In this document: one piece after another, positions 1-64,000 of the stretch | Layout of the letters: the number at the start of each line of letters is the position of its first letter | Numbering within the stretch: the first letter of the stretch is position 1 | Assembly: GCF_000711195.1 (NCBI RefSeq) | Contig: NZ_JOMR01000001.1 | Location: 62,001 to 126,000, forward strand | Length of the DNA: 64,000 nt | Reading direction: 5' to 3' | Origin: Thiomicrospira pelophila DSM 1534 | GTDB lineage: Bacteria; Pseudomonadota; Gammaproteobacteria; Thiomicrospirales; Thiomicrospiraceae | Translations under genes and position numbers: made by a program | Notes under the pieces: model-generated | Databases searched by the model: none | Told to the model about the DNA's origin: nothing | The model's input: the letters and a program-made list of their open reading frames with translations, nothing else

Positions 1-13
1 GGCTTTTAGTTAA

Positions 14-41
14 TTATAAAAAAAGCGCCCGAAGGCGCTTT
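14..41 (-). terminator. Rho-independent terminator of the atp operon
   Basis: On the minus strand an 8-bp stem AAAGCGCC/GGCGCTTT closes a TTCG tetraloop and is followed by a run of T residues. It lies about 20 bases after the atpC stop codon, so it ends the ATP synthase transcript. The A-rich other flank means it could also work in the opposite direction. Confidence 0.9.
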
Positions 42-61
42 CTTTTTTTCGGGGGACTAAA

Positions 62-496
62 TTAAGCCATCCCAGTTTTTTCCAAACGATCACGTAGTTT
101 CGTAATTGTCTGAATTTGGGCTACCGCTTCCGCCAAGTCGATTTGCGCACGCGCTATATCGACATCAGTTTTTGCGTTATCCATTGCTTCTTCAGCACGC
201 TGTTTTGCTTCAAGTGCTTGAGCTTCATCTAAGTCTTTAGAACGCACACATGTGTCGGCCAAAATGGTCACCACATGCGGCTGAACTTCGATTGTGCCAC
301 TGTTGACGAAAAAAGCATCTTCTTCATCACCACTTTTCACACGTACTTCGCCAGGTCTTAACTGACTTAAAAACTGGGTATGGAAAGGCAAAATACCTAC
401 CTCTCCATTGGCAGCCTGTGCGAAAAGCATGTCGGCTTTTCCAGAGAAAATCTCACCTTCCGCACTTACTATATCTACTTGCATAGAGACTGCCAT
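62..496 (-). CDS. atpC: F1 ATP synthase epsilon subunit
   Basis: Central-stalk epsilon subunit of F1Fo ATP synthase, which joins gamma to the c-ring and restrains ATP hydrolysis. The 144 residues have the family layout: an N-terminal beta-sandwich (about 1-90, with the VGILPFHTQFLSQLRPG segment) and a C-terminal two-helix domain rich in Ala, Lys and Glu. It is the last gene of the operon, 6 bases after atpD, and is followed directly by the terminator. Length and position are standard. Another start at Met5 (MQVDIVSAEG) is possible and would match many homologues. Confidence 0.97.
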   Translation of the reverse strand: MAVSMQVDIVSAEGEIFSGKADMLFAQAANGEVGILPFHTQFLSQLRPGEVRVKSGDEEDAFFVNSGTIEVQPHVVTILADTCVRSKDLDEAQALEAKQRAEEAMDNAKTDVDIARAQIDLAEAVAQIQTITKLRDRLEKTGMA

Positions 497-502
497 AACT
501 TA

Positions 503-1912
<1,410 letters not shown>

Positions 1913-2776
1913 CTAAACCGCAGAAGCACCTGCGACAATTTCCGATAGCTCTTGGGTAATCGCTGCTTGACGCGCTTTGTTATATGATAATTTAAGATCT
2001 TTAATCATATTACCTGCGTTATCAGAAGCACTTTTCATTGCAACCATACGCGCAGATTGTTCACAAGCTACGTTTTCCACGACGGCACCAAATACGGTGC
2101 TCTCTACGAAACGTACCATTAAGGTATCTAATGCTTCTTTTGCATCAGGTTCATAGAGATAATCCCAATATTTCGCTTCCTTATCCGCTTCCGATGACTG
2201 CAAAGGAATAAGTTGTTCAATAGTAGGCACTTGAGTCATAGCCGATTCAAATTGGTTCGAGGCAACATAAACAGCATCCACTTTGCCTTGATCAAAATGA
2301 TCCAACATAACCTTAATCGTGCCAACTAAATCAATAATATGCGGTTTATCACCGATATCGGATTTTGACGCGACTACATTTCCGCCATAATGTTTAAAGA
2401 AAGTTTGCGCTTTCTTGCCAATTACAGCCAGCTCAACCTCTACATTTTCACTCTGCCAAGCATTTAGCTTTTTCAAGGTTTTACGGAAAAGGTTGGTATT
2501 TAAACCACCACATAAACCACGATCAGATGAAATCACGATTAAACCAACACGTTTAACTGGACGTTCAATCGTATAAGGATGCTTATACTCATGATGCGCA
2601 CCAGAAACATGATCAATTACACGCTTCACCTTCTCTACATAGGGACGGGTCGCCGTCATGCGTGCTTGCGCTTTACGCATTTTCGACGCCGCCACCATTT
2701 CCATGGCCTTGGTGATCTTTTGGGTATTTTTAACGGACGCTATTTGCGAACGTATTTCTTTACTACCGCCTGCCAT
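1913..2776 (-). CDS. atpG: F1 ATP synthase gamma subunit
   Basis: Rotor-shaft gamma subunit that couples c-ring rotation to the beta-subunit cycle. It has 287 residues. The N-terminal helix ([23 protein letters not shown]) and the C-terminal helix ([18 protein letters not shown]) are the conserved ends of the family. I chose the ATG at 2776, which gives MAGGSKEIR and has AAGGGGA upstream. The reading frame is open a little further to a TTG at 2782, which is less likely. It sits between atpA and atpD. Confidence 0.98.
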
Positions 2777-2788
2777 GGCCAAATCCCC

Positions 2789-4330
2789 TTAGTAAACGCC
2801 GGTTGATTTGAAAGACTCAATCGCTGCTTTTACGCCAGAAATAATCTCATCATTCCAATCACCTTTTTCATTTAGTTTTGCAACTAAATCTGAGTGAGAA
2901 GAATTGATATAGGCGTGTAGAGCGGCTTCAAAATCACCGATTTTATCGACTTCAACGTCGTCTAAGTAGCCTTCGTTAGCCGCGTATAGAGACGTCGCCA
3001 TTTCAGCAATAGTCAAAGGAGAGTATTGCTTTTGCTTCATCAACTCGGTTACACGCTTACCACGCTCTAACTGAGCTTTAGTTGCCGAGTCAAGGTCAGA
3101 TGCAAACTGTGCGAAAGCCGCCAATTCACGATACTGAGCCAAGTCAAGACGGATACCACCACCAAGCTTCTTAATCGCTTTAGTCTGAGCTGAACCACCA
3201 ACACGTGATACAGACAAACCAGCGTTAATTGCAGGACGGATACCTTGAGCAAATAAACCAGTTTCTAAGAAGATCTGACCATCTGTAATCGAAATTACGT
3301 TAGTCGGAACGAATGCAGAAACGTCACCCGCTTGGGTTTCGATAATTGGTAAGGCCGTTAATGAACCGGTTTTACCTTTAACTTCACCGTTCGTGAACTT
3401 CTCTACATAATCTTCGCTTACACGAGCGGCACGCTCAAGAAGACGAGAGTGTAGATAGAATACGTCACCAGGGAAAGCTTCACGTCCAGGTGGACGACGT
3501 AGCAATAATGAGATCTGACGGTAAGCTTGCGCTTGCTTGGTCAAGTCATCATAAATGATCAACGCATCTTCACCACGGTCACGGAAGTACTCACCCATAG
3601 AACAACCTGCGTAAGCCGCTAGGAATTGTAGGGCCGCTGGATCAGAAGCATTAGCTGCAACAACAATCGTGTTGTCCATTGCGCCATACTCTTCTAACTT
3701 GCGTACGATGTTGTTTACCGTAGAAGCCTTCTGGCCCATTGCTACGTATACACATTTAATACCAGTGTCTTTTTGGCTGATTACCGCATCAATAGCGATC
3801 GCTGTTTTACCGACCTGACGGTCACCGATGATCAACTCACGCTGACCACGACCAACTGGGATCATAGAGTCAATAGACTTGATACCAGTCATCATAGGCT
3901 GATCAACTGATTTACGATCGATAACACCAGGAGCAATACGCTCAATTGGTGATGTTGCTTTCGTATTGATTGGGCCTTTACCGTCGATTGGACGGCCTAA
4001 TGCGTCTACAACACGACCTAGCATTTCTGGACCAACCGGTACTTCTAAAATACGACCAGTACAAGTTACTTTGTCACCTTCCGAGATATGCTCATATTCA
4101 CCTAGAACAACCACACCAACAGAATCGCGCTCAAGGTTAAGCGCCATACCAAAGGTTTGTTCATCGAACTGAACCATCTCACCATACATCACATCTGACA
4201 CGCCGTGAATTAGCGCAATACCGTCAGCGATACTAACGACTGTGCCTTCACTGCCAGACTCTGCAGTCACTTTAAAACCGGCGATGCGGTCTTTGATTAA
4301 GTCACTGATTTCAGAGGGATTCAATTGCAT
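2789..4330 (-). CDS. atpA: F1 ATP synthase alpha subunit
   Basis: Non-catalytic nucleotide-binding alpha subunit of F1. The 513-residue protein starts [13 protein letters not shown] at an ATG preceded by GAGGAAG. The open frame continues to a TTG at 4345, which would give an atypical extension. The P-loop at 169-176 reads GDRQVGKT, while the form I expect is GDRQTGKT. The conserved [14 protein letters not shown]-like and [12 protein letters not shown] segments are present. It follows atpH closely and precedes atpG by 12 bases. Confidence 0.99.
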
Positions 4331-4345
4331 GTGTCTTCCTCTCAA

Positions 4346-4882
4346 TTAATAGGCTATTGCTGCGCCAAGTTTTTGTAATTGGGTGACCGCTGAGTTGTCT
4401 ACAACCCAGTCGCCCACTTTAATACGAATACCGGAAATTAAAGAATCATCGACGACATAGTCAATATCTACTTCGGCATCAAACTTGGTGTTTAAAGCAG
4501 CACTTAATTTACGTTGTTGCTCAGCCGTAGGCTTTCTTGCTGACGTTATTGTCGCTTTAATACGCTTCTCTGCTGTTGCTTTTAATTGATCAAACAATTT
4601 TGCAACCTCAGGTAACGCATTTAAACGCCCATTATCAGCAAGAGCGACTAATAGGTTTTTAACTGAGTCTGATAGTTTTGAACCCATAACCGATTCAAAA
4701 ACGCTGAGTTTTTCAGCGTCTGAATGGCGCGGGCTACCAATAAACTTTTCCATTTGAGCATCTTGAGCAATAACGGCCAAGTTGTTCAATGCATCAGACC
4801 ATTCAGCTAATTGCTTATTTTCAGTAGCAAAACTAAAAGCTGCTTCTGCATAAGGTCGAGCGGTTGTGATTAATTCTGCCAT
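4346..4882 (-). CDS. atpH: F1 ATP synthase delta subunit
   Basis: Peripheral-stalk delta subunit (OSCP equivalent), which holds the top of F1 to the b subunits. The 178 residues begin MAELITTARPYAEAAFSFA, the conserved helical N-terminal domain that binds alpha. They end with a domain carrying GIRIKVGDWVVDNSAVTQL, the family's C-terminal signature. Placed between atpF and atpA, with 10 and about 15 bases of spacing, as usual for proteobacteria. Confidence 0.97.
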   Translation of the reverse strand: MAELITTARPYAEAAFSFATENKQLAEWSDALNNLAVIAQDAQMEKFIGSPRHSDAEKLSVFESVMGSKLSDSVKNLLVALADNGRLNALPEVAKLFDQLKATAEKRIKATITSARKPTAEQQRKLSAALNTKFDAEVDIDYVVDDSLISGIRIKVGDWVVDNSAVTQLQKLGAAIAY

Positions 4883-4892
4883 AGCATTTTCC

Positions 4893-5363
4893 TTAGATTT
4901 GTTTTACTAAGGTTTCAAGCATCTCATTATGAGCCTTAGCATCGACTTCTTTGCTCAGGATCTTTTCAGCGCCTGAGACAACCAAAGTGGCGACTTCTTT
5001 ACGAAGGTGCTCTCTAGCACGGCTAATTTCTTGCTCAATATCTGCTTGGGCGGCCGCTTTAATGCGTTCAGCCTCTTCCGCTGCTTTTACTTTCGCATCT
5101 TCTACGATTTCAGTGCCACGTTTTTCAGCTTGGCTCAACACATTCTGAGCTTGAAGTTTGGCATCTTTTAAAACGTCTTTCGCACGTTTTTCAGCCATTT
5201 CAAGTTCATGCTTGCCTTTTTCGGCTGCAGAAAGACCATCAGCAATACGCTTTTGACGGTCTTCCATTAGCTTAGACATTGGCCCCCACAGCACCTTATT
5301 CACGAACCAGATTAATAGCACAAATGCGATCATCTGGATGATTAGGGTTGCATTAATACTCAC
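4893..5363 (-). CDS. atpF: Fo ATP synthase b subunit
   Basis: Peripheral-stalk b subunit, which anchors delta/F1 to the membrane. It has 156 residues: one N-terminal membrane helix (about 5-25, [22 protein letters not shown]), then a long charged helix rich in Ala, Glu, Lys and Arg that is the dimeric stalk. The Pro after KVLWG is conserved in the family. Only one b-type gene is present, as expected for a gammaproteobacterial enzyme. It lies 50 bases after atpE. Confidence 0.97.
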
Positions 5364-5413
5364 AGTGGTTACCTCGTCATTCGTTGGTTAAAATTACAAT
5401 CATGGGCTTTTAA

Positions 5414-5704
5414 TTAAGCGCCCAATGCTGCTTGCAATGCACCTACGAATGGGTTAGCGAACAAGAACCACATTGCGAATGCCAAAATAATGAATGGGAA
5501 TGATTCCATAAGACCAGCGAAGATGAACATGTTTGTCATTAATGCTGGACGCATTTCTGGTTGACGAGCAATCCCTTCTAAAGTTTTAGAACAGATAAGA
5601 CCCCAACCAATTGCAGAACCAAGACCTGCAGCTGCCAAAATTACACCTACACCAATCGCAGTTGCAGCGTAAATATCAGCAATCATAGTAGCAGTTACTT
5701 CCAT
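5414..5704 (-). CDS. atpE: Fo ATP synthase c subunit
   Basis: Proton-carrying ring subunit. The 96 residues form two membrane helices joined by a polar loop with Arg-Gln-Pro (47-49). The essential carboxylate is Glu67, in GLMESFPF. Helix 1 lacks the glutamine that marks sodium-binding rings, so a proton-driven enzyme is likely. A second possible start is Met7. The gene is set off from atpB by 120 bases containing a strong inverted repeat, which may help keep its message abundant relative to atpB. Confidence 0.97.
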   Translation of the reverse strand: MEVTATMIADIYAATAIGVGVILAAAGLGSAIGWGLICSKTLEGIARQPEMRPALMTNMFIFAGLMESFPFIILAFAMWFLFANPFVGALQAALGA

Positions 5705-5780
5705 TGACTTTCTCCTAAGTTTTTAAAGTTAAAGTTAAAAAAGCTTTTTACCCAGTGGTAGGTGCGCTTAAACCCTTTTA

Positions 5781-5804
5781 GCACTTTAGCCTTGGCTAAA
5801 GTGC
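5781..5804 (-). other. Inverted repeat in the atpB-atpE spacer
   Basis: Arms GCACTTTAGCC and GGCTAAAGTGC flank two bases, giving about 9 pairs with a small loop in the minus-strand transcript. No T-run follows, so it is not a typical terminator. It lies 20 bases after the atpB stop codon. A role in mRNA processing or stability ahead of the high-demand c-subunit gene is inference. Confidence 0.55.
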
Positions 5805-5824
5805 CAGTTCTTGCTTGTTACTTA

Positions 5825-7003
<1,179 letters not shown>

Positions 7004-7014
<11 letters not shown>

Positions 7015-7276
7015 CTACGTCCTTGATTTGTTCTTTATTTTGTTTGTTTTGCGTTTTGTCCATATGCTGTAATAAACGGTGCACTTTCTGACTACCACCG
7101 ATCAAACCCAATACACCACACGCAATCATAAAAAAAGGCGTGGTATCTAATAGGTAATCAATGCCATAACCCACAATAAAACCCGCGATCACCATGGAGG
7201 TGAACATTTGCCCCGAGCCTATATGCAAAAAATTCATGCCGACTTTGGGTTTACTTTTATTGTCGTCTTGTTGCAT
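7004..7276 (-). CDS. AtpZ/AtpI-like F1Fo accessory membrane protein
   Basis: A 90-residue membrane protein with two hydrophobic helices (MFTSMVIAGFIVGYGIDYLL and FFMIACGVLGLIGGSQKVHRL). It matches the small family often annotated as ATPase gene 1 or AtpZ at the head of atp operons. In other bacteria such proteins work with AtpI in assembly or divalent-cation transport. I chose the ATG at 7276 (MQQDDNKSKPKVG). The open frame extends to 7330 but adds a poorly hydrophobic, Cys-rich stretch with no ribosome site. It is the first gene of the operon. Confidence 0.75.
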
Positions 7277-7512
7277 TATTAAACCTAACTTTATGGGTTG
7301 CCAGCTTGCCATGCGACAAAGCCTGCACATATTATCCTGTTACAAGCTGAATTGCTAGCGTCGTTTGTGCTTAGATTTATTAGTTTTAAACTGCCAACTT
7401 CAACATATAGTTATGATTTTCATATAACCACTATATTTTGTGATCGCGCTATTCAAAAATTTTATACAAAGTGTTTAAAAATTTTTGTTTGCTGATTTAC
7501 GCTCAATTCAAC
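7277..7512. promoter_or_regulatory. AT-rich leader of the atp operon
   Basis: A 236-base non-coding stretch between parB and atpZ, both on the minus strand. It is very AT-rich and contains an imperfect hairpin at 7405-7436 whose outer arms are ATATAGT/ACTATAT. On the minus strand there are TATAAA and TATAGT candidate -10 elements but no clear -35 partner. It most likely carries the atp promoter, but I cannot place the start site. Confidence 0.45.
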
Positions 7513-8382
7513 TTAATGTTCAATTCGCTGCAAAATCTGATCTAGTTCATCTAAGTTTGAATAACGTATTTCGAGTTTACCGCGGCCTTTCGTACCATGA
7601 TTAATCATCACCTTAGCTCCCAACTTCTCCGCCAATCGGTTTTGTAAAGCCTCAATATTGGGGTCAACTGGCATAGATTTTTTAGCTTGGGAAGTTGCAG
7701 ATGACAGCTTCACCTGAACGGCTTGTTCCATTTGACGTACCGACCAGGCCTGGTCGATTGCTTTTTGAGCCAGTTTCACTTGTTCGCTTTCATTTAAGCT
7801 TAATAAAGCACGCACATGCCCCATGCTTAAACTATCTTCATTCAACCATTCTTGAATTAACTCAGGTAACTTTAATAATCGCAATAAATTAGTCACCGCT
7901 GTTCTAGATCGCCCAACGGCTTCAGCGACTTCTTGCTGGGTTAAATCAAACTCTTGCATTAAGCGTTGTAACGAACGTGCTTCTTCAAGCGGGTTAAGAT
8001 CTTCTCGCTGAATATTTTCGATTAACGCCATGGCCAAGGTTTGTTTGTCATCGACTTCGCGCACAATCGCTGGCAACGTTTCTAAACCGGCCATTTTGGC
8101 CGCACGCCAGCGGCGCTCACCGGCAATCAGTTCGTAGCTTTGATTATCCAACCATTTCACAATAATTGGCTGCACTAATCCTTGCGCTTTAATCGAATCC
8201 GCTAATTCCTGCAACGCTTGCTCATCAAAGTGTTGGCGCGGTTGATATTGACCTGATACAACTTGGTCAATCGGTAACTTTTCAACCCGCCATTCATTTA
8301 CATGCGCGTCAGATTTTTGCTTACTGCTAATCAGAACATTAACACCGCGTTTACCTAGTCCAGAATGTCGTTTTTTTGCCAC
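7513..8382 (-). CDS. parB: Chromosome partitioning protein ParB
   Basis: CTP-dependent clamp that loads at parS sites and, with ParA, segregates the chromosome origin. The 289 residues have a basic N-terminus (MAKKRHSGLGKR), the ParB/Srx nuclease-fold domain (about 30-125) with LIAGERRWRAAKMAG, a helix-turn-helix (TQQEVAEAVGRSRTAVTNLLRLLKL), and a short C-terminal dimer domain. One ACCAGGCCTGGT repeat inside it encodes DQAW. It is 12 bases after parA. No perfect parS site (TGTTTCACGTGAAACA) was seen in the window. Confidence 0.96.
   Translation of the reverse strand: MAKKRHSGLGKRGVNVLISSKQKSDAHVNEWRVEKLPIDQVVSGQYQPRQHFDEQALQELADSIKAQGLVQPIIVKWLDNQSYELIAGERRWRAAKMAGLETLPAIVREVDDKQTLAMALIENIQREDLNPLEEARSLQRLMQEFDLTQQEVAEAVGRSRTAVTNLLRLLKLPELIQEWLNEDSLSMGHVRALLSLNESEQVKLAQKAIDQAWSVRQMEQAVQVKLSSATSQAKKSMPVDPNIEALQNRLAEKLGAKVMINHGTKGRGKLEIRYSNLDELDQILQRIEH
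7743..7754. repeat. ACCAGGCCTGGT palindrome, in parB
   Basis: Perfect 12-mer, extended to a 16-bp palindrome by flanking CG/CG. It encodes Gln-Ala-Trp in ParB. It is the first copy in the window; none lies to its left. Confidence 0.9.
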
Positions 8383-8394
8383 TGAGCTTTCCTC

Positions 8395-9162
8395 TTAAAT
8401 GCGCGTCTTGCGGATCAATTCGTTTGCCAAGGCCAAATAGGCCACGGCTCCAGCCGACGCAGGATCATAGTCCAAAATCGATTCACCATGACTAGGCGCT
8501 TCGGCCAAACGAATATTTCGCGGAATGATGGTTTGTAGTACTTTCATACCAAAATGCGCGACCAATTCGTTAGACACATCGTTTGCCAAATTATTTCGAC
8601 GGTCATGCATGGTGCGTAATAAACCATCAATGTGTAAATCGGGATTAAGTTCTTTTTGCACGGTTTGTAAGGTGTCCATCAAAGCCGACAAGCCTTCTAG
8701 AGCAAAATATTCACATTGCACAGGCACCAAAACACCATCGGATGCAACTAGGGCATTTAATGTCAGCATGTTCAAAGTTGGCGGGCAATCAATAATCACA
8801 AAATCATAATCTTGGCGAATGCTTTGCAAGGCATGACGGAGGCTTTTTGATCCCTCATCATCCTCTAGCAACTGAACTTCAGCGGCGGTTAAGTCACCGT
8901 TAGCGGCAATTAAATCAACCCCTGCTTGCTCGGCTCTGATCACCACGTCCTGCGCCGGAGCTTCATCCATTAATAGGTCATAAGCTGATTGGGCAACCTG
9001 ATCTTTATCGATGCCCAAGCCCACCGTGGTATTACCCTGCGGATCTAAATCAATCAACAATACGTTTTTACCTAAACGGGCTAAACAGGCGGCTAGATTG
9101 ACACTGCTGGTGGTTTTACCCACGCCCCCTTTTTGATTAGCGATCGCCATCACTCTACCCAT
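8395..9162 (-). CDS. parA: Chromosome partitioning ATPase ParA
   Basis: Walker-type ATPase that moves ParB-parS complexes. The 255 residues carry the deviant Walker A motif KGGVGKTT at 11-18 (NQKGGVGKTTSSVNLAA), the Asp of LIDLDPQGN, and VIIDCPPTLN as Walker B. It is of the chromosomal type, without an N-terminal DNA-binding extension. The start overlaps the end of rsmG by 8 bases, and parB follows 12 bases later, so rsmG-parA-parB is one transcription unit, as is usual near the replication origin. Confidence 0.97.
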   Translation of the reverse strand: MGRVMAIANQKGGVGKTTSSVNLAACLARLGKNVLLIDLDPQGNTTVGLGIDKDQVAQSAYDLLMDEAPAQDVVIRAEQAGVDLIAANGDLTAAEVQLLEDDEGSKSLRHALQSIRQDYDFVIIDCPPTLNMLTLNALVASDGVLVPVQCEYFALEGLSALMDTLQTVQKELNPDLHIDGLLRTMHDRRNNLANDVSNELVAHFGMKVLQTIIPRNIRLAEAPSHGESILDYDPASAGAVAYLALANELIRKTRI

Positions 9163-9799
9163 TCAGTTCATCTCCTCGTTGTTGCATTTCGACTAACCGA
9201 CGCTCAGCCACTAGGCCTGGTACGCTCAGCTCATAGACACTCTTTACCTCGACCCACTCAGGCAGGGATTTCATTTCTTCCGGCAAACTTTGCGACTTCA
9301 TTGCCCACCAGCGGCCATTAACGGCCAATAACGTGCGTGTTAAATTCACGAAATTATCTAACGCTGTGAACGCACGCGATATCACCGCTTGATATTGGTC
9401 TTGATGGTCTTCGACGCGAGTATGTAAAACCTGCACATTATCGAGCCCTAACTGAGCTTTAACCTGCACCAAAAAGCGTGTTTTTTTCTGGTTGCTATCC
9501 AACAAACTCACCGACATCTGTGGGAACAAAATTGCCAATGGAATACCTGGCAATCCTCCACCCGTACCGACATCTATTAAGGTTTGTGGCGCGGCGGATT
9601 CTATATAAGGTACCACCGCTAAGCTATCCAAAATATGCTTGACCAGCATTTCTTGCGGATCACGAATCGCACTTAGGTTATAGACCTTATTCCACTTTTG
9701 CAATAGGGTTAAGTAGGCCAATAACTGCGTGCAGGCCTGGTGGTCTAAGCTCACGCCCATTTGACTAGCACCTGCTGTTAACTCGGCCTCTAAGCTCAT
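9155..9799 (-). CDS. rsmG: 16S rRNA (guanine527-N7) methyltransferase
   Basis: Transfers methyl from S-adenosylmethionine to N7 of G527 in 16S rRNA. The 214 residues include the SAM-binding loop [14 protein letters not shown] at 76-89 and the conserved [20 protein letters not shown] segment that marks the GidB family. It overlaps mnmG by 4 bases and parA by 8. Two imperfect relatives of the window's palindromic repeat lie in the gene, encoding HQAC near the start and PGLVAERR near the end. Confidence 0.96.
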
Positions 9800-11703
9800 G
9801 CTTGCTCAGCGTTTAGCTTGGCTTTGGCCGCGCGATGTTTTTTCATAAAAATCGCTAACAGCGACACGGCGGCCGGCGTAATACCCGAAATACGCGCCGC
9901 CATACCTAAGGTCGCGGGTTTATGGGTACGCAGTTTTTGTTTCACTTCGTTAGATAAACCGGAGATGATATCCAAATCCAAGTCATCCGGGATTGGTGTG
10001 GTTTCTTCACGTTTGGACTTTTCAATTTCGATCAACTGGCGATCAATGTAACCCGCGTATTTAGCATCGATTTCGATTTGTTCGATGACGGCCGGATCTT
10101 GCACCGACTCGCCAAACACCTCCAACGCCGCCAAGGCACGATAATTGACGTTCGGGCGGCGCAATAAATCAAATAAGGTTTGCTCTTTACTTAATGGCAA
10201 CTGCATTAGCTCTTCGGCTTTCTTAGCCTCTTTATGCGCTGGATAAATCCACACATCTTTTAAGCGTTGCACTTCTTGCTCTAAGCTTTCAAGCTTGGTT
10301 TCATAAGCCGCCCAACGCGTATCATCAATTAAGCCCATCGAACGGCCAATTTCAGTCAAACGCTGATCGGCGTTATCTTCGCGCAACAACAAACGGTATT
10401 CGGCACGCGAGGTAAACATACGATAAGGTTCTTGCGTACCCAAAGTAATTAAATCGTCGACCAACACGCCGATATAAGCTTCATCGCGGCGCGGATACCA
10501 AAGATCCAACTCTTGCGCACGGCGCGCGGCATTTAAACCAGCCAATAAGCCCTGTGCTGCGGCTTCTTCGTAACCGGTTGTGCCGTTGATTTGACCGGCA
10601 AAAAATAAGCCTTTGATGGCTTGGGTTTGCAAACTAGGTTGTAAACCGCGTGGATCAAAATAATCATACTCAATCGCATAACCTGGCCGCATAATGCGTG
10701 CATTTTCTAATCCCGCCATCGACTGCACAATTTTGACCTGGGTTTCAAACGGCAAACTGGTCGAAATGCCATTCGGATAAAGTTCGTTGGTGGTCAAACC
10801 TTCCGGCTCAATAAACACCTGATGCGAAGTTTTATCCGCAAAACGCATTACCTTGTCTTCAATCGACGGACAATAACGTGGCCCTACGCCTTCAATCACC
10901 CCGGTAAACATAGGCGATTGATCGAGCGATCCGCGAATCGCCTCGTGCGTTTGCTCGTTAGTGTGGGTGATATAACAAGGCAATTGTTTAGGATGCATGC
11001 TGCGCGATCCCATGTAGGAAAATACTGGCGCAGGGTCATCGCCCGGCTGCATCTGCATTTTAGAAAAATCGACCGTGCGCGCATCAATACGCGGTGGCGT
11101 GCCGGTTTTTAAACGCCCGACGGGTAACGCCAACTCACGCAATTTAGCCGCTAAACGATTGGCGGGCTCATCCCCAGCTCGCCCACCTTCGTAATTTTCC
11201 AGACCAATATGAATACGCCCAGCTAAAAAGGTGCCGGCGGTTAAGACGACTTGGCGCGCATAAAAATTAAGATGCATCTTAGTCGCGACCCCAACCACCT
11301 GATCGCCTTCAATCAACAAATCCTCAACCGGCTGCTGGAAAATAGTTAAGTTTTCCTGACTCTCCAAACGCATACGAATGGCTTGGCGATACAAAACACG
11401 GTCAGCTTGAGCGCGGGTCGCACGAACCGCTGGGCCTTTAGAGGCATTGAGGATACGGAATTGAATACCAGCTTCATCGGTGGCCAATGCCATCGCGCCA
11501 CCCAAGGCATCCACCTCTTTAACCAAATGACCTTTACCGATGCCACCTATCGCTGGGTTACAGGACATGGCGCCCAAGGTATCGATATTATGCGTCAGCA
11601 ACAGTGTGTTAACGCCCATGCGCGCCGAAGCCAGAGCGGCTTCCGTGCCCGCATGACCGCCACCAACAACAATCACATCAAAATGGGTTAAGGTTGTATC
11701 CAT
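9796..11703 (-). CDS. mnmG: tRNA uridine-5-carboxymethylaminomethyl modification enzyme MnmG (GidA)
   Basis: FAD enzyme which, with MnmE, places the cmnm5 group on U34 of several tRNAs. The protein has 635 residues. The FAD-binding GGGHAG lies at 14-19, followed by the MnmG signatures [17 protein letters not shown] and [11 protein letters not shown], and [18 protein letters not shown] for FAD. The C-terminal helical domain ends near residue 620. I prefer the ATG at 11703 ([15 protein letters not shown]). A TTG three codons upstream is open but unlikely. It is the first gene of the rsmG-parAB unit. Confidence 0.98.
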
Positions 11704-11817
11704 ATCACTCAAAATTCAATATTTACAAGAAAACGGAATTTTACCACAAAGCGAAACGCGCCCAAGTGTAAGATAATAGAACGATAGGTTAGTGAAGTTA
11801 GCAAGGAGGGTTCAATC

Positions 11818-12390
11818 ATGTTTAAAATACTCAGTTTGCTTTTGGCTAGCGCAATCTTAAGCGGTTGTAGCCAATTTGAAACCGCGAAAGATGCTGACAT
11901 TCAGCCTGGCCAATTTTTTGTGCTGAAACAGCCAATTGACATTTTACCCGATCATACACGTCGCTTTATTCAGAATGGCGAGCTGACAACACGCGCAAAA
12001 TTCGAACGCCGATCGCAACACTGTCGAATTGAAGTGCGCACCTTAAAAGAAAGCGTGCAAACCATCCAACCGGACCGATTCGAAGTGACCCGCGTTCGAT
12101 TTGATTCCGAACCTATCGCGCGCAACGAGTCGTCGGTTATGTTGGCATCAAATGTCCGGTTTGGGATTGGCATCAATATCGGCATCCCCGTGTCGTTTAA
12201 TGATGATGGCCCACCCGAGATGATGGAGTTGATTGAATTTCAATTAACATCAGATCGCCAGCCTGATGTCATGCGCTTGGTTTGCGCCAGCGCATTAAGT
12301 GACGGGCACCCCGCTGACTTTCCAGACAGTCAACGACCTGGTGCTGAACAAATTAAACGAATTTTGGGCGAGATCGGTTATTTTGAATAA
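11818..12390 (+). CDS. Predicted lipoprotein of unknown function
   Basis: A 190-residue exported protein. A signal peptide with lipobox ILSGC places the lipid-modified cysteine at residue 17. The mature part is mixed alpha/beta with two further cysteines (in QHCRIEV and RLVCASAL) that could form a disulfide. I do not recognise the family. The start is well supported by AAGGAGGG seven bases upstream. It is divergent from mnmG. A copy of the window's palindromic repeat begins two bases after its stop codon. Confidence 0.8.
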   Translation: MFKILSLLLASAILSGCSQFETAKDADIQPGQFFVLKQPIDILPDHTRRFIQNGELTTRAKFERRSQHCRIEVRTLKESVQTIQPDRFEVTRVRFDSEPIARNESSVMLASNVRFGIGINIGIPVSFNDDGPPEMMELIEFQLTSDRQPDVMRLVCASALSDGHPADFPDSQRPGAEQIKRILGEIGYFE

Positions 12391-12392
12391 CC

Positions 12393-12404
12393 ACCAGGCC
12401 TGGT
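12393..12404. repeat. ACCAGGCCTGGT palindrome, intergenic
   Basis: Perfect 12-mer (14-bp palindrome with flanking C/G), two bases after the lipoprotein stop codon and about 50 bases before the DUF3010 gene. No T-run follows on either strand. Confidence 0.9.
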
Positions 12405-12451
12405 GCTGGCGAGTACCAACGAATTTTATCCGTAAAACCTAAGGAACTAAC

Positions 12452-12886
12452 ATGATTGTTTGTGGTGTAGACCTAAGCAGCAACGAAGCTATCGTTTGCT
12501 TATTAAAATTTGAAAACGGCATATTTCACATGCCCGATTGTCGCACGACACGCATTCAATGCGCTGACCCAGACAAGTCTGACGATTTAAAACACTTCCA
12601 AAAAACCTTTGCCAAACTAGCCGAAGACTACAAGGTCGATCAGGTAGTGATTCGTGCCCGACTAAAAAAAGGCAAGTTTGCCGGTGGCGCGAATGGTTTT
12701 AAGCTTGAAGGGGTATTGCAAGTGACACCCAATTTAAACGTGAGTTTAATGACCTCTAGTGAACAAAAGTTAAACCTTAAAAATTACGGCTTACCGATTT
12801 CATTCAACGAAACTGGGCTTAAAAAGTTTCAAGAACCCGCGTTTATGGCGGCTTTTGGCTATATTGCTGGTCAATATGAATGGTAA
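12452..12886 (+). CDS. DUF3010 family protein
   Basis: A 144-residue cytoplasmic protein matching, from memory, the DUF3010 family, whose members begin with a V-C-G-V-[DE]-L segment and read xNEAIxCLL. Here the N-terminus is MIVCGVDLSSNEAIVCLL. An Asp in an early beta strand and the general length recall RNase H-like folds, but no activity is established to my knowledge. The ribosome site AAGGAACT precedes the ATG. It is convergent with hrpB, with 12 bases between the two stop codons. Confidence 0.7.
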   Translation: MIVCGVDLSSNEAIVCLLKFENGIFHMPDCRTTRIQCADPDKSDDLKHFQKTFAKLAEDYKVDQVVIRARLKKGKFAGGANGFKLEGVLQVTPNLNVSLMTSSEQKLNLKNYGLPISFNETGLKKFQEPAFMAAFGYIAGQYEW

Positions 12887-12898
12887 TCACGATATTAA

Positions 12899-15421
12899 TT
12901 AACGCCGTGGCTTAATCGAGCGCCCCGGCGCTTCTTCAAGCGGTTTATCTGGCCAACGGTGTTTTGGATAGCGGCCTTTCATGTCTTTAATCACCTCAAA
13001 ATAGGAATTGCGCCAGAAGTGGGCTAAGTCAGCGGTGGTTTGAATCGGGCGGCGGGCGGGCGAGAGCAACTCAAACGTTAAAGGTTTTTGGGCCCAAGCT
13101 AATAAAGGCGAGCTGAGTTCGCCAAACACTTCTTGCAACTGAATTGATACTTTCGGATCGTAACTGGCGCTGTACATAATCGGCACCGACTTTTGAGATG
13201 GTGCACTATAAAACGCCGGCGCTTCGCGCTCTAAAACTTGCTGCTGTTCGTAATCCAACAGAGCCTTAACAATCTCTAGCATATTTAATTTCTGTAAAGC
13301 TTTAACCGATCGAATACCCAATAAATAAGGCGAAAGCCAGCGTTCGATATTAATCGACAACCAGGCCTGGTCGTAACTTGGCCAATCCACATTAAAGCTG
13401 GCTAACCAGCGTAAGCGACTTAACCAATGTTCGGCCTTTTCTGTCCAAGGCAATAAATCCAAATGCTCCGCCAATAACGCCAGTAGGGCGACTTCAAATT
13501 CTTCAGCGCTAATCGAGTCGGCGGATTTTTCACTTAAAATCAGTTTGCCCAAACCACGTTGTTCACTTGCCACCAATTCACGTTTTTTAGGGTCAAACTT
13601 TAATCCCACATGGGTTTTGATCTGAGCCGCAAAGGTCGATTCCAACTGTGCTAAATCAAGCGGTGCAGCTAAATAAATGCGACCTTCTTGACGTTGGCCG
13701 TCTAGATTTGCAATCGACAACCAGGCCTGGTGGCGCAAAGGATCATCCGGTTTTAGGGTTGTGCCTTTACCATTACGCATCAGATAACGCGGCTCGTCGC
13801 CCTTGCGACGTTGCGCAATCCGGTCCGGGAAAGCCAAAGCGACTAACGTGCCGCTATGTGCTTCCATTTGTGCCAAACTGTGGGCAATTGGCTTTGAAAA
13901 GTTTAATTTATTACGCCAGTCTTCGACATTCTTTAACGCCTGCTCGATCGCCGGAATATGAATGTTATATTCGCGTTTGGTTTGCTGACGATCTTGACGA
14001 TAAGCCTGCAATACCATTAACCGTTTCACCAAATCGGCATTCTGTGCGCTGGGTAAAATATCCGCTTCCGCCAATAAGGCCGCGATATCCAATGCCAAGC
14101 TTTGCTGTTCTGGCGCTTGGTTTTGCACACTTAATAACATGCGCGCCAAACGCGCATTCAGCCCTAAACCCTGCGCCGCCTTGCCTGTTTCGGTCAAGCC
14201 GCCATTTGGATTTAAGAGTTCCAGATGCACTAACAAGTTTTTCGCTGCCGCATAATGTGCCAAAGGCGGTGGAGTCAGCCAGCGTAATTCATCCGGCGAA
14301 CTCACACCCCACTGAGCCAATTCCAAACATAAATCGGATAAGTCAGTTTGCGTGATTTCTTCCTGGTCAAACGCCGCCATTTGATTTTGCTGGCTTTCCG
14401 ACCAAAGCCGAAAACACACCCCCGCCATCAAACGTCCAGCGCGACCTTTACGTTGTTCAGCCGCCGCTTGCGAAATGCGCTGGGTAACGAGCCGTGTCAT
14501 ACCGCTGGACACGTCATATATCGCTTTACGCGCCCAACCGGAATCCACTACCGCATCAATGCCTTCGATGGTTAAACTGGTTTCGGCAATATTGGTGGCC
14601 AACACAATTTTTCGCCGGCCTTGTGGATCGGGCACGAGTGCGATTTCTTGCTGATCGGCGGACAATTGACCGTATAAGGCACACACCACCAGGCCTGGTG
14701 ATATGGTTTCTTGCAAAAGATTTTGCGTGCGTTTGATTTCAGCCTGCCCCGGCAAAAACACCAATACATCTTGCTGGCTGTTTTTAAGCGCCTGAGTGAT
14801 GAGTTGTTTTAATAAGGCCAACCAATCGTTCGGGTGGGTGGATGTTAAAGATTGGGGTAAGTAATGGGTTTCGACCGGAAAACTGCGCCCCTGAGAGCTT
14901 AACACCGGCGCGTTATTTAAAAACTGACTCACCGCTTGAGTATCAATCGTGGCCGACATCACCAATAACTTTAAATCATCACGTAAAGCCGATTGCACTT
15001 CTAAACACAGCGTTAACGCCAAGTCAGCATGGATCGAGCGTTCGTGAAACTCATCAAATATCACAAGCGCGACATCGTTTAGCTCAGGATCAGACTGTAA
15101 GCGGCGGGTTAAAATGCCCTCGGTAACAATTTCCAACCGGGTTTGAGGCGAGACTTTACGCTCATTACGAATTTGATAACCCACGGTCTGGCCAACCTTT
15201 TCGCCCAACTGATGCGCCAAATAATTCGCAATCGAACGCACCGCCAAACGACGCGGTTCCAGCATGACAATTTTTTTACCCGCCAGCCAATCGGCTTTTA
15301 ATAACGCCAAAGGCACCGCCGTCGACTTCCCCGCCCCCGGTTCAGCTTCAAGCACCAGGCCTGGTGCTTGCGCTAAAGTCGACACAATCTGTGGTAATAA
15401 AGGCGAAATGGGTAAAGTCAT
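12899..15421 (-). CDS. hrpB: ATP-dependent helicase HrpB
   Basis: DEAH-family RNA helicase of the HrpB type, with unclear cellular role. It has 840 residues. Walker A is GAGKST at 29-34, motif II is DEFH at 124-127, then come motif III SATID, the helicase C domain with NIAETSLTIEG and QRKGRAGR, and the HrpB C-terminal domain ending PKHRWPDKPLEEAPG. I chose the ATG at 15421 (MTLPISPLLPQI), the family's usual start; the open frame reaches a TTG at 15460. Four ACCAGGCCTGGT repeats lie inside it, more than in any other gene here. Confidence 0.95.
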   Translation of the reverse strand: MTLPISPLLPQIVSTLAQAPGLVLEAEPGAGKSTAVPLALLKADWLAGKKIVMLEPRRLAVRSIANYLAHQLGEKVGQTVGYQIRNERKVSPQTRLEIVTEGILTRRLQSDPELNDVALVIFDEFHERSIHADLALTLCLEVQSALRDDLKLLVMSATIDTQAVSQFLNNAPVLSSQGRSFPVETHYLPQSLTSTHPNDWLALLKQLITQALKNSQQDVLVFLPGQAEIKRTQNLLQETISPGLVVCALYGQLSADQQEIALVPDPQGRRKIVLATNIAETSLTIEGIDAVVDSGWARKAIYDVSSGMTRLVTQRISQAAAEQRKGRAGRLMAGVCFRLWSESQQNQMAAFDQEEITQTDLSDLCLELAQWGVSSPDELRWLTPPPLAHYAAAKNLLVHLELLNPNGGLTETGKAAQGLGLNARLARMLLSVQNQAPEQQSLALDIAALLAEADILPSAQNADLVKRLMVLQAYRQDRQQTKREYNIHIPAIEQALKNVEDWRNKLNFSKPIAHSLAQMEAHSGTLVALAFPDRIAQRRKGDEPRYLMRNGKGTTLKPDDPLRHQAWLSIANLDGQRQEGRIYLAAPLDLAQLESTFAAQIKTHVGLKFDPKKRELVASEQRGLGKLILSEKSADSISAEEFEVALLALLAEHLDLLPWTEKAEHWLSRLRWLASFNVDWPSYDQAWLSINIERWLSPYLLGIRSVKALQKLNMLEIVKALLDYEQQQVLEREAPAFYSAPSQKSVPIMYSASYDPKVSIQLQEVFGELSSPLLAWAQKPLTFELLSPARRPIQTTADLAHFWRNSYFEVIKDMKGRYPKHRWPDKPLEEAPGRSIKPRR
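13370..13381. repeat. ACCAGGCCTGGT palindrome, in hrpB
   Basis: Perfect 12-mer encoding Gln-Ala-Trp (YDQAWLSI) in the C-terminal HrpB domain. Confidence 0.9.
13730..13741. repeat. ACCAGGCCTGGT palindrome, in hrpB
   Basis: Perfect 12-mer encoding Gln-Ala-Trp (RHQAWLSI). The same five bases (CGACA) precede this copy and the one at 13370, although the surrounding genes segments differ. Confidence 0.9.
14688..14699. repeat. ACCAGGCCTGGT palindrome, in hrpB
   Basis: Perfect 12-mer encoding Pro-Gly-Leu-Val (SPGLVVCA) between helicase domains; 14-bp palindrome with flanking C/G. Confidence 0.9.
15349..15370. repeat. Extended 22-bp palindrome, in hrpB
   Basis: The 12-mer core at 15354-15365 is flanked by CAAGC and GCTTG, giving a perfect 22-bp palindrome inside coding sequence. 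It encodes APGLVLE, directly before the Walker A region of HrpB. Confidence 0.9.
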
Positions 15422-15728
15422 AATAGTATTCTTATTCACCACAAAACTCTGTTCAAACAATTAAATATCCAGCTAATTTATATTTTCATCGAAATGGTAA
15501 CTAACATGACCTATGTATTTTCGCTACATCAAATCATCAATATACTCAAACTTTAATTCTTGATTTAAGAGTAGCAGACCGAACTTTTTTTAGAAAAATT
15601 AAGGTCACATAAAACCTGAGCATCATTTACAAAAATACGCAGAATTTTTATTGAAAAATGTAATCTTGCATAATAAACTTCCAAATTCACTCATATGGGT
15701 GAAATTAATACTAATACAAGTTGTAAAC
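15422..15728. other. Intergenic stretch between divergent hrpB and an outer-membrane gene
   Basis: About 307 AT-rich bases. I see no supported gene. It must hold both divergent promoters. On the plus strand CATAAT near 15668 is a reasonable -10, without a good -35. An 18-bp near-palindrome lies at 15686-15703 and is listed separately. Confidence 0.5.
15686..15703. promoter_or_regulatory. Operator-like near-palindrome
   Basis: TTCACTCATATGGGTGAA is an 18-bp palindrome with a single mismatched pair, 25 bases before the outer-membrane gene's ATG. Its place after a possible -10 fits a repressor site. No regulator is identified. Confidence 0.3.
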
Positions 15729-16220
15729 ATGAAATTAAAACAGTCTTTAGCGGCTCTTATTGTTACTGGCTTAATTACAACAAGCCCTGCAAACCTAGCG
15801 GCCGATTTAAGTTTAAATGTCGGTGGCGGTTTTTTACTTGATATTTCAAATCGGATTCATGGTGAAAACCAGCCATTTTTTAATTTTTACTACAATAAAG
15901 AAAAGTCCGACATTTATACATTAAACTCAGAAAAAGCTGACTACGTCTCATATGGCATCGGTGCAAACTATAATGTTTCAGTAGTTAATAATCTCGATAT
16001 GTTTGCTGGCGTGGGTATTGGATTTGCTCAACACACTTCATCTAACTATAAGTCTGATGAAACCAACTCAGGCTTGACCTACCAAATCGGTGCTACCCTT
16101 AAATTAACAGACAATGTAGCCGTCAACGCACGTTACTTAAATCGTCCGGAAAATGGGTTGTCGGGACTTGAACAAGACGGTGGCTCGGCTGCCAGTGCAG
16201 GGGTTTCGTTCCTTTTTTAA
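15729..16220 (+). CDS. Small outer-membrane beta-barrel protein
   Basis: A 163-residue exported protein with a cleavable signal peptide (MKLKQSLAALIVTGLITTSPANLAA, cut near residue 25) and alternating beta strands ending in SFLF, the C-terminal aromatic signature of barrels inserted by the BAM machine. Size and the Gly-rich strands (GVGIGFAQH, YQIGATLKL) suggest an eight-strand OmpA/OmpX-type barrel. The open frame extends 26 codons upstream, but the signal peptide fixes the start at 15729. No specific function can be given. A hairpin terminator follows directly. Confidence 0.75.
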   Translation: MKLKQSLAALIVTGLITTSPANLAADLSLNVGGGFLLDISNRIHGENQPFFNFYYNKEKSDIYTLNSEKADYVSYGIGANYNVSVVNNLDMFAGVGIGFAQHTSSNYKSDETNSGLTYQIGATLKLTDNVAVNARYLNRPENGLSGLEQDGGSAASAGVSFLF

Positions 16221-16224
16221 AAGC

Positions 16225-16270
16225 CATAAACAAAGTGGTTATTAAGCCGCTTTGTTTATGACAATTTTTT
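16225..16270 (+). terminator. Rho-independent terminator
   Basis: Stem CATAAACAAAG/CTTTGTTTATG, extended by three pairs that include one wobble, around a TTATTAAG loop. ACAATTTTTT follows. It ends the small barrel gene. Confidence 0.85.
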
Positions 16271-16388
16271 AACCTCTCAACTTATATACCTGATCGGATA
16301 ATCTTGCTTACTGTTCTAGTCAAGTAATTACTGAATCAAATACTATCCTCAACCCTCTATAGCTTCATATATCGCACGTTTTAAACCA

Positions 16389-17213
16389 TCACTGGCGCAC
16401 AAAACGTGGCATGGCGTAGTGGGATTGGAAGTTGGAACGGTAGGGGTTAATATCTAGGCCACCGCGGCGAACATAACGAGCATATACCGTTAACACATCG
16501 GGATCGCACATTTTTTCGATGTCGGTAAAGATACGCTCAACGCACTGTTCGTGGAACTCATTATGATTACGGAACGACACAATGTAGCGCAACAACGCCG
16601 CACGTTCGATGCGTTTACCGCGATAACGGATCACGACTGTCGCCCAGTCGGGCTGACCTGTAACCAAACAATTAGATTTAAGCAAATGGCTGTATAAACA
16701 TTCATCGACCTGCTGATCCATCGTAGTCAGTAATTGCGGATTGACCTCATAATCGGCAATTTCAATATCCTGATCGTCTAGACAAATGCCATCCTCCAGA
16801 TCAGACACCAGGGTTTGGGTTTGCTCGATGGGGTGAATAATGACCTTCACTTTGCCACCACTTGCTTTGGACAAATCCTGTTCCAAACGATATTTAACAT
16901 CCACTTGTGTGCCAAACTTAGTGCCGTTAAACGAATTAAGGTAAAGTTTAAACGACTTCGATTCGATAATATTCGGTGTGTCAGACGGAAATGCAAACTC
17001 ACCAATCGCTACCATGGGCTTGCCTTTGTTGTTTAACCAAGACAATTCATACGCCGTCCAAACATCCGCGCCGTGAAATGGCATCACTTTTCCAGTTAAA
17101 CCTAATTCTTCTCGTTTTAGCTGACGTGCAATCGGAAACAATAGGCTGGGATCATAATCTTGGCAATAACCGGAGTGTTTGCCTAGTGGGCTATTTTGTA
17201 TAGGATCGGACAT
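16389..17213 (-). CDS. queF: NADPH-dependent 7-cyano-7-deazaguanine reductase
   Basis: Reduces preQ0 to preQ1 in queuosine biosynthesis. At 274 residues it is the long, two-domain (YqcD) form found in gammaproteobacteria. The NADPH-binding motif ESKSFKLYLNSFN lies at 84-96 and the catalytic cysteine is probably Cys182 in KSNCLVTGQPDWA. The substrate-contacting FHEQCVERIF region is also present. No other queuosine gene is adjacent. It is convergent with the upstream barrel gene, and I saw no preQ1 riboswitch ahead of it. Confidence 0.97.
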   Translation of the reverse strand: MSDPIQNSPLGKHSGYCQDYDPSLLFPIARQLKREELGLTGKVMPFHGADVWTAYELSWLNNKGKPMVAIGEFAFPSDTPNIIESKSFKLYLNSFNGTKFGTQVDVKYRLEQDLSKASGGKVKVIIHPIEQTQTLVSDLEDGICLDDQDIEIADYEVNPQLLTTMDQQVDECLYSHLLKSNCLVTGQPDWATVVIRYRGKRIERAALLRYIVSFRNHNEFHEQCVERIFTDIEKMCDPDVLTVYARYVRRGGLDINPYRSNFQSHYAMPRFVRQ

Positions 17214-17331
17214 AGTTTTCTCTCGCCTCTTATCGGAGCTGAATAGTGATTTATCATAATTCTATCACTCAAGACAAAAACCGATCACGTACAATTTAAT
17301 TTAGGATTTATATTTTGTGCGGAGATCACAC

Positions 17332-17529
17332 ATGCTAAGTGCGTTATTTTTAGGAATTGTTATCACGTTTGGTTTATTGGGCGGCTTATGGTTAGGCTTT
17401 AGCCAACTGCGCAAACGCCCGGGATTTGAAAAGTTTAATAGCCGTGAAGCCAATAAACGTATGCTACAAATGACTTTGCTGATCTATGTTTGCGGTTTTG
17501 GCTTGACGATTTATTTTATGCTCAACTAA
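17332..17529 (+). CDS. Small two-helix membrane protein
   Basis: A 65-residue protein with two predicted membrane helices (about 2-24 and 45-63) joined by a basic loop KRPGFEKFNSREANKRML. I do not recognise it. The start at 17332 has GGAG seven bases upstream and begins at the first helix. A GTG at 17317 would add MRRSH. It is divergent from queF and convergent with the next barrel gene, so it stands alone. Confidence 0.6.
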   Translation: MLSALFLGIVITFGLLGGLWLGFSQLRKRPGFEKFNSREANKRMLQMTLLIYVCGFGLTIYFMLN

Positions 17530-17536
17530 TAAACAC

Positions 17537-18397
17537 TTAAAACTGATAACTTAACCTCAGCGCCGCGCCCCAAGTTGGCAACATGGTATAGGTATCTTGT
17601 TTATTACCATCGGCATCAAATACCGTAAATTCATAGAGGGGTGAAAAACGTAGACTGCTGGTCACACTCCAATGCTCGGCAGGTTGGTATTTCAAGGCGA
17701 CATCGGCCTGCCATGCATCAATTTCCCCATAACCATCCGCCGCAATTTGGCTGTCTTCGGCTAACTTCGCCATAATGGCATTATTCACCAGGCCGGCGCT
17801 AAGCTGCCATTGAGGTGTAAAGCCGTAACCAATATAACTACGTGGATAACCTAATAAGCCGCTCCAACCCAGAGGTTCGCGCATTCGATAACTAAAACCA
17901 GCCACGGGTAAAAAGCGCGAACGTACCGGATGATAACTCATTGCCGCACCATAACTCAGCGCCCAGCCATCTTCTAACTGGCGAATCCACATGGTAAATA
18001 AGCTCAAGCTTAGCGAGTCGTGGGTTTGATCCTCATAAGTCATGCCCACGCCCAGCGAGCTTAACCAACGAATGTTTTCGCTCCACTTATACATATAACG
18101 CGCGCCTAAACGCACCGAATGCATGTGATCAATGGGCGCATTTTGCCCGTCTCCAAATGGCAATTGGTCTAGCTCTTTCCAGTTTAAACGCCAGCGCTCG
18201 TATGACACACTTGCCAACGCATTGGACACTTCGAGCCTATCGGCGCCGAACGCAAACTCACCGCCCTCATTACGCAAAGAGGTCGAGTTCAAGTAGCGGT
18301 GCTCTATTTCAACTTTGGGTTTAAAACTGGGACGACCGCTGGCAAGCACCAGGCCTGGTAATAGACAAATCAATCCACTCACGGCAATTAAACGCAT
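17537..18397 (-). CDS. Predicted outer-membrane beta-barrel protein
   Basis: A 286-residue exported protein with signal peptide MRLIAVSGLICLLPGLVLASG and a chain of amphipathic beta strands ending LRLSYQF, as in BAM-inserted barrels. It resembles uncharacterised barrels such as DUF6268, but I cannot assign it firmly. I chose the ATG at 18397, with GGAG upstream, over the one at 18409. The signal peptide's LPGLVL is encoded by a copy of the ACCAGGCCTGGT repeat. Confidence 0.7.
   Translation of the reverse strand: MRLIAVSGLICLLPGLVLASGRPSFKPKVEIEHRYLNSTSLRNEGGEFAFGADRLEVSNALASVSYERWRLNWKELDQLPFGDGQNAPIDHMHSVRLGARYMYKWSENIRWLSSLGVGMTYEDQTHDSLSLSLFTMWIRQLEDGWALSYGAAMSYHPVRSRFLPVAGFSYRMREPLGWSGLLGYPRSYIGYGFTPQWQLSAGLVNNAIMAKLAEDSQIAADGYGEIDAWQADVALKYQPAEHWSVTSSLRFSPLYEFTVFDADGNKQDTYTMLPTWGAALRLSYQF
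18348..18359. repeat. ACCAGGCCTGGT palindrome, in a signal peptide
   Basis: Perfect 12-mer encoding Pro-Gly-Leu-Val in the hydrophobic end of a barrel protein's signal peptide. Confidence 0.9.
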
Positions 18398-18478
18398 AAA
18401 AGGCTCCAAAAAACTCTATCCACGATTATATAAAACAATAACCAGCTCGAGATAAAAAATAGACACGCTGTAAAAATG

Positions 18479-18510
18479 AAAAAACCGGTTTAAGCTAAGC
18501 TTAAACCGGT
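18479..18510 (-). terminator. Rho-independent terminator of ftnA
   Basis: A perfect inverted repeat with 13-base arms (ACCGGTTTAAGCT) around one base. On the minus strand it is followed by TTTTTTC. It lies 64 bases after the ferritin stop codon. Confidence 0.9.
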
Positions 18511-18574
18511 AAACGTAAGGATGAAAAAGAGGAGGCATAAAAAATATGCCCTATAGAAGATACACAATCAACTT

Positions 18575-19087
18575 CTAATGAGGGTGCGCCTGAGCTGAAC
18601 GCTGTAAAAACTGATTGATCAGATACATCGCCTCGCCCGTTTCACCTTTAAACGCAATCAGTTTGACCTGATCTAGAATTCCACGGAATAACACTTCTTC
18701 TTCGCGCTGTTCAGCAATAAAGAATTGCAACATATTAAAGGTATTGAAATCTTTTGAGTCCAATGCCATTTCGGCTAAATCATGAATCATCGCCGTCACT
18801 TTTAATTCATGTTCAAACGCTTTGTTGATTACCTCAACCAAACTCTTAAACTCGGTTGGTGGTGCATCCACTGCGCCGACCGTCACAGGCGCATCACACT
18901 CAATCAAATAATCGATAATTTTATCGCGGTGCGCCAGTTCTTCCGGTACATGTTGACGAAAAAACGCCGCCGCACCTGACAAACCCTGATCTTCACACCA
19001 GGCCGACATCTGCAAATACAAGTTTGACGCGTACATTTCTGCGGTCACTTGTTCATTCAGTTTTTTAATCATTTCCGGCTTTAACAT
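18575..19087 (-). CDS. ftnA: Bacterial non-haem ferritin
   Basis: Iron-storage ferritin that oxidises Fe(II) and stores it as mineral in a 24-subunit shell. The 170 residues form the four-helix bundle. Ferroxidase ligands Glu17 (TAEMYAS), Glu50 and His53 (EELAH) are present, with a further Glu cluster in AEQREEEVLF. It has no haem-binding Met of the bacterioferritin type. Ribosome site GGAG is close to the ATG. The gene has its own terminator and lies next to the iron-uptake cluster. Confidence 0.95.
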   Translation of the reverse strand: MLKPEMIKKLNEQVTAEMYASNLYLQMSAWCEDQGLSGAAAFFRQHVPEELAHRDKIIDYLIECDAPVTVGAVDAPPTEFKSLVEVINKAFEHELKVTAMIHDLAEMALDSKDFNTFNMLQFFIAEQREEEVLFRGILDQVKLIAFKGETGEAMYLINQFLQRSAQAHPH

Positions 19088-19154
19088 GGTTTTTCTCCTT
19101 CGTTAAGGCTTAAATATAAATTCATCAATTTCATTATAGTCATAGTCGACTCAA

Positions 19155-19192
19155 TAAAAAAAGGGCTTAGGAAGCACAAGCAACCTAAGCCC
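19155..19192 (-). terminator. Rho-independent terminator of the TonB-receptor operon
   Basis: Minus-strand stem GGGCTTAGG/CCTAAGCCC with a 12-base loop, then seven T residues. It begins 10 bases after the receptor stop codon. Confidence 0.88.
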
Positions 19193-19201
19193 GTCGGAGG
19201 A

Positions 19202-21232
19202 TTAGAACTTATACTTGGCACCCAACTCAAAAGAACGCTCTGGACCAGCATAAATACCTTGACGAAGGCTGGCGATGTAATGCTCGTCCGTTAAGTTTTT
19301 CACCGCACCAAATACACTCAGTTGCTTATTCACGGCATAGTGTGCGTTCAAATCAACCGTGGTATAAGAATCCAACTTGCCTTTAAAGAAGCCCGAGGTA
19401 TTTTCTTGCAAGGCTTCAGTATTCGCTGCATCGGTATATTGTTCACTAATGTAGTTAGCTGACAAAGCGGTTTGTAAACCACCGGTTTTATAACCTAACT
19501 TAATATGCGCTACTAATTCAGGGGCATAGGTCACACGATTACCATCATTGTCACCATCCACAAACTTGGCATCTGGCACGTAAGTGGCGTTCGCATCGAA
19601 GCTTAAACCGGCACCTAAATCAAAGCCAACGGCACCCTCAATCCCTTGATGCAGGGTTTTACCGCCATTTGCATTGACAAAACCGCCGCTATTAGACGGA
19701 ATCACTTGGTTTTGGAAATCCATACGGAAAGCGGCTAGCTCGTAACTTAAATCTTGGTTCGCCCCGCGCACACCAATTTCGATATTGGTTGAACGTTCGG
19801 CTTCCAGTTTCTGATCGGTTCCACCGTCAATTGCATCCGCGTTTTGCGCCGGTGCAAAGGCTTTATAAACACCACCAAACACCTGTGCCATAGGTGCCGC
19901 TTGGAAAGTCGCACCCACACCTGGCATTAACTCAGTGTTGGTGGTTTTTCCATCATTGGTATTGTCTTGCAAGTCATCCGTTCTTTGTACATAGCTTTCG
20001 ATACGTAAGCCCGGTGTTACCGCTAACTTATCATTAATTTCAAACCGGTTTTGACCATAAAATGCCATGCTAGTGGCTGACTGTTCGACATCCTTACTGA
20101 GGGTTCCTGAGCGCGGTTGTGCGCGAGTCGCCAAAATTTTTGTGTCTTTCATCATTTCGGTATCAAAACGCACACCTAATTCAGTTTGGTTATTTAAACC
20201 CAATAACTGATGCTGGATGTTTAAACGCGAATCAACCCCCTGACGTTCAAATGAACGGTTATTACCCGCCACATCATCCGTATAAACCCAACTGTTTGCT
20301 GCAGTGGATGCCGCTGTATCCACGCCATAACGCCAGTAATCCCGATATACCTGACTCCAGTAAACCAAGGTATTTAATTTAATATTAGGGCTTATTTTCA
20401 ATTCATGGTTAATGTCGAATGAATCACGTTCGGTTAAAAAATAATCATCCGGGGCGGGATTGTAGCTAACCTCATTTTCAAACTCCTCTAGAAATAACCC
20501 GCGATATGAAATATTAGCGTCATTATCATAATGCGTAAATTTCGCGCTCACCCACTGATTATCGCCCAATGCCATACCGCCTTTTACCATCAAGTCGTTC
20601 ATTTTGAAGTCTTTATCTTGGAAGCCATCACTTTCGGCTTTGGTGTAAACTAGGCCACCAAAGGCTTCACCTGATGGTGCACTGCCACCGGCTTCAATCG
20701 TAGTTTCTTTGTAGTTGTCACTGCCCACTCGACCGGAAATCGCTACGCCATCTTCAGGTGTTTTGGTTTTATAGTTAATCACCCCACCAATGGTGCTAGG
20801 CCCATAACGCAATGAGGCCGCGCCTTTTAATACTTCAATGCTTTCCATGCGTTGAATACGCGGATTGTAATAACGCGCATTACCGACAAACAAGCCCGGC
20901 GCAACCGGTACACCGTCTTCTAATACAAGGGTTTTAGAATCGGCCGCGCTCAAACCTCGCATGCCGATATTCACAACTACCGCACTTTCTTCTTCCGGTT
21001 TAATCACCAGGCCTGGTACTTCTCTCAATGCATCTTCAGTCGACATAGGCTGCATAAGCTCTAGATCTTCTTTGGTCACAATGGACACCGCTCCAGGTTG
21101 CTTGGTGGCATCTTCGACGCCTTCACCGACCACATCAATACGAGGCAATTTATTTTCGGCATAAGTTGGTGCGGCCATAATCGCCGCCATGCTGACAAAC
21201 AAGGTTTTAAGTACGAGTTTTTGAGTTGACAT
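19202..21232 (-). CDS. TonB-dependent outer-membrane receptor, iron/siderophore type
   Basis: A 676-residue receptor: signal peptide (about 1-25), TonB box region IDVVGEG, plug domain (about 40-150, with EDALREVPGLVI and RIQRMESIEVLKGAASLRYGP), then a 22-strand barrel ending GAKYKF. It is closest in style to FecA-like ferric-siderophore receptors. The HemP gene upstream makes haem another candidate ligand, but I see no FRAP/NPNL haem-receptor signature. It is the third gene of the hemP operon behind Fur-like boxes, so iron repression is likely. One repeat copy encodes VPGLVI in the plug. Confidence 0.9.
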   Translation of the reverse strand: MSTQKLVLKTLFVSMAAIMAAPTYAENKLPRIDVVGEGVEDATKQPGAVSIVTKEDLELMQPMSTEDALREVPGLVIKPEEESAVVVNIGMRGLSAADSKTLVLEDGVPVAPGLFVGNARYYNPRIQRMESIEVLKGAASLRYGPSTIGGVINYKTKTPEDGVAISGRVGSDNYKETTIEAGGSAPSGEAFGGLVYTKAESDGFQDKDFKMNDLMVKGGMALGDNQWVSAKFTHYDNDANISYRGLFLEEFENEVSYNPAPDDYFLTERDSFDINHELKISPNIKLNTLVYWSQVYRDYWRYGVDTAASTAANSWVYTDDVAGNNRSFERQGVDSRLNIQHQLLGLNNQTELGVRFDTEMMKDTKILATRAQPRSGTLSKDVEQSATSMAFYGQNRFEINDKLAVTPGLRIESYVQRTDDLQDNTNDGKTTNTELMPGVGATFQAAPMAQVFGGVYKAFAPAQNADAIDGGTDQKLEAERSTNIEIGVRGANQDLSYELAAFRMDFQNQVIPSNSGGFVNANGGKTLHQGIEGAVGFDLGAGLSFDANATYVPDAKFVDGDNDGNRVTYAPELVAHIKLGYKTGGLQTALSANYISEQYTDAANTEALQENTSGFFKGKLDSYTTVDLNAHYAVNKQLSVFGAVKNLTDEHYIASLRQGIYAGPERSFELGAKYKF
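21006..21017. repeat. ACCAGGCCTGGT palindrome, in the TonB receptor
   Basis: Perfect 12-mer encoding Pro-Gly-Leu-Val within the conserved plug-domain motif that often reads VPGV in this family. Confidence 0.9.
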
Positions 21233-21311
21233 AACGTTCCTTAAGCAAATTTCTCAACACTTGGCTGGCGATTTAAAAGCTGGCTAATGTGTCTTTTAAC
21301 AAATAAAAAAT

Positions 21312-21581
21312 TTAGTGGTGCGCAATCGAAATTAAATTCGTTGCCATAAAATTGATCGTATGGCGCGACTTTTGACACTGATCTTGGTGTGGACACTGGG
21401 CACACAAACCTTCCACGCAGGTTTGCAAACACAAACGTGCAATCGCATCACGGCTGTGCGTATCCGAACAATTTAGATCGGCGGCACATAACACCCCTAG
21501 ACGAAACAACTCAGCTAATTTTTGTTCGGAGAGTGACAGATTAATTAAGCTTGCTTGTCTATCCATATCCTGTTTATTCAT
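21312..21581 (-). CDS. Small cysteine-rich protein of unknown function
   Basis: An 89-residue protein with no signal peptide and seven cysteines (32, 38, 51, 55, 60, 63, 69). The last five sit in CLQTCVEGLCAQCPHQDQCQ, a spacing that suggests metal or Fe-S binding. I do not recognise the family. It starts 7 bases after the hemP stop codon and ends 80 bases before the TonB receptor, so it is probably in the same iron-regulated transcript. A role as an iron- or haem-linked accessory protein is inference from position. Confidence 0.65.
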   Translation of the reverse strand: MNKQDMDRQASLINLSLSEQKLAELFRLGVLCAADLNCSDTHSRDAIARLCLQTCVEGLCAQCPHQDQCQKSRHTINFMATNLISIAHH

Positions 21582-21587
21582 GGCCGC

Positions 21588-21761
21588 CTACTTGGTCAAA
21601 ATCAGTTTGTTTTCTTTGGTGACACATAAACGATATTGCATATCACCATGTTGGATCATCACCTGCTTTTTACCCGCCAAAATACTTTGGCTATCCAGCG
21701 TTCTAGCACAGCTGGATGCGTTCGATTTTGCTGAATCATGAGCAGATTTACCTGACGACAT
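21588..21761 (-). CDS. hemP: Hemin uptake protein HemP
   Basis: A 57-residue protein of the HemP/HmuP family, read directly from the sequence. The conserved C-terminal half is GKKQVMIQHGDMQYRLCVTK followed by ENKLILTK, which matches the family pattern ending YRLR-T---KLILTK. Members lie upstream of TonB-dependent haem or siderophore receptors and in some bacteria activate receptor expression. Here it heads hemP-(Cys-rich ORF)-receptor. GGAGACCCC lies just upstream of the ATG. Confidence 0.85.
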   Translation of the reverse strand: MSSGKSAHDSAKSNASSCARTLDSQSILAGKKQVMIQHGDMQYRLCVTKENKLILTK

Positions 21762-21785
21762 GGGGTCTCCAATTCGTAAAACTTA

Positions 21786-21804
21786 ATATAAATGAGAATT
21801 AACA
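21786..21804. promoter_or_regulatory. Possible Fur box
   Basis: AATAAATGAGAATTAACATC-like sequence (TATAAATGAGAATTAACAT on the plus strand) about 25 bases upstream of hemP. It matches the Fur consensus GATAATGATAATCATTATC only in part. Confidence 0.4.
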
Positions 21805-21849
21805 TCAATTGCGTTGGTGCATAATAATCAACATAATAATCTGTGTCAA

Positions 21850-21868
21850 ATGATAATGAATATTATTC
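21850..21868. promoter_or_regulatory. Fur box
   Basis: The sequence ATGATAATGAATATTATTC is close to the Fur consensus, with near-dyad halves. It is about 90 bases upstream of hemP and is probably the main iron-responsive operator of the hemP-receptor operon. Confidence 0.65.
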
Positions 21869-21966
21869 TAAAAATTTTCGAACGGTGATTGTGATTCAGT
21901 GGACTAGCGGGTTTTATGCAACCGCTTATTTAGAAAGATTAGTGATATTTGCGTGTTAATAAGCTT

Positions 21967-21993
21967 GCCAACATAACGCGGCGTTATGTTGGC
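21967..21993 (-). terminator. Strong inverted repeat after hemY
   Basis: Arms GCCAACATAACGC and GCGTTATGTTGGC around one base, six bases after the hemY stop codon. No T-run follows on the minus strand. It is a likely 3' end structure of the hem operon, though not a canonical terminator. Confidence 0.55.
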
Positions 21994-21998
21994 TTTAG

Positions 21999-23180
21999 TT
22001 AAGTTTTGCTCGGTGGATCAAGCTGTAGCATGGCTTGTTTGTATACTAAGGCGGCTTGCGAATCCTGGCCTTCGGACTCATAACATTGCGCCAATACATG
22101 AAAGGTTTCCAATTCTGGGCGCAAACGCAAACTTTCACGCAAATAACCGTGCGCTTGCCCCCATAGCTGACTTTGGCAAGCCAACCGCCCCAAGCTGAGC
22201 AACAACACGGGGTCATCGGGATGGTCTTTTAACCAGGCCTGCGCCTTTTTAAGCCGATCAAACGCCGGCCCGAATTGGATTTGGCCATACAAATACACCA
22301 AACGCTCATCCCATTGAGTTTTAATCGCTTTTTCTAGCCACTCGGCCAAGCCGTTGAACTGTTTCACCTGTAGACAAAACTGGACATATTCCGCCATTAC
22401 TAAAGGATTCAATTTTTGCTTGGTGCTTAAACCTTGCCACTGAGATTCTAAATCGGTATGGTTGGCCGATTTAGCCAAACGCATCGCAACCACCTCGGTT
22501 TCCAAACCGTCCAACTCATCCCGATTCAGCCCAGCGTGCTTTTTAATCGCGGGCATTAATTTCATTAGGGTTTCGGCCTGTTTTTGTCGACGCAAAAGTG
22601 CGACGTATTCACTTAACACCGCACGATGATTAGGTTGTAAGCGATGCAGTTCACTTAAAATCACCGCCGCCGTACCGGCGTCTTGCTCTTTAATTAAACG
22701 AGCTTCCACCAAACCAATCGTGAGGGCATCTTCTGGGTAGAGTTCACGCGCCTGGGCTAAATACTTATCGCGTCGTGCACTGGCTTGTTGCATATCCGCC
22801 ATTTTAGCGGCGGTTAAATAATGCACCAAGCCGTTTTCGCTGAGTTTGGCGGACTTGATCAGCTGCTTTTCAGCTTGCGCCCAATCCGATTCTTCTTGTG
22901 CAATGAGGCCTTTTGACAAGCTCATTTGCGCTTGGCGATAACGTTTTACTTGGCGGCGTTTTCGCCAAGCCTCGGGTAACCCTTTTAACCATAACCAAAC
23001 GCGTATCAACGCATAAAACACGATCAACAATACAATCAGAGCCGCCAAAACAAAGCTAACGCTGGTATTAATTTCCCATACATCCCATTTAAGCGTGACT
23101 TCGCCCAAGTTTAATAAGGCCAAGCTGGTTAAACTGACCGCAAAGATTAAAAGCAATCCCCAACCGATTAGTTTTTTCAT
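21999..23180 (-). CDS. hemY: HemY-type membrane protein of the haem operon
   Basis: A 393-residue inner-membrane protein with two N-terminal membrane helices (about 4-24 and 42-66) and a TPR-like helical domain to the C-terminus (repeats such as AEKQLIKSAKLSENG, ALLLSLGRLACQSQ and FHVLAQCYESEGQ). This is the proteobacterial HemY family, unrelated to Gram-positive HemY oxidase, whose role in haem synthesis is not settled. It overlaps hemX by 4 bases. An imperfect repeat relative encodes AQAWLKD. Confidence 0.9.
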   Translation of the reverse strand: MKKLIGWGLLLIFAVSLTSLALLNLGEVTLKWDVWEINTSVSFVLAALIVLLIVFYALIRVWLWLKGLPEAWRKRRQVKRYRQAQMSLSKGLIAQEESDWAQAEKQLIKSAKLSENGLVHYLTAAKMADMQQASARRDKYLAQARELYPEDALTIGLVEARLIKEQDAGTAAVILSELHRLQPNHRAVLSEYVALLRRQKQAETLMKLMPAIKKHAGLNRDELDGLETEVVAMRLAKSANHTDLESQWQGLSTKQKLNPLVMAEYVQFCLQVKQFNGLAEWLEKAIKTQWDERLVYLYGQIQFGPAFDRLKKAQAWLKDHPDDPVLLLSLGRLACQSQLWGQAHGYLRESLRLRPELETFHVLAQCYESEGQDSQAALVYKQAMLQLDPPSKT

Positions 23181-24079
23181 TGCGCCCCCTCATTCGTGGG
23201 TTCTGGATTAGGCTCGATGGATTCATCCGCTGGATGTTTTTTAATGCTGAATAGTTCATTAAAGCGCGAAAAAATACCTTCGAGTTGCGGTGTAATTTCG
23301 TCCACGGCTTCTTGCACCTTAGGTGCCATACGCGCCATCCAATCCGCTTGGGTTTGAGCGAGATTCGCCAACTCGTCGCTCAAGCTTTGTATTTCGGATT
23401 GCAGGCGTTGCTTGTCTTGCTGCCACTCTTCTGACTCGACATAGCCTTCAATTTCTGACAATTCTTGTTGGCTGCGCTGGTTCAACTGGGCTAAATCTTC
23501 GCGTAGGGCCTGTAACCCAGCCTGCAAATCTTGCTTAGCTTGTTCTAAGTCTTCGCGTAACTTCGGATCATCAATCTTAATCACCTTATCGTCCGATTCC
23601 GAAAAGCCAAACATCGCCTCACTGGCTTCGGTTAAGCGCAACTGCATTTCTTCTAACTGCAATTGGGTGGTTTGTTGGCTTTGCTCAAGCTCGTCTAGCG
23701 CAACTTTCCAAGCCTCTTGGGTTTGACCGAAATCCGTCATTTGCTGTTGTTGGCTTTGCAATTTGTCGGACAGTCCTACTAGCTCGGTTTGATAGGCTTT
23801 TAGTTGCTGAGTCAAGTCCGTCTGAGTAAGGGATTGTTGTATATATAACCAAGACGCCAGCGCCAAGGCAAACGCAATGCCCGACACCAATAATATAATC
23901 CAAATTAAAAGATTCGAAGCCCAGCTTGGGCTAGTGAAACGCGAAGCTTTTACACGTTCGGCTTTATTCGATTTTTCAGCTTGGTCAGACTCGGATGGAT
24001 TGGATGATTTGGATTCCGCCTCCACAAACTCACCTTCCACCACATGATGTTCGGCTTTGGGGGTAATGGGTTCACTCAT
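23177..24079 (-). CDS. hemX: HemX-like membrane coiled-coil protein
   Basis: A 300-residue protein with an acidic cytoplasmic N-terminus (1-55), one membrane helix (about 56-80, LLIWIILLVSGIAFALALASWLYI) and a long Gln/Glu-rich coiled coil (about 85-265). It is placed in the hemCDXY order, so HemX is the natural call. It is shorter than E. coli HemX (about 390 residues) and lacks most of the region after the coiled coil. Despite old annotation as a uroporphyrinogen methyltransferase, it has no SAM-binding motif. It overlaps hemD by 8 bases. Confidence 0.75.
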   Translation of the reverse strand: MSEPITPKAEHHVVEGEFVEAESKSSNPSESDQAEKSNKAERVKASRFTSPSWASNLLIWIILLVSGIAFALALASWLYIQQSLTQTDLTQQLKAYQTELVGLSDKLQSQQQQMTDFGQTQEAWKVALDELEQSQQTTQLQLEEMQLRLTEASEAMFGFSESDDKVIKIDDPKLREDLEQAKQDLQAGLQALREDLAQLNQRSQQELSEIEGYVESEEWQQDKQRLQSEIQSLSDELANLAQTQADWMARMAPKVQEAVDEITPQLEGIFSRFNELFSIKKHPADESIEPNPEPTNEGAQ

Positions 24080-24836
24080 GGCTTTCTCCTAAAGACGTAG
24101 CGTGACGTTGCAACGTGTCCACAATCGCCGCATCGCTTGAGGTGGACGTGACCAGAATGGGGCCACTAAACCCTAACTTGCGTGCGGCGTTTTGAATGCG
24201 CTCACTAAATACTATCAGACTTTGACGAAAGCACCAGGCCTGGTCGGTCGGATTTTGCACCGCCAACGACTGACAAAACGCCTCCAAGCTGCTCACGCTG
24301 GTAAATAACATCACTGGCATTTCGGCTTGCTTAAACACATCCCAAACGGGTTGACAAAAAGGCGCGGATTGGCGCTGGTAAACTTCAAAAAAATCCACCA
24401 ACGCGCCCTGCTCGACCAGGCTTTGCGCCAGATGCTCACGCCCGCCATCACCTCGCACAATCGCCACACGCAAATCATTGGGTTTCGCAAACACCGCCAA
24501 ACTCAACATGCCTTCGGAATCAAATGTGGCTGGCAAAGGTGCTAAATTTGGCCAGCCTTGTTGTTGGATGGCTTGCGCGGTCGCGTCGCCCACCGCGACC
24601 AAAATTGCATTACATTCAGCGGATAAGTTAAGCGATTGCTGAGCAAAATATTCAACTGCATTACGACTGACAAACACCCATACATCGTAATCATCCCATG
24701 CGGGTTGATGGCTTAAAGTTTGAGCTTGAATCTGCAAACTCGGGCAATCCAAACTCACAAAACCCGCCTCAAGCAGGGCTTGATTCAAGCACCAGGCCTG
24801 GTGCTTAGGGCGCGTGTTGAGTAAAGTCGGCATCAT
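24072..24836 (-). CDS. hemD: Uroporphyrinogen-III synthase
   Basis: Closes hydroxymethylbilane to uroporphyrinogen III in haem and sirohaem synthesis. The 254 residues form the two-lobed HemD fold. The N-terminal LLNTRPKHQA recalls the family's conserved LxTRP segment, and VVFVSRNAVEYF-type and VMLFTSVSSLEAF strands follow. Sequence is weakly conserved in this family, so gene order is strong support. Start may be Met1 or Met2. Two ACCAGGCCTGGT repeats encode HQAW near the N-terminus and DQAW in lobe two. Confidence 0.93.
   Translation of the reverse strand: MMPTLLNTRPKHQAWCLNQALLEAGFVSLDCPSLQIQAQTLSHQPAWDDYDVWVFVSRNAVEYFAQQSLNLSAECNAILVAVGDATAQAIQQQGWPNLAPLPATFDSEGMLSLAVFAKPNDLRVAIVRGDGGREHLAQSLVEQGALVDFFEVYQRQSAPFCQPVWDVFKQAEMPVMLFTSVSSLEAFCQSLAVQNPTDQAWCFRQSLIVFSERIQNAARKLGFSGPILVTSTSSDAAIVDTLQRHATSLGESHE
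24233..24244. repeat. ACCAGGCCTGGT palindrome, in hemD
   Basis: Perfect 12-mer encoding Gln-Ala-Trp (TDQAWCFR). Confidence 0.9.
24787..24806. repeat. Extended 20-bp palindrome, in hemD
   Basis: The core at 24791-24802 is flanked by AAGC and GCTT, giving 20 palindromic bases. It encodes KHQAWCL near the HemD N-terminus. The same AAGC/GCTT extension occurs in hrpB and at 29253. Confidence 0.9.
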
Positions 24837-24881
24837 AGCTTTATCTGCCTAGTTGGGTTGTACCACACGAATTGATCGCGC

Positions 24882-25814
24882 TTAAGCCTGCTCGCTATAA
24901 AGTTTTTGCAGGATTTCACGCGCGCCATCTTCCAGCAACTGTTTACCAATATCACGCCCTAACTCTTCCGCTTGGGCGGCCGGTGCGCGGCCTTCTTTAC
25001 GCACAATATGCGAACCGTCGGTTTCTGCAACCAAACCGCGCAACCAAACTTCGCCACCTTGCAGTAAAGCATAACCACCAATCGGTACCTGACAGCCGCC
25101 GTCCAGCGTATGATTCATCGCGCGTTCGGCGCGCACGACGGTTTCGGTATCAGAATGGTTTAATACCGCCACCAACTTCTGAGTATCAATATCATCGGCT
25201 AGGGTTTCAATCCCCAGTGCGCCTTGTGCCACGGCCGGTAAACACAACTCCGGTGCCATGCGATCACGAATACGATCGTGTAATTCCAAACGCTCTAAAC
25301 CGGATGTCGCCAATACAATTGCATCATATTCACCCGCATCCAATTTGCCTAAACGCGTGCCCACGTTGCCGCGTAAAAAGCGCACTTCTAAATCTGGACG
25401 GATAAACTGGAACTGCGCTTGGCGACGTAAACTGGAGGTGCCCAATATCGCGCCTTGTGGCAAGGCATCCAAGTTTTCATATTTATTTGAAACAAACGCA
25501 TCGGTCGGATCATGGCGCTCCATGATCGCACTTAAAACAAATCCTTCTGGCAACTCCATTGGTACATCTTTCATCGAATGCACGGCTAAATCAGCCTGAC
25601 CGGATAACATTTGATCTTCTAATTCTTTAGTGAACAGACCTTTACCACCAATTTTCGCAAGCGGTACATCCAATATCTTGTCCCCTTTGGTGCTCATCGG
25701 AATCAATTCCACCACCAGACCTGGGTGCGCTTTTTCAAGCAGTTCTTTAACAAATTCGGCTTGCCACATCGCGAGTGGGCTTTTACGAGTTGCGATACGT
25801 AAGGTCGTCTTCAT
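24882..25814 (-). CDS. hemC: Porphobilinogen deaminase (hydroxymethylbilane synthase)
   Basis: Joins four porphobilinogens into hydroxymethylbilane. The 310 residues carry the catalytic Asp near 83 ([10 protein letters not shown]), the arginines of [10 protein letters not shown] and [12 protein letters not shown], and Cys241 in [10 protein letters not shown], which holds the dipyrromethane cofactor. I chose the ATG at 25814 ([15 protein letters not shown]), with GGAACAG upstream, over an in-frame ATG at 25826. It heads hemC-hemD-hemX-hemY. Confidence 0.97.
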
Positions 25815-25910
25815 AGTCTGTTCCATTTATGTTTAAGCCACACATTTTACTCAAATGCCACAAGGATTTTCGCTAAAATGGTTTCATTATTAAACGAAAG
25901 GCAAGATATT

Positions 25911-26453
25911 ATGCTAAAACTTATTTTTACCCTAGTATTATCCAGCCTGATATTAGCCGGTTGTGATCGTGAAGCTCAGGCCAATAATCTAAAAGAAATG
26001 GACGATTTTGCTTGGACCGCTCAACAAGCACGCGAAAAAAACATTCCGATTATGATTATGTTTACCGCTGAATGGTGTGATTTTTGTCATCAACTGAAAC
26101 GCGAGGTATTGAACCCGATGTTGCTGGGCGGCCTTTATGAAGATTATGCGGTGATTATGCGCCAGGTGAGTGTGGACTCGAGCGCACCGCTTAAATTTTC
26201 AGACACGGAAACCATAGCTAAACAAGACTTTGCTAAGCTTTATAATGCTGATATTACGCCCACACTTATTTTTGTCGACTCAAGAGGCTTGCCGGTAGGT
26301 GACCGTATTGTTGGGGTATCCGATACACAATTATTTGCCGCAATGATTCATCGCTCAATCAATCAGGCTTACGAAAAAATGGGCAACCCCATGGAATTAC
26401 CCGCTTCTCCTGAACAGATGCGTCGCCCGTTACCCGGCTTCCCAGAAAAATAA
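25911..26453 (+). CDS. Thioredoxin-fold lipoprotein
   Basis: A 180-residue exported protein: lipobox LILAGC with the lipid-carrying Cys18, then a thioredoxin fold with redox motif WCDFC at 55-59 and the cis-proline segment ITPTLIFVD. It resembles periplasmic SoxW/DsbE-like and DUF255-type thiol proteins rather than a cytoplasmic thioredoxin. A role in reducing periplasmic disulfides is likely; the partner is unknown. An in-frame ATG at 25878 is less likely, as it would bury the signal peptide. It lies 18 bases upstream of argH on the same strand. Confidence 0.8.
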   Translation: MLKLIFTLVLSSLILAGCDREAQANNLKEMDDFAWTAQQAREKNIPIMIMFTAEWCDFCHQLKREVLNPMLLGGLYEDYAVIMRQVSVDSSAPLKFSDTETIAKQDFAKLYNADITPTLIFVDSRGLPVGDRIVGVSDTQLFAAMIHRSINQAYEKMGNPMELPASPEQMRRPLPGFPEK

Positions 26454-26471
26454 TTAATTTAAAGGTGTGTT

Positions 26472-27863
26472 ATGACACAAAATATCAACCAAGAAAAACT
26501 TTCAAGTGGCCGTTTTAGTGAATCAACCGATGCGTTTGTTGAAGAGTTTACCGCTTCGATTCAATTTGATCACCGCATGTATCGCCAGGATATTCAAGGC
26601 TCAATTGCCCACGCCCGCATGCTTTATAAAGTCGGGATTTTGAATGCGAAAGAAGAAGACGACATTATTAAAGGCTTGGAGCTGGTTCAAAAGGAAATTG
26701 AAGACGGTGAAATGATTTGGTCAATTAAACAAGAAGATATTCATATGAATATCGAATCGCGTTTAACCCAAATGATTGGCACCACCGGTAAAAAACTCCA
26801 TACCGGTCGTTCGCGTAATGATCAGGTCGCGACCGACATTCGTTTATATGTGCGTGATGAAATTGACTTTATTTTGACGGAGCTGAAACGTCTGCAACAA
26901 GGCATTTTAAGTGTCGCGGAGCGTGAAGCCGATACGATTATGCCCGGCTTCACTCATTTACAAAGCGCGCAACCCGTTACCTTTGGCCATCATATGTTGG
27001 CTTGGTACGAAATGATCGTACGCGATGTTGAACGTCTACAAGACTGCCGCAAACGCGTAAATACTCTTCCGCTCGGTTCTGCCGCCCTAGCCGGCACCAC
27101 CTACCCGATTGATCGCGAATACACCGCCAAACTATTGGGCTTTGAGCGCATTAGCCAAAACTCATTGGATGGCGTATCGGATCGAGATTTTGCGATAGAG
27201 CTCACGGCTTGGGCGGCGACCTTATTAATGCATATGTCGCGCTTCTCGGAAGAGTTGATTCTGTGGTCTTCGGCGCAATTTCAGTTTATTGATTTACCGG
27301 ATCGTTTTTGCACCGGCTCCTCAATTATGCCGCAAAAGAAAAACCCAGACGTGCCAGAGTTGGTGCGTGGCAAATCGGGTCGTGTATATGGACACTTAAT
27401 CAGCTTGCTAACTTTAATGAAGTCACAACCACTGGCATACAACAAAGACAACCAAGAAGATAAAGAACCTATTTTTGACACAATCGACACCGTTCGTGGT
27501 TGTTTGCGCGCTTTTGCCGACATGATTCCGGCTATGCAAGTGAAACGCGAGATGACTTATGAAGCCGCCAAACGTGGATTCTCAACTGCCACCGATTTGG
27601 CCGACTATTTGGTACGCAAAGGCCTAGCTTTCCGTGATGCGCATGAAATTGTAGGCTTGGCCGTTGCTTATGGCGTGAAAAATCAACTGGATTTATCTGA
27701 CATGCCGTTGGCAACCCTACAAGGATTCAGCGACAAAATTAGCGAAGATGTGTTTGAAGTTTTAACCCTAGAAGGTTCGGTCGCGGCACGCAACCACCTA
27801 GGTGGCACCGCCCCCAAACAGGTCAAAGCCCAAGTTAAAAAAGCCAAAAAGGATTTGGCTTAG
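26472..27863 (+). CDS. argH: Argininosuccinate lyase
   Basis: Splits argininosuccinate to arginine and fumarate, the last step of arginine synthesis. The 463 residues match the family length. The fumarase/lyase signature [12 protein letters not shown] is at 282-293. [13 protein letters not shown] (about 110-122) and [14 protein letters not shown] (161-174), with the catalytic His, are also present. AAAGGTGTG precedes the ATG. No other arg gene is adjacent. Confidence 0.98.
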
Positions 27864-27883
27864 CCTTAACCGCTTCACTCTGA

Positions 27884-27913
27884 ACAAAGCGCGAACTAAA
27901 GGTTGCGCTTTGT
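27884..27913 (+). terminator. Possible argH terminator hairpin
   Basis: Arms ACAAAGCGC and GCGCTTTGT with extra AAC/GTT pairing in the loop, 20 bases after argH. Only TCATCCTC follows instead of a T-run, so termination is uncertain. Confidence 0.35.
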
Positions 27914-27979
27914 CATCCTCAATATCCTCATCACCCAACTCAATCCGCAAACCAGAAGACGTATGTTTGTTAGGCTTAT

Positions 27980-27991
27980 ACCAGGCCTGGT
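27980..27991. repeat. ACCAGGCCTGGT palindrome, intergenic
   Basis: Perfect 12-mer (14-bp with flanking T/A) between convergent argH and the porin gene. Confidence 0.9.
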
Positions 27992-28013
27992 AGTACTGAG
28001 TTGTTTGCTCCTA

Positions 28014-28040
28014 AAACAAAAAAACCCCGCCAAGGCGGGG
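28014..28040 (-). terminator. Rho-independent terminator of the porin gene
   Basis: Minus-strand stem CCCCGC/GCGGGG with a CTTG loop and a following T-run (GGGGTTTTTTTG). A second small hairpin TGTGCC/GGCACA lies at 28045-28063, nearer the stop codon. Confidence 0.88.
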
Positions 28041-28097
28041 TCTCTGTGCCAATCATAGGCACACAAACAAAACTAACTAGGAAAACACAAAGCTCAA

Positions 28098-29120
28098 TTA
28101 GAACTTATGCTTGATACCAACTGCGATGTCGGTTAAATCATCCGTTGAACTCATCATGTTTTTGTCTGCAGACACATATTCAACGTATGCCGTTGTTGCT
28201 TTAGCTAGTTTGTAATCAACACCGAACGCCATAGATGTGCCGTCGTCTTTTGTGCTGTCTGCAAATGCCACCATTGAATACTTGGCTTTAGGCATAAATT
28301 TGCCCATTTTATAAGCCACGCCAAACTGCATGTTTGAACCTTCAGTGGCCGCATCAGCATCTGCGCCATCATCAAATGTTTGGTAAACAACGTTCGCAAT
28401 CATACCTGATTCTGCATACTGAGCTGACAAACGCATTTCTGTGTAAGCTTCGTTGTTAGTTTGGGTTTCGGCACCCCAAGTGTTATAAGCCAAAGCAGCA
28501 TAAATGCCTTTTTTGGTTGAACCATAAGTTACGGCGGTAGACAAAGCATTTGTTAACGATGATTCTGTTTCTGACTCATTTTCTGCAAGGGTCGTTGTAT
28601 CATCAACTGCAAGATCACTCATACCCGCAATCATCAATTTAACACCACTCATTTCTGGTGAGGTATACATCAATACGTTATCTGAACGCATTTCGCCAGC
28701 TTTTTTACCTAAACCGCCCGCCATAGACTTTTTACCCATGTCACCATAAGTCGCATCCCCAAATAAATCTTTTGGCTGTGACTTTTTGAATGGCGTATCG
28801 TGACGGCCAACCAATACTGTACCGAAATCACCGGCTAAACCAACATAAGCATTACGACCAGACAACCCTGAAAAACCTTCGGCCACATCGACGCCGAATT
28901 CCATTTTGTAGATACCCTTAAGGCCGTTACCTAGGTCGTGTGAACCCTTAACACCAATACGTGAATCACGATCAGTTGTTTTCATGCCTTTATCCGTGGT
29001 GCTGTTAATGGCGGCGTTGATTTGACCGTATACGTCTGGACCCGATTTAGCTTCTTCAGCCATAACAACAGGTGCCGTGATAACAGAGGTGATCGCTAGA
29101 GCAAGAATATTTTTCTTCAT
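28098..29120 (-). CDS. Trimeric outer-membrane porin, Gram-negative type
   Basis: A 340-residue general porin: signal peptide MKKNILALAITSVITAPVVMA, first strand DVYGQINAAINS, the RIGVKGSHDLGNGLKGIYKMEFG block and GRNAYVGLAGDFGTVLVGRHDTPF (the conserved constriction region of betaproteobacterial and marine gammaproteobacterial porins), ending AVGIKHKF with the terminal Phe. It forms a 16-strand channel for small solutes. I chose the ATG at 29120 with AAGGAAAA upstream; the in-frame ATG at 29138 adds MNKEKL. It has its own terminator. Confidence 0.92.
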   Translation of the reverse strand: MKKNILALAITSVITAPVVMAEEAKSGPDVYGQINAAINSTTDKGMKTTDRDSRIGVKGSHDLGNGLKGIYKMEFGVDVAEGFSGLSGRNAYVGLAGDFGTVLVGRHDTPFKKSQPKDLFGDATYGDMGKKSMAGGLGKKAGEMRSDNVLMYTSPEMSGVKLMIAGMSDLAVDDTTTLAENESETESSLTNALSTAVTYGSTKKGIYAALAYNTWGAETQTNNEAYTEMRLSAQYAESGMIANVVYQTFDDGADADAATEGSNMQFGVAYKMGKFMPKAKYSMVAFADSTKDDGTSMAFGVDYKLAKATTAYVEYVSADKNMMSSTDDLTDIAVGIKHKF

Positions 29121-29244
29121 GAGTTTTTCCTTATTCAATAAAAATTAAACGCGTTAATTTGAAACACGCGATAACTTTACGCATTGCAACAAGGTCGCTT
29201 GTTAAGGTTTTGTGAACTAAGGTGACGGTTTTTTGAAAAGCTAC

Positions 29245-29272
29245 GCATAAGCACCAGGCCTGGTGCTTATGC
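29245..29272. repeat. 28-bp perfect palindrome with ACCAGGCCTGGT core
   Basis: The 12-mer core at 29253-29264 is flanked by GCATAAGC and GCTTATGC, making a perfect 28-bp palindrome, the longest of the family here. It lies 25 bases after the stop codon of the GGDEF/EAL gene. On that strand GTAGCTTTTC follows, so it may also act as its terminator. Confidence 0.9.
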
Positions 29273-29297
29273 TGAGAGGTTAGGACGCTAAAAAAGT

Positions 29298-32003
29298 TTA
29301 CTGACTGTTTAGATAAATAATAAAGTCGTGATAAGGCAAGGGGCGCGCAAAGTAATAACCCTGAAAATCATAACAACCTTGCGAAATAAGAGTCTGTCGC
29401 TGTTCTTCAGTTTCAACACCTTCTGCTAACACATGCAAACCTAAGGCTTTACCCATTGCGATAATGGTGTCGGTTAGCACTAAGCTGCTGGCTTCCTGTC
29501 CAATATCATGCACAAAACTTTGATCGATTTTGAGTTGATCTAGCGGTAATCGTTTAATGCTTGATAGCGAAGAATACCCGGTACCAAAGTCATCCATCGA
29601 AAACAGGACGCCGCGCGTTTTAAGCTGCTGCATTTTTGCAATCGTGTCTTCCAAGTCGTCCATTACCATACTTTCAGTAATTTCCAACTTTAACTGACCA
29701 GGCTGAAGTTGGAAGTGATCCAGCCAATAGCTGACCTTCTTAACAAAATCGGCTTGGCGCAACTGACGTACGCTGATATTCGCCGACAAGGTTAAATGAG
29801 TAAGAGAAGGTTGATTTTTCCACTCACTTAAACGACGACAAGCTTGCTCCAGCACCCAATCACCTATCTCAATAATTAAGCCACTGTCTTCAGCGATAGG
29901 AATAAATTGCGCCGGAGAAATAAGCCCTTGTTGAGGATGACGCCAGCGTATCAAGACTTCCGCACCACTGATTTGGTTTTGATCGTTCAGCTGGGGCTGA
30001 TAATACAGTTCAAGCTGTTTATGCTCAATCGCATAACGCAAATCTTCTTCTAACCCCAGACGGTGCTCTAACGCTTCTTGCATCTCAGGATCAAATAAAC
30101 GAATCGTATTACGACCCGCATGTTTAGCTTGATACATGGCGCTGTCAGCATTTTTTAACAATTCATCCAAGCTAATTTGATGACCGCGGAACAACGCCAC
30201 TCCAATGCTCGGGCTGCTGAAATGTTCATAATCTTTCAAGTAATAGGGCTTATTTAAACAATCGCGAATTCCTTCCGCTAAATGCTCCATTTCAAGCGAA
30301 GCTTTTTGCTCATCTCGACTTAATTCTTCATACAGAATCACGAATTCATCCCCCCCTAAACGCGCAACCGTATCAGATTCACGAGCCTGTGTACTCAAGC
30401 GTGCCGCTACTTCCAATAACAGCATATCGCCAACATCGTGGCCTTTAGTATCGTTGAGGGTTTTAAAGTTATCCAAATCAATAAACAGCAAGGCGCCGTA
30501 GTGACGTGTGCGTGCGCTGATCGCTTGTGCGTGCTCTATTCTTTCCACCAGTAATCGGCGATTGGGTAACTCGGTAAGCGGATCATAAAACGCCAGTTTA
30601 CGTATTTGCTCTTCGTCTTCTTTACGCTGGGTGATATCCAAAAATGCACCCACATAATGTGTCACACTGCCTTTCTGATCGTATACCGCAGTAATCGTCA
30701 ACCATTCAGCATAGAGTTCTCCATCTTTGCGGCGGTTCCAAATTTCACCTTTCCAACTGCCGTTGGTTTTAAGGCTTTGCCACATCTTTTGGTAAAACTC
30801 TTTGGATTGACGACCGGAACTTAAGATAGCTGGTGTTTGACCTATCACTTCTTCAGGTTCGTAACCAGTTAGACGGGTAAAGGCTTTATTAACCTTTAGA
30901 ATCTTGCCTTCCGGGCTGGTGATGGTAATGCCCTCTTGCACATCAAACGCGGTCGCGGCAATGCGCAATTCTTCACGGTTACGTAATACCGAAAACAACG
31001 TCCAACCAAGTAGAACAATTAAAATGGTGGTGACCGAGACATTATTCACCAAATCTTGATTCAGCCCGTCCAATAAGGGCGCGGGCGACAAGGCAACTAA
31101 ATAGGCGGCGTTATGTCCTTCAATATCGTTGATTGCCAAAAAACTTGCGACTTGATATTGACCGTTTAACCGGAAAGGCAAAGCAAAACTTTGCCCGAGC
31201 TCCATATTGCGCAATACATAGGTATTAGTTTGTAACTTTTTGCCAGCTTGATGCGCATAATCGGTTAAATCGGTCGAGGCATTCGGCAACTTTTGCTTTG
31301 GATTTTCTTGCAACCAGGCCTGGTTGAAGAAGCTAGGCACATAATAGGATTTATAAGCTTCAAACACCGCCGCCTGTACACGCCAGTTCAGTACCAGCGC
31401 GTATTCGCGAGAACTATCCAACAATGCAATGTCTTTGCGTAAGGTTTCAAACGCATTACTAAACTCGACCGAACCTAAATGCTGACCATTATGAATAATC
31501 GGATAAATACTGCGAAAACCCGGTAAAACTCGCCCCAGCTCAAAACCCGATGTTGGATTTAAATGGGTATTGGACAAACGAAACGATTCACGCAAACTGG
31601 TTAAATCATCCCCATATTCTAGCGGCGAGTGCATGCGCAATAAGCTGACATTATTCGGCAGCGTAAACTGAAACTGATGCACGCCTTGCTGCGAAAGTTG
31701 ATCGTAAATCGGTTTTAGTTGCTCAAACAAAGCCGAGCGTGCTTGATCTCGTTTGGACGGGATTTGCGCTTTTTTCAAAAGGTCGAGAATAGCCGGCTGC
31801 ATAATATAGGTTTGAAAATACGCATCTTTGCCGCGTTGCTGCAACTGCTGAACAGCTGACCAGGTCACGTTTAGATCAGCAATTTGGCGCTGGGTATAGT
31901 TGTGCTGCTCTACATCCACCCGATAAGTAAAGTAATAGACACCTAAGCTCCAAACCGTGATCAGCAATAGGCCAATTAAGATGGCCAAACGTTTAGTCGA
32001 CAC
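29298..32003 (-). CDS. Membrane PAS-GGDEF-EAL c-di-GMP signalling protein
   Basis: A 901-residue sensor: membrane helix 1 (about 7-28), a periplasmic Cache-like sensory domain (about 30-320), helix 2 (about 323-342), a PAS domain (about 350-465), GGDEF at about 549-553 and an EAL domain with EVL near 679. The GGDEF motif is intact and has the inhibitory RxxD site (RESD) five residues ahead. The EAL residues DDFGTGYSSL, LKIDQSF and AEGVETEEQ are kept, so both making and breaking of c-di-GMP are possible. One repeat copy encodes NQAW in the sensory domain. It is a single-gene unit. Confidence 0.93.
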   Translation of the reverse strand: MSTKRLAILIGLLLITVWSLGVYYFTYRVDVEQHNYTQRQIADLNVTWSAVQQLQQRGKDAYFQTYIMQPAILDLLKKAQIPSKRDQARSALFEQLKPIYDQLSQQGVHQFQFTLPNNVSLLRMHSPLEYGDDLTSLRESFRLSNTHLNPTSGFELGRVLPGFRSIYPIIHNGQHLGSVEFSNAFETLRKDIALLDSSREYALVLNWRVQAAVFEAYKSYYVPSFFNQAWLQENPKQKLPNASTDLTDYAHQAGKKLQTNTYVLRNMELGQSFALPFRLNGQYQVASFLAINDIEGHNAAYLVALSPAPLLDGLNQDLVNNVSVTTILIVLLGWTLFSVLRNREELRIAATAFDVQEGITITSPEGKILKVNKAFTRLTGYEPEEVIGQTPAILSSGRQSKEFYQKMWQSLKTNGSWKGEIWNRRKDGELYAEWLTITAVYDQKGSVTHYVGAFLDITQRKEDEEQIRKLAFYDPLTELPNRRLLVERIEHAQAISARTRHYGALLFIDLDNFKTLNDTKGHDVGDMLLLEVAARLSTQARESDTVARLGGDEFVILYEELSRDEQKASLEMEHLAEGIRDCLNKPYYLKDYEHFSSPSIGVALFRGHQISLDELLKNADSAMYQAKHAGRNTIRLFDPEMQEALEHRLGLEEDLRYAIEHKQLELYYQPQLNDQNQISGAEVLIRWRHPQQGLISPAQFIPIAEDSGLIIEIGDWVLEQACRRLSEWKNQPSLTHLTLSANISVRQLRQADFVKKVSYWLDHFQLQPGQLKLEITESMVMDDLEDTIAKMQQLKTRGVLFSMDDFGTGYSSLSSIKRLPLDQLKIDQSFVHDIGQEASSLVLTDTIIAMGKALGLHVLAEGVETEEQRQTLISQGCYDFQGYYFARPLPYHDFIIYLNSQ
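31313..31324. repeat. ACCAGGCCTGGT palindrome, in GGDEF/EAL gene
   Basis: Perfect 12-mer (16-bp with CA/TG flanks) encoding Gln-Ala-Trp (FNQAWLQE) in the periplasmic domain. Confidence 0.9.
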
Positions 32004-32208
32004 ACTTACTCCAATTCACCAAAATAGCCGCCCCTATCGATAATTAAGACTTAAATTCTTCTTATGAGTCAATCTGTTAACCAATTATACAATCTAACAT
32101 TGTATGAAAAAGGATTATAGCAGGCTGAATTAAACCCTATATTTGACCTTTCACTTATATAAGCCTTACTATAAAAAACCCTCTCTATTCTTATTTAAAG
32201 GCAAGTTT

Positions 32209-33891
32209 ATGTATAACCAAGCCAGAACCGGTGTGCTGAAGGGCATGAACCCTCTTTTAACCGTTTCATCCTTTGTGATGATTGGCTTGGCATTAGTATT
32301 TGTCGGATTTTACACCCAGCAAAGTGCGGACGTGATTTATGGCTTGCGCGATTTTTTAAATCCGTTTTTAGAATGGTATTACGTCGCGCTGGTGGCGTTT
32401 ATGTTGTTCTTTATGATTTGGCTGGGCGTGGGTCGTTTTAAAAATGTACGTTTAGGCAATGACGACGAACAACCTGAATTTAGCTTTTTCTCTTGGATTA
32501 GCATGTTATTTGCGGCCGGAACCGGTATCGGCATTTTGTTCTGGTCGGTCGCGCAACCGATTATGCAATTTCAAACCAATCCCTTTATGGATCATGGTAT
32601 GACGCCCGAAGCCGCCGTGATCGCGATGCGCTTATCATTCTTCCATTGGGGCATAAATGGCTGGGCCATTTTTTCGTTTGTTGCCTTGGTAATGGCCTAT
32701 TTTGCATTTCGGCACAACTTACCCCTAACGGTTCGCTCCACTCTTTATCCGTTGCTAGGCGAACGTGTACGTGGACCAATTGGTGATATGGTCGATTTGC
32801 TAGCTGTATTTGCCACAGTGTTTGGGATTGCCACCACCTTGGGCTTAGGTATCCAACAAATGAATGCCGGCCTGAACCAAGTATTTGGTTTAACCGACTC
32901 CTTACAACTTCAACTCACTGTTATCGCTGTGGTTATGGGGATTGCGACCTTCTCGGTTTTATCCGGCGTTAATCGCGGTGTGCGCTTATTGTCTGAACTG
33001 AACTTCTGGCTGAGCTTATTGGCCGTAAGTTTTATGTTGTTGTGGGGCCCGACCCAATACTTAATCGGCTTAACACTCGAAGCCACCGGCGATTATATTC
33101 AAAACATTATCCGCATGACATTCCACACGAACGTCACCTATGGCAGCAGCTGGCAGGCTGATTGGACCGTGTTTTTTTGGGGTTGGTGGCTAGCTTGGTC
33201 GCCCTTTGTGGGCATGTTTATCGCACGTATTTCTCGCGGCCGAACCTTTCGTGAATTCGTCGCGGGTGTCTTACTTGTACCCACCGGGATCACGATTATT
33301 TGGATTGGCTTATTTGGCGGTACGGCCTTATACCAGGAATTATTTGGCATGGGTGGCGTGATTGCCGCGGTCGAACAAGATGTATCGACCGCCTTATTCG
33401 TGATGATTAATGGCATGCAGCTCGGCGCCATTGCGCCTTGGGTATCAGGCCTATTGCTCTTATTAATTGGTACCTATTTAATCACCTCGGCCAATGCTGG
33501 CACTCTAGTGATTAACACCATTTTATCGGGCGGGGATATCAATCCGCCGGTTTTGCATCGTTTTATGTGGGGGGTATTTTTAGCGTTATTAACGGCCGTG
33601 TTGCTTGTCGCTGGTGGATTATCGATTTTACAATCCGCCGTCATCGCGGCCGCCATGCCATTTTCGTTGATCGTATTGGCGATGATTGCCAGCCTATTAC
33701 AAGCGCTGAAACAAGAGAAATTCGCTGCACGCACGGGTGGTCGCAGTATATCGCCGGCCGAACCATGGGCTATCAGCGAAATCACCGACGATGAGGCTCG
33801 TGTATTTGAAAAAGTTAAAGCCGCACATGAGCGTTTAGGCACTCGCACTGAATCTGATGAAACTGGGCCAGAAGAAGATAAAAAATCTTAA
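32209..33891 (+). CDS. BCCT-family transporter
   Basis: A 560-residue inner-membrane carrier of the betaine/carnitine/choline family, with about 12 membrane helices. Family marks: GTGIGILFWSVAQP, FFHWGINGWAIFSF, GIQQMNAGL, and WWLAWSPFVGMFIARISRGRTFREFV. The usual FHWGLHAW and VAEP motifs read GINGW and VAQP here, so the substrate may differ from glycine betaine. The start at 32209 (MYNQARTGV) has AAAGGCAAG upstream; the frame is open to 32143 but that part is not conserved-looking. It probably imports an osmolyte or other quaternary amine. Confidence 0.88.
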   Translation: MYNQARTGVLKGMNPLLTVSSFVMIGLALVFVGFYTQQSADVIYGLRDFLNPFLEWYYVALVAFMLFFMIWLGVGRFKNVRLGNDDEQPEFSFFSWISMLFAAGTGIGILFWSVAQPIMQFQTNPFMDHGMTPEAAVIAMRLSFFHWGINGWAIFSFVALVMAYFAFRHNLPLTVRSTLYPLLGERVRGPIGDMVDLLAVFATVFGIATTLGLGIQQMNAGLNQVFGLTDSLQLQLTVIAVVMGIATFSVLSGVNRGVRLLSELNFWLSLLAVSFMLLWGPTQYLIGLTLEATGDYIQNIIRMTFHTNVTYGSSWQADWTVFFWGWWLAWSPFVGMFIARISRGRTFREFVAGVLLVPTGITIIWIGLFGGTALYQELFGMGGVIAAVEQDVSTALFVMINGMQLGAIAPWVSGLLLLLIGTYLITSANAGTLVINTILSGGDINPPVLHRFMWGVFLALLTAVLLVAGGLSILQSAVIAAAMPFSLIVLAMIASLLQALKQEKFAARTGGRSISPAEPWAISEITDDEARVFEKVKAAHERLGTRTESDETGPEEDKKS

Positions 33892-33900
33892 ACCAGACCT

Positions 33901-34188
33901 TTAATCTGATGTAGAACCGTCATTTGAACTGGTTTCGCGCCCAGCGCGCAGTACAAGCAAATGTTGTTTGCCTTTGGCACGTTGTGCCCGCACAACATCC
34001 AGTTTGTTTTGCAGATTTTCACGTGCCTCAGCGACATCGGTGACCTCTAGTTGCGCAATCAACTCTTGTTCTTTCTGCTTCAATTGTTTTAAGATTTTTC
34101 GTAGTGATTTCAAGTCTTGGCGCTGTTGTTTCAGATCAGCATTAAAAAAATCCATCAACTTTTTGAGCATTTTCTTAAGTTTCATCAC
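33901..34188 (-). CDS. Small charged coiled-coil protein of unknown function
   Basis: A 95-residue, highly charged, largely helical protein without signal peptide or membrane helix. Lys/Leu/Gln heptads in 5-45 and 50-80 suggest a coiled coil, with a Ser/Asp-rich tail. I do not recognise it. It ends 9 bases from the convergent BCCT gene, with no terminator between. GGAGACGG lies just before the start. It may be in one transcript with the transporter gene upstream. Confidence 0.55.
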   Translation of the reverse strand: MMKLKKMLKKLMDFFNADLKQQRQDLKSLRKILKQLKQKEQELIAQLEVTDVAEARENLQNKLDVVRAQRAKGKQHLLVLRAGRETSSNDGSTSD

Positions 34189-34263
34189 CGTCTCCTTGGG
34201 TTTGGCGCGAATTGAACAGGGTATTTAATTCAACAACCGGTAACCTCGAATACAAACCTCAGC

Positions 34264-36060
34264 CTAACCATTTTGTGCTTTTGCCAAACTTTCAATTTCT
34301 TGACTGTCGAGCGCGAGGGTTTGTGAACTGCGCATATCGGGATCGATCAATAAAGCACGCGCCGCTTTAATTAAATGCTTAGCTAACTCCATGACATAAC
34401 TCTCGTCGTTCATGACCGAGGTGGCAACCTGAGCTTGAATATGACGGCTGCGAATCAATTCGTCCAAACTATCCATAAGTTGCTGACTGGATTTTTCTTG
34501 AGCCAGTGTAAGCGCATCCAATGATAACGAGGTGACATTTTCAGGATGTTTCAAAATATCGCGTAATTCGCGCAATAACTTAGCAATTTGCAAACGCATC
34601 GTATCATATTGCTCACGCACCGCTAACTGACTCGACACGCCATAACGCGACAAGTTTTTATGCATGTGTTTCATGGCTTTGGTGGCTTCAACAATACTTC
34701 GACTGGCTTGGCGCAACACATAAAGCTCTTCGGTTGCTTCACGCGTCAACTCTCTTGTTTGCGCCTCGCCAATAAAGGCCACGATTGCGCTGTGCAAACT
34801 TTTGATTTTGTTTTCATAGGCATCATCCAAGTCCAGCGGCATAATACGACGCGTGTACTTAACCGCATCAGCCAACGACTCATCTGAATCAATCACCGCG
34901 CGGCGCAAACTGATGCCGTGCGCCAATAAACCATAGGCATTATCAAACAGGTGTTGCACTTCTTTACGCACCGCGCCGACTGAAGTTGACGGAGTCTCAA
35001 GTGCATCTGGATACAAGTACAAGGGTTGCTCTGAACCGGCTGGCACAAAATTAATATAGCGAATCAACGCGGCCTCTAACTTGTATAGAAACGGCCACAA
35101 TAACAGCACGCCGAGCAAGTTAAATAAGGTATGAAATAACGCGAGTTTTAATAAATAGTTATCGTCATTAATGCCCATCCAAGCCGCCATATGATCAACC
35201 AACCAGATAAATTGATTGATAAAACTAATCGCGACCACCGCCGTGATCACATTAAACACCACATGCGCGACCGCTAAACGCTTGCCGCTTAAATTCGCCG
35301 CCAAACCGCCCATTACTGTAGTGATCGTCGTGCCTAAATTGGCACCAATTGCGAGCGCCAAGGCATTTTCGTAACTCACCTGCCCGGTTGCTAGGGCCGC
35401 AATAATCACCAATAAAGTCGCATGACTCGACTGCATGATCACCGTCACCACCATGCCGATTAAGGTAAACAGCAACACACCCACCAGGCCTGGTAGCGCG
35501 TATTGCGCCAAGTTCACGCCCGACTGAAACACCTCAAAACCAGATTTCATGTAGTGAATACCCAGGAACAAAAAGCCAATCCCCAGCAACACATAACCCA
35601 AGCCTTTCAGTGTTTTGCTTTTTTGCATAAACAAGATCACACCAAACACAATCGCGGGCATGGCATAAGCACCAATATCCACTTTTAGACCAAAACCGGC
35701 AATCAGCCAAGCGCCCGTAGTCGTGCCAATATTGGCCCCCATAATAATGCCGATACCCGCCGCCAAGGTAATCATTTCGGCGCTGACAAACGATAGGGTA
35801 ATTAAGGAGACTAGCGAACTGGACTGCATTAAGGTGGTGGCGGTCATGCCAAAGGTGACACTTTTCCAAGATCGACTGGTCGATACGCGTAACAAACTTT
35901 CTAGCGTACCACCGGTAAACGCCTTAAAACCTTCTTCTAAACAAACCATGCCGAATAAAAACAACGCAATGCCGGCGGCGATTTCTTTAAAATCCGGACT
36001 AATCCAAAAGCCATAAGCCAACAAAACTAAAATTACCGGAAATAAAAAGCGTTTTAGCAT
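34264..36060 (-). CDS. Na+/phosphate cotransporter family protein with PhoU-like tail
   Basis: A 598-residue membrane protein of the NptA/YjbB (PNaS) family. The two inverted repeats carry MQSSSLVS and MQSSHATL, with GANIGTT and GANLGTT, the signature pairs of this carrier. The C-terminal 220 residues form a PhoU-like helical domain (from about 365). It probably moves phosphate with sodium; in bacteria such proteins can act as exporters. One repeat copy encodes LPGLVG in a loop between transmembrane helices. Confidence 0.88.
   Translation of the reverse strand: MLKRFLFPVILVLLAYGFWISPDFKEIAAGIALFLFGMVCLEEGFKAFTGGTLESLLRVSTSRSWKSVTFGMTATTLMQSSSLVSLITLSFVSAEMITLAAGIGIIMGANIGTTTGAWLIAGFGLKVDIGAYAMPAIVFGVILFMQKSKTLKGLGYVLLGIGFLFLGIHYMKSGFEVFQSGVNLAQYALPGLVGVLLFTLIGMVVTVIMQSSHATLLVIIAALATGQVSYENALALAIGANLGTTITTVMGGLAANLSGKRLAVAHVVFNVITAVVAISFINQFIWLVDHMAAWMGINDDNYLLKLALFHTLFNLLGVLLLWPFLYKLEAALIRYINFVPAGSEQPLYLYPDALETPSTSVGAVRKEVQHLFDNAYGLLAHGISLRRAVIDSDESLADAVKYTRRIMPLDLDDAYENKIKSLHSAIVAFIGEAQTRELTREATEELYVLRQASRSIVEATKAMKHMHKNLSRYGVSSQLAVREQYDTMRLQIAKLLRELRDILKHPENVTSLSLDALTLAQEKSSQQLMDSLDELIRSRHIQAQVATSVMNDESYVMELAKHLIKAARALLIDPDMRSSQTLALDSQEIESLAKAQNG
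35483..35494. repeat. ACCAGGCCTGGT palindrome, in Na/Pi transporter gene
   Basis: Perfect 12-mer encoding Pro-Gly-Leu-Val. Confidence 0.9.
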
Positions 36061-36126
36061 GATGTGTTCTCAATAAAAGCGTTAATGAATGCCCAAAAGG
36101 CTGTCCTGAAAGCCAGGTCGCCCACT

Positions 36127-38274
36127 TTATTCTGCTAATTTGGTGGCAGGCTGAACTAAGCGATCCACGGCCGGATAATCAATTTTACCGGTGCCTAATA
36201 ATGGAATCTGATCCACCACTAAAATGGTTTTCGGCGTTGCCAATTCGGTTAAGCCCGCTTCTCGCAACGCTTGTACCACCTGTTGTTTGCTCAAGCTTGA
36301 ATCATCCGTCACCAAAGCAATGCGTTCGCCTTTATGTGGGTCGGGCAAACGCACCGCCACCGCTTGACCTTGCTGACAATAGGAAGCTATCGCGCTTTCA
36401 ATCGCCGCCAGCGACACCATTTCGCCGCCAATTTTGGCAAAGCGTTTGGCGCGCCCTAAAATCGTCACAAAACCAAACTCGTCAATCTCTACGATATCAC
36501 CGGTATCGTGCCAGCCATCGGGTGGCGGCACCAGCACACCGGGCTCATCCGCCATAAAGTAACCCAACATAATATTTGGGCCTTTTACCCACAAACGCTG
36601 GCCTTCCTCCAGGCCTGGTATCGACTCTAAGCGGTACTCCACACCCGGCACAAACTGACCCACACTACCGTGCTGACACATTTGTGGAATATTCACCGCC
36701 AACACCGGCGCGGTTTCGGTAACCCCGTAACCTTCAAAAATAGGTTTATGGAATTTATCCGCATATAAACGTCGCGTGTCGGATCTGAGTTTTTCCGCCC
36801 CCGCTACCAGGGCATCAATACTGTAAAAGTCATACGCATCAGCTTGGCGCGCGTAACCGTTATAAAACGTATCGGTCGCAAAAAACAAGCGCGCATTCGT
36901 CTGGTAAATGCGCTCTGGAATCACATGGTAATGCAAAGGTGTCGGATGCAACTCAACCCGCGCGCCATTTAGTAATGGCCACAACAAACCTGCTGTCAGG
37001 CCAAAACTGTGAAAAGTCGGCAAGGCATTAAACACACCATCGTTGGGTAATAATGCAAACATGGCGCTAATTTGCTCCACATTGCTGATTAAATTTTGGT
37101 GGGATAACACCACCGCTTTGGGTGCGCCTTCCGAACCCGAGGTAAACAAAATCACTGCGGCTTTATCGGCCGCCACCAGGCCTGGTAGTCGGTGTTTTGA
37201 ACGCATTAACGCGCGTAATTTGGTGCCCAAACCGATCTGTTCGCGAATATCTTCTAAATACACCAGCTCAACTTGTTCTGCTAAAGACTCGGCCAGCTCC
37301 TCTAAACCCGCTAACTCAATAAACTTGCGCGAGGTTAAAACCGTTTGCAGTTGAGCCGTCTGGCAAGCGGATTTAATCGCGCGTTCTCCAGCGGTAAAGT
37401 TTAATAACGCCGGCACTTTGCCATAAGCCTGCAAAGCAAAAAAGGTCGCCGCCATGCCCGCGACATTCGGCAATAACACACCAATATGGGTTTGTGACGC
37501 GCAACGTTCCGATAAAGCCAAACCCAGCACCCGCCCGGCCAGAACTAACTTGCTCAAACTCAATTCCGTGCCCTGCGCATCCGCCACCGAATACTGAGTT
37601 TGAGGATAGGTTTTTTGTGCCTCCAGTAAGGCTTGCCATAAGCTCTTAGGCTGATAACGCGCATAAAACTGCGAGTCACGCATGATTTTATAAAGCGCAT
37701 GTTTTAATAAAGCATGACGTTCGTGCGCTTTAAGATCAGCCGGAACTGCCAGGCTTTGTGCAGGTAACACCGTGATCCGGATTTTGGGAAACCAGCGCCG
37801 CCAAGTCCAGCGCACACGACCATCTAAATAAGACAACTTGCTAAATTGGGCGCCATCAATCTGTACTGGCAAAATCGCCGCATTGGTTTTACTGGCGACC
37901 AAAGCGGTGCCTTCGTAAACCTTCATTAAACCGCCAGTGGTGGTGATACGCCCTTCGGGGAAAATCATGCCTTGCTTGCCGGCTTTAAGCGCCTGAATCA
38001 TATGTTTGGCCGCCAACGGACTGTGCATATCGACTTCGATAAACGACGCCATTTTCAAAATCCAGCGTTTCCAACCGCCGGTGTGGCTGGCGTGAATCAT
38101 AAAGTGGGTGCGCCCGGGAATAAACAAATCGATTAAAGGACCATCTATGAGAGACTGGTGATTCGCCACAATCAGCAAAGGCTGAGTCGACTGATCAACC
38201 GCCTCATAATGTTCTAATCCACGCACCTCAATGCGATATAGAATTTTAAACAGCCACTTAAACACCCATTTCAT
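36127..38274 (-). CDS. aas: Bifunctional acyltransferase/acyl-ACP synthetase (Aas type)
   Basis: A 715-residue two-domain enzyme that re-acylates lysophospholipids. The N-terminal PlsC-type acyltransferase has NHQSLID at 38-44 and FPEGR at 105-109. The C-terminal AMP-forming ligase has ILFTSGSEGAPKAVVLSHQN near 385 and FEGYGVTETAPVLAVN. Compared with the usual NHxSxLD, the motif NHxxxxD is kept. It lies 42 bases downstream of lplT on the same strand; the pair forms the lysophospholipid repair system known from E. coli. Two repeat copies encode LPGLVA and IPGLEE. Confidence 0.93.
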   Translation of the reverse strand: MKWVFKWLFKILYRIEVRGLEHYEAVDQSTQPLLIVANHQSLIDGPLIDLFIPGRTHFMIHASHTGGWKRWILKMASFIEVDMHSPLAAKHMIQALKAGKQGMIFPEGRITTTGGLMKVYEGTALVASKTNAAILPVQIDGAQFSKLSYLDGRVRWTWRRWFPKIRITVLPAQSLAVPADLKAHERHALLKHALYKIMRDSQFYARYQPKSLWQALLEAQKTYPQTQYSVADAQGTELSLSKLVLAGRVLGLALSERCASQTHIGVLLPNVAGMAATFFALQAYGKVPALLNFTAGERAIKSACQTAQLQTVLTSRKFIELAGLEELAESLAEQVELVYLEDIREQIGLGTKLRALMRSKHRLPGLVAADKAAVILFTSGSEGAPKAVVLSHQNLISNVEQISAMFALLPNDGVFNALPTFHSFGLTAGLLWPLLNGARVELHPTPLHYHVIPERIYQTNARLFFATDTFYNGYARQADAYDFYSIDALVAGAEKLRSDTRRLYADKFHKPIFEGYGVTETAPVLAVNIPQMCQHGSVGQFVPGVEYRLESIPGLEEGQRLWVKGPNIMLGYFMADEPGVLVPPPDGWHDTGDIVEIDEFGFVTILGRAKRFAKIGGEMVSLAAIESAIASYCQQGQAVAVRLPDPHKGERIALVTDDSSLSKQQVVQALREAGLTELATPKTILVVDQIPLLGTGKIDYPAVDRLVQPATKLAE
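36609..36619. repeat. CCAGGCCTGGT palindrome (11 of 12 bases), in aas
   Basis: Inner CCAGGCCTGG palindrome is perfect; the first base is T instead of A. It encodes Pro-Gly-Leu. Confidence 0.75.
37175..37186. repeat. ACCAGGCCTGGT palindrome, in aas
   Basis: Perfect 12-mer encoding Pro-Gly-Leu-Val (RLPGLVAADK). Confidence 0.9.
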
Positions 38275-38316
38275 AATTCACCTTTTGCTTTGTTCAATCA
38301 GCCTTTCTGCCTATTA

Positions 38317-39591
38317 TCAGCCCAATAAGTTCACGCGCCCGCGCCAACGCTTTTCCCAAAAGGCAAAAGCTAACATAATCAAAATCAAGCCCGCACCCAG
38401 CTGTAACCAATCGCCGCCCAACATATACCCTGCCATAATCGCCAAGGCGGACAACACCATAAACAAGGCGTTCATCACATTATTTAACGCAAACGCGCGT
38501 GCGCGTTGCGTTTCCGGTACTTGACGCTGTAGCTGGGTATACAAAGGCACACAATAAGCGCCGCCTAAAATCGCCAGCCATAATAAATCAAACACCACCC
38601 GGTTGCCCGGCCATTGACTTAAGTATTCGCGCCAGTTTAGTAACTGCTCAGGCACATTCACCGCGCTGGTCGCCCATAATGCATCCGCCAAGGCCAAGGC
38701 CATTAAAGCCAACAAATACGGTTGATAACGCAAACGCGTGCGACCGGCTAAATGCCAGTTAATTAACCACGCGCCCAAACCGAACCCAAGCGCAAATAAC
38801 GCCATAAACAAGACCGCGACCTGTTCGTCCGCGTATAAATAGTCCTTTACCCAAACCGGAAACTGGCTGAGTAACGAGGCGCCAATAAACCAAAAAAACG
38901 AAATCGACACCACAATAAAACCGCGCCCATCTCCAAAACCTTTAAATACCTCCCGATAAGGCGACCACCAGGCCTGGTTTAATGTCACGGCCTCTGGATG
39001 CGGAGCTGAATCGACTTGGCGACTGGCGGCATAACCGATCAAGGCAAAACTAATCATGATGGCGCTGACCCAAAGCAAGCCTTGATCGCCCAATATTAAA
39101 AAGCCGCCTAATAAAGTGCCCAATAAAATCGCCGCAAAAGTCGAGCCGCTAAACCAAGCGTTCGCTTGCATTAAGCGTTCAGCATCCACCTGTTCGGGCA
39201 AAATCGAATATTTAATCGGCCCAAAAAACGCCGACTGCACCCCCAATAAAAACAACACCGCCAACATAAAACCAATATCGCCACTAAAAAACGCCAACGA
39301 ACCCAGCAACATAATTAAAATTTCGGCGAGCTTGATTTTGCGCATCAGCCAAACCTTATCCCAACGATCGGCCAACTGACCACCCCAGGGCGAAAACAAA
39401 AAAAACGGCAAAATAAATAACCCCGCCGCCAGCGTAATCGTGAGCGCCGAATTGGAATCGTGCAATAAACGATAGGTAATCAAAATCACCAAGGCGTTTT
39501 TAAACAAGTTATCGTTAAACGCCCCCAAAAATTGCACCACAAATAAGGCAAAAAACTGAGGCTGACGAATTAAATTAGCGGCGCTGATCAT
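38317..39591 (-). CDS. lplT: Lysophospholipid transporter LplT (MFS)
   Basis: A 424-residue major-facilitator protein with 12 predicted membrane helices that flips lysophospholipids into the inner leaflet for Aas. The N-terminal FALFVVQFLGAFNDNLFKNALVIL block is the family hallmark, and QSAFFGPIKYSILPE follows in helix four's region. Its position directly before aas makes the assignment firm. AAGGAAT lies seven bases before the ATG. One repeat copy encodes LNQAWWSPY in the central cytoplasmic loop. Confidence 0.94.
   Translation of the reverse strand: MISAANLIRQPQFFALFVVQFLGAFNDNLFKNALVILITYRLLHDSNSALTITLAAGLFILPFFLFSPWGGQLADRWDKVWLMRKIKLAEILIMLLGSLAFFSGDIGFMLAVLFLLGVQSAFFGPIKYSILPEQVDAERLMQANAWFSGSTFAAILLGTLLGGFLILGDQGLLWVSAIMISFALIGYAASRQVDSAPHPEAVTLNQAWWSPYREVFKGFGDGRGFIVVSISFFWFIGASLLSQFPVWVKDYLYADEQVAVLFMALFALGFGLGAWLINWHLAGRTRLRYQPYLLALMALALADALWATSAVNVPEQLLNWREYLSQWPGNRVVFDLLWLAILGGAYCVPLYTQLQRQVPETQRARAFALNNVMNALFMVLSALAIMAGYMLGGDWLQLGAGLILIMLAFAFWEKRWRGRVNLLG
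38967..38978. repeat. ACCAGGCCTGGT palindrome, in lplT
   Basis: Perfect 12-mer encoding Gln-Ala-Trp in the central loop of LplT. Confidence 0.9.
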
Positions 39592-39618
39592 GGGCGATTC
39601 CTTTTTAGCTGAGTTGGC

Positions 39619-40122
39619 TTATTGAGCCATTGGCTGGCTGGTACTCGTTTCGGGCGAATCATATTGAATCGATACCACATAATACACGGCGCGTTTATTC
39701 TCCGGCAAATCCACCGTGACTTCATCCTCAACCGACTTACCCAACAAGGCTTTCGCGACTGGCGAAAAAAGCGAAATATCACCCGGCGTATAACCGGCCT
39801 CGAGCCCACCGACAATCCGATACGTATGCAACTCGCCATCCAGATCTTCTAGCGTCACCCAGGCCCCAAAATAAATTTTGGACTCATTCGCGGGACGATC
39901 GCGCACCACTTTAATGTCTTTTAAATGGCGCTCCAAATAGCGCAAACGCCGATCGGTTTCGCGCAGTTCTTTTTTACGATAAATATACTCGGCGTTTTCC
40001 GACCGATCGCCTTCGGCGGCGGCATCGGCTAACGCGCGCACGATTTCAGGGCGTTTCTTTTTCCACAAGAACACCATTTCCGAACTTAAACGTTGATAAC
40101 CTTCTGGCGTGATATAACTCAT
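39619..40122 (-). CDS. greB: Transcription elongation factor GreB
   Basis: Rescues backtracked RNA polymerase by promoting transcript cleavage. The 167 residues form the N-terminal coiled coil (1-75), with the tip acids Asp39 and Glu42 in AEGDRSENAEYIYRKK, and the C-terminal FKBP-like domain (85-158). The YIYRKK and RRLRYLERHL sequences mark GreB rather than GreA. I chose the ATG at 40122 with AAGGAT properly spaced; a second ATG at 40128 overlaps that site. It lies 27 bases upstream of lplT. Confidence 0.95.
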   Translation of the reverse strand: MSYITPEGYQRLSSEMVFLWKKKRPEIVRALADAAAEGDRSENAEYIYRKKELRETDRRLRYLERHLKDIKVVRDRPANESKIYFGAWVTLEDLDGELHTYRIVGGLEAGYTPGDISLFSPVAKALLGKSVEDEVTVDLPENKRAVYYVVSIQYDSPETSTSQPMAQ

Positions 40123-40318
40123 GGGCATCCTTTTGCATGCGTTTACTCTGCGCTTAGTCTAGTAAAGCCGAGCTAAGAAAGGAAGCCGTATTAGCATCGC
40201 TAGGCGTCAAAGACCTTACAAAAGGTGTTAAAAAATAAGCAAAGTTTGTGTAATTTATGATTTAATTTACCCAAGGGGTTTAAAACCAGGCTGGCTAGTT
40301 TCACTTGCCAACACCGAC

Positions 40319-40330
40319 ACCAGGCCTGGT
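40319..40330. repeat. ACCAGGCCTGGT palindrome, intergenic
   Basis: Perfect 12-mer between divergent greB and the TraF-like gene, 41 bases before the latter's ATG, within its probable leader. Confidence 0.9.
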
Positions 40331-40370
40331 GGTTAAGCCACAAAAGATTCACTAAATAAGGATATTCATA

Positions 40371-41672
40371 ATGATCAAACGCAAACTTTTAGCCGTCGCC
40401 GTTACCGGCGCTTTATCCAGCAGCGCGATGGCATCAACCTTTCACAACGCAGGTTCAATCTTGGGTTATGGCGATGCCGGCAACACCCACACGCTGTTTA
40501 ACAATTTCCAAAACCCAGCTTCTCTGGGCGGCGATACGTCTAAACGTCTATGGGGTTTAGGGGCCAGTGGTAGTATTGAAATTGAATACACTGGCATGGC
40601 GGGCATTGATGGGGATACTGAAAGCCTACAAAATGATTTTGATAATGTCGCAATTGATTTTTTTAATAATGTTTATGCTGATCAAGCTGAAGCTGAAGCC
40701 GCGCTTGGCCAATCAGTAGATAATTATCTCGATCAATTCCGTGCTCTAGGCATGAATGTTCAAGCTGGTGTATCCGTACCTTTAGTGGTTCAAACCACTA
40801 ACTGGGGTGGCTTTATGCTAGCTGCCTCGGTTACTTCTGGTTCGTCAACAGGCTTTGTTCAAGTCGCACCGGCTTCTGTAACAGTTGACACTTCAACTCC
40901 AGGCTCAGAACAAGCAACGGCCACAACTAATGCTGGCTTTACCGTAACGGGTTACCAAATGACCGAACTAACCCTAGGCTACGGCATGGATTTAGATCGC
41001 TACTTTAAAATTGGTAATGGCAGCATGAATGCTGGTGTTCGTTTTAAAATGCTTACCGCCGGTTTTAACCACTATGCGTTTGAATTAGACGGCATTATCA
41101 ATGACTCACAGGCGGATTTTGGCGATGATTTGTCTGACGGTATTGAAGATTCGATGACGTTTGACAACACGAGCTCAGCGATGGCGGTTGACCTAGGCCT
41201 ACAATACAATGCTAAAAACTATATGTTAGGTGTCACACTGGAAAACATCAATTCGCCAAGTTTTGACTATACAGCTGTTGGCACCAATAACGCAGCGCAA
41301 ACCTTAATGGACTCTGGTTATCTAGCCAAAGACATTACCCTTGATGCAAAAGGCCGTGTAGAAGGTGCGTATTTCTCTCAAAACCGTCGCTGGACCTTGG
41401 CTGGTTTTTATGACTTAAACAAAACCATGGCAATTTCAGGTTTAGAAACTCAAAAAGCTGGCGTATCAGCTTCTTACGCTTCTAATATTTGGTTTGCACC
41501 CGATTTACGTGTTGGTTACACCAATGAAAGCGCAGGCAACGCAATGTCTCGTATTCACGGTGGCTTAACGGTTGGGCCAATCAGCTTAGACCTTGCTCTA
41601 AACTCTACAAACTTTGAGGAGTTTGAAGACAACTCTATTGCCGCTAACGTAGCCGTAGAATTCAAATTCTAA
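40371..41672 (+). CDS. TraF-like outer-membrane protein (conjugal transfer TraF_2 family)
   Basis: A 433-residue exported protein: signal peptide MIKRKLLAVAVTGALSSSAMAS, then FHNAGSILGYGDAGNTHTLF and NPASLGG, which recall the family annotated as conjugal transfer TraF. It is rich in beta strands and ends AVEFKF, as in outer-membrane barrels of the FadL/PorV type. No conjugation genes are nearby, so a transfer role is not implied. TAAGGATAT precedes the ATG, and a strong terminator follows. Confidence 0.75.
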   Translation: MIKRKLLAVAVTGALSSSAMASTFHNAGSILGYGDAGNTHTLFNNFQNPASLGGDTSKRLWGLGASGSIEIEYTGMAGIDGDTESLQNDFDNVAIDFFNNVYADQAEAEAALGQSVDNYLDQFRALGMNVQAGVSVPLVVQTTNWGGFMLAASVTSGSSTGFVQVAPASVTVDTSTPGSEQATATTNAGFTVTGYQMTELTLGYGMDLDRYFKIGNGSMNAGVRFKMLTAGFNHYAFELDGIINDSQADFGDDLSDGIEDSMTFDNTSSAMAVDLGLQYNAKNYMLGVTLENINSPSFDYTAVGTNNAAQTLMDSGYLAKDITLDAKGRVEGAYFSQNRRWTLAGFYDLNKTMAISGLETQKAGVSASYASNIWFAPDLRVGYTNESAGNAMSRIHGGLTVGPISLDLALNSTNFEEFEDNSIAANVAVEFKF

Positions 41673-41694
41673 AGCTAAGAGCAAAGCTACAAAC

Positions 41695-41722
41695 AAAAAA
41701 CCCCGCTATCGCGGGGTTTTTT
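41695..41722 (+). terminator. Rho-independent terminator, probably bidirectional
   Basis: Stem CCCCGC/GCGGGG with TATC loop, T6 on one side and A6 on the other. It lies between convergent TraF-like and prlC genes. The stem is the same as in the porin terminator at 28025. Confidence 0.93.
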
Positions 41723-41791
41723 GTGCCTGAAAATCAATCAATGCTTCATCACCAGGACTGGTGGTAAGGAATTAAAAGCATGTCCAACGTT

Positions 41792-43828
41792 TTAAGCCGC
41801 AATGCCCGAATGTCTTAACAAGGCGGCAATATCCGGTTCGCGACCGCGGAAGGCTTTAAATAACACCATCGGATCAACCGAACCACCGGCGGCTAAAATG
41901 GTGTTTTTAAATTTGCGCCCGGTATCCACATCTAAAATGCCTTGTTCTTCAAACAAGCTAAACGCATCCGCTGATAAGACTTCCGCCCATTTGTAGCTAA
42001 AGTAACCCGCCGCATAACCACCGGCAAAAATATGGCTAAAACTATTCGCAAACCGGTTGTAACTCGGTGGTTGAATCACGGCGACTTCATCACGCACTCG
42101 CTGAATCACTGCTTGCACCGGCTCAACGGCTTGCGGGTTGTATTCGGCATGCAGTAAAAAGTCGAATAAGGAAAACTCCAACTGGCGCACCATCATCATC
42201 GCGGATTGGAAATGCCGACTTTGTTTGAGCGATTCAAATAAATCATCCGGTAAAGGTTCGCCACTATCGACATGGCCGGAGATTAAATCCAGCCCTTCGC
42301 GCTCCCAACAAAAGTTTTCCATAAACTGCGATGGCAACTCGACCGCATCCCAAGGTACGCCGTTAATACCGGAAATATCCATGTGTTCCATTTCAGTCAA
42401 CATGTGATGTAAGCCGTGACCAAATTCATGGAATAAAGTGGTGACTTCGTCGTGCGTTAAACACGCTGGCTTTGAACCAATTGGCGGTGTGAAGTTACAA
42501 ATTAAGTGTGCGACCGGCACTTGCACGTCGCCATTCGGGTGACGCCAACGAGTTTGCACCGTATCCATCCACGCGCCGCCGCGTTTGTTTTCGCGCGCGT
42601 ATAAATCTAAATAAAACCCGGCCACTAATTGGTTTTGTTCATCTCTTAGTTCGTAAAACCGTACATCGTCATGCCAAACCGACACGCCACTGACTTGCAC
42701 GGCTTGCACACCAAACAGACGTTCGACAATTGTAAACAAGCCGCTTAAGGTTTGTTCAACGGGGAAATAGGGCTTTAATATTTCTTGCGACAAACTAAGA
42801 CGTTGTTGTTTGAGTTTATCGCTGACGTAGGTGATATCCCAAGGCTGTAAGTCATTTAAACCCAGTTGCGTTTGGGCAAACTCACGCAGATTTTTTAGGT
42901 CTTGTTGCGCTTGCGGTTTGGCTTGGCGTGCTAAATCGCGCAAGAATCCAATTACTTGATCGGTCGACTCCACCATTTTGGTGGCGAGCGAACGCTCGGC
43001 ATAGTTGTTAAACCCAAGCAATAAGGCCAGCTGGTGACGCAGTTGACGAATCTCGTCAATATTGGCGCTGTTATCTAGCTCTGGATTATCCGCTTGGTCG
43101 GAAGCGCGTGTTGAAAAAGCACGATAAACTTCTTCACGCAAAGCGCGATTGTCGGCGTGCGTCATGACGGCTAAATAGCTGGGAAAGTCTAAGGTGACGC
43201 GCCAGCCATCCAACTGTTTCTGCTGGGCGTATTGTTGCAATAAACCCATCGCGGATTCGGGCAATCCGGCTAACTCGGCTGCATCCGTAATATGTTTTGA
43301 CCAGGCCTGGGTAGCTTTTAAAACCTGATTGCCAAACTGGCTAGAAAGCTGCGATAAACGCTGGCTGATTTGCTTATATTCCGCTTGTTGCGCTGGTGCA
43401 AGCGCGATGCCGGATAAACGGAAATCACGCAACGCATTATCCACCACTTTTTTCTGCGCAATATTTAAGGTTGCATAAGCGGAACTTTTCGCCAGCGCTT
43501 CAAAACGCGCAAACAGCGCTTGGTTTTGGCCAACTTCGGTATGGTATTCGGTAACTTTTTGCAAACACGCGTCGTAGGCCGCGTGCCAATCATCCGCGTT
43601 ACGCACCGCATCTAAATGCCCGATCGGCTCCCAAATGGATTCAAAACCATGCTCGATTTGCTCCATCGGTTCGACCAGATTTTGCCAGCTCGGTGGTTCG
43701 TCACAGGCGACAATTTGCGCGAGTTTTTGACGGCTGTCGGCCAGCAACTGATCTACTTTCGCTTCGATTTGATCGGCTTGCAGGGCATTAAAATCAGGCA
43801 GTAATTCAATTAAGCTTGATGTTTGCAT
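41792..43828 (-). CDS. prlC: Oligopeptidase A
   Basis: Zinc metallopeptidase of family M3 that degrades signal peptides and other small peptides in the cytoplasm. The 678 residues match the family length. The zinc site HEFGHGLHH is near 465-473, with the downstream Glu ligand in the helix containing SQFMENFCWE. The C-terminal NRFANSFSHIFAGGYAAGYFSYKWAEVLSAD block, which has the substrate Tyr and His, is well kept. One repeat relative encodes ATQAWSKH in the N-terminal half. Confidence 0.97.
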   Translation of the reverse strand: MQTSSLIELLPDFNALQADQIEAKVDQLLADSRQKLAQIVACDEPPSWQNLVEPMEQIEHGFESIWEPIGHLDAVRNADDWHAAYDACLQKVTEYHTEVGQNQALFARFEALAKSSAYATLNIAQKKVVDNALRDFRLSGIALAPAQQAEYKQISQRLSQLSSQFGNQVLKATQAWSKHITDAAELAGLPESAMGLLQQYAQQKQLDGWRVTLDFPSYLAVMTHADNRALREEVYRAFSTRASDQADNPELDNSANIDEIRQLRHQLALLLGFNNYAERSLATKMVESTDQVIGFLRDLARQAKPQAQQDLKNLREFAQTQLGLNDLQPWDITYVSDKLKQQRLSLSQEILKPYFPVEQTLSGLFTIVERLFGVQAVQVSGVSVWHDDVRFYELRDEQNQLVAGFYLDLYARENKRGGAWMDTVQTRWRHPNGDVQVPVAHLICNFTPPIGSKPACLTHDEVTTLFHEFGHGLHHMLTEMEHMDISGINGVPWDAVELPSQFMENFCWEREGLDLISGHVDSGEPLPDDLFESLKQSRHFQSAMMMVRQLEFSLFDFLLHAEYNPQAVEPVQAVIQRVRDEVAVIQPPSYNRFANSFSHIFAGGYAAGYFSYKWAEVLSADAFSLFEEQGILDVDTGRKFKNTILAAGGSVDPMVLFKAFRGREPDIAALLRHSGIAA
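43300..43311. repeat. ACCAGGCCTGG palindrome (11 of 12 bases), in prlC
   Basis: ACCAGGCCTGGG: the inner ten bases are palindromic and only the last base differs. It encodes Gln-Ala-Trp. Confidence 0.75.
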
Positions 43829-43883
43829 TGCGTTTTCTCACTATTAAAAATGTGGATAGATTATAACGCAAGTCTCACTAACC

Positions 43884-43895
43884 ACCAGGCCTGGT
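43884..43895. repeat. ACCAGGCCTGGT palindrome, intergenic
   Basis: Perfect 12-mer (14-bp with C/G flanks) between divergent prlC and ybiT; it may overlap either promoter. Confidence 0.9.
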
Positions 43896-43982
43896 GCTTG
43901 GTTAATCGGGTTGCCCATTCGCTATATTGTGTTAAAACGAGTAGAATGCGCGCTCACCTTTGATTTAACAGGAAATAATGCT

Positions 43983-45575
43983 TTGATCTCTACCGCGAAT
44001 ATCACCATGCAATTCGGCGAAAAGCCGCTATTTGAAAACATCTCGATTAAATTTGGCGGCGGTAACCGCTATGGTTTAATTGGCGCAAATGGCTGCGGCA
44101 AGTCCACCTTTATGAAAATTTTAGGGGGCGATTTAGAATCGACCGCTGGCCAGGTGATGCTCGACCCGAACGAACGTTTGGGTAAATTACGTCAGGATCA
44201 GTTTGCGTACGAAAGCTTTAGCGTAATCGATACCGTAATTATGGGCCACAGCGAACTGTGGGAAGTAAAAAAGGAACGTGACCGCATTTATGGCCTGGCC
44301 GAAATGTCGGAAGAAGACGGTTTAAAAGTCGCCGAATTGGAAGTGGAGTTTGGCGAAATGGACGGTTATACCGCGGATGCTCGCGCTGGCGAATTGTTAT
44401 TGGGGCTAGAGATTCCAGTTGAAATGCATTATGGCCCAATGTCAGAAGTCGCCCCCGGCTGGAAACTGCGTGTGTTATTGGCGCAGGCGTTGTTTTCTGA
44501 CCCAGATATTTTGTTGCTTGACGAGCCGACCAACAACTTGGATATCAACACGATTCGTTGGTTGGAAACTATTTTAAACTCGCGCAACAGCACCATGGTT
44601 ATCATTTCGCACGATCGCCACTTTTTAAACAGTGTCTGTACCCACATGGCCGATTTGGATTATGGCGAATTGCGTGTGTATCCGGGTAATTATGACGACT
44701 ATATGATGGCCTCTACTCAAGTGCGCGAACAATTATTGTCTGACAATGCGAAGAAAAAAGCTCAAATTGCCGAGTTAAAAACGTTTGTGAGCCGTTTTTC
44801 GGCCAACGCGTCGAAAGCGAAACAAGCGACCTCACGCGCTAAGCAGATCGACAAAATTGAACTAGCGGAAGTCAAACCTTCTAGCCGCATGAACCCATTT
44901 ATTCGTTTTGAGCAGGACAAAAAACTGTTCCGTTTGGCGGTTGAATGCGACAACGTCAGCAAAACCTTTGACACCACGCCAGTGTTAAACCGTTTTAGCA
45001 GCATGGTCGAAGCCGGTGAAAAAGTGGCGATCATCGGCCCGAACGGCATTGGTAAAACCACGTTGTTACGCGCATTAGTAGGTGATATCGAGTTAGATTC
45101 CGGCAAAGTTAAATGGGCTGAAAACGCCAGTATTGGCTATTACGCGCAGGATCACGCGCACGAATTTGCAATTGATATGACCTTATTCGACTGGATGAGT
45201 CAATGGAAACAACCTACCGATGACGAACAAGCGATTCGCGCCATTTTGGGTCGTTTATTGTTTACACAAAAAGACATAGATAAATCGGTCAAGGTGTTAT
45301 CGGGCGGTGAAAAAGGTCGCATGATGTTTGGCAAGCTAATGCTGGAAAAACCAAACGTACTGTTAATGGACGAACCCACGAACCATATGGATATGGAATC
45401 GATTGAATCCTTAAACCAAGCCTTGGTGGATTATCCAGGAACCGTGGTGTTTGTTAGCCACGACCGTGAATTCGTATCTTCACTCGCGCAACGCTTGTGG
45501 GTGATGTCACCAGAAGACATTGAGGACTTTAACGATAACTATGATGCTTACTTAACCCACAAAGGATTTGTGTAG
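43983..45575 (+). CDS. ybiT: ABC-F family ATPase, YbiT type
   Basis: Soluble twin-ATPase of the ABC-F family, which binds ribosomes and modulates translation. The 530 residues closely follow E. coli YbiT as I recall it. Walker A sites are GANGCGKST (34-42) and GPNGIGKTT; Walker B ends [11 protein letters not shown] and [12 protein letters not shown] chose a TTG start at 43983, giving [12 protein letters not shown], because AGGAAA lies nine bases upstream and the family begins there. The frame is open 24 codons further with no ribosome site. The interdomain linker carries [16 protein letters not shown]. Confidence 0.93.
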
Positions 45576-45738
45576 CTAAATTTTAGGTCGGGGCACTCGC
45601 ACCCGGCCTTCTAAGCAAATAATTCAAATATTTTTTTCGATAGTTTTAGTCATATTTATAGCCCATCTTATAAGAAATAATCTCCCAATTTTAAGCGATT
45701 ATTTTGTCAAGCCATTGAAAGCGCTGAACTTATTCATC

Positions 45739-45750
45739 ACCAGGCCTGGT
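45739..45750. repeat. ACCAGGCCTGGT palindrome, intergenic
   Basis: Perfect 12-mer (14-bp with C/G flanks), 13 bases upstream of a TTGACA -35-like element. Confidence 0.9.
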
Positions 45751-45763
45751 GGTCTAAAATTAT

Positions 45764-45792
45764 TTGACATCAATTTTTTATACAACTGTATT
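45764..45792 (+). promoter_or_regulatory. Sigma70-like promoter
   Basis: Perfect -35 TTGACA at 45764-45769, a 17-base spacer, and TGTATT (four of six bases) as -10 at 45787-45792. It would give a leader of about 75 bases for the GGDEF/EAL gene. Confidence 0.5.
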
Positions 45793-45872
45793 GGGTTATA
45801 ACGGTTTTTTATTAGCAGGCCTGGCTAGGCTTCACTATACTGCACGTCTTATTCGAATTTGAAACGCATCTA

Positions 45873-48458
45873 ATGAAACCCACTAGCATCAAAAAATTGA
45901 TTTTAATGGGCGCTTTTGTCGCCTCGATTGCGCTGTTTGGCTTGTCCTATTTAGTCGCCTCAAACATATTTGAACGCGTACTGACTCAAAACGCTCAAAA
46001 AGGCGCGGTAACGCTATCACAGCTCACTTTCGACAAGATGTATGAAGTGATGAGCCAAGGCTGGAGCCGCGACCAACTCAACCAGTTTTTAGAAGAAACT
46101 CAGCAAGCTTATCAACGCTCGGATATTGAAATCGATATTTACCGCAGTGAATTAGTTTCGAGCTTATACGGCGAACTCAAACAAGACATGAACAAAGACG
46201 TTAAGCAATGGATTAGCCCAGTGTTTCGAAATGGTGAAGCGGCCGTGCACGCCAAAGGCGATGTGCGTTTAAGTTTGTTGCCATTAAAAGCTGAGGCGCG
46301 CTGTTTGAGCTGCCACGCGAATGCTCAAGAAGGTGAAGTATTGGGGATTATGCATATCTCACAAGATTTAGGCTCGGAGATAAAAGAGGCTAAAACCCAG
46401 TTTTTCTGGTTTTTCTTGATGCTGTTGCCCTTGCCTTTATTGATGGCTTATTTCATTGGTTTGAAGCTTACTTCGGTATTAAACAAAGCCATCTCTACCC
46501 TTCACAATCAAGTGCAAAGTATTCAAAAGGTCCGCGACCTGAAAGACATTGAACCAAATGCCCTCTTTTCCGAATACAGCGAGTTTCAACAACTGGGCGA
46601 GCAGTTCCAAGGCCTGGCTGAAAAACTTCAAACCGTGGCGGTAGACCGCGATATTTTGGAGTTTGAAATTCAACTGTTGGATAAATTTATTATCACCTCC
46701 GAAGTGGTCAAAGATTGGAAAGAACATATCAATCATCTGATTATTGAGATGACCAAAATTCTGCCGATGTATGCCTTGTTTGTGGTTTTCCGCACCGATG
46801 ATGAAGAACGCTTTGCAATGGAAATTTTTTGGGCAGGCGTGCCAACCGATTCAATGAAACAGATGTTTGAAGACTCGGCTTGTGAACAAATTAAAAATCA
46901 TCCCATACTGCGTCATGACCCAACCATCGATATTCATCATTCGATTGCCGATGAAAGTCGCTCATTACGAGAAAATGCGCTCGACATCGAACTGCAAACC
47001 AAAAGCTTAATGCTCGACACGCCCAAGATTGGTGGTGTGGTGGGGATTGGTGTGCAATCGTTGGTTGGCCAAGACTTGACGCGTGCGATGGTGATTGAAA
47101 GTATTTTGACCACACTAATTAACGTGGTCGGTTCGATTAAAGCGATTAACAAATACACCCACGATTTGGAATATTACGCCACCCGCGATCCATTAACTAA
47201 CCTCTTTAACCAGCGCGTGTTTAATGAGATGCTTGAATACGAACAAGGACGCGCAGATCGTAAAAATTATGATTTTTCTTTATTGGTGTTGGACTTTGAT
47301 AACTTTAAAAACATCAATGATCGATTTGGGCATGCGTTTGGCGATTTAATGTTACAAAGCTTTGCGACCCAGGTGCACGATATTTTGCGCCCTGGCGATG
47401 TGTTTGGACGCTATGGTGGCGATGAATTTGTGGTGTTATTACCTGAAACCAATTTAAACCAAGCCTATGATGTGGCGCAACGCGTATTGGATCAGGTGCA
47501 TAAAATAGAAGAAACCGCGTATAACAACCAACGCGTGCATATGGCCTGCTCAATCGGGTTGGCGAGTTACCCGGAACACGCCGACTCCACCAAAGAGCTG
47601 TTTGTAGTAGCCGACAATATGATGTACAAAAGTAAACAAACGGGTAAAGATCAAATTTCGATACCAACCGATGATGAATTGCACGATTTGTATCACCGCA
47701 ATACCGAAAAAACCTCGTTTTTGTTGGACGTATTAGAAAATGAATCCTCAATCGAAGCCCACTTCCAGCCGATTTTAAGCATCGCGAACGAGCAGCCAAA
47801 AGTGGGCGTGCATGAACTGCTGATGCGCATTCGACACAAAGGCCGCTTAGTCACCGCGAATGAGTTTATTGATGTGGCTGAAAACATGGGCATTGTGCAT
47901 AAACTCGATTATATTTTAATTAAACAAGCCTTTAAGAAAATGCGTGACGCCAACTATAAAGGTCTGTTGTTTATTAATTTATCGCCCAAGGCGATGATCT
48001 TAAATGAGTTTATTAATCAGGTTAAAACCCTGGCACAGGAATTTAATATTTCGCCAGATTGCATTGTGTTTGAGCTGACCGAACGCGAAACGGTGCGCAA
48101 TATAAGCTTGCTAGAAAAGTTTGTGCGCGATCTCAAGTTTGAAGGTTTCCGTTTTGCGATTGATGATTTTGGTTCCGGCTTTTCATCTTTCCATTATTTA
48201 AAACATTTCCCAATCGATTATTTAAAAATTGAAGGCGAATTTATTAGCAATATGCTGCACGATCGGATTGACCACGCGTTTGTTGAAAGTGCGGTCGCCC
48301 TTGCCCAGTCAATTGGGATTGAAACCGTGGCCGAATTTGTGGAAGATCGTGAAACACTGGATGCGGTTAAAAAGCTCGGCATTCATTATGCACAAGGTTA
48401 TTTTGTCGGCTTCCCAGCTGCTGAGTTTATGCAACAGGTTCCTGAGCATGTAAAATAG
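45873..48458 (+). CDS. Haem-c sensing GGDEF-EAL c-di-GMP protein (DUF3365-like sensor)
   Basis: An 861-residue membrane protein. Helix 1 (about 9-30) and helix 2 (about 175-198) bracket a periplasmic DUF3365/Tll0287-like domain with a c-type haem motif CLSCH at 144-148. A coiled linker, a GAF-like region (about 265-425) and GGDEF at 515-519 follow. The RPGD inhibitory site stands five residues ahead of GGDEF. The EAL domain reads ELL at 648-650 instead of EAL, but IDDFGSGFSS, LKIEGEF and AEFVED are kept. Redox or gas sensing through the haem is likely from the family. It may be cotranscribed with the next two genes. Confidence 0.92.
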   Translation: MKPTSIKKLILMGAFVASIALFGLSYLVASNIFERVLTQNAQKGAVTLSQLTFDKMYEVMSQGWSRDQLNQFLEETQQAYQRSDIEIDIYRSELVSSLYGELKQDMNKDVKQWISPVFRNGEAAVHAKGDVRLSLLPLKAEARCLSCHANAQEGEVLGIMHISQDLGSEIKEAKTQFFWFFLMLLPLPLLMAYFIGLKLTSVLNKAISTLHNQVQSIQKVRDLKDIEPNALFSEYSEFQQLGEQFQGLAEKLQTVAVDRDILEFEIQLLDKFIITSEVVKDWKEHINHLIIEMTKILPMYALFVVFRTDDEERFAMEIFWAGVPTDSMKQMFEDSACEQIKNHPILRHDPTIDIHHSIADESRSLRENALDIELQTKSLMLDTPKIGGVVGIGVQSLVGQDLTRAMVIESILTTLINVVGSIKAINKYTHDLEYYATRDPLTNLFNQRVFNEMLEYEQGRADRKNYDFSLLVLDFDNFKNINDRFGHAFGDLMLQSFATQVHDILRPGDVFGRYGGDEFVVLLPETNLNQAYDVAQRVLDQVHKIEETAYNNQRVHMACSIGLASYPEHADSTKELFVVADNMMYKSKQTGKDQISIPTDDELHDLYHRNTEKTSFLLDVLENESSIEAHFQPILSIANEQPKVGVHELLMRIRHKGRLVTANEFIDVAENMGIVHKLDYILIKQAFKKMRDANYKGLLFINLSPKAMILNEFINQVKTLAQEFNISPDCIVFELTERETVRNISLLEKFVRDLKFEGFRFAIDDFGSGFSSFHYLKHFPIDYLKIEGEFISNMLHDRIDHAFVESAVALAQSIGIETVAEFVEDRETLDAVKKLGIHYAQGYFVGFPAAEFMQQVPEHVK

Positions 48459-48532
48459 TCGAAAAACCGACACGATAATTACAAAAACGTATAAAATCAG
48501 TTTAAACCTTTTTGATTTGGCTGGGGCTAACC

Positions 48533-49519
48533 ATGATTTCGCAACACCTCCCATCTTTGAGTCGGCGTCAACTGCTGCAACTCTCCGGCGCTTCCTTGCT
48601 GGCACCGCTTCTACAGGGGTGTGGGCCAAAAGAACCATTGGTTGTCGCTGGACACCCTTGGCCTGGTTACGAAATCTTTTTTATGGCACGTGATTTAGGC
48701 TGGCTCCCCATCCAAGGTATGCAATGCTTGGATAACGCGAATGCCTCCGAAAGTATGCAAGCTATTCGTGATGGGCGTGCGCAAGCGGCGATGCTTACCC
48801 TGGATGAAATGATCCGCTTATGCAGTGAAGGTTTTGATTTACGCGTGGCGATGATTTTTGATATTTCAGTGGGTGCCGATGTGGTCATTACTAAACCGGG
48901 CATCAACCATGCTCAAGATTTAGTCGGCAAAACGATTGGCTATGAAGCCTCTGCATTAGGGGCTTTGATGTTGCACGAGTTTCTTAGCCACAGCATTTTG
49001 GATCGCAGTGAGGTAAACTTGATTGATTTACCACATGATCAGCACAACCAGGCCTGGTTAAATGGTGAAGTGGATGCACTGATCACTTATGAACCCAATG
49101 CTACCAAGTTACTTAAATCCGGTGGACAGCGTTTGTTTGACAGCAAACAAATTCCTGACAAAATCTTTGATTTATTAGTGGTGACAGCCGATGCCGCTCA
49201 ACGCCATAAAGTGGTGTTACACGACATAATCGACATTCATTTCAAAGCGCTCCATCACTTCCGCACCAACCCTATGGACTCGGCCCATCGCATTGCTAAA
49301 CGCATGGACATATCCACGGAAGACTTGAGACAGGTTTACCGTGGCCTTTTAATCCCTGATGCCTTAGCCAACTATGCTTATCTATCCAATCAAGATTTGC
49401 GTATGATTCAAGCGGCCTCTCATCTGGTTAAAGTAATGCACGATGCCGGCATTATTGTCGACGATTGCGACTTGCGCACCATCTTTACCAACGAATTTAT
49501 TCCCAAGGAACGTTTATGA
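48533..49519 (+). CDS. NMT1/THI5-like substrate-binding lipoprotein
   Basis: A 328-residue periplasmic binding protein of the NMT1/SsuA-like class. The N-terminus has twin arginines (SRRQLLQLSGASLLAPLLQGC), with lipobox Cys30, so it is probably a lipoprotein and perhaps Tat-exported. AGHPWPGYEIFFMA and VDALITYEPNATKLL are typical ligand-domain segments. No permease or ATPase gene is adjacent. Instead, its stop codon overlaps the start of a PhnD-GGDEF-EAL sensor (ATGA), so a signalling role is likely. I chose the ATG at 48533. One repeat copy encodes NQAWLNG. Confidence 0.85.
   Translation: MISQHLPSLSRRQLLQLSGASLLAPLLQGCGPKEPLVVAGHPWPGYEIFFMARDLGWLPIQGMQCLDNANASESMQAIRDGRAQAAMLTLDEMIRLCSEGFDLRVAMIFDISVGADVVITKPGINHAQDLVGKTIGYEASALGALMLHEFLSHSILDRSEVNLIDLPHDQHNQAWLNGEVDALITYEPNATKLLKSGGQRLFDSKQIPDKIFDLLVVTADAAQRHKVVLHDIIDIHFKALHHFRTNPMDSAHRIAKRMDISTEDLRQVYRGLLIPDALANYAYLSNQDLRMIQAASHLVKVMHDAGIIVDDCDLRTIFTNEFIPKERL
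49047..49058. repeat. ACCAGGCCTGGT palindrome, in binding-protein gene
   Basis: Perfect 12-mer (14-bp with A/T flanks) encoding Gln-Ala-Trp. Confidence 0.9.
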
Positions 49520-52260
49520 TCGCCCGACGCTCTAATCAGCCCATTGGCTGGCTGTATTTGCTTGGGTTGATGCTTGTATTTTACACTTCCACACTTAAAG
49601 CCAAAGAGACCTTTGTGCTGGGCATTCTTGCGTTTCAACCCAAGCCACAGGTTGAGGCACGCTGGCAACCGATCATTGATCACCTTAATCAAAATCTAAC
49701 GGATATTGAGCTGCTGATTAGGCCGTTAAATTACAACGAATTAAATCTTGCCGTCGCCCGACGTGAGCTGGATTTTGTATTCACCAATTCTGCCTATTAT
49801 ATTGAGCTCGCGCATTCACAAGGCCTATCGAGTCCTCTAGTTAGTTTAATGAAGCTGCACGATGACACCCCTTTACGCGGCTTTGGCGGAGTCATTGTGG
49901 TAAAAAATAGTCGCACCGATATTTTGGATATAATTGATTTGAAAGGACAGCGCATCGCCTCACCAAAAAAAGGGTCTTTTGGTGGCTACATGATGCAAGC
50001 TTTTGAAATCAAAAAAGCGGGCGTTGAACCTGAGAGTTACCAAATATTTGAAACTGAAATGCCGCATGATCGAGCAGTTAACGCCGTACTTGATGGTTCG
50101 GCGGATGCCGCATTTGTTCGCACTGGTGTGTTAGAAGACATGCATGATCGGGGGTTAATTAAATTGTCCGACCTTCGTGTACTTAACTCACAAAGCTTAG
50201 CTGGGTTCCCATTCCTTATTTCTACTCAAATTTATCCAGAATGGCCGCTGGCGGCTATGCCACATGTCAAAATGGAGCATGCTGGGCAGTTAACTGGCGC
50301 ATTTTTAGCACTGCCTTATAAAAGTACGTTGTTGCGAGAAGCCAATATTTACGGTTTTAGTATCCCGGCCGACTACGAACCCATTCGAGAGCTGATGCGT
50401 AGCTTAAAAATACGACCTTATAACGTGTTGCCCGAGATTAGTTGGCGTGATATTTGGCAAGCACGTAAAATCGAAGTGATGACCGCTTGGATAGCACTGG
50501 CAATCATCTTGTTATTAGGCTTTTTATTAATCATTTATAACAAACGTTTATCGAATAGCTTAATTCAGGTCAAACGTAACGAAGAAACCCTGCGCATCTC
50601 ATCGGTAGCATTTGAAACCCAAGAAGCGATTTTAATTACCGATGCGGATCAAACCATTATCCGTGTCAATAAAGCCTTTACTGATATAACTGGCTTCAGC
50701 GCCAAAGAGGCAATTGGCCAAACTCCGCGCATTCTTAAGTCCGGCGTGCATGACACTGAGTTCTATCAAGAAATGTGGGGCGACATTATCGAAACGGGCG
50801 GCTGGCGGGGTGAAATATGGAACCGTCGTAAAGATGGCGAAATTTATCCTGAACACCAAGTGATTACCGCCATCAAAAATGCTAAAGGACAAGTCACACA
50901 CTACTTATCGACCTTTAGTGACATCACCCTTCGTAAACTCAATGAAGAACGCATCCACAATTTAGCATTTTATGACCCTCTTACTGGTTTGGCCAATAGA
51001 CGCTTACTAGAGGACCATATTGCTCAAGCCATGTCTGCCAGTTCACGAAACTTACATTATTGCGCTCTGCTTTTTATCGATCTAGACCATTTTAAAAATC
51101 TTAACGATACACTTGGCCACAAGCTAGGAGATGAGCTTTTAAAACAGGTCGCCGAACGTCTAAAATCTTGTGTACGTGAAGGCGATACCGTTGCCCGACC
51201 TGGTGGTGATGAGTTTATTATTTTATTGCAAGATATTGGCTATAAGCAGGAAGAGGCGGCAAATAATGCGAAGCTAGTAGCCGAAAAGATCCTCTCGCGC
51301 TTTAATGAGCCCTATCAATTATCAGAAAGCCAATATGTTTTAACGGCGAGCATTGGAATTAACTTGTTTATTGACCATTACGAAAATGCCGATGAAATTA
51401 TGAAACGTTCGGACTTGGCCATGTATCAAGCTAAAGCTCAGGGGCGAAATGCGATTTGTTTCTTTGACCCATCTATGCAGGAAGCGGCTTCTAAGCGTAG
51501 CGAAATTGAAACTGAGCTGAGGCGTGCAATAGAAGAAAAGGAGTTTGTACTCTACTACCAACCAAAATATTGTTTTTCTGGGCAATTACATGGTTATGAA
51601 GCCTTAATTCGCTGGCAGCACCCACAAAAAGGCTTGGTGCCACCGTTTGAGTTTATTGGCGTGGCCGAAGAAACCGGTTTGATTATTCCGATGGGGGGAT
51701 GGATTCTTAACCAGGCTTGCCAAACTTTGCAGGCCTGGCAAGACCAAGATGATAAAAAACATCTAGGCCTAGCGATCAATATTAGCCCACGCCAATTCCA
51801 TCAAGCGGAATTTGTTGATGATATCCAAGCAGCCTTAATCCATTATAAAATTGATGCCAGTAAGCTTGAGCTTGAGATTACTGAAAGCATGTTGATGAAT
51901 GATATCCAGGATACTGCAGATAAAATGCAAGCCTTGAAAGCGCTCGGTATTAATTTTGCATTAGACGACTTTGGCACCGGTTATTCGTCTTTGAATTACT
52001 TAAAAACATTGCCGTTAGGTTCTTTAAAAGTCGATCAATCTTTTGTGCGTGATATGTTGGTGGACGAGAATGATGCTGCGATTGTTAAAACCATTATTAC
52101 ACTAGCCAAAGAATTACAGTTGTCAGTTGTGGCGGAAGGCGTTGAAGAAGCTGCACAAGCGCGAATCTTACATGATTTAGGCTGTGATCTCTTGCAAGGT
52201 TATTTATATGGCCGCCCTTCTGCCGAGTTTGTTTCAGATGAACTTAAAACTTTTAAATAA
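49516..52260 (+). CDS. PhnD-PAS-GGDEF-EAL membrane sensor
   Basis: A 914-residue sensor with signal/membrane helix (about 10-30), a periplasmic PhnD-like phosphonate-binding domain (about 35-300, LGILAFQPKPQVEARWQPIIDHL to the Gly-rich FGGYMMQAFEIKKAG), a membrane helix (about 325-345), PAS (about 360-475), GGDEF at 563-567 with REGD inhibitory site, and EAL at 695-697. All key EAL residues (DDFGTGYSSL, LKVDQSF, AEGVEEAAQ) are kept. The cytoplasmic part is a clear paralogue of the protein at 29298-32003. The ATG at 49516 overlaps the preceding stop codon by four bases, so translation is coupled. Confidence 0.93.
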   Translation: MIARRSNQPIGWLYLLGLMLVFYTSTLKAKETFVLGILAFQPKPQVEARWQPIIDHLNQNLTDIELLIRPLNYNELNLAVARRELDFVFTNSAYYIELAHSQGLSSPLVSLMKLHDDTPLRGFGGVIVVKNSRTDILDIIDLKGQRIASPKKGSFGGYMMQAFEIKKAGVEPESYQIFETEMPHDRAVNAVLDGSADAAFVRTGVLEDMHDRGLIKLSDLRVLNSQSLAGFPFLISTQIYPEWPLAAMPHVKMEHAGQLTGAFLALPYKSTLLREANIYGFSIPADYEPIRELMRSLKIRPYNVLPEISWRDIWQARKIEVMTAWIALAIILLLGFLLIIYNKRLSNSLIQVKRNEETLRISSVAFETQEAILITDADQTIIRVNKAFTDITGFSAKEAIGQTPRILKSGVHDTEFYQEMWGDIIETGGWRGEIWNRRKDGEIYPEHQVITAIKNAKGQVTHYLSTFSDITLRKLNEERIHNLAFYDPLTGLANRRLLEDHIAQAMSASSRNLHYCALLFIDLDHFKNLNDTLGHKLGDELLKQVAERLKSCVREGDTVARPGGDEFIILLQDIGYKQEEAANNAKLVAEKILSRFNEPYQLSESQYVLTASIGINLFIDHYENADEIMKRSDLAMYQAKAQGRNAICFFDPSMQEAASKRSEIETELRRAIEEKEFVLYYQPKYCFSGQLHGYEALIRWQHPQKGLVPPFEFIGVAEETGLIIPMGGWILNQACQTLQAWQDQDDKKHLGLAINISPRQFHQAEFVDDIQAALIHYKIDASKLELEITESMLMNDIQDTADKMQALKALGINFALDDFGTGYSSLNYLKTLPLGSLKVDQSFVRDMLVDENDAAIVKTIITLAKELQLSVVAEGVEEAAQARILHDLGCDLLQGYLYGRPSAEFVSDELKTFK

Positions 52261-52282
52261 ACCCATTTGTTAAGGTAATTGA

Positions 52283-52801
52283 ATGAATCCACATCCTTTA
52301 AGCCAATATATGTCGAATGTACCGGACTTTCCCAAGCCAGGTATTTTGTTTCGCGATATTTCTCCTTTGCTCAAAAACCATTTGCACGCCACCATTGATG
52401 CCATGAGTGAGTTATTCAGCGAGCAAGAATGGGCCAACATAGACCATGTTGCTGGCATTGAATCGCGCGGATTTATTTTTGCCTCGGCTCTGGCCTACAA
52501 ACATAACAAAGGCTTTATTAAAGTACGCAAGCCCGGCAAGCTACCTAATGTACACGCCTCCATCGAATACGGTTTAGAATACGGACGCGATAAGCTTGAA
52601 ATGCAACAGGGCGATGGTTCGCGCATTGTTTTGCTGGATGATTTAATTGCCACCGGTGGTTCTATGCAAGCGGCTTGCGAACTTTGTGACAAGGTAGGTT
52701 ATCAAGTGGTCGGCTTGGCTTGTTTAGTGGACTTAGCGGCATTAAACAGCTTTGAGTATGCGGGAATGAAAGTACGCTCAGTAATTCAATATGATGATTA
52801 A
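52283..52801 (+). CDS. apt: Adenine phosphoribosyltransferase
   Basis: Salvages adenine to AMP using PRPP. The 172 residues carry the PRPP-binding motif VLLDDLIATGGS at 116-127. The N-terminal segment with FPKPGILFRDISPLL and GIESRGFIFASALA is typical of Apt. TAAGGTAATTGA precedes the ATG. It is 22 bases after the sensor gene, on the same strand, and might be read through from it. Confidence 0.97.
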   Translation: MNPHPLSQYMSNVPDFPKPGILFRDISPLLKNHLHATIDAMSELFSEQEWANIDHVAGIESRGFIFASALAYKHNKGFIKVRKPGKLPNVHASIEYGLEYGRDKLEMQQGDGSRIVLLDDLIATGGSMQAACELCDKVGYQVVGLACLVDLAALNSFEYAGMKVRSVIQYDD

Positions 52802-52933
52802 TGCCCTTTAGCTGAGTAGGCAACTATATAAATCAACCACTTAATTCATACTATATGCACAGTTAAGCTTGCAATTCACTATTTGAGAGTGTGATAATAA
52901 AGTCGTTATCACAACCAAAATAAGGAGTTGATG

Positions 52934-53290
52934 ATGAGTAATACAATTAACCCAGCTATGCAATCCGTTGCCATGAGTGTGATGCCTCAGCAGAACTCAA
53001 CACAACAAGCTGAAAATCGAGTGTCTGATCGAGCGAGTAGTGAAATTAGCAGCGGTGGTAATACAACCGTTACCTTGTCTAGCCAGGGTCAAGCGGCGGG
53101 AAATGATTATATGGATTTGGCCGCTAGCCAAACTGTGAATCAGAACAATCCGGTTCAGGACCAAAATACCAATGCTAATGATACCAGCAACGGTTTAACC
53201 TACGCTTCTACCTTGCAAGCACAGGCTAATTATAATGCGCAGCAATTAAGCCAAGCGGATTCGGCTGAAGCGCCAAGAGACCAAGCTTAA
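52934..53290 (+). CDS. Low-complexity Gln/Asn/Ser-rich protein of unknown function
   Basis: A 118-residue protein with no signal peptide, membrane helix or cysteine, very rich in Gln, Asn, Ser, Ala and Thr, probably disordered. I do not recognise it. The short stretch TVTLSSQGQAAGNDYMD is the most ordered-looking part and faintly recalls the NTVTLSSxG motif of small proteins linked to flagella or cell surface. The ATG at 52934 has AAGGAG at proper spacing; an adjacent ATG lies at 52931. A hairpin follows the stop codon. Confidence 0.6.
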   Translation: MSNTINPAMQSVAMSVMPQQNSTQQAENRVSDRASSEISSGGNTTVTLSSQGQAAGNDYMDLAASQTVNQNNPVQDQNTNANDTSNGLTYASTLQAQANYNAQQLSQADSAEAPRDQA

Positions 53291-53302
53291 TCTAGCCGCT
53301 AA

Positions 53303-53326
53303 CTCAACACGGTTTTCCGTGTTGAG
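53303..53326 (+). terminator. Hairpin terminator after the Gln/Asn-rich gene
   Basis: Stem CTCAACACGG/CCGTGTTGAG with TTTT loop, followed by CTTTCCTCC. The T-run is imperfect but the stem is strong. Confidence 0.65.
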
Positions 53327-53379
53327 CTTTCCTCCTAACTATCTTCATACTTTCTCAATAATCTATTAGATTTCATGAT

Positions 53380-53498
53380 GTAGACTAGTTTAACAATTTG
53401 GTTATTTGTCATTGTTTAACCAAGTTTAGTCTTAACTGAGCTCTTATTGTGGGTCTCAGCTCCTCAGAATATTAGGCGGCCAATAGGCCGCTTTTTTT
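53380..53498 (+). ncRNA. Possible structured small RNA
   Basis: Between two terminators and without an ORF, this stretch has nested pairing: AGACTA (53382) with TAGTCT (53427), TTGGTTA (53398) with TAACCAA (53417), and CTGAG/GAGCT (53436-53442) with CTCAG/AGCTC (53455-53462). It ends with a clear terminator. I found no convincing promoter. It could instead be a leader or read-through segment. Confidence 0.28.
53476..53498 (+). terminator. Rho-independent terminator in non-coding space
   Basis: Stem GCGGCC/GGCCGC with AATA loop, then seven T residues. It is 186 bases downstream of the nearest stop codon on that strand and 150 bases after another hairpin, so it may serve a separate small transcript. 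Confidence 0.88.
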
Positions 53499-53568
53499 AT
53501 GTCCGTCTTTTATATTGTTTTTGCCGTTCTATTGTCTAACTGGTTAAAATATTCTTAGAGGTAACTTT

Positions 53569-54015
53569 ATGTCTGACAAATCCTATCGACACGGTCACGG
53601 CAGTGATGAGGCCCACAAACGGGATCAAGCTTTATTTGCTGAGTTGTTGGAACAACATAAACAACTAAAGCGAGAAACAGAAAAGTTAGCCAATGGCATC
53701 TTAGCCCGCACTATCAGCGAAAATCCGCGATTGGCACAAGTATTAATTGATCATGTCGAAGGCATGGAAAAACGTTTTGCATCAGGGCGTGCGATTCGAT
53801 CTTGGGATCCGTTATTTGCAGCTTTATTCGAGTTTCGTGAACAGATTCAAATGGAGTATCGCGCGATTGAAAACGGGGTAGAGGCACGCATCACCTCAGA
53901 CGACCCTAGGTTGGTTGAACTCATTCATTCGCACGACCAAACCTTGCATCAATTTGTGGATTACGGTTATGAAAAGTCTGGTCAGCAAAGTCCGAAGCCA
54001 GATTGGCTAGATTAG
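53569..54015 (+). CDS. Internally duplicated His-containing protein of unknown function
   Basis: A 148-residue soluble protein made of two related units, about 22-73 and 82-133. Each reads LFA-L...NG--AR--S--PRL---LI-H---------G, with matching spacing of 60 residues. The histidines at equivalent places (LIDHVEGM and LIHSHDQTLHQF) suggest a helical bundle that could bind a metal or haem. The second unit recalls a TSDDPxxxxLIxxH motif I associate with uncharacterised bacterial proteins; I cannot name the family. GAGGTAACTTT precedes the ATG. Confidence 0.65.
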   Translation: MSDKSYRHGHGSDEAHKRDQALFAELLEQHKQLKRETEKLANGILARTISENPRLAQVLIDHVEGMEKRFASGRAIRSWDPLFAALFEFREQIQMEYRAIENGVEARITSDDPRLVELIHSHDQTLHQFVDYGYEKSGQQSPKPDWLD

Positions 54016-54107
54016 TAACGTCATATTTTTGTTTAGCCAGCCATGAGTAAAAGGCTTGAATTCCAACGGTTTGGAACTATATTAAAACCATTCAAGATAG
54101 GAGAATC

Positions 54108-54542
54108 ATGATGATTATTATGTGCCCACATTGTGGTGGTTTAAATCGAGTTCCGGCCGAAAAGCTGAGTAAACAGCCAACTTGCGGTCACTGTAAACAA
54201 TCCTTAATCACGGATAAACCGCTTGAGATGACCGGCTCACAACTTAATAAAGCGATTCAGAAAACTGATCAAGTGATGGTGGTGGATTTTTGGGCGTCTT
54301 GGTGTGGACCGTGCAAAATGTTTGCGCCCACCTTTGCACAAGCCGCGCAACACTTCTCTAACTCGCACCCACAAGCGCGCTTTGTCAAAATAAACACCGA
54401 ACAAGAACAAGCCATCTCTGCTCAATTTGGTATCCGTTCAATTCCGACTTTAGCCGTGTTTAAAAATGGTCAGGAAGTGGATCGAATTTCCGGCGCGATG
54501 GATTTAACCCAGTTCAAACAATGGGTATCCCGTCACCTGTAA
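54108..54542 (+). CDS. trxC: Thioredoxin 2 with zinc-binding N-terminus
   Basis: Cytoplasmic disulfide reductase of the TrxC type. The 144 residues have an N-terminal zinc finger (CPHC at 6-9, CGHC at 26-29) and a thioredoxin fold with WCGPC at 65-69 and the cis-Pro segment RSIPTLAVF. TrxC genes in other bacteria respond to oxidative stress. A second ATG follows the first directly. Its last 10 bases overlap the end of the convergent batD gene, with no terminator between. Confidence 0.95.
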   Translation: MMIIMCPHCGGLNRVPAEKLSKQPTCGHCKQSLITDKPLEMTGSQLNKAIQKTDQVMVVDFWASWCGPCKMFAPTFAQAAQHFSNSHPQARFVKINTEQEQAISAQFGIRSIPTLAVFKNGQEVDRISGAMDLTQFKQWVSRHL

Positions 54543-55849
54543 AGCTGCCGATCCAAATGTTCGAACTCGGCTCGCAAAGCCGAGTTCATACCAAACTTAG
54601 CTTCGTAAGCCGACAACCAGGCCTGGTGGGTTTGTGGCTGGCCTAATCCACGCGCTTGCCCCCAGATTTGATAAATCTGCCAACGCGCCAACGGATCAGT
54701 TGTTTGAGCTAAAGCTCGGTCTCGGCGAAATCTGTAAAAGCTAACTTTGACGATACGTACCAATCTAATCGCCATCCAGAATCCAACCATTATCAATACG
54801 CCATAAGCCAACCAATAAACCCAAGCAGGTAAGGCTATATAAAACTCAGCCGGCTGAATGAGGTCGGCCAACTTACCCGTTTTAGGATCAATATATTGAA
54901 CGCGTATTTCATCATAATAACCCCAACCTGTAGAATTGATACGATAGGGTTGGCGCAGAATTTGGATTTCTGAACGCCCATTTAAACTTAGGTTTTCATT
55001 AGTCGAGCGTTGCGCAGTTAGCCAACTAATGCCTTCGCCGCTGGCTAACTGATCACGCAAGTCTGGCCGTCGACTGGCGTTTAAACCGACTATTTCGATT
55101 TCAATATTTGATAGAGCACCGGTGCGATTCCAAAAAGGTCGTTTGACTTGCCATCTAAATTCACCCACCGGCATACTTGGTGGCAGATAACTGGGTATCG
55201 ACTGAATTTGGTATTCGGTTTCGGGTGCAAAAAACTGCCAACGTAAACCTTGCCGATTTTGCACCCGAACCACCGGTGGGTTAAGTTGTATGTTGCTACC
55301 GCTCAATTTTTGTACTTGTACAAATTCAGCCGTGCGTTGCTCGTCTAAAGTCTGCTGAATTGGTTGCGTACTAAAAACAATTCCTTCGTTTTGTTGCCCT
55401 TCCATTTCAACCGGCAAACCCGGATCACTTACCGTCACCTTCGCCCGCCAAACCGCCCATTCACCTTGCCATAGGTTTGATCGAGGTAATTGCCACTCGA
55501 TATTAACCAACTCATTTGGTTTCACCTTTATTGTTTGCGCCGGAATACTTAAGCCACCACTGGTGATCAAAGGTATTTCAATGTCACCCACTTGTTTTGG
55601 TGTTAAACGTAAACGAATACGGTTACTGGTTTGTGCCGAATCATCAAGCTCGAAATAGCGCTTTAACGCGATTAAATCCAACTTCTTGTAATCACCAAAG
55701 GTGTCGTCACTGCGCAAGTTAATGGTAAAACTTTCGCCTAAGATTAAGTTCTGGTTTTGTGCCAAAGCGCCACCGGCAAGCAACAAGCTGAACCAAAAGC
55801 TGGCCAAGGTTATCAAGCCTAATCGAAACTGCATTCCGCGTCCTACCAT
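54533..55849 (-). CDS. BatD-like membrane protein
   Basis: A 438-residue protein with a signal peptide (about 6-30, LGLITLASFWFSLLLAGGALA), a long periplasmic beta-rich domain, one membrane helix near 340-362 (WVYWLAYGVLIMVGFWMAIRLV) and a short cytoplasmic end. This is the BatD/BAM-domain layout of aerotolerance operons. It is the last gene of the moxR unit. Its ATG overlaps the preceding stop codon (ATGGTAG), with GGAG seven bases upstream; Met6 at 55834 is an alternative. One repeat copy encodes THQAWLSAY. Confidence 0.8.
   Translation of the reverse strand: MVGRGMQFRLGLITLASFWFSLLLAGGALAQNQNLILGESFTINLRSDDTFGDYKKLDLIALKRYFELDDSAQTSNRIRLRLTPKQVGDIEIPLITSGGLSIPAQTIKVKPNELVNIEWQLPRSNLWQGEWAVWRAKVTVSDPGLPVEMEGQQNEGIVFSTQPIQQTLDEQRTAEFVQVQKLSGSNIQLNPPVVRVQNRQGLRWQFFAPETEYQIQSIPSYLPPSMPVGEFRWQVKRPFWNRTGALSNIEIEIVGLNASRRPDLRDQLASGEGISWLTAQRSTNENLSLNGRSEIQILRQPYRINSTGWGYYDEIRVQYIDPKTGKLADLIQPAEFYIALPAWVYWLAYGVLIMVGFWMAIRLVRIVKVSFYRFRRDRALAQTTDPLARWQIYQIWGQARGLGQPQTHQAWLSAYEAKFGMNSALRAEFEHLDRQLYR
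54616..54627. repeat. ACCAGGCCTGGT palindrome, in batD-like gene
   Basis: Perfect 12-mer encoding Gln-Ala-Trp in the cytoplasmic tail. Confidence 0.9.
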
Positions 55850-57756
55850 GGTTGCACTCCGGGTATCGAATGAACCTTATCTTGACGAGCCTCAAATCCG
55901 GCTTCGCGTTCAAATAGGTGCTTTAATAAGGCTTGTTGGTCATCTTCTAAGTTATTTAATTCCATCTGAAGATTATCTATTCGGCGCTGGGTTTGGAGTT
56001 GCTCCTCGATGCTTTTGCCCGTTCCGGCTAACGCCCAATCTTGACCACTTAACAGCTCGGAATCGGCTAACCTTTCCGGCATACTAAAATCCACACCTTC
56101 TGAACGACCATCATCGGATTCGCCTTCGGCACCCGAACCGGCTTCATTATTTGGATCAGGTTTGCTGCCACCGTGGAAACTGCCTTCTAAATCTTTGCGT
56201 TGGCCTTCTTGTTGTTTTTGCGATTGCTCCGCTTGTGCTTTTTCAGCCGCCTCGGCTTGTTGTTGTGAAAGTGCGGCTTGCGCAATGATTAAGTTTTGTT
56301 GCGCTTTAGTGTGTTCGGCTTGATAGAGTGCCACCGCCTCAAATGCTTCGACCGCTAGCCCCCATATTTCAAGTTGCGCGTAGGCATTCCCCAAATTAAA
56401 CAAGGCCTGCGCACGTGCCTGGTCGTGGCGCGCATTTAGCAGGGCTTGGCGATACCAGGTCAAAGCACGCGCATATTGGGTTTGACGATAAGCCGCATTG
56501 CCCGCGCCCAATAATGCCTTAAATTGTTGATCAGCTTGCGCCGTTTCAAACCAACTAGCATAAAGACGCTCGGCTTGATCAAACTCCCCAGCTTCAAACG
56601 CTTGATAGGCTTGTTGTTCCGATGAATCCGAAACCGCCCACGCTTCGCTAGGTACGACACTCATTAAGCTAAACACGCTGAACAAGCCGAAGCCAAGCAC
56701 GAACAAATTTGGCGACGAACGTCTGAGGCGGGGTTTGGGCAAACTCAATAAAAACATCAATAACCCAACCGCTAACCCCATCAACCAAGGGGCTAAATTC
56801 CATTGCTCAGACTTGGTTTGATTGACGGGCAAACGCTCAGCTTTGTCACGAATCGGCGTCAGCAATTTATCAATCATGCCAGCCTCGCCACTGGCTTCTA
56901 GATAGTCCGCATTCAGTTGCTGACTAAAGCGTTGCAAAGCCGCTCGTGGAAGAGCGACATCCACCGGCTGATTGTTATCGTGCAACCAACCCGAAGGGTG
57001 TTGATCATCGGCTAGCCAAGCGGTTTGAGTTTTGCCCACGGCTAAGAGGATTAATTCAGTGTCTTGCCGCTGTAGCTGGAATTTAAGCTGGCTGAGTTGA
57101 GTTGAATCTGGCGCACTTTCTGAACCCAAACCGCCGCCATCGGTCACCAACAGCATCACAAGCGGCGCATTTTTTTGCCGCTCAGCTTGCTGAAGCGCAA
57201 AGCTTAAACTGTCTATGAGTTGACTGCCGGCTAAGGGTAATAGGTTGGGTTCGGTTAAATACAAGGCGCGTTTAAATAGCGATTTGTCTTGTGTAAAAGG
57301 CGTCACCCAATGCGCTTGGGCACTATAATTGATTAAGCCAATCCGATCTTGTGCATTGAGCTGTTGGCTTAAAGACTCAATAAGCGTTTGGCTGAACTGA
57401 AAACGGTTAGGTTTCTGATCTTGTGCGCTCATTGAACGCGACGCGTCCATCACCACTAACACATCCACACCGGCTCGATCTGACTCAATCAACTCGGTCT
57501 GTTCAAAACGTGGGCCGGCTAAGGCTAATATCAATGCAAACCAAATCAGACTTGGCAAAAGATTGAAGCGTCGTTGGGCGGATTTTTGACTTAAAACCCA
57601 AGGCCAAAATTCAGCCTGAGCATAATCGGTTTGTTGACGACGTAACGACCAGGCATGGTATAACCACCAAATCAGGGGAAACACGAGTCCCCACAGCCAA
57701 TTGGATTCACGCCAACTAAAATTGTTTAACTGGCTTAATTCGGCTAAGAATTCCAT
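55843..57756 (-). CDS. VWA-TPR membrane protein (BatB/BatC fusion)
   Basis: A 637-residue protein: two N-terminal membrane helices (about 20-38 and 67-81), a von Willebrand A domain with intact MIDAS DASRSMS at 104-110 and VTDGGG downstream, another membrane helix near 320-338, then a TPR domain (about 365-490) and an acidic, Gln/Ser-rich tail. It joins the functions that are separate as BatB (VWA) and BatC (TPR) in some bacteria. I chose the ATG at 57756, with GGGAGG upstream. It overlaps batA by 13 bases. Confidence 0.88.
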   Translation of the reverse strand: MEFLAELSQLNNFSWRESNWLWGLVFPLIWWLYHAWSLRRQQTDYAQAEFWPWVLSQKSAQRRFNLLPSLIWFALILALAGPRFEQTELIESDRAGVDVLVVMDASRSMSAQDQKPNRFQFSQTLIESLSQQLNAQDRIGLINYSAQAHWVTPFTQDKSLFKRALYLTEPNLLPLAGSQLIDSLSFALQQAERQKNAPLVMLLVTDGGGLGSESAPDSTQLSQLKFQLQRQDTELILLAVGKTQTAWLADDQHPSGWLHDNNQPVDVALPRAALQRFSQQLNADYLEASGEAGMIDKLLTPIRDKAERLPVNQTKSEQWNLAPWLMGLAVGLLMFLLSLPKPRLRRSSPNLFVLGFGLFSVFSLMSVVPSEAWAVSDSSEQQAYQAFEAGEFDQAERLYASWFETAQADQQFKALLGAGNAAYRQTQYARALTWYRQALLNARHDQARAQALFNLGNAYAQLEIWGLAVEAFEAVALYQAEHTKAQQNLIIAQAALSQQQAEAAEKAQAEQSQKQQEGQRKDLEGSFHGGSKPDPNNEAGSGAEGESDDGRSEGVDFSMPERLADSELLSGQDWALAGTGKSIEEQLQTQRRIDNLQMELNNLEDDQQALLKHLFEREAGFEARQDKVHSIPGVQPW

Positions 57757-58826
57757 CTTTGGCCTCCCAACGTCATCAGCCACCAAACCAACAGCAAACC
57801 CAACCCCAAGGTTAAAGGTGTGAAATAAAGCGGCTGGGTTTGCCAGCGCGTTTCCGTACTCGGGGTTCTTTGAACACCTTCGGTTTGCTCAATTGAACGT
57901 AACACCGATTGCAAATCGTCCTGGCCACCCACTCGATAAAACTGACCATTAGTTTGTTCAGCCAATTTTTCCATCTCGCGCGTTTGCAAGGCTTGATATA
58001 GCAAACCGGATGTTTGATTCTCTGATGGTTGCACCGCCCCCGCACCTATACCGATGGTGTAAATCGGCACTGACAAATGATTAGCGTATTCAATAATCGA
58101 GTCTAAATCCAAGCGGCTATCGGTTTGCACGCCGTCACTCACTAACACCACCAGGCGTTTTTGAATGCTATCGGTTTGTTTGGCCTGCGCGACTTCGCTT
58201 AAAGCTAGGCCCAAGGCTTCGCCTACCGCCTGATCGGTGCGACCGGCTAAATAAGGTTGCAGTCTTTGTAAGTTGGCACGCATAGCTTGGTTATCAAAGG
58301 TCATCGGCACCAAGCTGTAAGCTTGTTCGGCGTATAAAGCTAAGCTAAAGCGGTTATCACTCAAGCCTTGCACAAACTCATCCAACACGGCTTTTACCAC
58401 AGCCATGCGACTGGTTGGCTGGCCTTGCAGTTCATAATCTTCAAGCACGAATGACACCGAGCTTTCCAACACTAGCGCAATATCTCGCACTGGTTGGCTA
58501 TTGGCTTGCGGGGCTTGTTCAATTAGGCGCTGAGGCTGAGCTAAAGCCGTTAATAAACTTAGCATAATCGCGATTTTGAGAAAACTGATAAGCATGCGGC
58601 GAGTTAAATCACGCTGATGGGTGACGGGGGCGAAGTCAGCTTTCGATGAATCCGCCATAAACTGATCAATTTTAGGATGGAAAAACACCGGCATTTGACC
58701 AGCTTCGCCACTAGGTCGCCAAGCACTTGGCCAGATCATTTGCAAAATCGGCCAAATCAGCAAAACCCAGAACCAAGCCGGATAAGCAAAATGCCAAGAT
58801 GACCACCAGTCTAATAACATCATCAT
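57744..58826 (-). CDS. VWA-domain membrane protein (BatA type)
   Basis: A 360-residue protein with N-terminal membrane helices (about 18-33 and 78-95), a von Willebrand A domain (about 114-320) and a C-terminal helix (LTLGLGLLLVWWLMTLGG). The first metal-site motif, normally DxSxS, reads ESSVS at 121-125, so Asp is replaced by Glu; SDGVQTD near 220 is intact. Start is a triple ATG at 58826-58820, with AAGG spaced for the first, overlapping the preceding stop codon. It acts with MoxR in the operon by family knowledge. Confidence 0.87.
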   Translation of the reverse strand: MMMLLDWWSSWHFAYPAWFWVLLIWPILQMIWPSAWRPSGEAGQMPVFFHPKIDQFMADSSKADFAPVTHQRDLTRRMLISFLKIAIMLSLLTALAQPQRLIEQAPQANSQPVRDIALVLESSVSFVLEDYELQGQPTSRMAVVKAVLDEFVQGLSDNRFSLALYAEQAYSLVPMTFDNQAMRANLQRLQPYLAGRTDQAVGEALGLALSEVAQAKQTDSIQKRLVVLVSDGVQTDSRLDLDSIIEYANHLSVPIYTIGIGAGAVQPSENQTSGLLYQALQTREMEKLAEQTNGQFYRVGGQDDLQSVLRSIEQTEGVQRTPSTETRWQTQPLYFTPLTLGLGLLLVWWLMTLGGQRWNS

Positions 58827-59182
58827 AAATAAGCCTTCAACGCTGTTAAGCACTCGGCTAATTCACTCGAATCAATCCGATGCTCAGAAAAGCAGGCACG
58901 CAATAAAGCCTGATGGGCGTCTGTATCAAGTGGAATTTCTCGCTTAGCTAACCAATCGTATATTTCCAGTGCCAGTTGTTTACGTTGCTGGTCAGTTTGC
59001 AAACGCGCTAACTGACGCTGCCAACGCCAAACCACCAGGCCTGGTGATCGCCGCAGCCACCGCGTCAATCCAATCAATAACCCAATCAGCATGAGCATTA
59101 AGAACACCAACTGCCAAATCGCAAGCATTGGTTCACTGGATGGAGAGCTTAGGAGGTCAATATCCATCAGAGCTTGATTCAT
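58823..59182 (-). CDS. DUF4381 membrane protein
   Basis: A 119-residue protein with one membrane helix (about 20-42, MLAIWQLVFLMLMLIGLLIGL) and a charged cytoplasmic helical domain. It is the DUF4381 component usually found between the DUF58 and BatA genes of MoxR operons; its biochemical role is unknown. It overlaps the DUF58 gene and batA by four bases each, so translation is coupled along the operon. One repeat copy encodes RSPGLVVWRW. Confidence 0.85.
   Translation of the reverse strand: MNQALMDIDLLSSPSSEPMLAIWQLVFLMLMLIGLLIGLTRWLRRSPGLVVWRWQRQLARLQTDQQRKQLALEIYDWLAKREIPLDTDAHQALLRACFSEHRIDSSELAECLTALKAYL
59034..59045. repeat. ACCAGGCCTGGT palindrome, in DUF4381 gene
   Basis: Perfect 12-mer (14-bp with C/G flanks) encoding Pro-Gly-Leu-Val. 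Confidence 0.9.
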
Positions 59183-60123
59183 AATTCGGTCGCCAATATT
59201 TGTTGCAGACTATCGGTTGTTTGCACTCGGCGTACATCCACGCCCGCTTGTTTTAACCAGGCCTGGTGCTTATCGCGCTGAGGTTGCGCCCAGGCTTGAT
59301 ATTGAGATTGTTGTTGGTTGTCTAACAACCAGGCCTGGTGGTGTGATTGCAGCTTCAAAGGCTGTTTAGCGGGTAATTCAATTTCAGCTGGATCTTCAAC
59401 CCAAAAGGCACTTAAATGCCAAGATTCATTCATTGTGGTCAACCAGGCCTGGTCAGACTCCGTTAGGTCGGCAAAGTCACTAATGATCCAAACCCGCGTA
59501 CCATTTGGCCAATGGGCTTTTAGTTGGTTTAATACATCCGCCAATTTGGGTTCGACAGCATTGTTTTTTGGCGGGCAGGGAATCGCTAGCGCTTGCATGG
59601 TTTGCTGGTACAAGTTCATACCTTGAATGACCGGTGTCATCGACACGGTTTCGCTTAGTCCGATGGCTTGAATTTGCACACGTTGCTGTTGTGCTATCCA
59701 GGCTAACCAACCTGCGATTCGCGCACCTTGGGTCACTTTTAACTGACCCTTTGTGGCAAAACGCATAGGCTGGCGCTGGTCCAATATAATCACCCATTGT
59801 GCCTGACGTTCTTCTTGAAACAGTTTGGTAAAGGCTTTACCGGTACGCGCCATTAAACGCCAGTTAAGATGGCGCAATTCATCGCCCGGCTGGTATAAAC
59901 GGCTTTCTTCATACTCCATCCCCTGACCGCGAAAACGACTTGATTGATCACCAAATAACGCCAATTCACTTAAACGTTGGGAGGCCGGCAGACTCGCCCA
60001 ATAAGCCTCCAATTCATGCCCCCACTCCGCAATTTGCTGCGCAGAGAGAATGGGTTGCTGGCTTATATTGGAAAGCCGACTTGGCCTAGCAAACCGAGTT
60101 TTAAACGTTTGTAGAAACGACAT
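59179..60123 (-). CDS. DUF58 domain protein
   Basis: A 314-residue soluble protein with the DUF58 core (about 45-250), including GQGMEYEESRLYQPGDELRHLNWRLMARTG, the family's most conserved stretch, and IILDQRQPMRF, a degenerate VWA-like metal site. It is the usual partner of MoxR ATPases. I chose the ATG at 60123, nine bases after moxR, with AAGGGTTC upstream. The C-terminal third holds three ACCAGGCCTGGT repeats and a fourth QAW without the repeat, so its protein reads SDQAW, HHQAW, QYQAW and KHQAW. Confidence 0.9.
   Translation of the reverse strand: MSFLQTFKTRFARPSRLSNISQQPILSAQQIAEWGHELEAYWASLPASQRLSELALFGDQSSRFRGQGMEYEESRLYQPGDELRHLNWRLMARTGKAFTKLFQEERQAQWVIILDQRQPMRFATKGQLKVTQGARIAGWLAWIAQQQRVQIQAIGLSETVSMTPVIQGMNLYQQTMQALAIPCPPKNNAVEPKLADVLNQLKAHWPNGTRVWIISDFADLTESDQAWLTTMNESWHLSAFWVEDPAEIELPAKQPLKLQSHHQAWLLDNQQQSQYQAWAQPQRDKHQAWLKQAGVDVRRVQTTDSLQQILATEL
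59256..59267. repeat. ACCAGGCCTGGT palindrome, in DUF58 gene
   Basis: Perfect 12-mer encoding KHQAWLK. First of three copies within 198 bases. Confidence 0.9.
59328..59339. repeat. ACCAGGCCTGGT palindrome, in DUF58 gene
   Basis: Perfect 12-mer encoding HHQAWLL, 72 bases from the copy at 59256. Confidence 0.9.
59442..59453. repeat. ACCAGGCCTGGT palindrome, in DUF58 gene
   Basis: Perfect 12-mer encoding SDQAWLTT, 114 bases from the copy at 59328. Confidence 0.9.
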
Positions 60124-60131
60124 CAGAACCC

Positions 60132-61097
60132 TTAAACCGGTACTTTGACCAGTTCGAGTAAACGTTCTATCAGCTGATCTGACGTCCAACCTTGGGCGCG
60201 GCCGGCAAAACTGAGGGCTAAACGATGACGTAATACATCCGGTGCTAAACGTGCGACATCATCCGGGGTGACAAAATCACGGCCTTGCAACCAAGCATAA
60301 GCACTGGCGGCATGTAACAGAGCCAAAGAGGCACGAGGCGAGGCGCCCACATCCAACACACCTTCTAATGTTCCATCTAATTCGTCCAATTTACGCGTCG
60401 CCGCGACCAGCGCAACTAAATACTTTTCTACCGGCTCAGCGACATGCAACTCGGCGACTTCACGGCGCGCATCCAATACATTTTGCGGCGTTAAGCTAGA
60501 AATATCAGCCTCTTTATCAATGCCATAATGCTTAGCGCGATCACGACGCAGAATTTCTAACTCTTCATCTTCGGTTGGGTAATCCAACACCACGTGCAAC
60601 ATAAAACGATCCATTTGCGCTTCAGGCAAAGGGTAGGTGCCACTTTGCTCGAGCGGGTTTTGGGTCGCCATCACAATAAACAAATCGGGTAGGCTGCGGG
60701 TTTGGCCGCCGGCGGTGACTTGTTTTTCGGCCATCGCTTCGAGTAAAGCCGACTGCACTTTGGGTGGCGCGCGGTTAATCTCATCGGCCAATACGATTTC
60801 GTTAAAAACCGGGCCTTTGATAAAATTTAATGAACCGGTGTTTGGGTCGAGTATATCCGAGCCCATTACATCACCCGGCATCAAGTCCGGCGTAAACTGA
60901 ATTCTTTGAAAGCTCGCATGTACACCCTTAGCTAAAGTCTTAACAGCGGTAGTTTTCGCCAGGCCGGGTGGGCCTTCTAATAACACATGACCGCCGGTGA
61001 GCATCGCAATCATCATGCGCTCTAATAAAGCTTCTTGCCCCACAATGGTTTTTTGCAAATGGGTTTTTAATCCCATAAAGGCTTGTTGCGTTGACAT
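60132..61097 (-). CDS. MoxR-family AAA+ ATPase
   Basis: A 321-residue AAA+ chaperone-like ATPase of the MoxR class. Walker A is GPPGLAKTT at 42-50, Walker B is IVLADEINRAPP, sensor 1 lies in VMATQNPLEQSGTYPLPEAQMDRF, and GASPRASLALL is the sensor 2 region. Such ATPases are thought to insert cofactors or remodel VWA-containing complexes; here the partners are encoded just downstream. The ATG at 61097 (MSTQQAFMGL) follows AAGGAATTC; the frame is open to a TTG at 61136. It heads the operon. Confidence 0.95.
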   Translation of the reverse strand: MSTQQAFMGLKTHLQKTIVGQEALLERMMIAMLTGGHVLLEGPPGLAKTTAVKTLAKGVHASFQRIQFTPDLMPGDVMGSDILDPNTGSLNFIKGPVFNEIVLADEINRAPPKVQSALLEAMAEKQVTAGGQTRSLPDLFIVMATQNPLEQSGTYPLPEAQMDRFMLHVVLDYPTEDEELEILRRDRAKHYGIDKEADISSLTPQNVLDARREVAELHVAEPVEKYLVALVAATRKLDELDGTLEGVLDVGASPRASLALLHAASAYAWLQGRDFVTPDDVARLAPDVLRHRLALSFAGRAQGWTSDQLIERLLELVKVPV

Positions 61098-61192
61098 AAT
61101 CTGAATTCCTTGTAAACGCGTTGCGCGTAATTTCAACTATCTGGTTGAATATTAGTGGGCGAATCAGTAAATTGCAATAGTGACTATACCTG

Positions 61193-61624
61193 CTAGTTAA
61201 CTTTATACTTGGCGTGGCAGGCCATACAGTTATTCATGATATTTGCTGTGAAGCGCAATAACTCATCCGCCGGATCGGTTTCGGCTCGAATCACGAGCTC
61301 TTCAAACATCATATGGGTTGGCCCACCAATAGAACGAAACTGATCATCTAACTTTGCGCGCACAGAATCGGGAGTCGCTCTGGCCATTTGATTGCCTGAG
61401 ACTCGTGCCGCTTTTATAATTTTGTCCGGGTCGTCATCCGCAATGCCTTGAATCACGCCCTGGATGCTTCCCAACATTTGCTGCATCTCGGTTAGAAATT
61501 CGGCCTTTTCAGCCTCTGTTAAGTTCAAACTGATGCGCCCATCTATTGATTCGCTGGCTTGAACGGCTAAACCAATACTTAATAAAAAAATCACTATTCC
61601 ACGGCAAAAAATTGACTTAAACAT
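61193..61624 (-). CDS. Exported c-type cytochrome, cytochrome c'-like
   Basis: A 143-residue periplasmic protein with a signal peptide (about 1-23) and one haem motif CMACH at 133-137 near the C-terminus, followed by AKYKVN. The helical sequence and the C-terminal haem recall cytochrome c' (pattern CxxCHxxYR), but it is not certain that it belongs there. Possible roles are electron transfer or gas binding. AGGAAGTATC precedes the ATG. It lies between the moxR operon and an exported hydrolase; a weak hairpin separates it from the latter. Confidence 0.8.
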   Translation of the reverse strand: MFKSIFCRGIVIFLLSIGLAVQASESIDGRISLNLTEAEKAEFLTEMQQMLGSIQGVIQGIADDDPDKIIKAARVSGNQMARATPDSVRAKLDDQFRSIGGPTHMMFEELVIRAETDPADELLRFTANIMNNCMACHAKYKVN

Positions 61625-61699
61625 GATACTTCCTCATGGCTAGGACAGGCTTGATCGCTTATAACTGAGACATGTCCAAAATGTATAGTTGAAACAAGT

Positions 61700-61725
61700 A
61701 AAGGTACAACCCGTGTTGTACCTTT
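61700..61725 (-). terminator. Hairpin between hydrolase and cytochrome genes
   Basis: Perfect 11-base arms AAAGGTACAAC/GTTGTACCTTT with a four-base loop. On the minus strand the stem ends in TTT before ACTTG, so it is a modest terminator for the hydrolase gene. Confidence 0.65.
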
Positions 61726-61755
61726 TATTATCACGACATTAAACAAAGGTTTTGC

Positions 61756-62661
61756 TTAATCTTGTATAAATTCAGCGGCTGCGGTGGCTAAATCTTCGTT
61801 AAAAAAATCCAAAAAAAAGTGATCCGCACCATCAATGGTCTGGATGGTTAAGTTTGGTGTGTCTTCTAAAGGGACTAAGCGCTCTGGCAGCTCAGGGACG
61901 GCCTGATCTTCAGATGCGACCACGACTAAGGTTGGTTTAGCGGGTGCTTTGATTAAATAAGGAGTATCAAATTGTGGCTTAGCCGTGTAATAGTCGACAA
62001 ATGCGCCGGCGGTTACTTGAGCTTTTTCGCAATAAATGAAATCGACATTTTTCATCATCTGATCAGCTTGGCCTTTATCAACCAGTTTTTGAGCTTTATT
62101 CAATACGCTACTAAGCGGCTTATCATATTTTTTCTGATAATCTTCTGGTGATTGTTGCTCAGAGGTGGCTGGAGCAATCAACACTACTTTATCAATTTGA
62201 GCACGATCATGTTCGGCCGCAAACCAAGCGATTTGATTCCCGCCACGTGAATGTCCCATTAAGGTAACTTTATTTGCACCTTGTTTTTTCAACCAATCTA
62301 ACCAAATCGCGACTTCATCCAACGCGTCGGTATGTTTGTGGGTGTGGGGAACATTACAATCGTACTCACCCTGACGATCATTCAAACCTAAAGATAAGTT
62401 GATCGATAAAGAACTCACGCCGTGCAGAGCTAAATTGTCTTGCAAGATGGTATAAGTGGAGCGACCTTTATGCGTTAAGGTGCCATGCAACAAAAGCACA
62501 AACTCGTCCGCATAGTTTTTACCTTCTGCCATCACTAAGTTGGCATTCAGCGTTTGGCCTTGATGAGTTTGTTTGACCTCTTCCGCTTGCACCAGGCCTA
62601 CAAATGCAAACGCGGCCGTAAGCAAACCGATCAAAGCCGATTTATTGATTAAACTTTTCAT
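61756..62661 (-). CDS. Exported alpha/beta hydrolase
   Basis: A 301-residue protein with signal peptide (about 1-26, ALIGLLTAAFAFVGLVQAEE) and an alpha/beta-hydrolase fold. The nucleophile elbow is GHSRGG at 136-141 with Ser138, the oxyanion loop is LLLHGTLTHKGRS, and the catalytic His is probably in GADHFFLDFF. The acid is likely the Asp in ASEDQAVPE. Substrate is unknown. GGAGGAG lies six bases before the ATG. An imperfect relative of the repeat (ACCAGGCCTACA) encodes VGLVQA in the signal peptide. Confidence 0.85.
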   Translation of the reverse strand: MKSLINKSALIGLLTAAFAFVGLVQAEEVKQTHQGQTLNANLVMAEGKNYADEFVLLLHGTLTHKGRSTYTILQDNLALHGVSSLSINLSLGLNDRQGEYDCNVPHTHKHTDALDEVAIWLDWLKKQGANKVTLMGHSRGGNQIAWFAAEHDRAQIDKVVLIAPATSEQQSPEDYQKKYDKPLSSVLNKAQKLVDKGQADQMMKNVDFIYCEKAQVTAGAFVDYYTAKPQFDTPYLIKAPAKPTLVVVASEDQAVPELPERLVPLEDTPNLTIQTIDGADHFFLDFFNEDLATAAAEFIQD

Positions 62662-62775
62662 TTTCTCCTCCTATCAGAGATGGTCTTATTGATTTCAACT
62701 TATATACTCCCCTACTTGATGAGAGAGGGGCAAACCATTTATCAAAAAACTTCTGCCTTCGGGTTTCGGTGGTGA

Positions 62776-64000
62776 TTAATTTTTAACGTTCGGTTTCAAC
62801 GCCAACCATACCCACAGCCCAGATAGAAACATCATTATGGCGACAAAATAAAACGGCCAAACCACAGACTCAGTATAAAAGGCCAACAAGCCCATTAAGA
62901 AGGCACCGGCGGCATAACCAAAGTCACGCCAGAAACGATAAATGCCTAAAACACTGGCGCGCTGATTAGGCACACTCGTGTCGGCGACGGCCGCGCCCAA
63001 AGTTGGGTACAGCATCGCCATACCAAAGCCCATGATCGCGGCTAAAATTGACCAAGACCAAACCGTATCGACTAATACAAAAGTAAAACTGGTGATGGCA
63101 CATAACCAGAAGCCCCACACAATTAAGCCTCTGCGTCCCCAACGATCCGACAAGGGCCCAGTGATAAGTTGTGACCCGCCCCAAACTACACCATAAATGG
63201 CAATGATCGCGCTGGCTTGCACCAAACTTTGGGCTTGGCTGATAAGATATACTGGCATAAAAATCCACACTAGTGCATCAATAAATTTTTCGACCAGACC
63301 GGCTTGATTTAATGCAACCAACTGAGGTTGCTTAAAGGTGGCATAACCAAACATTTGCCCAAGACTTGGTTTCGCACCATCCTCGCCATTCGCCTGGCGA
63401 TGATGATGTTGATGCAGGTCTGACCAGGCACGCGTATCAACCACCTTCCAAATCGCGAGCACTAAGCCCAGACCAATGACCACTAAGCCAAAACCTAAGA
63501 TGGCTTCGCGTGCGCCATAAAGTTCCGCCAAATATGCAGTTAACCAGCCGGCAACGCCCACCGCGGCATAACCTGAAAACTCATTAAAGCCGTTAATTAA
63601 GCCTTTCTGATTGGCTTTGGCTAGGTCTAATTTACTGTTCAAAGCCATCGACCAACATAAACCTTGGTTTAAACCTAAAAACACCATTGCCCACACAATC
63701 CAGTACCAATCTTGCGCAAAGTAAATTAAAAATGGCACGGGTATCGCGAGCAACCAACCCGCTACTAATAAAGAACGCCGCCCCCAGCGATCACTTAAAT
63801 GACCCGCCAATAAATTCATAGTGGCTTTCACCAAACCAAATACCACCACAAACATTACCAAGCTCATAAAAGCTTGGGCCGCTAAACCAAACTCGGTTTC
63901 CGCCAGGCCTGGTACCACGGTGCGAGTCATTCCCAAAGCCAAGCCAACTAAAAACACCTGGATCAGCTGCTGTATAATTTGGTTTAAATTGGCTTTGATA
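62776..64000 (-). CDS. MFS transporter, 5' end outside the window
   Basis: A major-facilitator protein of at least 408 codons with the loop motif GHLSDRWGRRSLLV and its second-half equivalent GPLSDRWGRRGLIV, and about 11 membrane helices visible. The frame stays open to the end of the window (a GTG at 63957 is possible but lies inside what looks like the first helix), so the true start is probably beyond base 64000. Substrate unknown. A repeat copy encodes VVPGLAETEF near the visible N-terminus. Confidence 0.88.
   Translation of the reverse strand, partial: IKANLNQIIQQLIQVFLVGLALGMTRTVVPGLAETEFGLAAQAFMSLVMFVVVFGLVKATMNLLAGHLSDRWGRRSLLVAGWLLAIPVPFLIYFAQDWYWIVWAMVFLGLNQGLCWSMALNSKLDLAKANQKGLINGFNEFSGYAAVGVAGWLTAYLAELYGAREAILGFGLVVIGLGLVLAIWKVVDTRAWSDLHQHHHRQANGEDGAKPSLGQMFGYATFKQPQLVALNQAGLVEKFIDALVWIFMPVYLISQAQSLVQASAIIAIYGVVWGGSQLITGPLSDRWGRRGLIVWGFWLCAITSFTFVLVDTVWSWSILAAIMGFGMAMLYPTLGAAVADTSVPNQRASVLGIYRFWRDFGYAAGAFLMGLLAFYTESVVWPFYFVAIMMFLSGLWVWLALKPNVKN
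63903..63913. repeat. CCAGGCCTGGT palindrome (11 of 12 bases), in MFS gene
   Basis: Inner CCAGGCCTGG is perfect; the first base is G instead of A. It encodes Pro-Gly-Leu. Confidence 0.75.

Follow-up and report, generated by a model that had tools for sequence, protein, structure and literature searches.

A candidate ligand-sensing lipoprotein encoded with a PhnD-GGDEF-EAL receptor in Thiomicrospira pelophila

GGDEF domains synthesize c-di-GMP and EAL domains break it down. In the polyamine receptor of Vibrio cholerae, as outlined in PMC8967002, the periplasmic binding protein NspS controls a membrane GGDEF-EAL protein, MbaA; loaded NspS favours synthesis and free MbaA breaks c-di-GMP down. 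Binding proteins (SBPs) are reported to stimulate receptors of several kinds (PMC9602780), and neighbouring genes for an SBP and a kinase whose products do not interact are also described in Pseudomonas, namely AgtB/PA0602 with AgtS and PA4985 with AruS (PMC11113362). According to a 2022 review, SBP_bac_3 is the only one of the 27 Pfam families of the PBP clan that had been studied in c-di-GMP networks (PMC8846402).

We analysed a stretch of 64,000 nucleotides (the window) of the complete, 2.1-Mb genome of Thiomicrospira pelophila DSM 1534, in which, as in the NspS-MbaA system, an SBP gene lies directly beside the gene of a GGDEF-EAL receptor. Judging from the sequence comparisons below, the pair is a real and widespread two-gene receptor unit of the binding-protein-plus-receptor kind. 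We read its lipoprotein as a dedicated ligand-sensing subunit of the membrane receptor and not as part of a transporter, with a probability of roughly 0.7; we infer the docking, the amine ligand and the sign of the response. A search by titles and the beginnings of abstracts, mostly in sources other than subscription journals and bioRxiv, returned no published description of this pair.

The gene pair and its products

The lipoprotein gene occupies positions 48533..49519 of the forward strand, from its ATG at 48533 to the stop at 49517-49519, and encodes 328 aa. Its stop overlaps as ATGA (49516..49519, forward strand) with the start of the receptor gene at 49516..52260 on the same strand (ATG at 49516, 914 aa). 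The overlap of an NMT1-like lipoprotein with a PhnD-GGDEF-EAL sensor had been reported in an earlier note on this DNA, and the ORFs, translations and Pfam matches bear it out. The absence of a permease or transport ATPase that the same note described is borne out as well: no transporter genes were seen beside the pair in the ORF list of the window, and the nearest ATPase gene (43911-45575) is ABC-F-like by eye, with two cassettes and without a membrane part.

The lipoprotein matches Pfam family NMT1 (PF09084) with E 5e-14 and 53.1 bits against a cut-off of 20.5, and it stays under the SsuA_fam equivalog/subfamily cut-off (82.7 vs 163.5 bits) and under that of taurine_ABC_bnd (47.5 vs 304 bits). 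Its AF2 model (pLDDT 91) has the SsuA/TauA fold, with Z 30.6 to 2x26 and 30.1 to 6ssy. The N-terminus, SRRQLL...LLQGC, holds a twin arginine and the lipobox-like LLQGC, with the cysteine at Cys30, and the protein would be exported, probably folded via Tat, and then lipid-anchored. The sole other match to the lipoprotein in the host genome is a 776-aa protein (L082) with NMT1 and GGDEF and an amino-acid-binding-like domain between them.

Pfam divides the receptor into a PhnD-like periplasmic ectodomain (PF12974 Phosphonate-bd, residues 36-284, 49621..50367; E 2e-37, 129.1 bits vs cut-off 27), a PAS domain (residues 370-471, 50623..50928), a GGDEF domain (residues 484-645, 50965..51450; E 3e-52) and an EAL domain (residues 667-901, 51514..52218; E 2e-81), all on the forward strand. 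The GGDEF and RxxD (REGD) motifs of the former output domain and the EAL, DDFGTG and QGY motifs of the latter can be read in the translation. Residues 1-352 gave an AF2 model with pLDDT 92, whose closest solved folds are PtxB, ArrX and AioX. Residues 322-902 score 647 bits against the DibA phosphodiesterase model, whose cut-off is 980 bits; because of this resemblance a resting phosphodiesterase state of the receptor is plausible.

A PtxB-like Ser/Thr oxyanion loop was not kept in the PhnD ectodomains that we aligned. The Ser-Thr-Ser-Ser-His stretch of PtxB, which we take to be this loop, has mostly become S-[LF]-G-G-[YF], in paired and unpaired receptors alike; since the GG[YF] pocket loop is common to both, there is no support for the PhnD domain as a pure docking part. 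Moreover, PhnD receptors commonly lack the lipoprotein: of 133 distinct PhnD rows, 45 show no lipoprotein gene within the stretch that was fetched, and five more have one that is non-adjacent. The PhnD domain may thus bind its own ligand, which would be a second ligand of the unit. Paired and unpaired PhnD domains differ at L228, W314 and P306, differences that may reflect relatedness because the unpaired rows come from 57 relatives, mostly of one family.

Partners and inheritance of the lipoprotein

Lipoprotein homologues were found in 33 of the 57 genomes searched (own included). A scan in which each species was represented by one genome yielded 189 pattern matches, 132 of which encode relatives, and the best 80 of these 132 loci, chosen by likeness to the query, were kept; they come from Pseudomonadota, with some from Geobacter/Desulfuromonas. 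The earlier note let its proposal depend on the pair being kept elsewhere, and this proved to be so, as a signalling gene lies directly downstream in 79 of the best 80 of 132 loci. At 67 of them the next gene encodes a PhnD-type receptor (L107, L123, L124 and L128 being among those cut by contig ends), at 12 a signalling protein without a PhnD match, and at one the contig ends. With receptor starts picked by a script that prefers an overlapping start codon where one is present, the receptor begins exactly 4 nt inside the lipoprotein gene at 50 of these 80 loci and within 20 nt at 76. The overlap is thus more than chance.

A class draw of 370 genomes, in which every locus with a homologue at E 1e-25 or better was inspected, gave 48 homologues in 43 genomes. 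Their partners were 12 PhnD receptors (that of L230 counted from a fragment only), 30 other signalling proteins and six without assignment by our own profiles; the best 80 of 132 loci are richer in PhnD partners (67/80 vs 12/48) because they were chosen by likeness. Of the six, one each has a HAMP-SpoIIE phosphatase (L239) or an ABC permease (L267) downstream, a next ORF that runs off the contig (L225), a 500-aa ORF that begins like the kinases of L253/L257 (L254), or a 217-aa ORF without a known domain (L259); the sixth, the close homologue L232, has no receptor adjoining it and an ABC ATPase gene upstream.

The PhnD partners end in GGDEF, GGDEF-EAL or HisKA-HATPase outputs, some with receiver and Hpt domains. 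Hence the unit is not c-di-GMP-specific, because the same lipoprotein family adjoins histidine kinases. Among the partners without PhnD that were scanned with Pfam, HAMP was found in L054, L111, L154, L158, L161, L235, L237, L239 and L253 and dCache_3 in L046; Pfam found neither in the L231 partner, and its only match in the N-terminal parts of the L111 and L158 partners was HAMP. Four of the 12 non-PhnD partners in the best 80 of 132 loci were scanned in this way and all have HAMP (L111, L154, L158 and L161), the rest being assigned by our own profiles. With 12 of the best 80 of 132 lipoproteins adjoining receptors that do not match PhnD, whatever surface the lipoprotein might contact cannot be confined to PhnD domains. 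A natural NMT1-PhnD fusion was not seen among the ORFs examined for fusions, the long open frames in G165 and G232 being only upstream extensions. In L053 the lipoprotein is joined to GGDEF, in a fragmented genome, which may be a deletion.

By a motif script, a lipobox is present in 135 of 143 receptor-linked rows, that is in 82 of 89 PhnD-partnered rows (four more are truncated) and in 53 of 54 otherwise partnered ones. The twin-arginine motif occurs in 68 of the 82 lipobox-bearing PhnD-partnered rows versus 14 of the 53 others. The lipoprotein tree was built from 169 distinct rows with a score of at least 180, so that repeats of the same genome count once. It contains a 140-row clade (support 88), in which 89 rows have PhnD partners, 44 have other partners and 7 are unassigned; every PhnD-partnered row of the tree falls in a 96-row clade (support 99) nested inside it. 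Unpartnered or transporter-linked homologues form a 17-row outside clade (support 99), where the same script found the lipobox missing in 16 rows and present in one.

On this tree we counted 6 changes in the ectodomain type of the partner over 143 rows, against a mean of 43.7 after shuffling, and 22 changes in the output type over 137 rows, against 40.4; restricted to the PhnD-partnered rows with known output (83), the output changes 13 times, against 26.6. The lipoprotein thus keeps to the ectodomain as outputs are swapped. This agrees with the distances between lipoproteins and PhnD domains, which correlate across 83 pairs with r 0.77 (the highest of 1000 permutations reached 0.14) and with r 0.59 among pairs more than 0.5 apart. 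Given the output, the partial r among pairs more than 0.5 apart is 0.48 for 46 GGDEF receptors and 0.67 for 33 HATPase kinases, and that of lipoprotein versus output given PhnD is 0.10 in the GGDEF set and -0.03 in the HATPase set. Exchange of output domains explains part of this difference and, together with shared inheritance of neighbouring genes, also produces part of the tree signal. On the PhnD tree, paired receptors group together (11 changes vs 40.1 after shuffling); the unpaired rows there come from relatives only, and for this reason we drew no pairing rate. A natural experiment is given by two genomes: G007 has the order lipoprotein, first PhnD receptor, second PhnD receptor, apt, and the syntenic spot of G001 has only the second PhnD receptor and apt, with the lipoprotein and its own receptor both absent and no lipoprotein match in the G001 genome at E 1e-5. 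This points to joint inheritance of the lipoprotein and its own receptor.

The pocket, the neighbours and the alternative readings

The structure of TauA, as given in PMC6906117, has Glu106, Thr132 and Asp205 holding the amine of taurine, and Gln30 and the backbone of Gly61, Gly79 and Thr132 holding the sulfonate. In a profile alignment (own residue count for the lipoprotein), Glu106 corresponds to D116, Asp205 to D213, Gly79 to T89 and Thr132 to L142, and the Thr132 position is mostly Leu/Val in the lipoprotein family. The 140-row clade has D116 in 140/140, D213 in 136/140 and E138 in 135/140 rows, and D91 and E92 (codons 48803..48808, forward strand) each in 138 of the 139 rows having a residue there; L265, which lies inside the clade, lacks D91, E138 and D213. 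The 17-row outside clade has D116 and D213 in 17/17 each, E138 in 15/17 and D91 in 0/17. Ten more distant receptor-linked rows outside the clade have D116, E92, E138 and D213 in 10/10 each and D91 in 1/10; twelve distant receptor-linked rows, counted apart from the residue counts of the clade, have D91 in two. Therefore all three groups retain the acids that hold the amine, the sulfonate end has changed, and D91-E92 marks the 140-row clade. Our best guess is an amine-bearing or cationic solute, and near-invariance of the pocket residues in the clade suggests one ligand class for all its members; alternatively, the acids could form a buried salt bridge or a metal site.

Neighbouring genes gave no further clue. 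Clustering of the other ORFs of 143 loci brought out no ligand-naming pathway, but one large cluster, which we read as antisense artefacts, and synteny of related species; clusters present in 5 to 15 loci look, judged by one example each, like common families (ABC ATPase, chemoreceptor-like protein, P-type ATPase) or short spurious ORFs. The gene apt (52283-52801), considered as a clue to a purine ligand, is downstream of the receptor in congeners, and it looks like ordinary synteny because in G001 it also follows an unpaired PhnD receptor.

The lipoprotein could be an orphan transport SBP that feeds a permease encoded elsewhere, with the sensor as a chance neighbour; its fold and its profile relatives are indeed those of transport SBPs, and homologues adjoining ABC permease genes exist (L060 and L267). 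Yet none of the nine permease-domain matches of the complete host genome, which fall in eight proteins, matches TauC/SsuC at E 1e-10. Against NCBIfam, four of the proteins score best with Opp/Nik models, one with a sulfate/tungstate/molybdate model and the others with PstA, PstC and ModB; three of the eight pass the cut-off of a model. As a control, the permeases adjoining L060 and L267 match TauC, SaoP and SsuC models best, and the L060 permease used as a query in the host genome gave only 14.5 bits (E 0.015). A lipoprotein linked to an ABC transporter was the case that the earlier note set against its own proposal, but these two homologues are distant and outside the receptor-linked clade, and the transporter-linked or unlinked homologues form the separate 17-row clade without D91 and nearly without lipobox. 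Of 143 receptor-linked loci, 4 contain permease-like ORFs by a search with six permeases; these ORFs are on the other strand than the pair in L131, L135 and L252 and lie more than 3 kb downstream of it in L080. We thus hold an orphan transport role to be very improbable. A circuit of three parts, including the haem-c GGDEF-EAL protein encoded upstream, seems slightly less probable still. Its gene (45873-48458) is on the same strand, 74 nt upstream of the pair, and encodes one CxxCH (CLSCH), GGDEF and EAL; the ectodomain stays below the cut-offs of PF21563 Mcp40H-20_sensor (21.9 vs 27 bits) and PF11845 (13.8 vs 24.1). It adjoins the pair in four of seven pair-holding congeners, G000, G002, G003 and G004 (in G004 the contig end holds the start of a lipoprotein gene); in the other three, G006, G007 and G008, it was not found. 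The haem ectodomain occurs in 13 of 57 genomes (own included), and in the other genera, G020, G030, G032 and G034, its gene is far from the pair or on another contig. Because it is adjacent in only four of seven pair-holding congeners, the haem-c protein is probably an independent sensor outside the unit. The ligand-sensing unit of the earlier note therefore stands as a two-part unit without a transporter, well supported by comparative genomics, and its extension to the haem sensor is not supported.

The alternative with most weight, though unlikely, is that the operon encodes two independent sensors, each with its own solute, and that the lipoprotein acts elsewhere or on another receptor. The frequent PhnD receptors without a lipoprotein would fit it, as would the pocket loop shared by unpaired and paired receptors and the neighbouring but non-contacting SBP and kinase pairs described in PMC11113362. 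Two independent sensors would not readily account for a lipoprotein that tracks the ectodomain and not the output, for its absence together with the receptor in G001, or for the signalling gene kept directly downstream in nearly all of the best 80 of 132 related loci. We therefore prefer the dedicated sensing subunit. The solute would be bound in a TauA-like cleft of near-invariant acidic residues, an amine-bearing solute being most likely, and the loaded lipoprotein would contact its partner receptor at the periplasmic PhnD ectodomain, a contact proposed by analogy with NspS-MbaA. We infer a direct effect on the PhnD domain; the membrane helix and PAS of the receptor would then carry the signal, the GGDEF/EAL balance would shift and c-di-GMP would change. 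As a wider and tentative idea, which we think rather less probable than the subunit role itself, the lipoprotein family may be a widespread plug-in sensor that recognizes the same, probably amine-bearing, solute throughout and serves interchangeable membrane receptors, its largest branch signalling by docking of the lipoprotein, one Venus flytrap, on the PhnD flytrap of another chain. If so, dozens of bacterial families would have c-di-GMP enzymes and histidine kinases that answer the same signal, and the PhnD domain would possibly add a second ligand to it.

Comparison with known sensing systems

A further binding-protein family is now tied to c-di-GMP receptors and kinases, across many bacterial families. 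Since the pocket residues are so nearly constant, identifying the ligand of a single member would at once supply many receptors with an input open to testing. Moreover, the many natural pairs (83 paired PhnD domains here alone) make co-folding or interface prediction practical.

Among described systems, NspS-MbaA is the one that we read the lipoprotein as resembling: it would work as NspS does with MbaA, from other protein families. To our knowledge, NspS is an SBP without a dedicated transporter; likewise, no transporter is present in the window and no TauC/SsuC-type permease was found in the genome. NspS is PotD-like, of the polyamine family, whereas the best families of the lipoprotein are NMT1, SsuA and TauA, and for this reason we do not file it as an NspS homologue. 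The receptor ectodomain here also differs, being a PhnD Venus flytrap, as does the lipoprotein family in adjoining histidine kinases too. With TauA and SsuA the lipoprotein shares the fold (Z about 30) and the amine-coordinating acids D116 and D213; unlike them, it has no TauBC/SsuBC that we could find and carries D91-E92 in the sulfonate-contact region. The receptor ectodomain in turn has the fold of PtxB/PhnD, ArrX and AioX, but here the binding domain is fused to the receptor; AioX and ArrX are thought to signal to kinases. Kinases are also the outputs of TorT-TorS and LuxP-LuxQ. As in those systems, listed among the references of PMC11113362, a binding protein would report its ligand to a membrane sensor, with other SBP families and other ectodomains here.

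Further receptor designs in the window's own genome

A second pair of like design lies in the same genome at G000:C1:1712234-1719950 (L270), where a PhnD-type lipoprotein gene (3938-4858, minus strand) is partnered by a gene for an sCache-HAMP-PAS-GGDEF-EAL receptor (1491-3941, minus strand), and the two overlap by 4 nt. Elsewhere in this genome, NMT1, an amino-acid-binding-like domain matching GlnH/ArtI models and GGDEF are combined in one protein (L082, 4264-6594, minus strand), so that one cyclase carries two unlike binding domains in tandem.

Tandem, split and three-gene arrangements

At L037, two PhnD-PAS-GGDEF-EAL genes stand in tandem downstream of a single lipoprotein, the whole stretch running over 6960-12404; of such a tandem, genome G001 has kept the second gene alone, without the lipoprotein. 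The receptor gene adjoining the lipoprotein in G016 is apparently split into two frames (L047, 6873-8790), and the corresponding gene of its near relative G010 (L048) is in one frame. Three loci (L111, L165 and L171) share the order lipoprotein, receptor without a PhnD match, PhnD protein, and these arrays may illustrate partner exchange.

Homologues on other contigs

The pair is also present on a contig filed under Methyloprofundus (L094), whose lipoprotein is 84% identical to that of the window and far closer to it than those of other Methylococcaceae; the contig may belong to Thiomicrospira and have been misplaced. Within the same family as the window's pair, one secreted, SsuA-like binding protein lacks the lipobox (L070, 5929-10613 with its neighbours), and no ABC parts were found among the genes tested there. 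Gene sizes are similar across L061-L073, which include this locus. The neighbours of the binding protein are a fatty-acid-desaturase-like protein, a TIM barrel, an EamA transporter and a metallo-beta-lactamase-fold protein, the last of which resembles AHL lactonases.
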